Source: an uncultured Erysipelotrichaceae bacterium (GTDB lineage Bacteria; Bacillota_I; Bacilli_A; RF39; UBA660). Taken from it: DNA of 47,089 bases. The notes under the pieces were generated by a model. The model worked only from the letters and a program-made list of their open reading frames with translations. It ran no database searches and had not been told where the DNA came from. The stretch spans positions 1 to 47,089 of the forward strand of contig CACZGA010000010.1 of the NCBI GenBank assembly GCA_902780585.1. Direction: 5' to 3'. The position numbers and the translations under genes are program-made. Below are positions 1 through 47,089 of this stretch, piece after piece; the stretch's first letter is position 1, and every line of letters starts with the position of its first letter.

Positions 1-1743
1 TTTCCTTTTAATATTTTAGCTTTAGGAATTTCTGATTTTACTGTAGCACTTTTATCTTATAAACTTGATAAACCGTTTAATGAAATATATGATGATGTTA
101 GTTCTTTTAAAACAGTATTGGAGACAACCGATATTAAATCTCTTAAAATGATTATGTACTCTTTTGAAAAATATAAAGACTTTTTTGATGCTTTAGACAA
201 AAAAGGAGTTGATTTTATTCCGAAATATATTGTAGGAGGAAATTTGCTTCAAACTGGTACGGAAAATGAAGGCACTTCTGCAAAGATAATGTATCGTTAT
301 TATAGAGATTGTTCGTTTGATTGGCTTGATTCGATTATAACTTTTAAATTAATTTTAGATATTATAAATAATGGGCTTAACCTTCCAGAAATTGGTTACG
401 AATATATATCAGAGAAAGATAGAAAATATGTTCTTGCTAGGTTAAATGCATTTTTAGAAAATTTAGGATCCGATTTAATTAATCGTTATGAAAAACTACA
501 TCAAGTTGTAGATTGTATGGAACATTATTTCAAAGGATTAGAGAGAAAAAATTCTAGAAGAATACAATTGATAAAAAATCAGAGAGATAATTATGACATT
601 TATTCGGATGAATTTCATGATGTTTTTGATAAGGAAGATATTATTGATATGCCAACTGTTAAGCGTGCCTTGAGTCTTATGCCAAAGACGGATACTAGAA
701 TTCGTGTATCTTTTTTAAAAGAGGTTTTTAAGCATAATAAGCCATACTATAAGAGAATGCAAAAAAAAGCTGGCTCTATGTCTTCGTTTGAACATAATGT
801 AGCTGTATTATTGGATAGTAACGGGGTGTCTCCAGCAAGTGTTAATCTTTCTCAAATGCGAGAGAAAAATTATGATAGAATTAAGTCTTTACTCCTTAAA
901 TTAAAAGGTATTACGCTTGATGAATCTGTTTTTCTTTATGCATTACATGTTTGTACGGCGGAACACGTTGTGGCTATTGAAGCAAAAATAAAAGCTGGTA
1001 TTTTGACAGAGGAAGCTTTGAATGCATATCCGGATTTGTTTGTTGAGAGTAGTGATGCATATAAAACGTTGGTTGGGAACATTGATATTTTAAACAAATG
1101 TAGAATTAATCCAACTAATTTTGCTGATAATTCTGAGGTGTTAGTTGAACATAAAGATTTAAAAGAAAGCATTGGAATTTTAAACGAATATGGTCTTAGT
1201 TTAGGTGGAAGACAGGCTGATGAAGTTGATTATCAATTTTTGCTTAGCCCCAGACTTAGAGAGTTGATTGATAAATTAATTGAAGTTGGTTTGAATGAAT
1301 ATTTAGACAATGATTTGAACATGTTAAATGAAAGAGAAGAAAGACTTGATCGTTTAAGGGTATTAAATAGTAGTGGCTTAAAACCTAATTCTAAGGAAGA
1401 AGCTTTAAATATAGTTAGTAGGCGTGTATTTAGTGTGCCAGATGAATTGTTAGGTGAATACTTTAATGCTAAACATGAGCTTTATGTTTCTGATAATCAA
1501 CCTGTTAGTGATGAGATTGGAATATCATCGATTCCTGAACTAAGAAGTTATATAACACATCCTCGATGTATACAGATAGATGGTTTGTATTTCTCTCTAC
1601 CAAAAGTTTTAAGAAATTATCGAAAATATCCTACTGTTGAAGAATCTATTTTTAGAGCATTAATATGCGATCGTATTTTATCCGATGATGAAATTATTGC
1701 TTTAAAAAAGAAAATAATGGGAGATGTAAAATATTACTCTTAA
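1..1743 (+). CDS. Alpha-helical repeat protein, 5' end outside window
   Basis: The frame is open from base 1, so this gene enters from the left; the TTG at 118 is only an internal codon and no ribosome-binding site precedes it. At least 580 codons are present and the stop is at 1741-1743. I do not recognise a named family. Between about 793 and 1422 the protein shows seven units of about 31 residues, each with a helix of the form hxxLxxxG followed by I, V or L: NGV, KGI, AGI, CRI, YGL, VGL and SGL recur at spacings of 28 to 35 residues. Several units continue with a second helix after a PxL- or NxxxL-like turn. This is how alpha-solenoids such as mTERF or TALE-like proteins look, which often bind nucleic acid; that function is inference. 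No signal peptide or membrane segment is visible in the part present. Confidence 0.8.
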   Translation, partial: FPFNILALGISDFTVALLSYKLDKPFNEIYDDVSSFKTVLETTDIKSLKMIMYSFEKYKDFFDALDKKGVDFIPKYIVGGNLLQTGTENEGTSAKIMYRYYRDCSFDWLDSIITFKLILDIINNGLNLPEIGYEYISEKDRKYVLARLNAFLENLGSDLINRYEKLHQVVDCMEHYFKGLERKNSRRIQLIKNQRDNYDIYSDEFHDVFDKEDIIDMPTVKRALSLMPKTDTRIRVSFLKEVFKHNKPYYKRMQKKAGSMSSFEHNVAVLLDSNGVSPASVNLSQMREKNYDRIKSLLLKLKGITLDESVFLYALHVCTAEHVVAIEAKIKAGILTEEALNAYPDLFVESSDAYKTLVGNIDILNKCRINPTNFADNSEVLVEHKDLKESIGILNEYGLSLGGRQADEVDYQFLLSPRLRELIDKLIEVGLNEYLDNDLNMLNEREERLDRLRVLNSSGLKPNSKEEALNIVSRRVFSVPDELLGEYFNAKHELYVSDNQPVSDEIGISSIPELRSYITHPRCIQIDGLYFSLPKVLRNYRKYPTVEESIFRALICDRILSDDEIIALKKKIMGDVKYYS

Positions 1744-1778
1744 TCTTTAACTTTTTATAAAAAAGTATTGCTCGTTGG

Positions 1779-1807
1779 TTGACAGTGCTTTTTCTATGTG
1801 ATATAAT
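1779..1807 (+). promoter_or_regulatory. Promoter of the rplU operon
   Basis: The -35 TTGACA (1779-1784) and -10 TATAAT (1802-1807) are both perfect, with a 17-bp spacer and an extended -10 TG at 1799-1800. Transcription would start near 1814, just before the L21 leader. It is the strongest vegetative promoter in the window. Confidence 0.9.
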
Positions 1808-1811
1808 TTAG

Positions 1812-1885
1812 ATGTTTGACGCCTCATGCTCAAACCGCATTGAAAAGGTAAAAACGTTTTACGTACCTTAAGAGCGAGTCTTAGT
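1812..1885 (+). ncRNA. L21 ribosomal protein leader RNA
   Basis: The 5' untranslated region of rplU folds into nested pairings: GAC (1818-1820) with GTC (1878-1880), GCTC (1828-1831) with GAGC (1872-1875), and AAGGTA (1845-1850) with TACCTT (1864-1869), enclosing a small AT-rich hairpin. The single-stranded ACCGCATTG segment at about 1834-1842 and the position directly before rplU fit the L21 leader of Firmicutes, thought to be bound by L21 for feedback control. The family match is from memory of the motif and needs a covariance search. Confidence 0.75.
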
Positions 1886-1904
1886 TAAAAAAGGAGGTAT
1901 ATAA

Positions 1905-2207
1905 ATGAACGCAGTTATTAAAGTTGGTGGAAAGCAATACTATGTTACAGAAGGTTCTGAAATATATGTTGAGAAGCTTAATTGTTCAGTTGGTGATGTT
2001 GTTCGTTTTGATCAAGTATTGATGCTTGATTCTAAAGTTGGAAATCCTTACCTTACAAATGTTACTGTTCAAGGAGAAGTTCAAAAGAATGGTAAAAATA
2101 AGAAAATTAGAATTTTCAAATATAAGAGTAAAGATCGTTCTAACCGTGTTACACAAGGACATAGACAACCTTATACTAAAATCAAGATTACAAAAATTGT
2201 TGGGTAA
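1905..2207 (+). CDS. rplU: 50S ribosomal protein L21
   Basis: This 100-residue protein has the usual L21 length and pattern: the N-terminal AVIKVGGKQYYV, the central VGDVVRFDQVLML, and the C-terminal FKYKSKDRSNRVTQGHRQPYT, which contacts 23S rRNA. L21 is an early-assembling protein of the large subunit. A strong site (AAGGAGG, about 1891-1897) precedes the ATG. It is the first gene of rplU-prp-rpmA, the conserved Firmicutes order, and is probably controlled by the upstream leader RNA. Confidence 0.97.
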   Translation: MNAVIKVGGKQYYVTEGSEIYVEKLNCSVGDVVRFDQVLMLDSKVGNPYLTNVTVQGEVQKNGKNKKIRIFKYKSKDRSNRVTQGHRQPYTKIKITKIVG

Positions 2208-2209
2208 TT

Positions 2210-2512
2210 ATGATTAAAGTTAGTATTGTTAAAGAAAATGCAAAATATAAAAAAATATCCATATTAGGTCATGCTATGTATGATGATTATGGAAAAGATA
2301 TTGTATGTAGTGCTTGTAGTAGTATTGTAACTACTACTGTAAATGGTATTTTAGCATTACATAAAGGAAGTCTAAGTTATATGGTTGGTAAGAAGGGTAT
2401 GTCTATTGAAGTTAAAAGCGAAGATGAGACTACTCAAATACTAATTCATAACATGGTTCGTCTTTTAAAAGAACTGGAAGGAAATTATCCAGATAATATT
2501 GAAGTTAAGTAA
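2210..2512 (+). CDS. prp: Ribosomal-processing cysteine protease Prp
   Basis: This 100-residue protein lies between rplU and rpmA, where Prp (YsxB) is found in Firmicutes. The catalytic pair is visible: the histidine in [13 protein letters not shown] (about residue 21) and the cysteine in IVCSACSS (about residues 31-37). Prp removes the N-terminal extension of ribosomal protein L27, and the matching extension is present on the next gene. Start and rplU stop are two bases apart, so translation is probably coupled. Confidence 0.93.
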
Positions 2513-2523
2513 GGAGGAAAGTT

Positions 2524-2814
2524 ATGAAGTTTTTAAAATTAGATATTCAATTATTTGCTCACCATAAAGGGCAAGGTTCTACATCTAATGGTCGTGACTC
2601 TGCAGGTAGACGTTTAGGTGCTAAAGCTGCTGATGGTGAATATATAAAAGCAGGTTCTATTTTATATCGTCAAAGAGGTACTAAAATATTCCCTGGAGTA
2701 AATGTACGTCGTGGTAGTGATGATACTATTTATTCTACTATAGATGGAATTGTTAAATATGAACGTTTAGGAAGAGATAGAACACAAGCTTCTGTTTATC
2801 CTGTTGGTGAATAA
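2524..2814 (+). CDS. rpmA: 50S ribosomal protein L27 with cleavable N-terminus
   Basis: This 96-residue L27 has the conserved core [20 protein letters not shown] and [16 protein letters not shown]27 reaches the peptidyl transferase centre of the ribosome. Its N-terminus [12 protein letters not shown] precedes HHKGQGS, which matches the Firmicutes-type extension that Prp cleaves after the LFA-type motif. A strong AAGGAGG site precedes the ATG, and a hairpin terminator follows the stop. It closes the rplU operon. Confidence 0.97.
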
Positions 2815-2823
2815 ATGTAAAAT

Positions 2824-2844
2824 AAGGCCAAAGGCCTTTTTTTT
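2824..2844 (+). terminator. Terminator of the rplU operon
   Basis: AAGGCC (2824-2829), loop AAA and GGCCTT (2833-2838) form a hairpin that runs into eight T residues (2837-2844). Confidence 0.9.
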
Positions 2845-2865
2845 ATTAAGAAAATGTGGTATAAT
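2837..2865 (+). promoter_or_regulatory. Promoter of the DUF1292-obg unit
   Basis: TATAAT at 2860-2865 has the extended -10 TG at 2857-2858. Seventeen bases upstream the -35 position (2837-2842) falls in the T-tract of the preceding terminator, so terminator and promoter overlap. Confidence 0.8.
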
Positions 2866-2888
2866 ATGTGTATGAGGGATGTGATATA

Positions 2889-3152
2889 GTGGATAATAAA
2901 TTGATGGTTTATAATGAGGATGATGAACTAGAAGAAATAACTGTATTAAGTTTCTATCATCTAGATGAGTATGATCACGAATATGCTTTTTATACTAAAA
3001 ACGAAGAAGTTGGAGATAATATTGTTACATATATTTCTATCATATTTGAAGATAAACCAGGTTTTTATCGTTTTGAAAGAATTGATAATGAAGAGGAGTT
3101 GGCTAAAGTACAACAATTAATCCAGGCAGATATTGATGGATTACAATCATAA
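2889..3152 (+). CDS. DUF1292 family protein
   Basis: This 87-residue acidic protein resembles the DUF1292 (YrzB) family of Firmicutes: an N-terminal strand pair, a YAFYTK strand, and a C-terminal helix after RIDNEEELAKV. The function of the family is unknown. I chose the GTG at 2889, preceded by GAGGGA at 2873-2878. A longer reading from 2868 would start within three bases of the -10 box and is unlikely. It is followed 14 bases later by the next gene and is probably co-transcribed with obg. In other Firmicutes the family usually lies near ruvX, so its place here is unusual. Confidence 0.8.
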   Translation: MDNKLMVYNEDDELEEITVLSFYHLDEYDHEYAFYTKNEEVGDNIVTYISIIFEDKPGFYRFERIDNEEELAKVQQLIQADIDGLQS

Positions 3153-3166
3153 GGGGGTAATTTATT

Positions 3167-5101
3167 ATGGATAATAGGGAATTTGTAAAAAAAGTACTTG
3201 CTATAAAAGAAAACCAGTTAGCGGCGTTACCTGCTACACCAGCTAACGCTGCAGCAAGAGATAAATTAAGTAAAGAAATAACAAGTATAAATATTTATTT
3301 GAAATGTGGGGAGATTGCGGATATAGTTGGGATGAATGAACCAATAATTGAAGCGTTAAATTATGTACCTGCAGCTATACATAACCATCACAGGGATACT
3401 AGACTTAGTAGTGGTCAAAAGAGGCAAGTAACTACATTAAAAAATGAGTTGGCAGCTTTAGCACCTAACTATTTGGCTATTTTTAAAAAAAGGTGTGAAT
3501 TATATAGATTAAGACATGGTGGTAATAATCCAACAAATATGAGTGAACTTATAGGAATTGAAATACCTCCTTATTCACCTTATTTAGGAGTTAAACCTAG
3601 AGATAGGGGTAGATATGTTACTGTTCGTGATGAAATAATTGCACTTAATCCTAATGATGTTGCGGTTGATTTTGCAGCTATGAGATCGTTATTGTTGACT
3701 GAAGCTTTAGATAAGTTGAATAATGCAAGTACTGATAGAGAGTACCAAAACGCAAAATCTCAATATTTTTCTGTAATTGAAGAATTTATGAGAACGGATC
3801 ATGATGCTACAGTTGCTTATTTTAAGAATATTGGAAATCCTAAATTTGCAGCTGACTTGAAACAAAAATATCCTAATGAGGAAGTTCTTCTTAGTGTGGC
3901 TGGTACTGATAAGATTCTTAAACGTATTAAGAGGTTGACTCCTGGTAGTGATAACTATAAAAATGAACTTAATTTATTTAAGGAAAACTTTGCAAGATTG
4001 TATGAAAATTCTGCTAATCATACAGAGTTGAATAGAATTTTAAATTCTGCTCGTCGTAGTAGTAAATTTGAATTTAGATCTGATTTACAAGCGGCTTTAG
4101 CTGACATTGATGGATTGAATGCAGATTTGGGAATTAGAGATTCAGAACTTGCTGATTTTGCAAAATATGTTTCTGATCACTATGATAGTATGTCACAAGA
4201 ACTTCAAGAAAAAATGTATGCTATGCTTAAAACAAAACTTGAGAAGAATCTTGCAGATCAAGCTACCGTAGCTTCTGCTAATGCAGCATTGGCTAATATT
4301 AATAATATAAAATTAGATTTAAAGATACAAAAAGATATGGAAAGATTTGATCAAGCTGTTTATAAGCATCCTAACTTGTTAGCTTATACTAAAGATATTG
4401 ATGCGAAGATTGCAAAACTTACTGAGCAAAAAAACAGATTGATTGCTGTTCCTAAATTAAATATGGATGGTTTTGTTTTAGTGAAGCAAATTGATGCAGC
4501 TATTGACAAATTAAATAATTCTTTAACAACTCTTGATCCTGCTCAAGTTCAGAATTTTAATCCGACTCAAGCAGCTGCTGCAAATGTTGGTACAGATGCT
4601 TTATCTAGAACTCAAGCTGCTCTTGATAATGTAAACACTGAATTGGCTAGGACGGATATTTCTCCTATGTATAAAGCGGCATTAACTAAACAGAAAGAGC
4701 AATATACTGCAAAAATAGCTAAATTACAAGCTGCACAAAATGTAAGAGTAAATGGAAATCGTTTCTTCTTGCTACCAAAAGCGAAAGTTCAAGGATTAGA
4801 AGTATTAACAGCTCAAGAACTTCGTGCAGCAAGGGATGCTGCATATGCACAACGTACGGTAGAGTTAAGAGCGGAAGCTCAGAGCCTTATGATGGCTGGA
4901 GGAGTAATTAATGGTATTAAATCTTTAATAAAGAGTGGGGAAGCCAATTGGATTGCTAATAGTTATAAGATTTCTTCGATTCTTGGTAATGGGTTTGTTC
5001 GTAATAATGGTGGAAATCCGTTCTTTGTTAATCTTCAAGCATTTAATAATTCTTATGGAAATGCACAAGGTGGGCGAACACTAGCAGGAGCCACTGCTTA
5101 G
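3167..5101 (+). CDS. Unknown alanine-rich helical protein
   Basis: This protein of 644 residues is not recognised. A GGGGG-type ribosome-binding site lies before the ATG. The sequence is rich in Ala, Leu, Lys, Asp and Asn and is predicted by eye to be almost entirely helical, with coiled-coil-like stretches at about residues 365-475 and 480-520. There is no signal peptide and no membrane segment. The C-terminus (about residues 575-644) changes in character: it has a glycine-rich tail ending in GRTLAGATA. It sits between DUF1292 and obg, which in most Bacilli are not separated from rpmA by such a gene. A structural or filament-like role is possible, but nothing in the sequence proves it. Confidence 0.85.
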   Translation: MDNREFVKKVLAIKENQLAALPATPANAAARDKLSKEITSINIYLKCGEIADIVGMNEPIIEALNYVPAAIHNHHRDTRLSSGQKRQVTTLKNELAALAPNYLAIFKKRCELYRLRHGGNNPTNMSELIGIEIPPYSPYLGVKPRDRGRYVTVRDEIIALNPNDVAVDFAAMRSLLLTEALDKLNNASTDREYQNAKSQYFSVIEEFMRTDHDATVAYFKNIGNPKFAADLKQKYPNEEVLLSVAGTDKILKRIKRLTPGSDNYKNELNLFKENFARLYENSANHTELNRILNSARRSSKFEFRSDLQAALADIDGLNADLGIRDSELADFAKYVSDHYDSMSQELQEKMYAMLKTKLEKNLADQATVASANAALANINNIKLDLKIQKDMERFDQAVYKHPNLLAYTKDIDAKIAKLTEQKNRLIAVPKLNMDGFVLVKQIDAAIDKLNNSLTTLDPAQVQNFNPTQAAAANVGTDALSRTQAALDNVNTELARTDISPMYKAALTKQKEQYTAKIAKLQAAQNVRVNGNRFFLLPKAKVQGLEVLTAQELRAARDAAYAQRTVELRAEAQSLMMAGGVINGIKSLIKSGEANWIANSYKISSILGNGFVRNNGGNPFFVNLQAFNNSYGNAQGGRTLAGATA

Positions 5102-5114
5102 TTAGGAGTTTAAT

Positions 5115-6389
5115 ATGTTTGTAGATGAAGTGGAAATTCGCGTTGAAGCTGGTAAAGGTGGAGACGGTTGTACAGCTTTTCGTCGTGAAAAATATGTTTC
5201 CATGGGTGGACCATATGGAGGCAACGGTGGACATGGAGCTGATATAATTTTTAAAGTGGATGAGGGACTTCATACTTTATTAGATTTAAGATATCAAAAG
5301 ATGATAAAAGGGTCTAATGGAGAAAATGGAAGAGGTAAGAATCAGCACGGTAAAGGTGCTGATCCTCTTATTGTTAAGGTCCCTTTAGGAACGGTTGTTA
5401 CGGATTTAGATACTGGCTTTGTTTTAGCTGATTTATCTCATAAAGATCAAGAAGAGATAATTGCTAAAGGAGGCCGTGGCGGTAGAGGTAATACGGCCTT
5501 TAAGACACAAACTAATACAGCACCTGATTACTCTGAAAAAGGGGAAGAAGGAGAACACAAAGATTTAAAAGTAGAAGTTAAAATGTTAGCTGATGTTGGG
5601 CTTGTAGGATTACCTAGTGTTGGTAAAAGTACCATTATTTCATGTGTTTCTAAATCAAAACCTAAAATAGCAGCTTATCATTTTACTACTTTGAACCCTA
5701 ATTTAGGCGTTGTTAAAGCTACTGATGGGCGTAGTTTTGTAATGGCTGATTTACCGGGACTTATTGAGGGTGCCAGCAAGGGAGAAGGTTTAGGAGATAA
5801 ATTCTTAAGACATATTGAAAGAACACGAGTAATTGCTCATGTTATTGATATGGCTGGTAGTGAAATGAGAGATCCTTATGAAGACTATTTATTAATTAAC
5901 AAAGAATTAGAAGAGTTTAATCCTAAATTATTAGAAAAACCAATGATTGTTGTTGCTAATAAGATGGATTTAGATGGAGCTAAAGATAATCTTATAGAAT
6001 TTAAGAAGAAAGTAGATTGTAAAATATTTGAAGTAAGTGCTGCTACTAATAGTGGACTTCAAATAGTGGTTGATTATTTAGCAGACCTTTTAGATACTAT
6101 CCCTATCACACCTTTGTATGAGGATAATCAAATTGAAAGTCATGTCCTTTATAAATTTAAAAAGGAAGAACCTTTTAAAATTACTCGTGAAGATGAAGAT
6201 TTGTGGGCAATTTCAGGTGATGAGATTGAAAGAATCTTTAAAATGACAAAGTTTTCTAGTGATGAAGCTGTTTATCGTTTCTCTAAAAAACTACGTCGAA
6301 TGGGAATTGATGATAAACTTAAGGAATTGGGTGCTAAAGATGGAGATCAAGTACGTATCCTAGATTTCTACTTTGATTATAAAGATTAG
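5115..6389 (+). CDS. obg: GTPase Obg (CgtA)
   Basis: This 424-residue protein has all three Obg domains: the glycine-rich N-terminal fold (residues 1-158, with EAGKGGDGC and GGPYGGNGG), the GTPase domain (P-loop GLPSVGKST at about 164, G3 DLPGL, G4 NKMD) and the C-terminal OCT domain (about 350-424). Obg binds the 50S subunit and acts in late ribosome assembly and the stringent response. It is the last gene of the unit that starts at the 2837 promoter. Its position close to rplU-rpmA is conserved across bacteria. Confidence 0.97.
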   Translation: MFVDEVEIRVEAGKGGDGCTAFRREKYVSMGGPYGGNGGHGADIIFKVDEGLHTLLDLRYQKMIKGSNGENGRGKNQHGKGADPLIVKVPLGTVVTDLDTGFVLADLSHKDQEEIIAKGGRGGRGNTAFKTQTNTAPDYSEKGEEGEHKDLKVEVKMLADVGLVGLPSVGKSTIISCVSKSKPKIAAYHFTTLNPNLGVVKATDGRSFVMADLPGLIEGASKGEGLGDKFLRHIERTRVIAHVIDMAGSEMRDPYEDYLLINKELEEFNPKLLEKPMIVVANKMDLDGAKDNLIEFKKKVDCKIFEVSAATNSGLQIVVDYLADLLDTIPITPLYEDNQIESHVLYKFKKEEPFKITREDEDLWAISGDEIERIFKMTKFSSDEAVYRFSKKLRRMGIDDKLKELGAKDGDQVRILDFYFDYKD

Positions 6390-6401
6390 TGAAAATAATA
6401 G

Positions 6402-6427
6402 AAAAGATGATATATCATCTTTTTTTA
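6402..6427 (+). terminator. Terminator after obg
   Basis: An 11-bp perfect inverted repeat (6402-6412 with 6413-6423) has no separate loop, so the centre must open. It continues into a run of T to 6426. Confidence 0.8.
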
Positions 6428-6497
6428 TTAGAATATATAATATGATGAGTAAAGACAAAAATCTAATTATATAATGTTAGAAGTAGATATAAAAAAG

Positions 6498-6526
6498 TTG
6501 CATTTTCAGCCAATTTGTGTTATAAT
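6498..6526 (+). promoter_or_regulatory. Promoter of the unknown gene at 6552
   Basis: The -35 TTGCAT (6498-6503), 17-bp spacer and -10 TATAAT (6521-6526) with extended TG (6518-6519) are clear. They lie inside the longer open frame that begins at 6474, which shows that the true start is downstream. Confidence 0.85.
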
Positions 6527-6551
6527 TATGCAAATTTGTGGGGTGTTAGGT

Positions 6552-8078
6552 ATGAAATATAATATTGTAGATATGATTGATTCTTTTATAATCAATAATA
6601 ATTTAGGATGTTTGTCAGTTTGTCAAAAATTTTGTCTTCAAAAAATGATGACTACATTAATAGAAGAGTTTGAGGGTTTAAGAATTGATGGAGACCTTCC
6701 AAGACTTAATACCGATACTTTTTATCATAAATGTGAAGGGATAAATACTGATAAAATAGAGATTTGGCTAAGAAATAGAAAAGAGCAAAAATTCTTTTTA
6801 ACTATTAGCAATGAAAAAATTACTATGGTTGAAGCTCAAAAATGTGCTGATATGAATGGAAATTTTTATAGCCTACAATTACCTAGTGGTTTTTCTTTAG
6901 AATTAGACGTTAAATCAACAGGAAGATGTTATAAATTAAATACTAGTTGTAATGATTATTTAATTTCAATCGAAAAAGATTCTGATTGTAATGCTGCAAT
7001 TACTATTAGAATATATGACAAAAGTAAAATAGATAATCAAGGTAGCATTGTTGGCCTAGAGCCTTTAGATGAAAGACAGGTTGAAATTGATCTAAAAAAT
7101 GGAGTTGTTTTAGCATGTCCTCATAGAAGAAATTTATTTGGAATTCCACCAGAGATAAAATCAGTTTTATCATATGGTCAAATAATTACACCATATTTTT
7201 TGGGAAAAGTATATGCAGCCTTCTATAAACAAAATCATAGAACTAGAGACACTTTAGTTATTCAACTAAAGAAATATGGTGACAAAAAAGATAAAGTATA
7301 TAGGTTAAGAGATAAAGAAATATGTTGGGTTGAAGATATGCTAGACTCTAAATTAGAAATTCTTGAGGGTTTAGAACTTGACGAAGATTTTAGCGATGTA
7401 TATCCAGAAGAAAGAAATACTTTTATTGTAAAAAATGCAAAGGGTAAAAGATTTAAATTATCACTTCTTAACCAATCTTTAGAATTGTTTGAATTGCCAG
7501 ATAGTATTAAAAAACATGATTTGCATAATTTTGATAGTAGTATAATGTGCTATCATAACGCATTTATGTTGCGCTATACTCCAACAGACTGTAGAATTAA
7601 GTATGTTTCTGGTGATGATGTGGTTTCTGTTAATGCAAATCATTTAGATATTAAAACAAAAAGAGATGGACTAAATCCCATAGGTGAAGTAATATATGAC
7701 GTTGACTTATATACAAATACAGCTGATTTGTCTTTTCCAACGGGAGTTTTTACCAGTAGATGTGGTATGATTGTGGTAGAAAAAAATCCAGAAACAGGAA
7801 AACGTGAAGAATATGTTGTGAAAGAACCAAATATGATTGAAAGTGATTATTCTGGCAGATTTACAATTGCTAGCAATTATGGAGTAGGTGATATTGAAGA
7901 AACAAAAAAACCTGGTTTAGTCGTTGATCTAAATCGTAAACCTATGTTTTCACTAGGAAATGAACCGGTAGAACATATTAGAGTTCCAAATCTTATGCGA
8001 CGAATTGGAGAAGCAACTAGGGATAAGTATTATATGGATTTTCCAAGTAATCATATTAGTGATGCAGTAAACAAATAG
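6552..8078 (+). CDS. Unknown 508-residue protein
   Basis: The protein is not recognised. I chose the ATG at 6552 (MKYNIVDMIDSF) because a good promoter lies at 6498-6526, inside the longer open frame. The first 60 residues are helical; the rest alternates short beta strands with charged loops. Cysteines are scattered (about ten) without a CxxC pattern. No signal peptide or membrane segment is present, so a cytoplasmic protein is likely. It forms a single-gene unit with its own promoter and terminator. Its style, including GGGGTG-type translation signals, is like that of the other unknown genes at 14361, 29857 and 37672, but I see no clear sequence relation between them. Confidence 0.85.
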   Translation: MKYNIVDMIDSFIINNNLGCLSVCQKFCLQKMMTTLIEEFEGLRIDGDLPRLNTDTFYHKCEGINTDKIEIWLRNRKEQKFFLTISNEKITMVEAQKCADMNGNFYSLQLPSGFSLELDVKSTGRCYKLNTSCNDYLISIEKDSDCNAAITIRIYDKSKIDNQGSIVGLEPLDERQVEIDLKNGVVLACPHRRNLFGIPPEIKSVLSYGQIITPYFLGKVYAAFYKQNHRTRDTLVIQLKKYGDKKDKVYRLRDKEICWVEDMLDSKLEILEGLELDEDFSDVYPEERNTFIVKNAKGKRFKLSLLNQSLELFELPDSIKKHDLHNFDSSIMCYHNAFMLRYTPTDCRIKYVSGDDVVSVNANHLDIKTKRDGLNPIGEVIYDVDLYTNTADLSFPTGVFTSRCGMIVVEKNPETGKREEYVVKEPNMIESDYSGRFTIASNYGVGDIEETKKPGLVVDLNRKPMFSLGNEPVEHIRVPNLMRRIGEATRDKYYMDFPSNHISDAVNK

Positions 8079-8096
8079 GATTTATCCTATTTTTTT
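8074..8096 (+). terminator. Terminator overlapping the stop of the 6552 gene
   Basis: AATAGGA (8074-8080) pairs with TCCTATT (8085-8091) around a TTTA loop, followed by T to 8096. The stop codon TAG at 8076-8078 lies within the stem. Confidence 0.85.
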
Positions 8097-8137
8097 ATGC
8101 TAAATATATACGTATTTAGAAAAAATAATTTTAAATT

Positions 8138-8165
8138 AATATAAAATATTGCAATATTTTATATT
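8138..8165 (+). repeat. 28-bp perfect palindrome, candidate operator
   Basis: The half-site AATATAAAATATTG (8138-8151) is followed immediately by its exact reverse complement (8152-8165). It covers the -35 region of the promoter whose extended -10 (TGTTATAAT) is at 8171-8179. There is no T-tract, so it is not a terminator. A smaller inverted repeat, CTAAATA-N6-TATTTAG, lies at 8100-8119. Confidence 0.7.
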
Positions 8166-8170
8166 TTATA

Positions 8171-8179
8171 TGTTATAAT
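8171..8179 (+). promoter_or_regulatory. Extended -10 of the Hpt-receiver gene
   Basis: TATAAT at 8174-8179 is preceded by TG at 8171-8172. The -35 region is weak and falls in the palindrome at 8138-8165. Confidence 0.75.
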
Positions 8180-8210
8180 TTTAGTAAAGTAAAAAATTGA
8201 GGTGCATATT

Positions 8211-9029
8211 ATGAAAGATATCCATTTTTTAGAGAATAATGGTGTAAATATACCTAAAAGTTTAGAATTGTTTGGAGATGCTGATACTTATAATGAAACT
8301 ATTGGAGAGTTTTTAGTAGGAATTCATTCTAAAATTAATCAATTGATTAAGCAGATGAACGCTAAAGATTTTGTTAATTATTCTGTTACTGCTCACTCTA
8401 TGAAAAGTGATGCTAATACATTTGGTTTTACTACGCTTGCTGAGATGGCTTCTGAGCATGAGTTAAAAAGTAAAGCAGGAGATTTTTATTATGTTACAAC
8501 ACATATTAATGATTTGATTACAGAGACTAATAAAGCTATTTTACTTATTCAAGATTATATGGGTGATGATAATACTGTTGGTGGAGAAGATAAATCTTCA
8601 GATGAGGCTAATGAAATAGTTAACGAAGATGTATTTACTAGAAAAACAATATTAGTAGCTGATGATTCTAATATTATTCGTAACTTTGTAAAGAGAATCT
8701 TTAGTGATAAATATTATGTAGCAACTGCTGAAGATGGAGAAGAAGCTATTAGAATTATAAAAGCTAATAAAGATAATGATTTTATTGAAACTATTTTACT
8801 TGATTTAAATATGCCTAAAGTAGATGGCTTTGCAGTACTTGATTATATGAGGGAAAATCATTTATTCCGTAAAATGCCTGTATCTATTATTTCAGGTGAT
8901 TCTTCTAAAGAAACAATTGATAAAGCTTTTCAATATGAAATAGTTGATATGTTAGGAAAACCATTCAATGAACAGAATGTTAAATCTGTTGTTGAGAAGA
9001 CTTTGATTTATAGTGGTAAAGACAATTAA
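8211..9029 (+). CDS. Orphan Hpt-receiver phosphorelay protein
   Basis: This 272-residue protein joins an N-terminal histidine phosphotransfer domain (about residues 20-118, phospho-acceptor His62 in TAHSMKSDANTFG) to a C-terminal receiver domain (about 145-265: acidic pair in LVADDSN, phospho-acceptor Asp198 in LLDLNMP, ISGDS, and Lys240 in GKPF). No output domain is present, so it probably passes phosphate or works through protein contacts. No histidine kinase is adjacent; the kinase at 30804 pairs with its own regulator. The ATG at 8211 is preceded by GAGGTG six bases upstream; a GTG three codons earlier lies in that site and is rejected. It forms a single-gene unit. Confidence 0.9.
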   Translation: MKDIHFLENNGVNIPKSLELFGDADTYNETIGEFLVGIHSKINQLIKQMNAKDFVNYSVTAHSMKSDANTFGFTTLAEMASEHELKSKAGDFYYVTTHINDLITETNKAILLIQDYMGDDNTVGGEDKSSDEANEIVNEDVFTRKTILVADDSNIIRNFVKRIFSDKYYVATAEDGEEAIRIIKANKDNDFIETILLDLNMPKVDGFAVLDYMRENHLFRKMPVSIISGDSSKETIDKAFQYEIVDMLGKPFNEQNVKSVVEKTLIYSGKDN

Positions 9030-9055
9030 AAAGATCTATTAAAGATCTTTTTTTA
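9030..9055. terminator. Bidirectional terminator, Hpt-receiver and DUF192-like genes
   Basis: AAAGATCT (9030-9037) pairs with AGATCTTT (9043-9050), with A-rich sequence on the left and T-rich on the right. It serves the plus-strand gene ending at 9029 and the minus-strand gene ending at 9039. Confidence 0.85.
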
Positions 9056-9365
9056 GTTTTAGTTTATCTCCTATTTTGTAGTTTTTTACTGTATTTAGGG
9101 GAAGATAATATATATTATATTTTCTTTTTAATATACCTAGTTTTTCTGATTTAATATTTTCTATTACTTTTACTATTTTTTCTTCTTCATCAGTTATTAA
9201 TATATCTACTTTTTGACAGAAATAGTAAGTGGACCATATTCTTTTATTTGGTATTTTTATTCCATAAGTAATAGGTTCTAAGACGAATTTTAAAGATTTT
9301 AATTGTTGCTTTAAAGATAGGTATTCTTTTACTTCTATTTCTTTTTTATTACATTTTAAAATCAT
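9039..9365 (-). CDS. DUF192-like small protein
   Basis: This 108-residue protein runs against its neighbours. Its second half, VDILITDEEEKIVKV followed by a hydrophobic strand and then YLPLNTVKNYKIGDKL, resembles the DUF192 (COG1430) beta fold, in which a VDxxFLDxxGxV strand is followed by a LPAGTxxxxxIxxGDxL strand. The family is of unknown function and is often exported, but this copy has no signal peptide. A GGTGAA ribosome-binding site precedes the ATG. It converges on the Hpt-receiver gene and shares its terminator. Confidence 0.7.
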   Translation of the reverse strand: MILKCNKKEIEVKEYLSLKQQLKSLKFVLEPITYGIKIPNKRIWSTYYFCQKVDILITDEEEKIVKVIENIKSEKLGILKRKYNIYYLPLNTVKNYKIGDKLKLKKDL

Positions 9366-9421
9366 AATTATTTCACCACTTTTAGTTTAACAAATCTTAG
9401 GCTATTTGGAAAGATAATGGG

Positions 9422-9450
9422 TTGGAAGTTTTTAAATAATATGGTATTAT
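9422..9450 (+). promoter_or_regulatory. Promoter of yebC
   Basis: TTGGAA (9422-9427), a 17-bp spacer and TATTAT (9445-9450) with an extended -10 TG (9442-9443) are seen. Confidence 0.8.
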
Positions 9451-9476
9451 ATATACGTATGTGAGGAGGAATTTTA

Positions 9477-10199
9477 ATGAGTGGACATTCTAAGTGGGCA
9501 ACAATTCATAGAAAGAAAGGATTGTTGGATCAACAACGTGGTAAAATTTTTCAAAAATTAGCAAAAGAAATTATGGTAGCTGCTAAAGGGGGAAGCCCTG
9601 ATCCTAGTCAAAATGCAGCGCTACGTTTAGCAGTTGATAAAGCAAAGGCACAGAATATGCCTAAAGATAATATACAAAAAGCAATTGAAAAGGCTACTGG
9701 TGGTGCCGATGGCGCAAATTATGAAAATGTTCGTTATGAAGGATATGGACATGGTGGAGTAGCTTTTATGGTAGATTGTTTAACAGATAATCGTAATCGT
9801 ACAGCTTCGCAAGTTCGTAGTTGCTTTACTAAAGCTGGTGGGAATCTTGGGACTGATGGTTCTGTAAGTTATTTGTTTGAAAGAAAAGGTTCTATAGTAA
9901 TACCTGCTGATTATGATGAAGATACTATGATGATGGTTGCTTTGGATGCAGGAGCTAGTGATTTTGAAAAAGTAGAAGATACTTATGTTATTACTACAGA
10001 TCAAAATGCTTTTACAGCAGTAAGAGATGCTTTAGAAGAAAATTCAGTTAAAGAGTTTTTAGAGTGTGAACTTACTTATGTTCCTACTATGGAAGTTACA
10101 TTAGATGAAGAAGGTATGGAAAAAGTAATTAAATTAGTAGATTCTTTAGAAGAATTAGATGATGTTCAAGATGTGTACTATAATTTAAAAGAGGAATGA
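9477..10199 (+). CDS. yebC: YebC/PmpR family regulator-translation factor
   Basis: This 240-residue protein has the family signature MSGHSKWATIHRKKG at the N-terminus, the domain linker DNIQKAIEKATGG, and VRYEGYGHGGVAFMVDCLTD at the start of domain 2. Members have been described as DNA-binding regulators and, more recently, as factors that relieve ribosome stalling at proline stretches. AGGAGGA at 9464-9470 gives strong translation. In many bacteria yebC lies next to ruvC-ruvA-ruvB; here ruvAB follow after three genes and no ruvC is present, as is usual in Firmicutes. Confidence 0.95.
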   Translation: MSGHSKWATIHRKKGLLDQQRGKIFQKLAKEIMVAAKGGSPDPSQNAALRLAVDKAKAQNMPKDNIQKAIEKATGGADGANYENVRYEGYGHGGVAFMVDCLTDNRNRTASQVRSCFTKAGGNLGTDGSVSYLFERKGSIVIPADYDEDTMMMVALDAGASDFEKVEDTYVITTDQNAFTAVRDALEENSVKEFLECELTYVPTMEVTLDEEGMEKVIKLVDSLEELDDVQDVYYNLKEE

Positions 10200-10203
10200 T
10201 TAT

Positions 10204-10758
10204 ATGGATAAAGAGGCTAAAAAGGTAATTAATAAAATTAATAATGAATTAAAAGTATACATCAATGAATCTAGTTTTATTTCATTAAAATGTCGTAATA
10301 AAGTATTGGATTTTTTTGGAGAAGAATTTAAAGTTAAATTAGATACTGATCGCTATCAAAATGTTGATTTATCTATATTAGATGATTTTACTATTTTATG
10401 TAGAGAAGATGTATATGTTCCGGATGAATCTATTTCCTCTATAGAAGAATTAGAAGAGAGATATCATAGATTTCAAGAGAAGGCTGATAGATTAATTAAA
10501 AAGAAAGATATAGATTTTGATTCTAAGAGAAATACTAATGCTCTTATTAATTTATTATTTGTTATCTTTTTGTTTTTACTATTAATTGGTATTTTTGCTT
10601 TAGGACTTATTGCTTTCTTTAGAGGGGATTATTTAGATTGCTTATGGTTTCTTTTTATGTTTTTACCTGTAGTTGTTCCTAAGCTAAAAAATAATTTACA
10701 AAACCGTATAGGTTTAGCAAGAGATTATTTGAAAAGTATTATTAAGAAAGTTAAATGA
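10204..10758 (+). CDS. Unknown membrane protein
   Basis: This 184-residue protein is not recognised. Residues 1-110 are charged and partly helical, with a coiled-coil-like SSIEELEERYHRFQEKADRL. Two membrane segments follow at about 115-138 and 142-160, and the tail is basic. It starts four bases after the yebC stop and is almost certainly co-transcribed with it. The large N-terminal part and the basic tail would both be cytoplasmic. A hairpin terminator overlaps its stop. Confidence 0.8.
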   Translation: MDKEAKKVINKINNELKVYINESSFISLKCRNKVLDFFGEEFKVKLDTDRYQNVDLSILDDFTILCREDVYVPDESISSIEELEERYHRFQEKADRLIKKKDIDFDSKRNTNALINLLFVIFLFLLLIGIFALGLIAFFRGDYLDCLWFLFMFLPVVVPKLKNNLQNRIGLARDYLKSIIKKVK

Positions 10759-10769
10759 CTTTCTTTTTA
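10744..10769 (+). terminator. Terminator after the yebC unit
   Basis: AAGAAAGT (10744-10751) pairs with ACTTTCTT (10758-10765), followed by T to 10768. The TGA stop lies in the loop. Confidence 0.85.
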
Positions 10770-10770
10770 T

Positions 10771-10798
10771 TTGTTTTAATTTTTTTTTATAGTATAAT
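10771..10798 (+). promoter_or_regulatory. Promoter of the acyl-CoA ligase gene
   Basis: TTGTTT (10771-10776), a 16-bp spacer and TATAAT (10793-10798) begin two bases after the preceding terminator. Confidence 0.75.
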
Positions 10799-10815
10799 AA
10801 ATAAAGGTGGTTTTT

Positions 10816-12627
10816 ATGAGTAAAGCGTTGAGGGCTCCTTGGAAAAAGTTTTATGAGGAAGAAAAGGAACATTTAGAATATCCGGATTTTTCAGCTTATA
10901 AGTTGATTGAATATACGGCTTTAAAACATTTAAATAATATTAGTTATAACTATTATGGAAATCAAAAGACTTATCATGAGTTTTTAAAACAAATAGATGA
11001 AGTGGCAAGATCATTAAAGATGATGGGGGTTAAACATAAAGATGTTGTTTCTATTTGTATGCCTAATACTCCTGAAGGGATTATTGCGTTTTATGCGGTT
11101 AATAAGATAGGGGCTGTTTCTTCTATGATTCATCCTTTGTCTGCGGAAAATGAGATTAAGAATTACTTAAATATTTCTAAATCAGAGTGGTTAATTACAA
11201 TTGATTTTGCTATTCCAAAAATTGATAAAATACTAAACGAAACTAAGATTAAAGAAGTAATATATGTAGGAGTAGGGGAATCTATGCCACCTATTAGTAA
11301 ATCTTTATATGCTACTTTTACAATACGTAAAAATATTATTCCTAAAACTATTAAGACATTAAATCCTAGTACTTATATTAATCATTCAAATAAAAAGAAG
11401 ATTAGTTGGAAAGAGTTTTTAAAAATAGGAAAAGAGTATACTAAAGAAATAGAAGATGAATTTAAAGGTAAAGACTTAGCAACTATTTTATATTCAGGTG
11501 GTACTACTGGGACTCCTAAGGGAGTTAGATTAACTAATTTAAATTTAAATGCTTCAGCGATGCAAAATTTTGAACATGTTGGATGTTTAAAAGCAAATGA
11601 TAAAGTTTTAGCAATTATGCCTATATTTCATGGGTTTGGATTAAGTGTTTGTATTCATTGCGTACAATACTTTGGTGGTACTAGTATTTTACTGCCACAA
11701 TTTAATGCTAAGACATTTGATAAGATTATGAAAAAATATGAACCTAATGTTATAGTGGGAGTACCTACATTGTTTGAAGCAATGCTAAGTAATAAAAGTC
11801 TTTCACATATGAATCTTAATTATTTGACATGCGTTATTTCTGGAGGAGATACACTATCTACTGATTTAAAAAGTAGATTTGATGAGTGGCTTAATAAACA
11901 TCATTCACCCACTACTATTAGGGAAGGCTATGGATTAACAGAGTGCTGCGCAGCAAGTTGTTTTACGCCTTTAAATCATTATAAACCTGGTAGTATTGGT
12001 ATTCCTTATCCAGATACTTACTATAAAATTGTTCAAGCTGGTACTGATAAGGAATTGCCTTATGGTACGAGTGGAGAAATTGTTATTCATGGTCCTACTG
12101 TTATGGAGGGATATATTAGAAATAGAAAAGAAACAAAACAAACTTTAAAAAAACATAAAGATGGTCGTATTTGGCTTCATACAGGGGATGAAGGGTTTAT
12201 GGATGAAGATGGTTTTGTTTACTTTAAAGGCCGTTTAAAAAGAATGATTATTACATCCGGTTATTGTGTATATCCTAATAATATTGAGAATGTTATTGAT
12301 TCTCATCCAGATGTAAAGATGAGTTGTGTTATAGGAATACCTCATCCTTATAAAGTTACAGTTGCTAAGGCTTTTATTGTTTTAAAAGATGGGTTACAAG
12401 AATCATCTGAGATACTTGATTCTATTAAAGAATTAGTAGAAAAGAATTTAGCTCGTTTTTCTTGGCCATATGATTATGAATTTAGGAGTGAACTTCCTAA
12501 GACCTTGGTAGGAAAGATTGCATATAACGTTTTAATACATGAAGAAGAAATGAAAAATGGTAAGAATAAGTTTGATAATAGTGATATGTTAGAACAAGTT
12601 GAAGAAGAAGATAATGTAAATGATTAG
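10816..12627 (+). CDS. AMP-forming acyl-CoA ligase
   Basis: This 603-residue enzyme belongs to the ANL superfamily. It has the P-loop motif YSGGTTGTPKGV (about residues 225-236), REGYGLTECC, the WLHTGDEG motif, the hinge KGRLKRMI and the C-terminal catalytic lysine region LPKTLVGKI. Such enzymes activate a fatty or other carboxylic acid with ATP and join it to CoA. The closest type by eye is long-chain fatty acid-CoA ligase, but the substrate cannot be read from the sequence. The start is the ATG at 10816, with AAAGGTGG just upstream; a GTG at 10807 lies inside this site. It is a single-gene unit. Confidence 0.9.
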   Translation: MSKALRAPWKKFYEEEKEHLEYPDFSAYKLIEYTALKHLNNISYNYYGNQKTYHEFLKQIDEVARSLKMMGVKHKDVVSICMPNTPEGIIAFYAVNKIGAVSSMIHPLSAENEIKNYLNISKSEWLITIDFAIPKIDKILNETKIKEVIYVGVGESMPPISKSLYATFTIRKNIIPKTIKTLNPSTYINHSNKKKISWKEFLKIGKEYTKEIEDEFKGKDLATILYSGGTTGTPKGVRLTNLNLNASAMQNFEHVGCLKANDKVLAIMPIFHGFGLSVCIHCVQYFGGTSILLPQFNAKTFDKIMKKYEPNVIVGVPTLFEAMLSNKSLSHMNLNYLTCVISGGDTLSTDLKSRFDEWLNKHHSPTTIREGYGLTECCAASCFTPLNHYKPGSIGIPYPDTYYKIVQAGTDKELPYGTSGEIVIHGPTVMEGYIRNRKETKQTLKKHKDGRIWLHTGDEGFMDEDGFVYFKGRLKRMIITSGYCVYPNNIENVIDSHPDVKMSCVIGIPHPYKVTVAKAFIVLKDGLQESSEILDSIKELVEKNLARFSWPYDYEFRSELPKTLVGKIAYNVLIHEEEMKNGKNKFDNSDMLEQVEEEDNVND

Positions 12628-12645
12628 AATTTTTGTTCGATAACA

Positions 12646-12674
12646 TTGCTTATATAAATTTTATATTCTATAAT
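12646..12674 (+). promoter_or_regulatory. Promoter of ruvAB
   Basis: TTGCTT (12646-12651), a 17-bp spacer and TATAAT (12669-12674) lie just before ruvA. Confidence 0.8.
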
Positions 12675-12693
12675 AATTATGGAGGCATGTAAT

Positions 12694-13257
12694 ATGTATG
12701 ATTATATAATTGGAAAAGTTACTAGAATACTTAATAATGCGATTGTGTTAGATAACAATGGTATTGGTTATTTAATTCATGTTTCTAATCCATATTCTTT
12801 TGAAATTGGTAATGAATATAAAGTTTTTGTATACCAACAAATTATGGAAGATGAACATCTTTTGTATGGTTTTAAGACTATTGAAGAGAAGGACTTGTTC
12901 CTAAAACTTATTAGTGTTAAAGGATTAGGATGTAAGATGGCTCTACCTATTTTAGCAGTTGGTTCTACTAATGGAATAATGGATGCGATAGAGAGAGAAA
13001 ATGTTTTATATTTAAAGAAATTTCCTAAGATTGGAGATAAATTAGCAAAACAAATTATACTTGATTTAAAAGGAAAACTTGAATTTATTGGAGTAGGTAT
13101 TTCTGATGATATAGTGGATACTGAAAATGAATTAAAAGAAGTGTTAATTGGACTTGGTTATAAAGAAAAGGAAATTAAACCAGTACTTGCTAGAGTGGAT
13201 ACTAGTTTAACTATAGAGGAACAAGTAAAAGATGCGTTAAAATTATTATTAAAATGA
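12694..13257 (+). CDS. ruvA: Holliday junction branch migration protein RuvA
   Basis: This protein of 187 residues has the N-terminal OB fold (MYDYIIGKVTRIL, with YLIHVSNPYSF), the helix-hairpin-helix region (LISVKGLGCKMALPIL and LKKFPKIGDKLAKQIILDLK) and the C-terminal domain III that contacts RuvB. RuvA binds the Holliday junction and loads RuvB. The start is the ATG at 12694, with GGAGG at 12681-12685; an ATG at 12679 overlaps this site. RuvB follows 12 bases after the stop. Confidence 0.95.
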   Translation: MYDYIIGKVTRILNNAIVLDNNGIGYLIHVSNPYSFEIGNEYKVFVYQQIMEDEHLLYGFKTIEEKDLFLKLISVKGLGCKMALPILAVGSTNGIMDAIERENVLYLKKFPKIGDKLAKQIILDLKGKLEFIGVGISDDIVDTENELKEVLIGLGYKEKEIKPVLARVDTSLTIEEQVKDALKLLLK

Positions 13258-13269
13258 TAAGGGGGATTT

Positions 13270-14283
13270 ATGAAAGAAGAGAGTATTGTTAAAAATTATG
13301 AGTTATTTGATGATAATATTTTAGATAATACGATTCGTCCTGAAACGATTGATGAATATATTGGGCAAAATGATGTAAAAGAAAATATTAAAGTATTTGT
13401 TAAAGCAGCTAAGATGAGAGATGAGTCATTAGATCATGTTTTGCTATATGGCCCTCCAGGGCTTGGTAAAACAACATTAGCTTTTATAATTGCTCATGAA
13501 TTAGGAGTAAATATTAAGACTGCTAGTGGGCCTAGTATTGAGAAGAGTGGAGATTTAGCAGCAATTTTATCTTCTTTAGAAAAAGGGGACGTTTTATTTA
13601 TTGATGAGATTCATAGAATGCCGCGTTATATTGAAGAAATATTATATCCGGCAATGGAAGATTTCTCATTAGATATTATTGTTGGTAGTGAAGGTAATAG
13701 TAGAAATATTAAGATAGATTTACCACCATTTACTTTAGTAGGTGCTACTACTAGAGCAGGAGATTTAAGTGCTCCACTAAGAGATCGCTTTGGGATTATT
13801 AATAAATTACAATTTTATTCAGTTGAAGAACTTACTGATATTGTGAAAAGAACAGCAAGAGTTTTGGATACAGAAATTGATGAAGACGCTGCAGTAGAAT
13901 TGGCAAAAAGAAGTAGGGGGACTCCTCGTATTGCAAATCGTTTATTTAAAAGAGTAAGAGACTTTGCTATGGTAGAAGGAAATGGAGTTATTACTTTAGA
14001 GGTTATGAATAATTCTTTAGATCGATTAAAAGTTGATAAGATGGGATTAGATAATACAGATAGAGATTTGTTGCTGGCTATTATTAATCGTTTTAATGGA
14101 GGCCCTGTTGGCGTAGAAGCTTTAAGTAGTTCTATTGGTGAAGAAGTAACTACTATAGAAGATGTTTATGAACCTTATTTATTACAAATGGGCTTATTAA
14201 AAAGAACTTCTAGAGGAAGAGTTGTAACAGATAAGGCTTATGAAGTATTAGGAATTGAGAAGAAGACAAAAGATAATAAATAA
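13270..14283 (+). CDS. ruvB: Holliday junction helicase RuvB
   Basis: This 337-residue AAA+ ATPase drives branch migration. It has Walker A ([12 protein letters not shown]), Walker B (LFIDEIHRM), the sensor 1 region ([18 protein letters not shown]), the arginine pair in [11 protein letters not shown], and the C-terminal winged helix ([16 protein letters not shown]). Length and order are standard for the family. It is translated from a GGGGG site and co-transcribed with ruvA. Confidence 0.97.
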
Positions 14284-14307
14284 TATACTACCCCCTATAA
14301 TAAATTG

Positions 14308-14336
14308 TTGTAAAACCTCTTCTTTTGTGGTATAAT
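14308..14336 (+). promoter_or_regulatory. Promoter of the unknown gene at 14361
   Basis: TTGTAA (14308-14313), a 17-bp spacer and TATAAT (14331-14336) with extended TG (14328-14329) are clear. Confidence 0.85.
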
Positions 14337-14360
14337 ATGTGAGCAAGTTGAGGTGATACT

Positions 14361-15074
14361 ATGGCATTTGATTGGAAAAACTATGTGCCATCAATTGGTG
14401 ATGAAAGATACAAAAAATCCCCTTTTAAACCTGCTATTGATTTTTTAAGGGTTTTGTACTATGCCCATTATTCTGTTGACCCTAGTATTAATCATGTAGA
14501 CGATAATGTAGTCTTTTATGACCCTTCTTTACCAATTTATGGAGAGTGTTATTCTGTTAGAGGGAAATTCCCTTTCAGGATTTTTTTTCAAAGTAAGTAT
14601 GATGGTTGTTTGCCCGATGATACTTGGACTATTGCTATAAAAGTTGATGATAAAAATTTAAATGATGATAATTTAATTTTTGCAATTTCTTTAATTAATA
14701 GATTTACTGGGAAAAATCCTAATTTAATTGTTTCAGATATGAAAGAATCTAAATCCGAAACTACAATAGCCTTTATTTCTAAAATGGATTTAATATGTGA
14801 GGCTATGGGGGAATCAAAATCTTATCTTGATTTCTTTGAACGTTTATGTGACAATAATTGCCGAAATATAATTTATATTGGTGATGATATGAAAATAGGT
14901 GTTAGTGAAGATATCATAAATAAAGTAAATAGTGATTTTGTTGAGCGTCATAAAGAAATATTATCTGATGTTTTCCATATAAAATTAGATGAGCTAGAAA
15001 TACGTAATGAATTTATAAGAGGGAAGCTATTAATTAAAAAAGGTGGGCCATATATTCCTAATGTAAATGAATAA
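14361..15074 (+). CDS. Unknown 237-residue protein
   Basis: The protein is not recognised. It is a soluble alpha/beta protein without signal peptide or membrane segment. It has a hydrophobic strand region (TWTIAIKVDD, LIFAISLIN), a mid-protein segment with several Asn and Asp, and a lysine-rich end. It is preceded by AGGTGAT and by its own promoter, and it sits between ruvB and queA, genes that are normally adjacent in Firmicutes. queA begins 36 bases later without an obvious promoter and is probably read through from here. Confidence 0.8.
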   Translation: MAFDWKNYVPSIGDERYKKSPFKPAIDFLRVLYYAHYSVDPSINHVDDNVVFYDPSLPIYGECYSVRGKFPFRIFFQSKYDGCLPDDTWTIAIKVDDKNLNDDNLIFAISLINRFTGKNPNLIVSDMKESKSETTIAFISKMDLICEAMGESKSYLDFFERLCDNNCRNIIYIGDDMKIGVSEDIINKVNSDFVERHKEILSDVFHIKLDELEIRNEFIRGKLLIKKGGPYIPNVNE

Positions 15075-15110
15075 TACTGATTAAATAGTGCTTTTGAATG
15101 GAGTGATAGT

Positions 15111-16136
15111 ATGTCTACGGATGATTTTGATTATGATTTACCAGAAGAATTAATTGCCCAAACACCTTTAGAGGTTAGGGATTCTTCAAGGTTATTAGTA
15201 TTAAAAAGAGATACTGGAGAAGTAGATCATAAGAAGTTTACAGATATAATTGATTATTTAGAAGAAGGGGATACTTTAGTTTTAAATGATACAAAAGTAT
15301 TACCTGCTAGAATTATTGGGGTTAAAGAAGATACTGGAGCAGTTGTTGAATTGTTACTTTTAAAAAACTTGAAAGATGATTTTTGGGAATGTTTAGTTAA
15401 GCCTGCTAGAAGAATAAAAGTTGGAACTATTGTGTCTTTTGGAAATGGTGAATTAAAGGCTAGATGTACGCAAGAACTAGATGAAGGTATTCGTCATTTT
15501 GAGTTAATATATGATGGTATATTACTAGAAATACTAGAAAAGTTGGGTACTATGCCACTACCTCCATATATTCATGAAAAATTAAAAGATCAATCTCGCT
15601 ATCAAACTGTTTATGCTAAAGAAGTGGGTAGTGCTGCGGCACCTACGGCAGGGTTACATTTTACGGAAGAATTACTTGATAGAATTGAAAAAAAGGGTGT
15701 AAATATTTGTAAGATTACTCTACATGTTGGATTAGGTACTTTTAGACCGGTTACTGTTTCTAATGTAGAAGAGCATGAAATGCATAGTGAGTATTATACT
15801 ATGAGACAGGAAGTTGCAGATTTATTAAATGAGACTAAGAGAAAAGGAAAAAGAATAATTGCGGTAGGGACAACAACTACTAGAACACTTGAAACTATAA
15901 TGAGAGATCACGAAGAATTTGTTGAGACTTCAGGATGGACTAATATTTTTATTTACCCTGGGTTTAAATTTAAAGCTATTGATGCTTTAATTACAAATTT
16001 TCATTTACCTAAGTCGACATTAGTAATGTTAGTTAGTGCTTTTTCTTCAAAAGAAAATATACTAAATGCCTATCGTATTGCGGTTGAAGAAAAATATAGA
16101 TTCTTTTCGTTTGGAGATGCGATGTTTATATATTAA
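15111..16136 (+). CDS. queA: S-adenosylmethionine:tRNA ribosyltransferase-isomerase QueA
   Basis: This 341-residue enzyme adds and rearranges the ribosyl group of SAM on preQ1-tRNA to give epoxyqueuosine, the second last step of queuosine synthesis. The family motifs are all present: [66 protein letters not shown] and [17 protein letters not shown]. The gene looks intact. GGAGTGAT precedes the ATG. Its usual partner tgt lies downstream, but is separated by two unusual genes and is broken. Confidence 0.96.
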
Positions 16137-16160
16137 AAGAGTTTAAGAACTCTTTTTTTT
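16135..16160 (+). terminator. Terminator after queA
   Basis: AAAAGAGTT (16135-16143), loop TAAG and AACTCTTTT (16148-16156) form a hairpin continued by T to 16160. The T-tract runs into the -35 of the next promoter. Confidence 0.92.
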
Positions 16161-16187
16161 GATTTATATAGCTTTTTGTGATATAAT
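16159..16187 (+). promoter_or_regulatory. Promoter of the double Gre-like gene pair
   Basis: TTGATT (16159-16164), a 17-bp spacer and TATAAT (16182-16187) with TG (16179-16180). The first two bases of the -35 are the end of the queA terminator T-tract. Confidence 0.88.
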
Positions 16188-16210
16188 AGCGACGTTAAGG
16201 GAGTGGTATA

Positions 16211-17194
16211 GTGAATTTACGGCAATCTTTTCCTGGACAATTTATTACTATTTCGCCTGCTGAATTATCTGCGCTATGCCAAGAGCGAAATCAAATATTG
16301 TTTCGTTTGAGAAAAGGGACTGACGATTATGATAATGATTTGGAGCGATTGTTTGAAATCAATCAATTTTTATCTTCTTGCCGAATTATATCTACTAGCG
16401 AAATAAGAAATGATTCTATTGGTTTTGGGACATCGTTTGTTGTCTCAGATTTATTCGGAGATACAAATTATGTTTTCACAGAAGGAACCTTAGCATCTAC
16501 TGAGTTTTTATCATATATGGATTATTCTACTTATGGATCTTTGAATGTTAATGATTATGTTGATTTGCCAGAACAAAATGGGTTAAAACTCGTGGGGAAA
16601 ATTACTAGTATTCAGCGAGAAATGGATACTTTAATTATTAAGGATATTGGAGATTTTTGTTCACGTATTTCTAGAGAAGCTTCAAAGGCCAATGCTGTGC
16701 TCAGAAAGGATTCTGTTGTTTATGATAGACATTATTCTCTTACACCTTCACAACTAATGCTTTTGCAAAATAATTACGCTACGTTATTAGCAAACCCAAG
16801 AGATCGTAGTATGGTTAGCAAGTTAGGATATGTAACTACACTATTAAAAAGTGATGTCGTTAGATTTTTATCTGAAGGCGAAAGCATAGGGTTTGGGTCT
16901 CTTGTTAATCTTGAAGTAACTGATAAAAAGAGAAATTGTTCTAGGCGTTTTGTTGGAGAATATATTGCGAAAGCCGCTTCATATGAGACTATAGATAACT
17001 ATATAGAGTGGATTTCTAATATGGGATATAGGCTTTTTGGATTGAAAGCAGGAGATAGTTTTGAATTTAGGAAAGCAGGAAATCTTTATTCTGTAAAAGT
17101 GTTGGGGGTAAATAATACTTATCCTCGGCAGATAAAAAATGGTGCTGTTACGGGTAGATCTATCGAGGCATTTCAATATATCAAAAGATTTTAA
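16211..17194 (+). CDS. Double GreA/Rnk-like protein, first paralogue
   Basis: This 327-residue protein looks like two fused, divergent GreA/Rnk-like units. The second unit (about residues 175-293) has a short helical hairpin starting SLTPSQLMLLQNNYATLL, then a GreA C-terminal-like fold: SIGFGSLVNLEV (225-236), RRFVGEY, then WISNMGYRLFGLKAGDSFEF (257-276), which parallels the SPxxxALLGKxxGD motif of GreA. The first unit (about 12-137) repeats this: ISPAELSALCQERN, SIGFGTSFVV (69-78), STYGSLNVNDYVDL. The two IGFG motifs are 156 residues apart, about the length of one GreA. The hairpin is shorter than in GreA, as in Rnk, with an acidic turn (TDDYDND). RNA polymerase binding is inference. The start is GTG at 16211 after GGGAGTGG. 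Confidence 0.75.
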   Translation: MNLRQSFPGQFITISPAELSALCQERNQILFRLRKGTDDYDNDLERLFEINQFLSSCRIISTSEIRNDSIGFGTSFVVSDLFGDTNYVFTEGTLASTEFLSYMDYSTYGSLNVNDYVDLPEQNGLKLVGKITSIQREMDTLIIKDIGDFCSRISREASKANAVLRKDSVVYDRHYSLTPSQLMLLQNNYATLLANPRDRSMVSKLGYVTTLLKSDVVRFLSEGESIGFGSLVNLEVTDKKRNCSRRFVGEYIAKAASYETIDNYIEWISNMGYRLFGLKAGDSFEFRKAGNLYSVKVLGVNNTYPRQIKNGAVTGRSIEAFQYIKRF

Positions 17195-17219
17195 ATTATT
17201 GTTTTAAGGGAGTGATAGT

Positions 17220-18206
17220 ATGGAAGCTTTTTATGGTTTTTATGATGGTGATTATATTGTTATATCGGCACCTGAGTTACAGGCGTTATGTAGTGAGAGA
17301 AATGAAATACTATATCGTTTAAAGCCTGATTCTCCTACATTTGATAAAGACGTTGAGAGATTATATGAAATTAATGCGTATTTAACTTATGGCAGGCTTC
17401 AATTTGCTAAAGAATTACAGAAAGATACTATTGGATATGGTACTAAATTTAATGCGTGGCTTCCTGAGTGTGAATTAAGTGAATATATTTGTACTGAACG
17501 ACAAATTGTGCCTGAGAGTACTTTTTTAAGTATGGATAAAGCTACTTATGGTACTGATTTTTTTGGTAGAACTGGTGATGATATTTTTAACTTACCTGGT
17601 GAGGGTGGGGAGGCAATGCTTTTTGGTATTATAGATAATCCTGTGAAATACTATATTAAAGGAGATATTAGTGCTAACAGCCGGTGTTGTTCAATGGGGA
17701 AAGCAGATATTAAGAAGCTAAAACAAAATCCAGCAAAATATCGTAGGTTTTTCTCTATGACTAGGTCTCAATTGATACTTTTACAAAATGAAATTGATTT
17801 TTTATATAGTCTTGAGCCTACTCAACATATAAAAAATTTACTTACTGTTCGGAAGAGTTATATTGATAGAGGGATAATTGATTGTTTACCAAGTGATGAA
17901 ACAATAGGGTTTGGATCACTTGTATATCTTCATGTGGTAGATGGTAAGAATATATCTAAAAAGTTTGTGGTTGAGTATGCGCCTCGAGCTCTTTCTAAAG
18001 AGCCGAAAAATTGTTATGCTGAATGGGGGAGCCCTATGGGATATCCACTTTTAGGTTTAGATGCAGGAAAACAATTTCGCTTTTATGTAGGAAGTACACT
18101 TTATGGTGGTAAAGTATTGGGTGTTAATAATACATATGCAAGTTATCCAGAATTTTTCGACCCTTTTGGTACAACTGAAGAGGCGCGTCAAAAAGTTTTA
18201 AGGTGA
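17220..18206 (+). CDS. Double GreA/Rnk-like protein, second paralogue
   Basis: This 328-residue protein is a tandem paralogue of the previous gene: ISAPELQALCSERNEILYRL, DVERLYEINAYLT and ETIGFGSLVYLHV match it closely. It again has two units, with IGYG at 71-74 and IGFG at 229-232, 158 residues apart. The segment GSPMGYPLLGLDAGKQFRF (260-278) is the clearest match to the GreA/GreB C-terminal motif in either protein. The first half is more diverged and has an extra CC pair. GGGAGTGAT precedes the ATG, 26 bases after the first paralogue, so both are on one transcript. The function is unknown; binding at the RNA polymerase secondary channel is the obvious hypothesis. Confidence 0.75.
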   Translation: MEAFYGFYDGDYIVISAPELQALCSERNEILYRLKPDSPTFDKDVERLYEINAYLTYGRLQFAKELQKDTIGYGTKFNAWLPECELSEYICTERQIVPESTFLSMDKATYGTDFFGRTGDDIFNLPGEGGEAMLFGIIDNPVKYYIKGDISANSRCCSMGKADIKKLKQNPAKYRRFFSMTRSQLILLQNEIDFLYSLEPTQHIKNLLTVRKSYIDRGIIDCLPSDETIGFGSLVYLHVVDGKNISKKFVVEYAPRALSKEPKNCYAEWGSPMGYPLLGLDAGKQFRFYVGSTLYGGKVLGVNNTYASYPEFFDPFGTTEEARQKVLR

Positions 18207-18227
18207 AAGTAATGCACCTTTTTTTTT
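18200..18227 (+). terminator. Terminator after the double Gre-like pair
   Basis: AAGGTG (18200-18205) pairs with CACCTT (18215-18220) around a nine-base loop, followed by T to 18227. Confidence 0.8.
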
Positions 18228-18232
18228 GATTA

Positions 18233-18241
18233 TGATATAAT
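18233..18241 (+). promoter_or_regulatory. Extended -10 promoter of tgt
   Basis: TGATATAAT (18233-18241) is a full extended -10. The -35 position falls in the stem of the preceding terminator and has no consensus. Confidence 0.75.
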
Positions 18242-18264
18242 TATGTAGAAGTTGAGGGGATAAT

Positions 18265-19258
<994 letters not shown>

Positions 19259-19260
19259 TT

Positions 19261-19286
19261 AAAAGACTAATTAAAGTCTTTTTTTT
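19261..19286 (+). terminator. Terminator after tgt
   Basis: AAAAGACT (19261-19268) pairs with AGTCTTTT (19275-19282), followed by T to 19286. Confidence 0.9.
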
Positions 19287-19320
19287 GTTATGTAAAATAT
19301 TTAAAAAGTTTAAAATTGTG

Positions 19321-19349
19321 TTTTCAATTACTCAAGTCTGTGCTAAAAT
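19321..19349 (+). promoter_or_regulatory. Probable promoter of the pilC-like gene
   Basis: TTTTCA (19321-19326), a 17-bp spacer and TAAAAT (19344-19349) with TG (19341-19342). It is weaker than the other promoters. Confidence 0.6.
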
Positions 19350-19385
19350 ATTATCTAGGATAAGATAAAAAAGGAAGGTTGTTAT

Positions 19386-21002
19386 ATGGGTTTATTTGGT
19401 TCTAAAGATAAAAATAATAAACCGGTAGAAGCAGAACAAACTGCTCCTGCAGCTACTGATGGAGTAACTGTAGTTTCAAATGAGCCTTCTGCTCCTCAAG
19501 CTGAATCTTCTACTCCTCAAGCTGAAGCTCCTGTGGCACCCGCTGAAGTGGCAAATAATGTTGAAGTTTCAGTTGGAGCTAATGAGGGAGTTGATCCTAA
19601 TCAGGAACAGGATTTAAGTTCAGTAACACCTGTTTCACCTGAGATTAATTATAATAATACTATTCCTGGAGCGGCTGGCTCTAATCAACCAGATTATAAT
19701 AATGCTGGACTTGGTGGCGGTGGTTCTATACAGCCAACGTCAGGAGAAGAGGAAAATCCAGAAAATCCTGATGGCAAGCCTTCTAAGGTTGCTCGACCAA
19801 TGATTGCATATAAGTATACAATTATTAATTCTCTTGGAAAAAAAGAAACTGGCTTCTTTGATGCTGAAAGTGAAGATGATGTTCGTAATTTCATGTCATC
19901 AATGGAGTTCCAAGTATTAGAGGTTAAGAAGAGAAGTACTTTTGATATGGAAATCGGTGGTACTAAATTTGGTGCTAATGATTTGTCATTCTGTCTTACG
20001 CAGTTGTCAACTTATTTAAAAGCTGGTATCCCTTTAGCTGATTCAGTTTGTATCTTGGCTAAACAATCTAGGAAACCAGGAATTAAGAAGAGTTTTTTTC
20101 AATTGGTTTATGAATTGCTACGTGGTGAAAGTTTATCTGATGCCATGATAAAACAGGGTAAAGTATATCCTAAATTATTAATAAACATGGTAAAGACAGC
20201 TGAAATGACAGGTGATTTACCTTCTATTTTGGATGATATGGCTGAGTATTATACTTCTATGGATCAAACTCGTAAACAGATGAAATCAGCTATGACTTAT
20301 CCAATTGTCGTATTGTTTATAGCTTTTGGTGTTTTGATTTTCATGTTAACTTACTTAGTACCACAGTTCTCTTCAATGTTTAAAGAGAATGGTTCTGAAT
20401 TACCAGCATTGACTAGATCAATCTTAGCTGTTAGTGAGTTTATTAAGAATGATTGGTATTTTGTATTACTAGGAATTGCGGTAGTAGTTGGTACTTTTGT
20501 TACATTATTTAAGAAAGTTCAAAAATTTAGGGAAACTATTCAGATAATGTTAATGCACCTTCCAGTTATTAAAAATATTATCATTTATAATGAGATTGCT
20601 AACTTTACAAAGACTTTTGCATCTTTATTAAACCATGGTGTTTTTATTACTGATAGTATGGAAATCTTGTCAAAGATTACTAATAATGAAGTTATGATTA
20701 GAATTATAAATAAAACTATGGAGAATTTAGGTCGAGGTGACTCTATTTCTTCTGCGTTTAAAGGTGAGTGGGCTATTCCCGTTGTTGCTTATGAAATGAT
20801 TGTTACTGGTGAAAGTACTGGTCAATTAGGTCAAATGATGGAGAAAGTTGCTAGTCACTTCCAAATGCTTCATAAGAACGTTATTGATCAGATGAAGAGT
20901 TTGGTAGAACCAATATTAATCTGTTTCTTGGCAGTTATAGTTGGTATAATATTAATGTCTATTATTGAACCAATGTTCTCAATTTATAGTCAAGTTAAAT
21001 AA
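19386..21002 (+). CDS. Type IV pilus/type II secretion inner-membrane protein (PilC/GspF family)
   Basis: This 538-residue protein is the polytopic platform protein of a type IV pilus or secretion machine. Residues from about 138 follow the family: an N-terminal strand domain (IAYKYTIINSLGKKETGFF), then two T2SSF domains (FCLTQLSTYLKAGIPLADSV and FTKTFASLLNHGVFITDSME), with membrane segments at about 305-328, 355-378 and 510-530. Unusually, about 135 residues of Pro, Ala, Glu, Asn and Gly-rich, probably disordered sequence come first, including PQAESSTPQAEAP repeats and GLGGGGS. The N-terminus has no signal peptide. AAGGAAGG precedes the ATG. Prepilin peptidase follows in the same unit; no assembly ATPase gene is in the window. 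Confidence 0.93.
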   Translation: MGLFGSKDKNNKPVEAEQTAPAATDGVTVVSNEPSAPQAESSTPQAEAPVAPAEVANNVEVSVGANEGVDPNQEQDLSSVTPVSPEINYNNTIPGAAGSNQPDYNNAGLGGGGSIQPTSGEEENPENPDGKPSKVARPMIAYKYTIINSLGKKETGFFDAESEDDVRNFMSSMEFQVLEVKKRSTFDMEIGGTKFGANDLSFCLTQLSTYLKAGIPLADSVCILAKQSRKPGIKKSFFQLVYELLRGESLSDAMIKQGKVYPKLLINMVKTAEMTGDLPSILDDMAEYYTSMDQTRKQMKSAMTYPIVVLFIAFGVLIFMLTYLVPQFSSMFKENGSELPALTRSILAVSEFIKNDWYFVLLGIAVVVGTFVTLFKKVQKFRETIQIMLMHLPVIKNIIIYNEIANFTKTFASLLNHGVFITDSMEILSKITNNEVMIRIINKTMENLGRGDSISSAFKGEWAIPVVAYEMIVTGESTGQLGQMMEKVASHFQMLHKNVIDQMKSLVEPILICFLAVIVGIILMSIIEPMFSIYSQVK

Positions 21003-21018
21003 AGGAGGTAATACAGAT

Positions 21019-21786
21019 ATGAATTTAGCGTTTCTGATTATCTTTTTTGTTTTGGGACTATATATGGGTTCTTTTTATACAGTAGTTGGGCTTAGATTAC
21101 CAAATCATGAAAACTTTATTTCTAGTCGTAGTTATTGTGATACTTGCCATCATACTTTATCATTATTGGATATGGTGCCGGTATTTTCCTATTTATTTTT
21201 AAAAGGAAAGTGTAGATATTGCAAATGTAATATAGATGGTTTATCTACTTATATGGAGATATTTACAGGAATACTTTTTGCTTTAAGTTATTTTGTATTT
21301 GGTATTTCATATGAATTATTAATTGCTTTAGGTATTGTTACTATGCTTATTACTATTTCAGTTTCTGATATGAGGTATTATATTATACCGGATGAGATAT
21401 TAGTATTTTTTAGTGGCTTTTTTCTAATAATTATTACAATTAGTAAAGGGGTATCTGCTACTATATGGGCATTATTGGGTGGTTTAATATTATTTTTATG
21501 TATGTATGGTATTATGTTACTTGGAAATTTTCTCTTCAAGAAAGAAACTCTTGGTGGAGGAGATATTAAAATGATGTTTGTATTTGGTATTGTTATTAAT
21601 CCTTTACTTGGTTTATTTGCTATATTTTTAGGGAGCGTTTTAGCATTACCTTTATCATTTTTCTTAATGGTAAAGAAGAATCAGAAAATAATCCCTTTTG
21701 GGCCTTTCTTATTAATTAGTTTTGCTTTTATTTATTTTACTAGAATAGATATTTCTAAAATAGTTGATTTTTTAAGATTACTTTAG
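21019..21786 (+). CDS. Prepilin peptidase (PilD/ComC family)
   Basis: This 255-residue membrane protease cuts and usually methylates prepilins. It has the N-terminal domain with two CxxC pairs (YCDTCHH and CRYCKCN) and the catalytic aspartates in SVSDMRYYIIPDE and GGGDIKMM, spread over about seven or eight membrane segments. The start is the ATG at 21019, after AAAGGAGG at 21001-21008; a longer frame from 20965 would overlap the pilC-like gene. The pair pilC-pilD shows that the organism makes a type IV pilus-like or competence-type structure. Confidence 0.95.
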   Translation: MNLAFLIIFFVLGLYMGSFYTVVGLRLPNHENFISSRSYCDTCHHTLSLLDMVPVFSYLFLKGKCRYCKCNIDGLSTYMEIFTGILFALSYFVFGISYELLIALGIVTMLITISVSDMRYYIIPDEILVFFSGFFLIIITISKGVSATIWALLGGLILFLCMYGIMLLGNFLFKKETLGGGDIKMMFVFGIVINPLLGLFAIFLGSVLALPLSFFLMVKKNQKIIPFGPFLLISFAFIYFTRIDISKIVDFLRLL

Positions 21787-21800
21787 TAGTCTTTTTTTTT
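21775..21800 (+). terminator. Terminator after prepilin peptidase
   Basis: AGATTACT (21775-21782) pairs, with one G-U pair, with AGTAGTCT (21785-21792), then T to 21800. The stop codon TAG is at the tip. Confidence 0.75.
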
Positions 21801-21835
21801 CTTTTTATGTTATTATAATTTTAGGTGGTGAGGCT

Positions 21836-23134
21836 ATGAAAAATATTACTGTATTACCAGCTGATACTTATACTGTTATTAATAAAACTATGTTAAATGA
21901 TAAAGATAAGAAAATACTTTCTATGTTATATCAACCTATTATTGGGAATACAGCAGTTAGTCTTTATTATACTTTATTAGATGATTTAGATAAGCAAGAA
22001 GTTATGAGTGATGATTTTACTCATTATCATTTAATATGCACTATGCAATTAAAATTAGAAGATATAGTTGTTGCTAGAGAAAAGTTAGAAGCTGTTGGCT
22101 TATTAAAGAGTTATTTTAAAAAAGATAGAATACAACAGTATGTTTATTTATTATATTCACCTATATTACCAGCTGAGTTTTTTAATCATCCTATTTTAAA
22201 TGTCGTATTGTTTAATAATTTGGGTAAAAAAGAATATGAAAAAGTACTTTCTTATTTTAAGGTGCCTAGAGTTTCTTTAAAAGATTTTCAAGAAGTTACG
22301 GCTTCTTTTGATGAGGTGTTTACTTCTACATTAGGTACAATTAGAGAAGTCGAAAATGATGTGAGAGATAGAGATTCTAATGATTTAGTTTTTCATAATA
22401 AAATTGATTTTAATATGATTATTGAGGGTATCCCAGAAAGTCAAAGGCATGATAGATGTTTCAGTGAAGATGTTAAGGAATTGATCCAGCAACTTGCTTT
22501 TATTTATAAATTAGATACTTATGCGATGTTGGGATTAATTAGAAATAGTCTCAATGAGAAAGGCTTTATTGATAAAACTTTGTTAAGAAAAAGTTGCCGG
22601 GAATATTATCAGTTTGATCATGCTGGCAATTTACCTACTTTAATTTATAACAAACAGCCTGACTTTTTGAAAAAGCCTGAGGGAGACTCTTCTAAATGGG
22701 CTAAAATGGTTTATACTTTTGAAAATATTACGCCATATCAATTATTAAAAGCTAAGTATAAAGGAGCAGAACCTACAGATAGAGATAAACGTTTAATTGA
22801 AAGTTTATTAATAGATCAAAAACTAGCTCCTGGAGTTGTTAATGTATTAATTAGTTATGTATTAAAAGTTAATCATGAACAATTAAAGAAAAGTTATGTT
22901 GAAACTATTGCGGGTCAATGGAAAAGACTTAATATTGAGACAGTAGAAGATGCAATGAGATATACTGAAAAAGAACATAAAAAGTTACATAAATTAGTAA
23001 ATGATAAGAAAGATAATAAAACTACTAATAAGACGGAAGTATTACCAGCTTGGTTTAATCAAGAACAAAGTGTTGTTGAAACTACTGATGAAGATATTGA
23101 AGTTATGGATAATATATTAAAAGAACTGGTTTAG
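21836..23134 (+). CDS. dnaB: Replication initiation and membrane attachment protein DnaB (Bacillus type)
   Basis: This 432-residue protein resembles the Bacillus DnaB helicase loader, not the helicase. The N-terminal winged-helix part is seen in LSMLYQPIIGNTAVSLYYTL, and a DnaD/DnaB-type C-terminal domain spans about 300-385 (ITPYQLLKAKYKGAEP and LAPGVVNVLISYVLKVN). In Bacillus it works with DnaD and DnaI to load the replicative helicase at oriC and at stalled forks. A TATAAT at 21814-21819 with a T-tract at the -35 position is the likely promoter. The usual partner dnaI does not follow; a pyrophosphatase gene does. Confidence 0.88.
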   Translation: MKNITVLPADTYTVINKTMLNDKDKKILSMLYQPIIGNTAVSLYYTLLDDLDKQEVMSDDFTHYHLICTMQLKLEDIVVAREKLEAVGLLKSYFKKDRIQQYVYLLYSPILPAEFFNHPILNVVLFNNLGKKEYEKVLSYFKVPRVSLKDFQEVTASFDEVFTSTLGTIREVENDVRDRDSNDLVFHNKIDFNMIIEGIPESQRHDRCFSEDVKELIQQLAFIYKLDTYAMLGLIRNSLNEKGFIDKTLLRKSCREYYQFDHAGNLPTLIYNKQPDFLKKPEGDSSKWAKMVYTFENITPYQLLKAKYKGAEPTDRDKRLIESLLIDQKLAPGVVNVLISYVLKVNHEQLKKSYVETIAGQWKRLNIETVEDAMRYTEKEHKKLHKLVNDKKDNKTTNKTEVLPAWFNQEQSVVETTDEDIEVMDNILKELV

Positions 23135-23144
23135 TTCTTTTATT
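23120..23144 (+). terminator. Terminator overlapping the dnaB stop
   Basis: AAAGAACT (23120-23127) pairs with AGTTCTTT (23133-23140). The last codons and stop of dnaB lie within it. The T-tract is short and interrupted, so termination may be partial. Confidence 0.7.
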
Positions 23145-23157
23145 TTCTAATGATTCA

Positions 23158-23166
23158 TGGTATAAT
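23158..23166 (+). promoter_or_regulatory. Extended -10 promoter of the pyrophosphatase gene
   Basis: TGGTATAAT (23158-23166) is a full extended -10. The -35 position falls at the end of the dnaB terminator. Confidence 0.8.
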
Positions 23167-23192
23167 TTACCTAATAAAAGGATGGTTGAGTT

Positions 23193-24809
23193 ATGAAAAA
23201 GACTTTTATTTTTGGACACAAGAAACCGGATACAGATTCTGTTATGTCGGCTATTGGTCTTTCTTACTTGAAAAACAAATTAGGAGAAAATACAGAGGCT
23301 AGAGTACTTGGTAATATTAATAAAGAATCAATGTATGCTTTAAAATATTTCCATATACCAGAACCTAAGTATTTAAATGATGTAAAACTACAACTTAAAG
23401 ATGTGCATTATCATAAAGGCTTTTTTTTATCGGAAAATGCTAGTATTTATGATGGTTATCAAGTAATGTTAAGAGAGAGTGTAACGGGGTTACCGTTGGT
23501 AGATAATGATTGTCAATTTAAAGGTATGATTACTTTAAAGGATTTAAGTTATATATTAGTTAATGATAATGTAGATGATTTATATACTTCTTATGAAAAC
23601 TTAATTAGGGTTTTAAAAGGTGAAGAAATTGTTAGAGCTTCGGAAGAAATTTCTGGGAAAATATTAGTGGCTGCTTACCGTAGTTCTACTTTTATGGATA
23701 CAATAGATTTAAATGACAATGATATTTTAATTGTTGGAGATCGTCATAGTGTTATTGAATATGCTATTAATTGTAAGGTTAAAATGATTATTATATCTGG
23801 GGATTGTTATATTAAAGATGAACATGTTGAACTAGCAAGACAGAATAATGTAAGCATTATTAGAACTCCTTATGATACATATAGAGTTTCGGGATTAATA
23901 GTACTAACTAATTATATAAGAACGATGGTTAGTATTTTAAAACCTACGGTATTTTTAGAAACAGATTTCGTATCTGATATAATTGATGTTAATAATAAAT
24001 TAAAACATACTAATTATCCTGTAATTAATAAGAATAATAAGTGTTTAGGTTTATTAAAAGTTACTGATTTAAGTGAAAAAACACCTAAAAGAGTTATATT
24101 GGTAGATCACAATGAAAAATTACAAAGTGCTGAAGGAATTGATGAAGCGGAGATAATTGAAATATTTGATCATCATAATTTAGGTAGTATTACAACTAAT
24201 TATCCAATTAACTTTAGAAATATGTCTGTTGGTTCTACGTGTACAATTGTGTGCTCTATGTTTAGAGAAAGAGCGGTTGATATACCAGAAAATATTGCGG
24301 GGGCTTTATTATCAGGAATCCTTTCTGATACATTAATTTTGCGTAGTCCTACGGCTACTCCTAGAGATAGGGACTGTGTAGAGTATTTATCTGCTATTGT
24401 AGGAGTAAATTATGAAGATTATGGCATGAAACTATTTAAATCTGGTACATCACTTGAAGGTATGAGTAAAGAAGATGTATTATACAATGACTATAAACTT
24501 TATTCTGTTAATGATAAGAATTTTGCAATTGGGCAGTTCTTTACAACAAATTTTGATGAGATTGAAAAAGATATAGATGGTTATGTTGATGTTTTAGATC
24601 AAGTTATGGAAGCAAATCATTATGCATTAGTTTGTTTATATGTTACGGATATTATTAAGAATGGTAGTTATGTAATATTTAATCGTAAGGGTAGTGGAAT
24701 TATGAATCTAATCTATCAAGATATTGTTGAAGAAGGATATTTCGTAGAAGGTTGTCTTTCTCGTAAAAAACATATTGTACCTGACATAATGGAAGTACTA
24801 GAGAATTAG
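23193..24809 (+). CDS. CBS-type manganese-dependent inorganic pyrophosphatase
   Basis: This 538-residue family II (DHH-DHHA2) pyrophosphatase hydrolyses pyrophosphate to phosphate. The metal-binding motifs are GHKKPDTDSV at the N-terminus, VDHNE at about 309 and FDHHNLGS at about 330; DHHA2 lies at the C-terminus, with the RKKHIVP motif. Between the first two motifs is a regulatory insert: CBS halves (SLPLV-like ESVTGLPLVD and TNYPVINKNNKCLGLLKV) around a DRTGG-like domain (ILIVGDRHSVIEYAI). Such enzymes are controlled by adenine nucleotides, and those with DRTGG also by diadenosine polyphosphates. The next gene starts eight bases after its stop. Confidence 0.93.
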   Translation: MKKTFIFGHKKPDTDSVMSAIGLSYLKNKLGENTEARVLGNINKESMYALKYFHIPEPKYLNDVKLQLKDVHYHKGFFLSENASIYDGYQVMLRESVTGLPLVDNDCQFKGMITLKDLSYILVNDNVDDLYTSYENLIRVLKGEEIVRASEEISGKILVAAYRSSTFMDTIDLNDNDILIVGDRHSVIEYAINCKVKMIIISGDCYIKDEHVELARQNNVSIIRTPYDTYRVSGLIVLTNYIRTMVSILKPTVFLETDFVSDIIDVNNKLKHTNYPVINKNNKCLGLLKVTDLSEKTPKRVILVDHNEKLQSAEGIDEAEIIEIFDHHNLGSITTNYPINFRNMSVGSTCTIVCSMFRERAVDIPENIAGALLSGILSDTLILRSPTATPRDRDCVEYLSAIVGVNYEDYGMKLFKSGTSLEGMSKEDVLYNDYKLYSVNDKNFAIGQFFTTNFDEIEKDIDGYVDVLDQVMEANHYALVCLYVTDIIKNGSYVIFNRKGSGIMNLIYQDIVEEGYFVEGCLSRKKHIVPDIMEVLEN

Positions 24810-24817
24810 GAGGTATT

Positions 24818-25330
24818 ATGGTAGAAAAATTAGTTGGATTATTTGTATCTTTATTTGGAGGGTTATTAAAATTACCTTTTGGAAAAGAATTAATAGTATT
24901 TGCTATTTCTTTAATGCCTATACTTGAATTAAGAGGGGGGTTAATAGCAGCTTCATTGTTAGGGCTTCCTGCAGTTCCTAGTTATATCATTTCAGTTATT
25001 GGTAATATTATACCGGTACCATTTATTTTATGGTTTATTAATTCTATTTTAGATTATATGCGAGGTAGTAAACGTTTCTCTAAGGTTGCTAAATGGTTAG
25101 ATAAAAAAGTAAATAAACATAAGAAGCAAATAGAAACATATGGTTTTTGGGGAATGGTTTTGTTTGTAGGGATTCCTTTGCCAGGAACAGGAGCTTGGAC
25201 TGGTTGTTTAATTGCTTCGGTATTACATATGGATCGTAAAAAAGCCTTTTTAGGGGCAATGCTCGGTATATTTTTAGCTAGTATTATTATGATGGTTGTT
25301 TCTTTTGGGTTATTAAAGTCAATTATTTGA
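24818..25330 (+). CDS. Small multidrug export family membrane protein
   Basis: This 170-residue membrane protein fits the COG2426/PF06695 family: MPILELRGGLIAASLLGLP early on, a basic cytoplasmic loop (WLDKKVNKHKKQIETYG), and GIPLPGTGAWTGCLIASVL, the motif shared with the DedA-like group. Four or five membrane segments are visible. The family name comes from a weak early assignment and the substrate is unknown. It has an AGGAGG site and follows the pyrophosphatase in one unit. Confidence 0.85.
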   Translation: MVEKLVGLFVSLFGGLLKLPFGKELIVFAISLMPILELRGGLIAASLLGLPAVPSYIISVIGNIIPVPFILWFINSILDYMRGSKRFSKVAKWLDKKVNKHKKQIETYGFWGMVLFVGIPLPGTGAWTGCLIASVLHMDRKKAFLGAMLGIFLASIIMMVVSFGLLKSII

Positions 25331-25368
25331 TTTTAATAATCTTTTTTTCTTCCTTTTTTTTTGTAGTT

Positions 25369-25377
25369 TGTTATAAT
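25369..25377 (+). promoter_or_regulatory. Extended -10 promoter of the 25401 gene
   Basis: TGTTATAAT (25369-25377) is preceded by a T-rich stretch and a weak terminator-like hairpin (GATT/AATC, about 25330-25347). Confidence 0.7.
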
Positions 25378-25400
25378 GATAATAGAGTAGGTGGTATTGA

Positions 25401-26135
25401 ATGTTTTCATATTCCTTTTCTTTTTATTTATTAATAGATTTGTTTTTTATCTATTCTGTTATTGGCTATATTACTGAAATAATGAGTATTTATAGGTTTA
25501 CTCATAAAGTTATTTTAAGCAGAGGCTATTTAATAGGACCTTATTTACCTATATTTGGACTTGGTTCTATTTTAATGATTACTTTATTAGAACCTTATAA
25601 AAATGATTTATTTGTTTTATTTGTTATGAGCTTAGTTATTTGCTGTTTACTTGAATATTTTACTAGTTTATTAATGGAGAAAATATTTAAATTACGCTGG
25701 TGGGATTATTCTGATAAGATGTTTAATATTAATGGTAGAGTATGTTTGGAAAATGGAGTTATGTTTGGGCTAGGTGGAGTTATTATTGTTAAATGTGTTA
25801 ATCCTTTTTTATTGCAAGGGTTAATGTCTTTACCTGCTACTGTTGTTATAGTAAGTGGTATGGTTGTTAGTTGTATTATGATAGCGGATTTTATAGTTTC
25901 TACTTATACAGTTTTACAATTAAAAGTTGATTTATCGGCTTTTAAAGAAAAAGATTCTACTGTTCGTATAAAGAAAGAGATTATTGATTCTATTTTAAAA
26001 TATCAGTTTTTTCATAGACGTTTATTTAAGGCATTTCCTAATATTACAGGAAATAAATATGTAGTTGAGTTTGAAAAAATGTCTAAAAAGAGAGAAAAGA
26101 GATTAAAGAGAAAAGAAGAAAAGAATAATAAGTAA
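25401..26135 (+). CDS. PF06541-type membrane protein (putative ABC transporter permease)
   Basis: This 244-residue protein has five to six membrane segments and the family pattern SVIGYITEIM near the N-terminus, RGYLIGPYLPIFGLGSIL, LEYFTSLLMEKIFKLRWWDYS and NGRVCLENGVMFGLGG. The family is named as an ABC transporter permease, but no ATPase partner is adjacent and the function is uncertain. The C-terminus is a strongly basic cytoplasmic tail (MSKKREKRLKRKEEK). An AGGTGG site precedes the ATG. Confidence 0.83.
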   Translation: MFSYSFSFYLLIDLFFIYSVIGYITEIMSIYRFTHKVILSRGYLIGPYLPIFGLGSILMITLLEPYKNDLFVLFVMSLVICCLLEYFTSLLMEKIFKLRWWDYSDKMFNINGRVCLENGVMFGLGGVIIVKCVNPFLLQGLMSLPATVVIVSGMVVSCIMIADFIVSTYTVLQLKVDLSAFKEKDSTVRIKKEIIDSILKYQFFHRRLFKAFPNITGNKYVVEFEKMSKKREKRLKRKEEKNNK

Positions 26136-26155
26136 TACTTGGGTATTGCTTTTTT
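26131..26155 (+). terminator. Terminator after the 25401 gene
   Basis: AGTAATAC (26131-26138) pairs, with one wobble, with GTATTGCT (26143-26150), followed by T to 26155. Confidence 0.85.
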
Positions 26156-26156
26156 C

Positions 26157-26185
26157 ATGACAATAATAATCTTATATGGTATTAT
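26157..26185 (+). promoter_or_regulatory. Promoter of the phosphohexomutase gene
   Basis: ATGACA (26157-26162), a 17-bp spacer and TATTAT (26180-26185) with TG (26177-26178). It begins directly after the preceding terminator. Confidence 0.8.
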
Positions 26186-26205
26186 GATGTTAGGAGGATG
26201 ATTTA

Positions 26206-27585
26206 ATGGAGTATCATTATAAAAGTGATATTGATCAAAGTATTTTTCGGGCTTATGATATAAGAGGAGTTTATCCAACAACAATAGATGAAGATACAGC
26301 TTATACTTTTGGGCTTGGTTTTGGAACACATATTCAGGGTTTAGGAATGAAAAAATGTGTAGTTGGACATGATAATAGACTATCTTCACCAGCTTTGTAT
26401 GAGGCTATGATAGCAGGTATTACAAAAACAGGTGTTGATGTTATATCATTAGGACAATGTACTACGCCAATGTATTATTATGCTTGTATTTTATTAAAGG
26501 TTCCTAGTGGAGCAATGGTAACGGCTTCTCATAATCCTAAGGATGATAATGGAATTAAATTTGCTTTTGATGAAAAAGGTAATTGCAAAGGAGAGGAAAT
26601 ACAGGACTTTTTACAGGAATTATTAAAGGGAGAATTTTTAAGTGGAGAAGGTAAGGTTACCCCTTATGATATTGAACCTGGTTATATAGAGCTTTATAAA
26701 AATAATTTAAAGTTTGGAGATAGAAGATTAAAGGTAGTTTTAGATCCTGCGAATGGGGCAACTTCTAAAATATGTCGTAAAATATATGAGTTGTTTCCAA
26801 TGGACTTAATTATTATTAATGAAGAAAGTGATGGTAATTTTCCTAATCATCATCCAGATCCTTGTATTGAGTCTAATTTAGAGCAATTAAAAGCTAAAGT
26901 ATTAGAAGTAAAGGCGGATGTTGGAATATCATTTGATGGTGATGGGGATAGACTTGGTGTTGTGACAAATGAGGGTAAGTTTATCCCAACAGATATTTAT
27001 ATGATTATTATTGTACGTGATATTATTAATAAAGTACAAAATAAGAAATTCTTGTATGATGTTAAATGTTCTAAGAGTTTAAGTGATGAAATAGAGCGTT
27101 TAGGGGCTGAGTGTGTATGTTATCGTACTGGTAACTCTTATACTAAAGCTAAGGTAAGGGAAGATAAATTGCCTTTTGGTGGAGAGTTATCAGGACATGT
27201 TTATTTTAATGATCGTTGGCCTGGTTTTGATAGTGGTTTATATGCGGGACTTCGCTTATTAGAAATTATGTCATATACAGATAAAAGTATTGAGCAATTA
27301 TTAGAAGGAATTAATCATTATTATTCTACCGAAGAAATTAAAATAGCTTCTACTGATCAAAAGAAAATAGAAGTTGTAGATAAGGTAATTAACTATGTAA
27401 AAGAAAAAGGTTTATCTTATAATGATATAGATGGTGTAAGAGTTGAATTTAATGATGGATGGGCATTAGTACGTTATTCTAATACTGGACCTAATATAAC
27501 GGCTAGATTTGAGGCTAATACAGAGGAAAGACTTCAAAGCCTACAAGAAGAGTATATAGGTATTATTAATCAATTTAATCAATAG
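26206..27585 (+). CDS. Phosphomannomutase/phosphoglucomutase
   Basis: This 459-residue enzyme of the alpha-D-phosphohexomutase family moves phosphate between C1 and C6 of a hexose, feeding sugar-nucleotide synthesis. All four signature sites are present: FRAYDIRG near the N-terminus, the phosphoserine loop TASHNPKDDNG (about residue 105), the metal loop DGDGDRLG (about 245), the sugar-binding GGELSGH (about 325), and the phosphate-binding RYSNTGPN (about 425). The length fits the bifunctional PMM/PGM (AlgC-like) group; the true substrate cannot be told. AGGAGGATG precedes the ATG. It is a single-gene unit. Confidence 0.93.
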   Translation: MEYHYKSDIDQSIFRAYDIRGVYPTTIDEDTAYTFGLGFGTHIQGLGMKKCVVGHDNRLSSPALYEAMIAGITKTGVDVISLGQCTTPMYYYACILLKVPSGAMVTASHNPKDDNGIKFAFDEKGNCKGEEIQDFLQELLKGEFLSGEGKVTPYDIEPGYIELYKNNLKFGDRRLKVVLDPANGATSKICRKIYELFPMDLIIINEESDGNFPNHHPDPCIESNLEQLKAKVLEVKADVGISFDGDGDRLGVVTNEGKFIPTDIYMIIIVRDIINKVQNKKFLYDVKCSKSLSDEIERLGAECVCYRTGNSYTKAKVREDKLPFGGELSGHVYFNDRWPGFDSGLYAGLRLLEIMSYTDKSIEQLLEGINHYYSTEEIKIASTDQKKIEVVDKVINYVKEKGLSYNDIDGVRVEFNDGWALVRYSNTGPNITARFEANTEERLQSLQEEYIGIINQFNQ

Positions 27586-27598
27586 ACTTTTATATTTG

Positions 27599-27678
27599 AA
27601 GACATGTCTTTTGATTAAGCTTTTGTTAACATAAAGCTTATTTATTAATCTGTTAACTAGTTTGTTAACAGGTTTTTT
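27599..27678 (+). repeat. Cluster of inverted repeats with three GTTAAC sites, including a terminator
   Basis: The 170-base gap between the phosphohexomutase and helD holds an AAGACATGTCTT palindrome (27599-27610), AAGCTTT/AAAGCTT arms (27617-27639) around the first GTTAAC (27625-27630), and a hairpin CTGTTAAC (27650-27657)/GTTAACAG (27664-27671) followed by T residues, which is the likely terminator of the mutase gene. The two arms of that hairpin are the other GTTAAC copies. Confidence 0.75.
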
Positions 27679-27733
27679 ATTTACATTACAGTGTATAGTC
27701 TTTGATTTTCTATTACCGAAGTATTATTATTTA

Positions 27734-27742
27734 TGGTATTAT
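27734..27742 (+). promoter_or_regulatory. Extended -10 promoter of helD
   Basis: TGGTATTAT (27734-27742) is the same extended -10 form as at yebC and the phosphohexomutase gene. The -35 is not clear. Confidence 0.7.
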
Positions 27743-27765
27743 GATAAAAGGTTATGGTGATGTGT

Positions 27766-29796
27766 ATGGCTATTTCAGAAATTGAATTTAAGAAAGAAAA
27801 AAAGATTTTTAGTAAAGTTCAAGCTTTATTGAATGAAACTATCGATACTTTGGGTCAAGGTGTATTTCAGGAAGAAGAGGAATTAGTAGAATTTAAAAAG
27901 ATGATGTGGTCTGATTCTCATAGTTTTGATGAGGGTGAAATACAACAAGTAATGGCCGCAACTAGATTAGAAGCTGATAAAGTATTACAAAAACAAATAT
28001 ATTTTAAAAAATTACGTAAAATACAAGATAAACCTTATTTTGCTTCTATAGTATTTCAAGATGATAGTAATAAAATATATAATATTTATATGTCTTTAAC
28101 TTATTTAAAAGATGATGATGGGAATAATATATTATATGACTGGCGTAGTCCTATTTGTAGTTTGTTTTATGACTATGAAATAGGTCCTTGTAGTTATTCG
28201 GCTCCTGGAGGTATATTTTCTGGTACATTAAAACGTAAAAGGCAGTATAAAATAGAAAACCAAAAATTATTAGGGGTATTTGATAATTCTTTAAATATAG
28301 ATGATGAAGTATTACAAGATGTTTTAGCAGCTGAATCTAGTGATAAGATGAAAAATGTTGTTAATACGATACAACAAGAACAAAATAAGGTTATTCGAAA
28401 TTTAGAAGATCATCATATTATAGTACAAGGTATTGCGGGTAGTGGTAAGACTACTGTTGCTTTACATAGAATTGCTTTTTTACTTTATCGCCTACCTAAT
28501 TTAAATAGTAATAATATTTTAATTTTCTCTCCTAACCAAATATTTACTGAATATATTTCAGAAGTATTACCTTCTTTAGGCGAAGCTAATACATTACAGA
28601 CTACTTTTGCAGATTATTTAGAGTCATTTATTACTGAATATAAAGGAATAGAGTCTTTTACGGACTTTGTATCGCGTTATTATTCTTATCAAGAGACTTT
28701 TCCAGAATTAGTTGAATATAAACAAAGTGATCAAATAATAAAAGATTTAGATGCTTTTTTAGAAGATTATATTAAGAGTTGTAAGTTTACTTCTTCTTTT
28801 TATGAAGGAGAAGCTCATTATATAGATTGTGATGAGATAAATGGTTATTTACATAATAAGTATAGTAGATTTCCATTATTTGAAAGAATGCATGAAATAG
28901 CAGAGAAACTATGTACTAATAATTATAAAGGTAGTCGTAAAAAGATTAAGACTTATGAAAAATTATTATACGAGAATAGTAATTTTAAAAAAGACTATAA
29001 AGCTATTATGAAGATGTTTTTTGAAAGTACTTTTTGTTCTATGAAAGTAGATGAAAAGACTATTAAATCTTTTATTAATGTAGATATTATACATTATGAA
29101 GATTCTTTAATATTTGCTTATATTAAGGGTACTTTAGAGGGCTTTTTATATGAAGCTAATATTAAACAAGTTGTGATTGATGAGGCGCAAGATTACAATA
29201 GATTACAATATTTAATTATTAAACAAATATTTAAGAAAGCAGACTTTACTATTTTAGGAGATATTAATCAAAATATTAATCCTTATTATCATTATGATTC
29301 ATTAGAGTCATTACAAGAATTATTCTCTGAAGAGACAAGATATTTAGAGTTATTAAAGACTTATCGTTCTTCTCCTGAAATTATTGATTATACAAATAAG
29401 ATATTAAATTTAAGACATGTTAATGCTATACGTAAAAGTACTAATAAACCTGTTTTGATAAGAAAAAATATTGAGTCATTAAAAGATACTTTAATTAAGG
29501 ATATTGCTTTATTAAAGAAAAATTATAAGAGTGTTGCGGTTATTACAAAAGATAATAGAGAAGCAGAAATGTTATATGAGTTAATAAGTGATGTGGTACC
29601 TATATCTTTAGTAGATGCTGGTAGTAGAAAGTTTCATAAAGATTTAGTATTAATTCCAGCTTATGTTGCTAAGGGGTTAGAGTTTGATAGTGTTATTTTA
29701 TATAATAATAGGGATAACTCTTATAAGAGTAATGAGAGAAATTTATTATATGTTGCTTGTACTAGAGCACAGCATGAATTATACATTTATAATTGA
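27766..29796 (+). CDS. helD: HelD-like RNA polymerase recycling helicase
   Basis: This 676-residue UvrD/Rep-type superfamily 1 protein has the HelD layout: an N-terminal helical arm (residues 1-75), then YDWRSPICSLFYDYEIG, then helicase motifs Walker A (GIAGSGKTTVALHR), DEAQD (VVIDEAQDY), LLKTYRSSPEI, AKGLEFDSVIL and YVACTRAQHEL, with a helical insert between. HelD removes RNA polymerase from DNA using ATP, reaching into its channels. Three nested ATG codons exist (27754, 27760, 27766); I chose 27766, with GGTGAT upstream as in other genes here, though 27760 is possible. Confidence 0.9.
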   Translation: MAISEIEFKKEKKIFSKVQALLNETIDTLGQGVFQEEEELVEFKKMMWSDSHSFDEGEIQQVMAATRLEADKVLQKQIYFKKLRKIQDKPYFASIVFQDDSNKIYNIYMSLTYLKDDDGNNILYDWRSPICSLFYDYEIGPCSYSAPGGIFSGTLKRKRQYKIENQKLLGVFDNSLNIDDEVLQDVLAAESSDKMKNVVNTIQQEQNKVIRNLEDHHIIVQGIAGSGKTTVALHRIAFLLYRLPNLNSNNILIFSPNQIFTEYISEVLPSLGEANTLQTTFADYLESFITEYKGIESFTDFVSRYYSYQETFPELVEYKQSDQIIKDLDAFLEDYIKSCKFTSSFYEGEAHYIDCDEINGYLHNKYSRFPLFERMHEIAEKLCTNNYKGSRKKIKTYEKLLYENSNFKKDYKAIMKMFFESTFCSMKVDEKTIKSFINVDIIHYEDSLIFAYIKGTLEGFLYEANIKQVVIDEAQDYNRLQYLIIKQIFKKADFTILGDINQNINPYYHYDSLESLQELFSEETRYLELLKTYRSSPEIIDYTNKILNLRHVNAIRKSTNKPVLIRKNIESLKDTLIKDIALLKKNYKSVAVITKDNREAEMLYELISDVVPISLVDAGSRKFHKDLVLIPAYVAKGLEFDSVILYNNRDNSYKSNERNLLYVACTRAQHELYIYN

Positions 29797-29802
29797 TATG
29801 TT

Positions 29803-29831
29803 TTGACTTTTCCCTCTTTTTATGATATAAT
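29803..29831 (+). promoter_or_regulatory. Promoter of the unknown gene at 29857
   Basis: TTGACT (29803-29808), a 17-bp spacer and TATAAT (29826-29831) with TG (29823-29824). It starts seven bases after the helD stop and shows that the gene begins at 29857. Confidence 0.88.
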
Positions 29832-29856
29832 GTTGAAGTGTTTTGGAGGGGATAGT

Positions 29857-30792
29857 ATGGCAAATAATAATAGTGTTACTAGAGAGGCTATTAAGAAATT
29901 ATTAGAACTATATTTTAGAGATTGTGATGCTAAAATTGTAGCTAAAGATAAAGATGTAGAAGATTTAATAAGTAGGGCAAAAGAACAATGGTGTGATAAT
30001 TTAGCTTGTTTGTGTGTTGAAGGGGGATATAGTTCTTCATTGTTGAAGGATAACGTTGGAGCATTTATTAAAATGTGTCCTTTTCCTATTCTTGGGGAAA
30101 ACTCAAAAGAATATGCATGTGATTTATATGTTGATTGTGATGATGTTAGTAGAGATTTTATTGCGCAAGCTCTTATTTCAAAAAAGAAAAGGGGCTTTAA
30201 AATAGAGTACCCTAGTGATAAAGATAAACATGGATTTACTATTTCTTGTGACTATAGAGATTTGAAAACTGTTATTGCTTTTTTAAATCGTATTTTAAAT
30301 GATAGTAGGCTAAGTCTAGTTGAAGAAAGTGGCAAAGAAATGTCTGACTATATTAATCCAGCAATTCATTTACATTCATGTGATTTGTTTTGTAAAGTGT
30401 GTGGGGCTTTATTAGTATCTACTTATGGATATGATGAAGATTTAGATAAATATTTTGCATATGGTTGCTCTTTTTATAGATCATTAACTAAATCTATTGA
30501 AGGAGGAAATGCTGATCTTGATGAAATAATTGCTGAGCATCAGGCTGTATTGACAACAGTTCTAGATAACATTAGAGATTTTTATAACTATTATAGTTAT
30601 GGTACTGTTCCAAACTTTGAATTGACTGTTAAAGGTAAAAAAGTAAAGGTTTCTAAAGAAATATTAGATGAGGCTATGAGAGGCTTTTTAAGAGAAACAT
30701 ATGTGAAGAATGCTAATGATTTTCCTGAGTTTGTTTATAATTTATCATTATCTAATAGAGAAGTTTATGATAGTGGTCAAGCTGGAAAATAA
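29857..30792 (+). CDS. Unknown 311-residue protein
   Basis: The protein is not recognised. The start is the ATG at 29857 (MANNNSVTREAIKKLLELYF), preceded by GGAGGGGAT; the upstream part of the open frame lies over the promoter. It appears soluble, with mixed helix and strand content and about ten cysteines without a CxxC pair. The middle has CDLYVDCDDVSRDFIAQALI; the end is helical. It is a single-gene unit that converges on the two-component system, and shares its translation signal type with the unknown genes at 6552, 14361 and 37672. Confidence 0.82.
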   Translation: MANNNSVTREAIKKLLELYFRDCDAKIVAKDKDVEDLISRAKEQWCDNLACLCVEGGYSSSLLKDNVGAFIKMCPFPILGENSKEYACDLYVDCDDVSRDFIAQALISKKKRGFKIEYPSDKDKHGFTISCDYRDLKTVIAFLNRILNDSRLSLVEESGKEMSDYINPAIHLHSCDLFCKVCGALLVSTYGYDEDLDKYFAYGCSFYRSLTKSIEGGNADLDEIIAEHQAVLTTVLDNIRDFYNYYSYGTVPNFELTVKGKKVKVSKEILDEAMRGFLRETYVKNANDFPEFVYNLSLSNREVYDSGQAGK

Positions 30793-30793
30793 A

Positions 30794-30817
30794 AAAAAGA
30801 GAATTATTTCTCTTTTT
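30794..30817. terminator. Bidirectional terminator, 29857 gene and histidine kinase
   Basis: AAAAAGAGAA (30794-30803), loop TTAT and TTCTCTTTTT (30808-30817) form a hairpin with A/T tracts on both sides. The kinase stop codon lies in the loop. Confidence 0.9.
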
Positions 30818-32201
30818 CTTTTGGTATTTCAAAGTAGAAAGTTGTTCCTTTGCCTACTTTTGACTTTACTCCATAATTATATTTATGTTCTTCTAATATA
30901 TTTTTTACAATACTTAAGCCTAGACCTGTACCTACTAGGTTTCTTTTATGTTTCTTTTGGTTTTTATAGTATTTATCCCAGATGTATGGGATATCTTCTT
31001 CTTTTATACCTTTACCAGTATCAGTTATTTCTACTAAAATGTTTTCTTTGTCTGATACTTTTATTGTTATATGGTTGTCTTCACCAGTATAGTTTATAGC
31101 ATTGTTTATTAAATTATATAAGACTTGTTCTAGTTTCTTTTTATCAGCTTCTATAATTACTTTTTTCTTTGGAAATATACACTCAAAGTTATATTTCTCT
31201 GTTTCTTCTAAGATGTCATATCTTTTTATAATTGTTTCTATTAAACCTATAAGGTCAATTTGTTCATAATTTAATTCTTCTTGGAGAGATTCCATCTTTG
31301 AGAGAGTTAAGATGTCATTTACTAAGATTGTTAATCTGTTTACTTCAGATATTATAGTATCCATATCTTTTTCTCTTTTTTCTTTATTATCTTGATGTAG
31401 ATCTTTACATATTTCAGCGTTTGCTTTAATCATAGTAAGTGGGGTTTTTAAATCATGAGAGACATTAGCCATTAAATCTCTTCTTAATTCTTCGGTTTTG
31501 CCTAATTCTTTTTGAGCATATTGTAAGGTAGTAGATAATTCATTGATTTCTAGTATATTACTGGTGGTATTTATAGGACTTACGAAGTCTTTTTTAGCAA
31601 GCTTTTTAGCATATTCATTTACTTCTTTGATTGGTTTAGAAATATGATTAGATATTAGATTAGCTAATATTATAGATAATATTACAATTAGTAATGTTAT
31701 GACGATTAGTTGTTTTAAGATAAGAGAAGTTATACTATCAGTTGGTTCTATAGATGTACTTATAAATATAAATTGATTATTATCTAATTTCATAGCGTAA
31801 ATCATAGTATCTGTTTGATCTATTCTGTTTTTTTGTTCATATATTTTTTCTTTTTCTTTACTATTTATAAAGTCAAATTTATATTGGAAAGTTTCTTGTT
31901 TACTGGTAGAACAGCCTTTACCAAAATAGGTAGAGTTGAATAATTGATTATAATCACTATTATCTATTTCAATACAGACACTTTTATCTAGAGCATAATT
32001 ATTTAAGTTTTCATAAAATGAGAGAGAGTTTTTACTCTTTTCTATTTTATTAGCGACGCTTTGTAAATCATTTTTTCTTTGATCTTTATAAAATGAACGA
32101 AAAGATATAAATTGGATTAACCATAGAATTGTTACAATTACTAGAGAAAATAATAAGAAATGTATTAATAACTCTTTTTTTATATTATTCTTCTTCCACA
32201 T
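30804..32201 (-). CDS. Membrane sensor histidine kinase
   Basis: This 465-residue kinase has a membrane segment at about 12-32, an extracellular sensor of about 130 residues, a second segment at about 163-185, a HAMP domain to about 240, and then the HisKA (NVSHDLKTPLTMI) and ATPase domains (N box LINNAINYT, DTGKGIKEE, GTGLGLSIV). It autophosphorylates on the histidine of the SHDLKTP motif and passes phosphate to the adjacent regulator. The sensor shows two cysteines (VCIEID, KGCSTS) that could be disulfide-bonded outside. Its start overlaps the end of the regulator by 17 bases. The signal is unknown. Confidence 0.95.
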   Translation of the reverse strand: MWKKNNIKKELLIHFLLFSLVIVTILWLIQFISFRSFYKDQRKNDLQSVANKIEKSKNSLSFYENLNNYALDKSVCIEIDNSDYNQLFNSTYFGKGCSTSKQETFQYKFDFINSKEKEKIYEQKNRIDQTDTMIYAMKLDNNQFIFISTSIEPTDSITSLILKQLIVITLLIVILSIILANLISNHISKPIKEVNEYAKKLAKKDFVSPINTTSNILEINELSTTLQYAQKELGKTEELRRDLMANVSHDLKTPLTMIKANAEICKDLHQDNKEKREKDMDTIISEVNRLTILVNDILTLSKMESLQEELNYEQIDLIGLIETIIKRYDILEETEKYNFECIFPKKKVIIEADKKKLEQVLYNLINNAINYTGEDNHITIKVSDKENILVEITDTGKGIKEEDIPYIWDKYYKNQKKHKRNLVGTGLGLSIVKNILEEHKYNYGVKSKVGKGTTFYFEIPKEKEK

Positions 32202-32850
32202 ATTTATATCCTATTCCTCTAACTGTTTTAATATTATCTCTATATTCGCCTAGATTATTTCTTAACATTTTAATATGTGTATCTATTGTTCTATCGTCTC
32301 CAAAGAAATCATAGCCCCAGACGTTTGATAGTAATTGTTCTCTTGAAATAGCAATATTTTTATTATGAATTAGATAAGTTAATATTTCAAATTCTTTAGG
32401 GGTTATTTCAACTATTTTATTATTTATTTTTAAAGTGTGAGATAAGAAGTTTACTTCTAAGTTATTATAAGTATATATGTCAGTTATAGTATGATTTAAT
32501 CTATTTGAGATAGCTTTTATTCTAGCCATTAATTCTTTAGGAGAAAATGGTTTTGTTACATAATCATCTATACCTAAATCAAAGCCTGATAATTTATCAT
32601 ATTCTTCTCCTCTAGCTGATAATACTATAGTAGGAACTCTTCTAGATACAGGACATTCTTTTAACATACTATAACCATCCATTTGAGGCATCATAATATC
32701 TAGAATCATCATGTCATAGTCTTTAACTTTTAATTTCTCTAAAGCTTTTTTACCTGTTTCAGCTTCATCTACTTCATAACCTTCTTCTTCACAATATTCT
32801 TTTATAATGGAACGTATTCCTTCTTCATCATCTACAATTAATATTTTCAT
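32185..32850 (-). CDS. OmpR/PhoB-family response regulator
   Basis: This 221-residue regulator has a receiver domain (IVDDEEG, phospho-acceptor Asp in MMILDIMMPQMDG, then IVLSA and DYVTKPFSP) and a C-terminal winged helix (EITPKEFEILTYLI, NVWGYDFFGDDRTIDTHIKM, TVRGIGYKY). It is the first gene of the two-gene unit with the kinase. AGGAGG precedes the ATG. Direct repeats of PhoB-box type lie over its own -35 region, which suggests autoregulation. Confidence 0.96.
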   Translation of the reverse strand: MKILIVDDEEGIRSIIKEYCEEEGYEVDEAETGKKALEKLKVKDYDMMILDIMMPQMDGYSMLKECPVSRRVPTIVLSARGEEYDKLSGFDLGIDDYVTKPFSPKELMARIKAISNRLNHTITDIYTYNNLEVNFLSHTLKINNKIVEITPKEFEILTYLIHNKNIAISREQLLSNVWGYDFFGDDRTIDTHIKMLRNNLGEYRDNIKTVRGIGYKYVEEE

Positions 32851-32869
32851 ATTGACCTCCTGTAAGTAT

Positions 32870-32900
32870 ATTATACTATAAATGTGAAATTCATATGAAA
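32870..32900 (-). promoter_or_regulatory. Two-component system promoter with 11-bp direct repeats
   Basis: On the minus strand TATAAT lies at 32870-32875. Over the -35 position are TTTCAT (32895-32900) and TTTCAC (32884-32889), 11 bases apart, the one-turn spacing of OmpR/PhoB sites. TTCATATGAA (32890-32899) is also palindromic. Confidence 0.6.
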
Positions 32901-33097
32901 TATCAATAAGTTTTAATTTTTTTAAAAAAATGTATCATTATAAGAATATATATGATATGATTTTTTTGGTAAGAATTTAGGAACTATCGAACATATAGTT
33001 AGTTTCGTAAAAGTAATTGTAAATGATAGATATTTCTTATGTTTTTTTTACTCTATAAATTTTTTTTATGTTAAACTTAAAATAGAGGTGTACATAT
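32901..33097. other. Intergenic region between response regulator and 33098 gene
   Basis: This is a divergent gap of very AT-rich sequence. It holds an AACTAT/ATAGTT hairpin around CGAACAT (about 32983-33001) and, at 33069-33077, TGTTAAACT, a plausible extended -10 for the next gene. No reading frame of interest or RNA gene is seen. Confidence 0.5.
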
Positions 33098-34015
33098 ATG
33101 GATGAATTTTTAGAATTTTTGACTTCTCAAGAAGCTATAGTTGTATATTTAATCGCAGGAGTTGCTTGTTTAATTTGTTTAATTGTTTATTTTGTTGAAA
33201 AGAATAATGTTAAGATTAAGCAGAGACATAATACTAGGGAATTAAATAAGTTAGTAGAGCAAGTTAAGAATGAGGCTAATATTGAAGATACTTCTGATTC
33301 ATATATAGAGCCTGTTATAAGCCCTATTAATGAGAGTACTTCGAGGGAAGATATTATAGTTGATCCTATTAGTATTCAAGAGGATGAGCAATTACAATAT
33401 ACTTCTATTGAACCTGATATGGAAACAGCACAATTAGAATTACAAAAGATTACTGAAGAATTAAAGAGACAAGAAGAAGCTGAAAAAGAAGAAGTTGTAC
33501 AGGTAGAGGTTGAGACTGAAAATCATGATTTATCTAATTATGAGGAACAACAAGAAGAAAATGCGATTATTAGTTTAGAAGAATTAGTTCAAAAGAGCAA
33601 AGATATGTATGCACAAAATGAGCTTACACAATATGTAGATGAAGGTAATGAACCAATTAGTCTTAAAGAGTTAGAAGAAAAAGCAGTTTTATCTAAACCT
33701 AAATTTGAAGATGAGTTTTCTATTCAAAATGTTGTACCTGCTGAAGAAGTAGTTGAAGTTATGGAAGAAGTTAGACCAACTGTTAAATTGGATGACTTCA
33801 ATACTATAGAAGCTACTACAACAGCTGTAGAGCCTATTAAGAGATTTAAGAGTAGTCCTATTATTTCACCTATATTTGGTATTGAAAAAGATGAGAATAA
33901 AGATACTAGTATGGAGTTAGAGAATACTGCTAATTATGATAAATTAGATGCTGAGATTAAAAGAACAAATGAATTTTTGTTGACTTTAAAAGATTTACAA
34001 AAAAAATTAGATTAA
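33098..34015 (+). CDS. Membrane-anchored acidic protein
   Basis: This 305-residue protein has one membrane segment (about 13-32, VVYLIAGVACLICLIVYFV), a basic stretch after it and then about 240 acidic, low-complexity, Glu-rich residues. This is the layout of ZipA-like cell division anchors, but no folded C-terminal domain is seen. A short repeat occurs twice: IISLEELVQKS (about 159) and PISLKELEEKA (about 187). Near the C-terminus FKSSPIISPIFGIEKD stands out from the acidic background as a possible short binding motif, and a final helix (about 278-305) may form a coiled coil. Function unknown. GAGGTG precedes the ATG. Confidence 0.82.
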   Translation: MDEFLEFLTSQEAIVVYLIAGVACLICLIVYFVEKNNVKIKQRHNTRELNKLVEQVKNEANIEDTSDSYIEPVISPINESTSREDIIVDPISIQEDEQLQYTSIEPDMETAQLELQKITEELKRQEEAEKEEVVQVEVETENHDLSNYEEQQEENAIISLEELVQKSKDMYAQNELTQYVDEGNEPISLKELEEKAVLSKPKFEDEFSIQNVVPAEEVVEVMEEVRPTVKLDDFNTIEATTTAVEPIKRFKSSPIISPIFGIEKDENKDTSMELENTANYDKLDAEIKRTNEFLLTLKDLQKKLD

Positions 34016-34042
34016 TAGGTAATGGTTTACCTATTTCTTTTT
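34014..34042 (+). terminator. Terminator after the 33098 gene
   Basis: AATAGGTAA (34014-34022) pairs with TTACCTATT (34027-34035), followed by a T-rich tract. It contains the -35 of the next promoter. Confidence 0.88.
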
Positions 34043-34054
34043 TTATGATATAAT
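34026..34054 (+). promoter_or_regulatory. Promoter of mtaB, inside the preceding terminator
   Basis: TATAAT at 34049-34054 has TG at 34046-34047. With a 17-bp spacer the -35 is TTTACC (34026-34031), which lies in the right arm of the terminator hairpin. Confidence 0.75.
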
Positions 34055-34078
34055 TTCTTAGCAAATGAGGGGATATTT

Positions 34079-35374
34079 ATGAGAACTGTTGGTATATGTA
34101 CTTTAGGTTGCAAAGTAAATACTTATGAATCTGAATTTATTATGAATGAATTAAAGAAAGCTGGTTATGAAATAGGGGACTTTAATGATATTTGTGATGT
34201 ATATATTATTAATACTTGTACTGTTACTAATTCTAGTGATTCAAAATCTAAGAAGATGATTAGACAAGCTATTAGAAGAAATCCTGAGGCTTGTGTAGTA
34301 GCAATGGGTTGTTTTGTAGCGGCTAATTTTGATTATCAAGAAAATGGGTTAGATATTGTTTTAGGAAATAGGGATAAGTCTTCTATAGTTTCTTTATTAG
34401 AGGAGTATTTTTCTAATAAACAAATGATTAAGAAAGAATATTCTAAGCGTTTAGTTGATTTTGAGGATATGTATATTGATGCTTTTCCTGGTAGAACTAG
34501 AGCTTTTGTAAAAATACAAGATGGTTGTGATAATTTCTGTAGTTATTGTATTATTCCTTTTGTAAGAGGAAAGTGTCGTAGTAAAGATGAAGATAAAGTA
34601 ATACAAGAAATAACTGATTTAGTAAATAATGGTTTTAAAGAAATAGTTTTAACAGGAATTCATACTGGTAGTTATGGAGTAGATTTAGATACTGATTTTG
34701 CTGATTTATTAAATAAATTAGTAAATATTAAAGGACTTGAAAGATTAAGAATTTCATCTATTGAATGTACGGAATTAAATGATAAAGTATTGAATTTAAT
34801 AAAAACATCAAAAGTAATAGTAGATCACTTACATATACCAATACAAGCTGGTTCTGATGAAATTTTAAAAGCAATGAATAGAAAATATGATTTAGAATAT
34901 TTTAAAAATAAAATAAAAGAAATAAGAAGTATTCGCCCTGATATATCAATAAGTACTGATGTAATTGTAGGCTTTCCTGGAGAGTCTGAAGAATTATTTC
35001 AAACAACAATTAATACTTGTAGAGAAATAGAATTTTCTAAATTACATGTCTTTCCATTTAGTGAAAGAAAAGGTACAAAAGCAGCTTTAATGGATAATAA
35101 AATAGATAATAGGGAAAAGAAAGATAGAGCTAGACGATTAATAGAAGTATCAGAAGAATTAGAAATAAAATATATGGAAAAATTTATTAATAGAGAAGTA
35201 GAAGTATTAGTAGAAGAACATAAAGATGGTTATTCTATAGGTCATACGGGTAATTTCTTACATGTTAAATTTAAAGGGGATTATCCAATTAATGAATTTG
35301 TTACAGTAAAAATAGAAAAAGTAGATTATCCATATTGTATAGGGACTATTGATTTTGTAGAGACAAAGAATTAA
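34079..35374 (+). CDS. mtaB: tRNA t6A37 methylthiotransferase MtaB
   Basis: This 431-residue radical-SAM enzyme adds a methylthio group to N6-threonylcarbamoyladenosine at position 37 of tRNAs. It has the N-terminal UPF0004 domain with three cysteines for one iron-sulfur cluster (CTLGCKVN, INTCTVT, MGCFVA), where CKVN is typical of MtaB rather than MiaB (CQMN), the radical-SAM motif CDNFCSYCIIPFVRG, and a C-terminal TRAM domain (about 365-431). GAGGGGA precedes the ATG. Confidence 0.95.
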   Translation: MRTVGICTLGCKVNTYESEFIMNELKKAGYEIGDFNDICDVYIINTCTVTNSSDSKSKKMIRQAIRRNPEACVVAMGCFVAANFDYQENGLDIVLGNRDKSSIVSLLEEYFSNKQMIKKEYSKRLVDFEDMYIDAFPGRTRAFVKIQDGCDNFCSYCIIPFVRGKCRSKDEDKVIQEITDLVNNGFKEIVLTGIHTGSYGVDLDTDFADLLNKLVNIKGLERLRISSIECTELNDKVLNLIKTSKVIVDHLHIPIQAGSDEILKAMNRKYDLEYFKNKIKEIRSIRPDISISTDVIVGFPGESEELFQTTINTCREIEFSKLHVFPFSERKGTKAALMDNKIDNREKKDRARRLIEVSEELEIKYMEKFINREVEVLVEEHKDGYSIGHTGNFLHVKFKGDYPINEFVTVKIEKVDYPYCIGTIDFVETKN

Positions 35375-35397
35375 TATGAAATTAGTTCTTTTTTTTT
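35366..35397 (+). terminator. Terminator overlapping the mtaB stop
   Basis: AAGAATTAAT (35366-35375) pairs, with one G-U pair, with ATTAGTTCTT (35381-35390), followed by T to 35397. The mtaB TAA lies in the left arm. Confidence 0.85.
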
Positions 35398-35405
35398 GGT
35401 ATAAT
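35397..35405 (+). promoter_or_regulatory. Extended -10 promoter of recD2
   Basis: TGGTATAAT (35397-35405) starts on the last T of the mtaB terminator. The -35 position falls in the hairpin loop. Confidence 0.78.
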
Positions 35406-35430
35406 ATAATTAGATTATTTAGGAGGTCTT

Positions 35431-37611
35431 ATGAGTTATATTAAAGGTAATTATACAAAAACAATTTTTGAAAGCAATACTGGTTATCTTGTAGGACTTT
35501 TTAAGGTTTTAGAAACGGATGATGAGGTTGACTTTACCGGTAAGACTATTACTTTTACTGGTTATTTTCATGAATTAAATAATATTGATACTTATATATT
35601 TTATGGTAAAATTGTTCATCATGATAAATATGGTGAGCAATTTCAAGTAGATCATTATGAGAGAAGTAAACCGGTTGAGAAAGATGCTATTATTGAGTTT
35701 TTAACGAGTGGTTTATTTAAAGGTATTGGGGAGAAGAAAGCTAAAGCAATTGTAGATGTGTTAGGTAAAGATACTTTAAAGGTTATTTTGGAGTCTCCTA
35801 ATAATTTAATATTAATACCGGGTATTAGTCAAAGTAATATTAATGTATTACATAGTAAATTAAAAGAATATGAAGAAAGTTATGAAGTAATTTTATATTT
35901 AACGGAGATGGGCTTTTCAACAAAAGATTCGATGATTCTTTACCATAAATATAAAAAGCAAACAAGGAAAATTATAGAAGATAATATTTATCAAATTATT
36001 GATGAAGTACCTGATTTTTATTTTAAAAAGATAGATATGATTGCGTTAAGAAATGGTGTTTTGAAAGATGATTTTATTCGTATCCAGGCTGCGACTTTAT
36101 ATGTGATGAGGGAAGTTAGTAATACTTATGGACATTGCTATTATAGTTATGATGAAATGTTTTTGTTACTTCCTAGAGTATTAGGCTGTGAAATTACTGA
36201 AGACTGTTTCAAAGAAGTACTTGCATCGCTTGAAAAAGATTTAAAAATTGTTATTTGTGATGATAAGTATTATTTGAGTGAAATGTATGAGGCAGAGACT
36301 TTTATTGTTAAGAGATTTAGGTACCTTAGTCGTAAGAAGGAGAAAGATGTTCTTTTGGTAGATGAGTCACTACATCAATTAGAAGAATATTTAGAAGTAC
36401 AATATAGTCCTACACAGTTAGAAGCAATTGAAAAAAGTTATTGTAAAGATTTATTAATAATTACAGGTGGACCTGGTACTGGAAAAACTACTATTTTAAG
36501 AGGAATACTTGAATTATATCGAATGATGAGGCATTATTCTTTTACAGATTTATTAGATAAAGTGGCTTTATTAGCACCAACTGGAAGAGCAGCTAAAAGA
36601 ATGAGTGAAGCTACCAATTTTAAAGCAAGTACTATTCATCGCTTTTTAAAATGGCAGAAGGAGACTAATCGTTTTCAAGTTAATGAGTATCATAAAAGTA
36701 ATGTTGAATTTATTATTGTAGACGAAGCTAGTATGATAGATACATTGTTAATGAATCATTTATTAAAGGGAATATCTAGTAATTGTAAAATTGTATTAGT
36801 AGGGGATGATCATCAATTACCATCTGTAGGTCCAGGACAAGTACTTAGAGATGTTATTCAATGTGGTAAGTTAGATGTTGTTGAGTTAAAAGATTTATAT
36901 AGACAAGGAAATGATTCTAATATTATTACATTAGCTTATGATATTAGAAATAAAAGCATATCTAAAGATATATTTAATGAGGAAGAAGATTTAACATTTA
37001 TTTCTTGTGATGATTCTTTAGTAGGTAATAAAATACAAGAGATTAGTAGAACTTATCAAGATTTATCTTTTAGAGATTATCAAATATTAATACCTATGTA
37101 TAAGGGGTTAAATGGTATTGATGAGGTTAATAAAAAAGTACAAGCTATTTATAATCCTGTTAGTAGTAATAAAGATTCTATAAAAATAGGGGATTTTACT
37201 ATTAGTGTTGGTGATAAAGTTATTCAATTAACTAATTTACCTGATGATAATGTATATAATGGTGATATTGGTATAGTAGAAGAAATTAATACTTCTAAAA
37301 AAGAGGTTTTTATTCATTATGATGAAAATATAGTTAAGTATACACCTTCTACTTTTCATCAATTTCGATTAGCTTACGCTATTAGTATTCATAAGTCACA
37401 AGGTTCTGAATTTGATGTTGTTGTTATACCAATAGTTAAGGGATATCGTAAAATGCTTTATCAAAGACTTATTTATACGGCAGTTACTAGAACTAAACAA
37501 AAATTATATCTTATAGGAGATTTTGAGGCTTTTAAATATGCTTGTTATAATTGTAATGAAGATACTAGAAGAACTACTATTCAGGAATATTTTATTAATG
37601 GAATAAAATAA
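35431..37611 (+). CDS. recD2: RecD2-type DNA helicase
   Basis: This 726-residue superfamily 1 5'-3' helicase (YrrC/RecD2) acts in replication fork and mismatch repair-related processes without RecBC. It has an N-terminal OB-like part, a helix-hairpin-helix (LFKGIGEKKAKAIVDVLG, about 100), and helicase motifs Walker A (ITGGPGTGKTTILRG, about 350), FIIVDEASMIDTLL, LVGDDHQLPSVGPGQVLRD, LKDLYRQGNDSN, then SH3-like DKVIQLTN and motifs AISIHKSQGSEFDVVV and YTAVTRTKQKLYL. Length is typical. AGGAGG precedes the ATG. It follows mtaB as a separate unit. Confidence 0.95.
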   Translation: MSYIKGNYTKTIFESNTGYLVGLFKVLETDDEVDFTGKTITFTGYFHELNNIDTYIFYGKIVHHDKYGEQFQVDHYERSKPVEKDAIIEFLTSGLFKGIGEKKAKAIVDVLGKDTLKVILESPNNLILIPGISQSNINVLHSKLKEYEESYEVILYLTEMGFSTKDSMILYHKYKKQTRKIIEDNIYQIIDEVPDFYFKKIDMIALRNGVLKDDFIRIQAATLYVMREVSNTYGHCYYSYDEMFLLLPRVLGCEITEDCFKEVLASLEKDLKIVICDDKYYLSEMYEAETFIVKRFRYLSRKKEKDVLLVDESLHQLEEYLEVQYSPTQLEAIEKSYCKDLLIITGGPGTGKTTILRGILELYRMMRHYSFTDLLDKVALLAPTGRAAKRMSEATNFKASTIHRFLKWQKETNRFQVNEYHKSNVEFIIVDEASMIDTLLMNHLLKGISSNCKIVLVGDDHQLPSVGPGQVLRDVIQCGKLDVVELKDLYRQGNDSNIITLAYDIRNKSISKDIFNEEEDLTFISCDDSLVGNKIQEISRTYQDLSFRDYQILIPMYKGLNGIDEVNKKVQAIYNPVSSNKDSIKIGDFTISVGDKVIQLTNLPDDNVYNGDIGIVEEINTSKKEVFIHYDENIVKYTPSTFHQFRLAYAISIHKSQGSEFDVVVIPIVKGYRKMLYQRLIYTAVTRTKQKLYLIGDFEAFKYACYNCNEDTRRTTIQEYFINGIK

Positions 37612-37619
37612 ATGGGTGC

Positions 37620-37648
37620 TTGATTATATAAAATTTACGTGATAGAAT
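37620..37648 (+). promoter_or_regulatory. Promoter of the unknown gene at 37672
   Basis: TTGATT (37620-37625), a 17-bp spacer and TAGAAT (37643-37648) with TG (37640-37641). Confidence 0.72.
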
Positions 37649-37671
37649 ATTTTTCGTTTGGGGGTGCTTTT

Positions 37672-38310
37672 ATGAGCATTGTTTTAGGTATTGTTGATCG
37701 TATTGCTAATTATGACTATGACTCTTTACATAATAGAGTTCTTAAAATACAAAATAGAATAGATACTTTAGCAAATTGTGGATATAAAAGTTTAGAATGG
37801 TTTTATAAAACTGTAGAATGTGAAGTAGACTTGGCAGTTTGTGTTGCAAGTTATGCTAACTATTTTGAGAGGACTCAATATCCACATTCTAAGAGACTAG
37901 GTAAAACTATAACTAAAGCTGAACTTAGTTCTTTTATACCGGAATTAAAGTCTGCCTATGCACATATGGATTCTCTCTATAATTCTAGTATGATATTTCA
38001 TGAAGGGGAAGAGTTTACTAAAAAAACGGCTAATTTCTTCAAAACTGTTAAAGAAACTGGAAGAGCGGGAGATTATCAGGTTCCAAATAATAGTATGCTT
38101 GCTGTAACAAAAAAAGAGTTGGTTTGTAAAACATTACTAATGGGATTTGAACGCGATATTTTGGGGTGTTACCCATTGGATAAAGATATAACTGATTTAT
38201 TAGATCTGTATGAAAAGTATGGTGGGACACTACAGTTTTCTAAAGAAGTTCGGAATATATTGTTTCCTTATGTCGATAGCGAAAAACGTTTTCAAAAAGT
38301 AAAAAGTTAA
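37672..38310 (+). CDS. Unknown 212-residue protein
   Basis: The protein is not recognised. I chose the ATG at 37672 (MSIVLGIVDRI), with GGGGG directly upstream; the longer open frame from 37639 overlaps the promoter. It appears soluble and mostly helical, with a first region of helices (DYDSLHNRVLKIQNRIDTLA) that could form a coiled coil, and it ends with charged residues. It is a single-gene unit between recD2 and map. A weak A-run/T-run hairpin (38301-38328) follows. Confidence 0.78.
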   Translation: MSIVLGIVDRIANYDYDSLHNRVLKIQNRIDTLANCGYKSLEWFYKTVECEVDLAVCVASYANYFERTQYPHSKRLGKTITKAELSSFIPELKSAYAHMDSLYNSSMIFHEGEEFTKKTANFFKTVKETGRAGDYQVPNNSMLAVTKKELVCKTLLMGFERDILGCYPLDKDITDLLDLYEKYGGTLQFSKEVRNILFPYVDSEKRFQKVKS

Positions 38311-38358
38311 ATGTGGCTTTTTTCTTTTTTTTATTGTATACTTTTTATGGTGATTTGT

Positions 38359-39111
38359 ATGATTACAATAAAAAGTGAAAGAGAAATAGAATTAATGAGA
38401 AAAGCAGGTATGCTTGTGTCTTTAATGCATCAATATATAAAACCATATATTAAAGAAGGAATTACTACTAAAGAATTAGATAAGTTATGTGAAGATTTTA
38501 TTATAAAGAACGATGCAGTTCCTACTTGTAAAGGTTATCAAGGATTTCCAGCGACTTTATGTACTTCAGTAAATGATGAAGTTGTACATGGTATACCTTC
38601 TGATAGAGTATTAAAAAATGGTGACATTATTACTATTGATGTGGTTATTGGTTATAAAGGTTATCAGGGTGATGCGGCTTGGACTTATGCCGTAGGAGAA
38701 ATTGATGATGATAAAAAATATTTGATGGAACATACTGAAAAGGCTTTATATGAAGGAATAAAAATGGCTAAACCAGGGAACCGTATAGGCGATATTTCCG
38801 CAGCAGTTGAGGAGTATGCAACAGCACATCATTTAGGTGTAGTTAGAGAATTATGTGGGCATGGTATTGGTCGTGAAATGCATGAGGATCCTGAGGTACC
38901 TAATTTCGGTACAAGAAATACAGGACCACGTTTAAAACCGGGAATGGTTATTTGTATTGAACCTATGCTTACTTTTGGCAAAAGAGATGTTTGCCAATTA
39001 GATGATGATTGGACTGTTGTTACTTTAGATGAGAGTCCAGCGGCGCATTATGAACATACAGTTTTAATTACAGAAGATGGTTATGAAATATTAACTCCTA
39101 GACTTGATTAA
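38359..39111 (+). CDS. map: Type I methionine aminopeptidase
   Basis: This 250-residue enzyme removes the initiator methionine from new proteins. It has the metal ligands of the pita-bread fold: the aspartates in ITIDVVIGYKGYQGDAAWT, the histidine in CGHGIGREMHEDP, and the glutamates in CIEPML and YEHTVLIT. I chose the ATG at 38359 (MITIKSEREIELMRKAG), which matches the family N-terminus; GGTGAT lies at 38349-38354. A TATACT at 38337-38342 is the likely -10, giving a very short leader. In many Firmicutes map lies in the ribosomal protein cluster; here it stands alone. Confidence 0.95.
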   Translation: MITIKSEREIELMRKAGMLVSLMHQYIKPYIKEGITTKELDKLCEDFIIKNDAVPTCKGYQGFPATLCTSVNDEVVHGIPSDRVLKNGDIITIDVVIGYKGYQGDAAWTYAVGEIDDDKKYLMEHTEKALYEGIKMAKPGNRIGDISAAVEEYATAHHLGVVRELCGHGIGREMHEDPEVPNFGTRNTGPRLKPGMVICIEPMLTFGKRDVCQLDDDWTVVTLDESPAAHYEHTVLITEDGYEILTPRLD

Positions 39112-39128
39112 CGTAAAATGATTTGGTT

Positions 39129-39157
39129 TTTATAGTTTTTTTAAGTTTCTGTATAAT
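39129..39157 (+). promoter_or_regulatory. Promoter of the phosphoglycerate mutase-like gene
   Basis: TATAAT (39152-39157) with TTTATA (39129-39134) 17 bases upstream. The gap after map has no clear terminator. Confidence 0.65.
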
Positions 39158-39187
39158 TTTTGGTGTACACTATAGTTGGGTGATTCT

Positions 39188-40636
39188 ATGAAAAAGAGTA
39201 TTCTATTTTTAATTAATGGGCTTGGTGTTGAAAAGGCTGGAAGTTATAGTATTTCTATTGATCAGTGTATGCCACAATTATGTAGAATTAAAGAAACTTC
39301 ATTTTTTACAACAGCTATTATTAATTCTTTAGAATATAGAAGTGCTTATGAAGCTTTCTTCTTAGGAGACACTTATAGAAGAGAATTAGATTATATTCGG
39401 GATAATATTTTAGGAGATAATTTGACTAATAATCCTACTTATAATTCTTTAAAAAATTATTTAAGTAATCCTACTTCGCGTTTACATGTATTTGTAGAAC
39501 CTAGTAATGATAGAGTAGTTGAAGAGGTTAACTCATTAGTAAAATCTTTAGGATTAGGTGATAAAAGAGAAGTATATCTTCATTTATTATTAACGCAACA
39601 GACGACTAGTGAATATCAAAAACTCGTTAAAACAATTAACTATATTAAGTATCATTTAGCTTCTTGTATTACTGTTGGTTTTATTATGGGAAAAGAAATA
39701 CTTCCTACTACACTTACTAAAGATGATTATGATATGGCAAAGAGGTTATTCTATTATTGTTCAGTTGAAAGATGGAGTGATACAGAACAAAAATTTAGAG
39801 ATTTAAGTAATAGTAATGTTAGACCTTGCGAAGCACCAGGCTTTACTGCAACTAATTCTTGTTCTTTTAAGAATGGTGATGCTATTTTATTTTTTAATAC
39901 TAAGAGAACAAGTTATGATAGTATAATTAAAAGTATTGTAGATCAAGAGCAAGAAGTATTTAAAACAGAATCTGTTTCTTTACCTATTTTTTCATTAATA
40001 CATTTAGATACCCAGTATGATATACCTTGTTTTGCAGAGAGTATTTATTATGAAAATAATATGGCGCATATGCTGGAAAAAGCAAATAAGAAAGCTCTTA
40101 TTGTGTCAGAAGAAAGAAATATACGTTTAGTTAATTTTTTAGCGAATGGTTTAAATTATGTAAATAATCCTAGAATACAATTTATGAAATTAGACGAGGG
40201 GTATTTAAGTAATGCTGAAAATATTCGTACTTTGATTGATCAAAGTGAATTTGATTTTATAATATTTGATTTTCATATGGATGTTTCTAAAACTATAAAT
40301 GATTTAAAGGCCCAATTAAGTAGAATTGATGTCATATTAGGTTATATATCTGAAGTTTGTGTTAATAAGCATTCATTATTAATTACATCTTTATATGGAA
40401 TTAAGAAGACTCTTCCTCTGGCACAATATAATGGGGAAATGGTTACTATTGACTATGAAATGCAGATACCAATATTTTTCTTTGATTATACTTATCCTAG
40501 AAGTAAGTATGGACTTAGACCTGGAGAAACTAATGATATATTACATACGGCTTTAAGGTGTATTTGGGATACTAAAGATGTTGATACATTAATATATATG
40601 AAAGGTATATTAAATAATTTATTTGGAAAAAAATAA
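39188..40636 (+). CDS. Catalytically dead GpmI-like (iPGM family) protein
   Basis: This 482-residue protein follows cofactor-independent phosphoglycerate mutase from end to end, but its active site is gone. Matching parts include SILFLINGLG (family LLILDGxG), SRLHVFV (LHLFGLLSDGG), NGDAILFFNTKR (219-230; family DGDAVIFFNFRPDR), KKALIVSEERNIRLVNFLANG (301-321 region; family LRIAETEKYxHVTFFFNGG), EFDFIIFDFHMD (family YDLIICNFANPDMVGH) and HSLLITSLYG (family LLITADHGN). Lost residues include the DG metal aspartate (now Asn10), the serine of GNSEVGH, the histidine of MVGH, the Asp-His of DHGN, and the late AHT histidine. It should not be an enzyme. The ATG at 39188 follows GGGTGAT. Confidence 0.8.
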   Translation: MKKSILFLINGLGVEKAGSYSISIDQCMPQLCRIKETSFFTTAIINSLEYRSAYEAFFLGDTYRRELDYIRDNILGDNLTNNPTYNSLKNYLSNPTSRLHVFVEPSNDRVVEEVNSLVKSLGLGDKREVYLHLLLTQQTTSEYQKLVKTINYIKYHLASCITVGFIMGKEILPTTLTKDDYDMAKRLFYYCSVERWSDTEQKFRDLSNSNVRPCEAPGFTATNSCSFKNGDAILFFNTKRTSYDSIIKSIVDQEQEVFKTESVSLPIFSLIHLDTQYDIPCFAESIYYENNMAHMLEKANKKALIVSEERNIRLVNFLANGLNYVNNPRIQFMKLDEGYLSNAENIRTLIDQSEFDFIIFDFHMDVSKTINDLKAQLSRIDVILGYISEVCVNKHSLLITSLYGIKKTLPLAQYNGEMVTIDYEMQIPIFFFDYTYPRSKYGLRPGETNDILHTALRCIWDTKDVDTLIYMKGILNNLFGKK

Positions 40637-40659
40637 TAGGAAAAGTCCTATTATTTTTT
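40628..40659. terminator. Bidirectional terminator, GpmI-like and TetR genes
   Basis: A 14-bp perfect stem (40628-40641 with 40646-40659) has loop AAAG and A/T tracts on the outer arms. It overlaps the ends of both convergent genes. Confidence 0.93.
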
Positions 40660-41181
40660 GTTTGGTAATATTGATTTGAAACCTTCTAATTCTATTACAT
40701 TATTATCTTGATTTAATAGAAGAGAAGTTAATCCTTCACTATAGAATAATGCATATGACTCTATAGGGATATTTGTATACTCATTTTTTAATTCTTTTAT
40801 TATTATTTCTTTTATAATATTAGAAAACATTTGATGAATCAGAGTAGGGTTACTTTTTAATAGTTTTTTTATGATTGCGTTTTCTTGAATTATTTTTTTG
40901 GCCCTTTTTATTATTTTTAATAAGTAGTCATTTAGTTCTTCAGTTTTTGTTATTTTATTAAATTCGTCTTTTATATCTTCTTCTATACTTTGTAGTAGGG
41001 ATGTTGCGAGGCTTTCTTTATCTTTAAAGTGATCGTAGAATGTTGAACGATTAATATTTGCTTTTTTACAAATATCTGATATTTTTATTTGTTCTTTATT
41101 TTTACTTGATATTAATTCTATATAGGATTTGTATAAAGTAGCTTTTGTTTTTCTGATTCTTAAGTCTTCTTTTTCTCTCAT
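40651..41181 (-). CDS. TetR/AcrR-family regulator
   Basis: This 176-residue regulator has an N-terminal TetR helix-turn-helix (about residues 14-60: KISDICKKANINRSTFYDHF, then KDKESLATSLL) and an all-helical C-terminal ligand domain with no recognised ligand. GGTGAA precedes the ATG. It is divergent from the surface-protein genes at 41347 and converges on the GpmI-like gene. A palindrome lies over its own -35, which fits autoregulation; a role for the divergent surface genes is possible. Confidence 0.92.
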   Translation of the reverse strand: MREKEDLRIRKTKATLYKSYIELISSKNKEQIKISDICKKANINRSTFYDHFKDKESLATSLLQSIEEDIKDEFNKITKTEELNDYLLKIIKRAKKIIQENAIIKKLLKSNPTLIHQMFSNIIKEIIIKELKNEYTNIPIESYALFYSEGLTSLLLNQDNNVIELEGFKSILPNKK

Positions 41182-41198
41182 TTTTTTTCACCAGTTTT

Positions 41199-41232
41199 AT
41201 TATAATATAAATATACTTATCTTGTAAAGATA
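41199..41232 (-). promoter_or_regulatory. TetR-gene promoter with candidate operator
   Basis: On the minus strand TTTACA (41223-41228) is the -35 and TATAAT (41199-41204) the -10, with an 18-bp spacer. The perfect palindrome TATCTT-GTA-AAGATA (41218-41232) covers the -35, a usual place for a TetR operator. Confidence 0.7.
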
Positions 41233-41346
41233 GGCTACGGATGTTGGATTTTATAATATAACTTTTTTCTTTTAATTTTTATATATTTGAGTTAAAATGA
41301 TATTAGTAGTATTAGAGAATAAAAGTGGTAGGTAGGAGAGTATTAT

Positions 41347-43143
41347 ATGAAGATATCTAAGAAAATAAAGTTTATTATTTTTTTGTTGATTGTAGGATGT
41401 GGTTGTTGGTTTTTTCTTGTTTCTCCATATCTTGGTTTTCTTGCAAATGAAAAGAAATTTGAAAAGGCTGCTAGAGATTATTTTGATCATCATCCAGGGG
41501 AACTTCCTACTGGTGAGAGAGTTAAAACTCTTAGTATGAATACTTTATATCATCAAGCTTATTTAAAAGATGATTTTTATGCACCTAATTCAAAGAAGTC
41601 TTGTTCTATTGAAAAGAGTTGGGTAAAAGTAAAAAAAGAAAATAACGATTACCGTTATTATGTTTATTTAGATTGTGGTGTTTTTTCTTCTAGAGTAGAT
41701 CATGAAGGACCTACTATTAAATTAGAAGGAGAAAAGACCATTAGAATAGGTATTGGGGAAGAATTTAAAGATCCTGGGGTTAAAAGTGTTTCTGATAATG
41801 TTGATGGTAATATGAAAAAGTCTGATGTTAATATTGATAACCCTGTTAATGTTAATAAGGTTGGTACTTATGAAATAACTTATAGTGCGCTTGATTCTTT
41901 AAAAAATAAAGGCGTTGCTAAAAGAACTGTGGAGGTTGTACAAACACTACATAGTACTGTTAAAGCAGCCTTAGGGGAGGCTACTAATTATAAAGGACTT
42001 CCTGAAAATAACTATGTTCGTCTTTCTAATATTTTATTTCGAATATATGGAGTTGATGCTAATAAAAATGTAATCTTAGTTTCGGCTGAAGATATAGCTA
42101 ATGTTAATTATACTAAGATTGATAAATGGTTAGATTATTTTTATGGTTATTTGAATGATTATACTAAGGGTATTATGGTTAAAAATAAATATTGTAAAAT
42201 GAATCTTGATGAGACTCAGCTAGCAACTACTGAATGTAGTTCATATGGTAGTGAGACTTTACTTGGTGTTCCTTCTGTTGATATGGTTAATAAAGCAAAT
42301 GGGGAAAATGGTAACTTTATGCAACCATTTACTATTTCGTGGACTTCTACGGCAAAAGATGGGGACAATGCTTACGTTACTAGAAATGCTTTCTTTTTTG
42401 ACGATTATGGAAAAGACTTTGTTTCTTATCCTAGTGTTCATAATTATGGGGTAAGACCTGTGATGACTGTTAAAGGAGATAGTCTTATTAAAGGTGGAAC
42501 TGGTTTAGTTAATGATCCTTATATTTTTGGAGACGTTACTCCTGCTAAGGGAGGATCTAAGATTAATACGCGTTATACTGGGGAATACTTATCTATAGAT
42601 GGTGAGATATATCGTATTATTCAAGTAGAAAAAGATGGAACTACTAAAGTTATTTCTGAAAGTACTATTGGTACTATAGATGATAAACTTTTATGTACAG
42701 CTTCTGCTTCTAGTCCAGTTATTGTATATAATCCTAAAGATAAAATTAGTGCTGCTTATTGTATTAATAATAAAGCAAGTACTTTCCTTGAAACTTCTTA
42801 TTTTGTTAATCATGAGATAGAAGTACCTGTTTATGAAGATGCTATTATATATGGAGAAGAAACTTCTGTATCTAAATTCAAAGCTGTTTTAAGTGCTCCA
42901 GATATGTATGAAATATTTAGTGCTCAAACGGAAATGCATTTAGCTTCTTTATCTTATTGGTTAAAGAATACTTCAAAGAGTAAAAATAGAGTAGGAGCTG
43001 CTATTACCGATATTGGAGTTCCATATAATGAAACTATTCCTGATTATATGTCTTTAAATATAAGAGTGGTTGCTTATATGAAAAAAGGTAGTATTATTTC
43101 AAGTGGTTTAGGTACATTTGAAAGCCCATATATTATAAAATAA
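41347..43143 (+). CDS. Surface protein with pilin-like, Ig-like and duplicated C-terminal modules
   Basis: This 598-residue protein is membrane-anchored by an N-terminal segment (about 8-30), so most of it is outside the cell. Residues 32-112 look like a pilin globular part (KAARDYFDHHPGELPTGERV, YLKDDFYAP and a C-terminal DCG), although the prepilin cleavage motif is missing. Residues 120-199 match DUF5011-type Ig domains (GPTIKL, FKDPGVKSVSDNVDGN, VGTYEITYSALD). The rest is two copies of one module: FRIYGVDANKNVILVSAE with YGVRPVMTVK and GTGLVNDPYIFG, and YRIIQVEKDGTTKVISES with NIRVVAYMKK and GTFESPYIIK. No LPXTG signal is at the C-terminus. It starts a likely operon with the sortase. Confidence 0.82.
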   Translation: MKISKKIKFIIFLLIVGCGCWFFLVSPYLGFLANEKKFEKAARDYFDHHPGELPTGERVKTLSMNTLYHQAYLKDDFYAPNSKKSCSIEKSWVKVKKENNDYRYYVYLDCGVFSSRVDHEGPTIKLEGEKTIRIGIGEEFKDPGVKSVSDNVDGNMKKSDVNIDNPVNVNKVGTYEITYSALDSLKNKGVAKRTVEVVQTLHSTVKAALGEATNYKGLPENNYVRLSNILFRIYGVDANKNVILVSAEDIANVNYTKIDKWLDYFYGYLNDYTKGIMVKNKYCKMNLDETQLATTECSSYGSETLLGVPSVDMVNKANGENGNFMQPFTISWTSTAKDGDNAYVTRNAFFFDDYGKDFVSYPSVHNYGVRPVMTVKGDSLIKGGTGLVNDPYIFGDVTPAKGGSKINTRYTGEYLSIDGEIYRIIQVEKDGTTKVISESTIGTIDDKLLCTASASSPVIVYNPKDKISAAYCINNKASTFLETSYFVNHEIEVPVYEDAIIYGEETSVSKFKAVLSAPDMYEIFSAQTEMHLASLSYWLKNTSKSKNRVGAAITDIGVPYNETIPDYMSLNIRVVAYMKKGSIISSGLGTFESPYIIK

Positions 43144-43156
43144 GGAGTTTGATACA

Positions 43157-43960
43157 ATGGAATCTTCTAAGACTAGCTTTCTCCAATATTTTTTATATAT
43201 TTTAGTAGTTATACTATTCTTATTACTATGTAGGGAACTTTTTACAAAAGAGGTATTTAGTATAGAGTCTAGAGAAAAAAATATATCAGAGCAAGATTTT
43301 AATGAAAAAGATAATGATTTTGAAACTATTGGTTGGGTTAGAGTACAAGGAACAGAATTGGATTTACCAATAGTTAATAGTAAGTTAATGAATTATGACT
43401 ATCCTGTTGAGAAGAAAGGATATACTTGGTCTAATTTGACTGATGGTAAATTTCATAATAATATTGTAGTTAAAGGTCATAATGTTTATAATTTGTCTTC
43501 TACACCTAAATTATCTTCTGATAGGTTTTATAGATTTGAAGAATTAATGAGCTTTATATATTATGATTTTGCGAAAGATAATGAATATTTTCAAATTACT
43601 ATTGGTAAAGATAATTATGTTTATAAGATTTTTGCTGTTACTTTTGTGTCTCGTGAAGACTATCAATTATTTCCAGAAGGAAATGATTATAGTAAAGATG
43701 AAATGAAAAGTTTTATTTCTTTTTTAAAGAAACATAGTTTTTATAATTATAAAGTTTCTGTTAATGAGAATGATAGTGTGGCTTCTTTAGTTACTTGTAC
43801 AAGATTTTATGGTGTGATGGATCCTGTAGAAATATATGTTACAGGTAGACTATTATATAGAGGAGAAAAAATGTATCATTATAAAGTAAATAAAAATAAG
43901 AATTATAATGATATTGAAGATAAATTAAGAGGTGATTTGGATGAAGAAGAAAACGTTTAA
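43157..43960 (+). CDS. Class B-like sortase
   Basis: This 267-residue protein has an N-terminal membrane anchor (about 10-27) and the sortase core: IGWVRVQGTELDLPIV, the catalytic histidine in NNIVVKGHNV (about residue 112), and the catalytic cysteine in SLVTCTRF (about 216) with the arginine two residues later or the one in VTGRLL. The sequence LDLPIV and length suggest class B or a close relative. Sortases join sorting-signal proteins to the cell wall or to each other. AAGGAG precedes the ATG at 13 bases from the previous stop. The next gene starts before this one ends. Confidence 0.9.
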   Translation: MESSKTSFLQYFLYILVVILFLLLCRELFTKEVFSIESREKNISEQDFNEKDNDFETIGWVRVQGTELDLPIVNSKLMNYDYPVEKKGYTWSNLTDGKFHNNIVVKGHNVYNLSSTPKLSSDRFYRFEELMSFIYYDFAKDNEYFQITIGKDNYVYKIFAVTFVSREDYQLFPEGNDYSKDEMKSFISFLKKHSFYNYKVSVNENDSVASLVTCTRFYGVMDPVEIYVTGRLLYRGEKMYHYKVNKNKNYNDIEDKLRGDLDEEENV

Positions 43961-46865
43961 TATAAAAAGTACAGGCTTTTTGTTTGGAATAGTACTTCTA
44001 TTATGTTTTTCCGTTATTATGGTTAAAGCAGTTGATGAGATGGTGTCTGAGCCTGTTACTGGTGGTATTAAGCCTATTGGTGAAAATGAAGCTGTAGTTA
44101 CTTCGGATAATGGAAATAGTCAAGAATCAGCAGGCACTTGTGCTTCCTTTAATGATAAAACGGCGGAATCTTTTGCTAAAAGGTATGGTATTAATATTGA
44201 TTACAATGAGGAAATAGATAAAATAGTAATATCTATGGATAAAAGTAGTGCAGATACGAATGTTCGAGAGGATTTAGATAAAGTTAAGTTTGCTATTTCT
44301 TCAGTGCAACTTACTATAATTGATGGTAGTCCAATGGTATCCAATATAAATAACAATTCTCAAATTGTTAATATTTATTTAGATGGGGCTTCTAATGAAT
44401 TGACGTTATCTAATTCACTTAATGTTAATATTTTATCAATGAATTCATATAGTTCGTATGTAATTATATTAAGTCCAGTTGGGTTCTATGATTCACTTGT
44501 AGATGAGAAATGTGGTAAAAATTCGAGTTTTTATATTAAATTAAATTATGAATATGGTGGGGGAGAGATTTTTTCAGACGAAAGTGATGCCGATGCTGGT
44601 ATTGTTCCCCATACTCCTCAAACAACAACTTCATTTACTTGTAGTAACTATAAAAAAAGATTTGCGGTAAATTCTCTTGACTATAAGTTTTGTGAGGCTA
44701 AGGCGGGTGCTGTTGCGGCAAATGTTCAAGAATATGTATTTGATCCTAACAAGACTTATCATGGGACTTATAATTCAGATGGAAATCATCCAATAACCTT
44801 TAAATGTGATGCTTTTAATGCTTTAAATGCTGATGTTGCGGCATTAGTAAAAAATTCAACAGATTATCAATATATTAATAAGTCTTATTTATGGGGAGAA
44901 AGTTCTCAAACAAAGACTGTTGGGGAATATGTTTATAATTATGGTGGTCAGGATCCAAAAACTCATGCTGGGAGATATATTGATCGTGTTCCAATTACTT
45001 GTGATGTTACTTGTACAGAGATTGTTAAAATAGAATATGGTTTACCTATTGCTACTTCAGCTGGTTTATGTTTTGAATATAATGTTAAAGCAACGTCTTA
45101 TGTTAAATGTGATTTAACTAGGCCGCCAGATCCTCCTGTACAAAAGAAAGGATATTGTACACCTACACCTAAGTGTGTTCATAGTTGGGCTGGCGCAAAT
45201 GAATATGCTGGTGGTCCTAATTATGACTTTGATGCTTGTGTAAGTCAATGTGATGGAGGTAAATATTCTGATAAGTGTGTTGATCAGTGCTATAACAAAG
45301 TTTATGAGCAAGATCCTATGAGCGTTGCTGCTGGTATGGTGTCTTTAAGTGATAGTTTAGTAGCTAAAAAAACAGTTACTACTTATGAAAATGATACTAT
45401 GGAACGTGATGAAGATAATGATTTTAAAGGATATTATAGATGGGATTCAAGTTTAAAAAATATTATTTGGTCTCCTGCAAATACTTATGGACGTTTCTAT
45501 AAATTTCATCCAGATGTTATAGGTTATCATGCTTGTACTAAGACAGCAGATCAAGGTGGTGGTATTGCTACTGACTGTGGTTGTTCAGCGGTTTGTAGTT
45601 GGACGGGTTGTGAGAAGGATAATCGACTTGTATATCTTAACCCAGGTGAAGCTGCTAATGACAACAAGCATAATAATAAGACGTATGAAGATGCAAAAAA
45701 AGCTTGTCGTCAAGCGGTTACTTGTAGAACAACAACGGCAGTGTTTACAATGGATGTTAATTTGAAGGATTATAATGTATCTGGTAATGATGCTGTTGTT
45801 CATTTCCCTTTTGATAAGAAAAGTGATAAGTATGGAGAACGTATATCTGTTAATGGAACTTCGCATAAAATAAGTTGTGTGAATAATTCGGCTGGTAAAT
45901 ATGCAAATTCGGCGCTTATTTCTAGTGATGGTTGCTATTTATGTAATAACGAAGTAAGCAAAAATCAGCAAGATTATTATTTAGCCGAATGGGGATTCTC
46001 TGGTACATGGATTAGCCATAAAACCGGGGAAATATCTTATGAACCTGTTGATGATGGATGGATTAAATTAAAAGGAAAGTTTTGTACACCTTTTGATATG
46101 AAAGAGGTCAACGAGGATTGGTGGTTATATTATGTTAATGCTAAATATGGCTCTAATTCTAGTTTTGCATTTAATGATGAAGATTATTTAAGCCATGTAA
46201 CTTCTTGTAAAGATGGTAAAAATTTGAATTCTCTAGCTGATCTTACTATTCCTGAGAGACAAAATATTAATATTGATTATAATATTACTGGTAAATCGCG
46301 ACAATTTGGTTTGTTTAACTGGGATATTGACGTGTCTTGTTTCTATGGTTATATGAGATTTGATAAAACTTGTGCTGGTGCCGAACCTAAAAAAGTAAAG
46401 GCGGTTCATTTGAACAATTTATTCCCTGCTCCAGATGGTACACCATTAACTTCACCTTCTGAAAGTGGTACAAGTCCTGCTTTGAACTGGAGTTATCATG
46501 CTTTGAATGTTATTAAAGATCCAGATTTTAAATCTAGTCCTTATGATTATATGGTGTTTGTTCAAACTCTAGGCTATAATGTTTATGCTATTAGATATTT
46601 GGATTATCAAGTTTTATTAACCCGTAAAGATATAAGAGAAATACAAGAAAACCCTCAAAATTATACTTCATTTAATGATGGTACATATGTAGTTGATAGT
46701 GTTGTTAATTATCAGAGCCCATTATTTAGAGGCCCTAATGCAATGTTCTCTGAAGATAAAGGCAACAAATTCCCTAAAGGTGATGCATTGAAGTGTAATA
46801 ATATGAAAAATTATAATTCTAGTGAATGTGAGGACTTTTCGGGAGTAGGAGGGCTTGGAGATTAA
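43941..46865 (+). CDS. Large cysteine-rich secreted protein
   Basis: This 974-residue protein is not recognised. It starts at the ATG at 43941, inside the end of the sortase gene and after GAGGTGAT, so it is translationally coupled. An N-terminal signal segment (about 12-32) is followed by an extracellular body with about 31 cysteines, many in pairs such as CDVTC, CTPTPKC, CVSQC and CGCSAVC. Such density suggests many disulfide bonds. The C-terminus (CNNMKNYNSSECEDFSGVGG) has no LPXTG motif, hydrophobic segment or basic tail, so it is not a standard sortase substrate. A role in a surface appendage or adhesion is likely, but not proved. Confidence 0.85.
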   Translation: MKKKTFNIKSTGFLFGIVLLLCFSVIMVKAVDEMVSEPVTGGIKPIGENEAVVTSDNGNSQESAGTCASFNDKTAESFAKRYGINIDYNEEIDKIVISMDKSSADTNVREDLDKVKFAISSVQLTIIDGSPMVSNINNNSQIVNIYLDGASNELTLSNSLNVNILSMNSYSSYVIILSPVGFYDSLVDEKCGKNSSFYIKLNYEYGGGEIFSDESDADAGIVPHTPQTTTSFTCSNYKKRFAVNSLDYKFCEAKAGAVAANVQEYVFDPNKTYHGTYNSDGNHPITFKCDAFNALNADVAALVKNSTDYQYINKSYLWGESSQTKTVGEYVYNYGGQDPKTHAGRYIDRVPITCDVTCTEIVKIEYGLPIATSAGLCFEYNVKATSYVKCDLTRPPDPPVQKKGYCTPTPKCVHSWAGANEYAGGPNYDFDACVSQCDGGKYSDKCVDQCYNKVYEQDPMSVAAGMVSLSDSLVAKKTVTTYENDTMERDEDNDFKGYYRWDSSLKNIIWSPANTYGRFYKFHPDVIGYHACTKTADQGGGIATDCGCSAVCSWTGCEKDNRLVYLNPGEAANDNKHNNKTYEDAKKACRQAVTCRTTTAVFTMDVNLKDYNVSGNDAVVHFPFDKKSDKYGERISVNGTSHKISCVNNSAGKYANSALISSDGCYLCNNEVSKNQQDYYLAEWGFSGTWISHKTGEISYEPVDDGWIKLKGKFCTPFDMKEVNEDWWLYYVNAKYGSNSSFAFNDEDYLSHVTSCKDGKNLNSLADLTIPERQNINIDYNITGKSRQFGLFNWDIDVSCFYGYMRFDKTCAGAEPKKVKAVHLNNLFPAPDGTPLTSPSESGTSPALNWSYHALNVIKDPDFKSSPYDYMVFVQTLGYNVYAIRYLDYQVLLTRKDIREIQENPQNYTSFNDGTYVVDSVVNYQSPLFRGPNAMFSEDKGNKFPKGDALKCNNMKNYNSSECEDFSGVGGLGD

Positions 46866-46867
46866 TT

Positions 46868-47089
46868 ATGAATAAAGGTATGTTAACAGTAGGTATTATC
46901 TTACTAAGTGTAATTGCTTTACTTCTTATAAATGTCTTAACTAATTTTTCTACAGGTAGTGAGTTAGATTATTATTTAGTTAAAGAAACTGCAGATGCTG
47001 CGATGGAAGATGCAATTGATATGACTTATTTAAGAACGTGTGGTTTATATAGAATCGATAAAGAGAAGTTCGTAGAGAACTTCATTTAT
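46868..47089 (+). CDS. Pilin-like small membrane protein, cut by the window end
   Basis: The frame opens two bases after the previous stop and runs to the window edge, giving 74 codons. It begins MNKGMLTVGIILLSVIALLL, one membrane segment right at the N-terminus, followed by an extracellular helix with many Asp and Glu (KETADAAMEDAIDMTYL) and a KEKFVENF motif. This resembles TadE- or pilin-like minor subunits, but no prepilin cleavage motif is clear. It is co-transcribed with the sortase and the cysteine-rich protein, which suggests an appendage or secretion locus that continues to the right. Confidence 0.78.
   Translation, partial: MNKGMLTVGIILLSVIALLLINVLTNFSTGSELDYYLVKETADAAMEDAIDMTYLRTCGLYRIDKEKFVENFIY

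Follow-up and report, generated by a model that had tools for sequence, protein, structure and literature searches.

What can a Gre protein do when its module is doubled within one chain and the chain is doubled again in tandem? This question is raised by a locus of an uncultured Erysipelotrichaceae bacterium, whose nearest relatives are uncultured Bacilli. The window, i.e., the whole stretch of DNA analysed, comprises 47,089 nucleotides (GenBank assembly GCA_902780585.1, contig CACZGA010000010.1, positions 1 to 47,089 of the forward strand). In it, two co-oriented genes, X1 and X2, are located between queA on the 5' side and tgt on the 3' side, and each encodes a protein containing two Gre-type modules per chain. 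The initial annotation had described a tandem pair of double Gre-like proteins at this place, and this observation is confirmed for X1 as well as for X2. The features to which the text refers are:

15111..16136, + strand: queA, conserved 5' neighbour of the site (ORF; TIGR00113, E 7e-141)
16159..16187, + strand: promoter-like TTGATT-17-TATAAT with TG ahead of the -10 element, in the gap between queA and X1 (10/12 consensus match)
16211..17194, + strand: X1, double Gre-module protein of 327 aa with GTG start (ORF; PF01272 above cut-off)
16244..16621, + strand: X1 unit 1, residues about 12-137, helices 16-32 and 40-56 (shortened hairpin) followed by a diverged Gre-type beta domain (AF2, alignment A3)
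16736..17116, + strand: X1 unit 2, residues about 176-302, FKBP-like Gre domain preceded by a short hairpin (179-194 and 199-212)
17220..18206, + strand: X2, double Gre-module protein of 328 aa, tandem paralogue of X1 (ORF, BLASTP)
17256..17636, + strand: X2 unit 1, residues about 13-139
17754..18128, + strand: X2 unit 2, residues about 179-303, containing SPMGYPLLGLDAGKQF; helices 182-197 and 202-217, then strands (AF2)
18265..19258, + strand: tgt, conserved 3' neighbour of the site, interrupted in this assembly (tblastn pieces plus downstream ORF 18575-19258)

The promoter-like site is weak and no claim is made for it, because the region contains 15 such sites compared to 12.7 +/- 4.0 expected by chance. 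The tgt gene is recovered by tblastn in two pieces, 18265-18507 and 18488-19252, which differ in frame and are separated by a stop; residues 1-86 and 115-369 are matched and residues 87-114 are uncovered. This interrupted copy is the sole tgt match of the host genome, and the break may reflect either a real loss or an assembly error. Further upstream, between queA and a gene that is presumably ruvB, the window contains an orphan ORF of 237 aa (14361-15074), for which Pfam and PADLOC give no match, NCBIfam gives only sub-threshold RsbW matches and tblastn gives no match among 80 loci fetched with queA.

The Gre identity of the modules is carried by profiles and by predicted structures. The C half of X1 reaches 27.1 bits against Pfam PF01272 (GreA_GreB; cut-off 26.9), and at E 0.01 this model is matched by 13 of the 14 members of alignment A3, while the NCBIfam greA model TIGR01462 scores X1 at 31.5 bits, far under its cut-off of 139. 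X2 alone yields no Gre match in Pfam, nothing in NCBIfam and unrelated matches only among PDB sequences; it is tied to Gre by its alignment with X1 (36-37% identity over their length, BLASTP E 1e-55) and by a fold match in its N unit. Moreover, the unit-2 profile of the relatives matches unit 2 of X2 at 1e-17, and the N halves of both proteins are distant from the relatives' profile. The AF2 models (pLDDT 76 and pTM 0.79 for X1, pLDDT 77.4 and pTM 0.80 for X2) predict the Gre layout of hairpin plus domain for both units of both proteins, and Gfh1 is the best solved-structure relative by profile and by fold. The VIA-align list contains no Gre match for unit 1 of X1 nor for unit 2 of X2, a single domain being able to fill such a list; each unit type is fold-matched in one of the two paralogues, in agreement with the FKBP-like Gre fold proposed before. 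The lack of such a domain in either half had been named as the outcome speaking against the proposal, and both unit types turn out to be Gre modules by profile. From the two families suggested for a profile comparison, PF01272 was recovered with X1 above cut-off, whereas none of the Rnk family models of Pfam and NCBIfam matched X1 or X2 at E up to 10. An ordinary greA, the presence of which had been recommended for checking, does exist: the only other PF01272 match in the genome is a greA of 159 aa on another contig (contig 15) with a complete tip motif. SlyD and trigger factor, which are FKBP-like and act outside RNA polymerase (RNAP), also match the models of X1 and X2, at lower Z. X1 and X2 could be imagined as repurposed FKBP-like proteins off RNAP, e.g., as peptide- or protein-binding adaptors. 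We consider this quite unlikely, as the significant sequence-profile matches are to GreA or Gfh1 and not to FKBP or SlyD, and as the hairpin-plus-domain arrangement is predicted in all four units.

The modules differ from those of GreA in the part that would enter the polymerase. Hairpin length, counted from the Leu in the start motif of GreA up to the Gre domain, amounts to 59 residues in unit 1 and 52 residues in unit 2 of both X1 and X2, short of the about 80 residues of a hairpin long enough for the active centre. The GreA hairpin comprises 80 residues in 8/8 aligned proteins; these eight out of 17 collected GreA were used in the joint alignment and in the unit tree, the other nine being left out for size. 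The acidic tip GDLSENAEY is present in all eight, and the tip D and E of E. coli GreA are reported to perform cleavage (PMC7527559), while the corresponding columns (D41, E44 in E. coli) are a gap in all four window units. The earlier argument that shortened hairpins speak against normal transcript cleavage thus holds, the hairpins being shortened and the acidic tip being absent. In the relatives, the hairpin of unit 1 comprises 80-84 residues in 14/15 cases, the exception being the truncated G157, and that of unit 2 45-60 residues in 15/15; in their long first hairpins GDLSENAEY is replaced, with D in 2/15 and E in 3/15 at an uncertain alignment. From the GreA loop SPIA..G...GD, the S/T..G is kept in unit 1 and in unit 2 of the relatives (15/15 each), and the loop proline is absent in 8/15 and 9/15, respectively. 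Unit 1 of X1 and X2 reads STYG and ATYG at this loop, and in X1 the next L and G sit in a gap. Given this eroded loop and the distance of the N halves from the profile of the relatives, unit 1 of X1 and X2 may no longer bind RNAP. With respect to the truncated double G157 (L116, 7331-8098), which is from the same genus, 256 aa are left, its start lies just ahead of the first Gre domain, and the upstream match over the hairpin holds two stops.

The history of the modules was reconstructed with a tree of 42 units, i.e., 17 first units, 17 second units and eight GreA. All 17 second units form one clade (97/99), so that the double most simply arose before the split of these lineages. The first units are not one clade, with GreA placed inside and unit 1 of X1 and X2 outside (85/68), which neither shows nor excludes that unit 1 arose only once. 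Among the 17 doubles, X1 and X2 are sisters (100/100), which makes the tandem pair a later copy of the whole double; the shortened first hairpin is common to both copies. As read from this tree, the internal fusion is probably old and the tandem copy later. As the relatives' first hairpin still has GreA length and lacks the tip motif, a Gfh1-like ancestor with a long inactive probe is suggested, from which the pair in the window may have turned Rnk-like by having no probe.

The initial annotation could not see from the window that X1 and X2 are members of a larger family that is found 5' of tgt. This family consists of Gre proteins with one to three units per ORF, the open multi-unit frames span 256-569 codons, and in G091 four ORFs with 3+2+1+2 units bring eight units to one site. 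Gre-type genes are located 5' of tgt and on the same strand in 27/27 genomes examined (25 in one survey plus G068 and G091, which were checked separately). L036, encoding a protein of ordinary GreA size, was kept out of this count, as were profile matches in G232, G243, G256, G261, G332, and G403, which may include ordinary GreA, and L121, which contains a partial Gre ORF of 104 aa at a contig end in a locus without tgt. An ORF of 532 aa on the opposite strand in G068 and an ORF of 197 aa in G174 lie between the Gre genes and tgt. A profile search in 193 genomes of the host's family found non-canonical Gre proteins beside tgt in at least 16, and this sporadic presence suggests that proteins of the X1/X2 type are dispensable. 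In the order, 29 of 385 genomes matched at 1e-12, all belonging to the host's family and some perhaps through ordinary GreA, and in the class 11 of 395 genomes matched at 1e-15, of which three are multi-unit, all from the host's family, and eight are GreA-sized (160-170 aa), seven of these from outside the family. Within the genomes searched, the multi-unit Gre family is seen only in one family of Bacilli. In a set of 5.8 billion proteins X1 finds only one copy of 98% and profile A2 finds three proteins, and a genome contig scan with profile A1 gave no match. Among the 80 loci fetched with queA, 24 also hold tgt, and 10/24 contain Gre genes in between; these ten loci are from metagenome-assembled bacteria, with Yak_Rumen and Sheep_Ileum appearing in two record titles. 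In 60 stretches 5' of tgt, Gre genes were found at E 1e-5 in 15, all previously identified, and in none of the other 45. In other genomes of the family (L050-L109), the slot 5' of tgt, which is sometimes the queA-tgt interval, contains other, mostly unclassified ORFs, many on the opposite strand, and a family of ~390 aa recurs there in L053, L057, and L068. Furthermore, two genomes of one genus carry a second GreA-like ORF, in which the stretch GDGWHDNFAYE occurs (L011 1270-1821, L018 1285-1836), and the ORF directly 5' of it is one that we take to be UvrD/HelD-like.

This position, kept in all 27 genomes on the strand of tgt, could mean that the Gre proteins regulate or assist tgt or queuosine synthesis and are for this reason retained beside tgt. 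It would fit that in six genomes (G040, G054, G064, G112, G120, and G174) queA is on another contig and the Gre genes are still by tgt; in G054, G064, G112, and G174 the sequence reaches more than 1 kb further upstream of the Gre genes, and in G040 and G120 the neighbourhood is open because the contig carrying tgt stops near the Gre gene. Against such a partnership, tgt is broken in the window while X1 and X2 are open, the slot is filled by other ORFs in other genomes, and the doubles do not follow the divergence of tgt. Among nine close relatives, tgt of L119, L124, and L190 (G422) is 65-70% identical to that of L112, L118, L120, L122, L125, and L116, with 85-97% identity within these six and 72-79% among the three. 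Across the pairs whose tgt is 65-70% alike, queA is 75-85% alike, a pattern that suggests a possible exchange of tgt at this site. The doubles do not track this split: L120 and L124, with 83% identity in queA and 67% in tgt, share 52% in Gre and are the second-closest between-genome Gre pair among the nine relatives. A tight link to Tgt is rated low for this reason, and we judge a role in queuosine synthesis very unlikely.

The doubles change fast beside a slow neighbour, with 19-57% aa identity between 11 genomes compared to 74-95% for queA in 10 of these. The dN/dS of the Gre gene versus tgt is 0.25 versus 0.084 for G054-G371, 0.40 versus 0.070 for G251-G054 and 0.61 versus 0.043 for L122-L125, and among the 15 genus-54 pairs the six closest give a Gre dN/dS of 0.25 to 0.45; the values of distant pairs, including X1 and X2, extend to 1.3 but were not used owing to saturation. 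From these close-pair values, selection on the Gre genes appears purifying yet weak. In G251-G054 the dS of the Gre gene is 0.14 and thus below the 0.37 of tgt, so the two genes may differ in history in this pair. The fast and sporadic occurrence, together with the truncated first unit of G157 and the stops upstream of it, would also be expected of lineage-specific orphans that decay at an insertion-tolerant site and have no present function. This explanation is extremely improbable in our judgement, given the dN/dS of 0.25-0.45 in the closest pairs and multi-unit frames that stay open over 256-569 codons.

The same speed of divergence, the varying number of units and genes, and the sporadic presence, including the lack of a Gre gene between queA and tgt in L110, the closest locus by queA (88%), are what an arms race would produce. 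Gre arrays on the host RNAP might act as guards that block or sense channel factors of phages or mobile elements, and a precedent is reported in GreA/B-C domains of predicted counter-invader proteins (PMC8195603). PADLOC finds nothing for X1, X2 or L118, which also leaves them without a defence-system label; no effector, nuclease or toxin domain was found, and the genes keep a single chromosomal place. An origin from phages or plasmids is not supported by the searches: X1 had no match in phages, and L118 had none in plasmids or, in a pattern-based search, in viral contigs. Because close-pair dN/dS is below 1 and the values of distant pairs are saturated, positive selection is not directly indicated. 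Such a guard function is unlikely on this evidence.

The reading that we prefer, with a probability of roughly one half, is that X1 and X2 are bivalent, non-cleaving occupants of the rim of the RNAP secondary channel, comparable to Rnk. It is built on the anatomy of Rnk, which is found twice over in each chain. The overall interpretation of the initial annotation, by which the double proteins could bind one or two sites on RNAP or compete with true GreA or HelD, is supported. Gre factors and DksA are reported to bind the rim helices of beta-prime through their globular domains (PMC7527559), and at least one unit would be expected to dock there with its Gre-type domain, as GreA and GreB do. The short hairpin would be unable to reach the active centre. 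Rnk is likewise reported to have a coiled coil that would be too short for the active centre, to bind RNAP and to compete with Gre and DksA, and Gfh1 and Rv3788 are described as non-cleaving competitors (PMC4598747). X1 and X2 on the rim would likely exclude GreA, as was reported for Rnk, and two modules per chain could provide avidity and a second partner, or could tie two polymerases together. A bolder extension, which we hold to be rather improbable, is that Gre arrays of one to eight units in one slot evolve under conflict. In it, the doubles would staple two RNAPs, or cap one and hold a second partner, at their rims, as a bivalent plug against the channel factors of the cell and of invaders alike.

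A comparison with known systems delineates the rim-occupant reading. X1 and X2 share with GreA/GreB (PF01272, TIGR01462) the hairpin and FKBP-like domain in each unit, and the profile match of unit 1 covers the whole module; they differ by the doubling of the module within the chain and of the chain in tandem, by hairpins of 59/52 instead of 80 residues and by the absent acidic tip. Gfh1, the anti-cleavage factor of Thermus, is close in sequence and fold, but it consists of one module with a long hairpin and acidic tip residues, which X1 and X2 lack. Rnk (E. coli, PDB 3bmb) has the same short hairpin and Gre-type domain but one module instead of two units per chain, no Rnk family model matched X1 or X2, and Rnk is described from proteobacteria (PMC4598747). 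With the conflict proteins reported by Kaur et al. (2021; PMC8195603) they have in common rapid evolution and a Gre C-terminal domain that is not part of a classical elongation factor. As described there, those proteins fuse TPR, GreA/B-C and PIN with effectors, whereas X1 and X2 consist of Gre modules only: no PIN, TPR or effector domain was found by Pfam in X1 and X2, nor among the 14 members of A3 at E 0.01. The N-terminal region of HelD is reported to resemble GreA/B and to enter the secondary channel (PMC7749165), but HelD itself belongs to the UvrD-like NTPases and has an extended coiled coil. Kinship to HelD was rejected, the Foldseek match to 6zca being non-significant at E 0.17.

GreA, GreB, Gfh1, Rnk, Rv3788, DksA, and TraR are described, in the sources at hand, as small proteins, each with a single globular domain and a single coiled coil. 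No report of a fused double Gre protein was found in the open-access literature, by which its absence from print is not proven. The fold is known; its fused, tandem and arrayed form, with the probe lost and a place beside tgt, was not encountered in the open-access literature searched. A multi-module, probe-less Gre family beside tgt would show the polymerase-docking half of Gre living independently. It raises the testable question of which effect a bivalent, probe-less Gre protein exerts on RNA polymerase, and it marks a fast-changing slot in the otherwise small genomes of these Bacilli.
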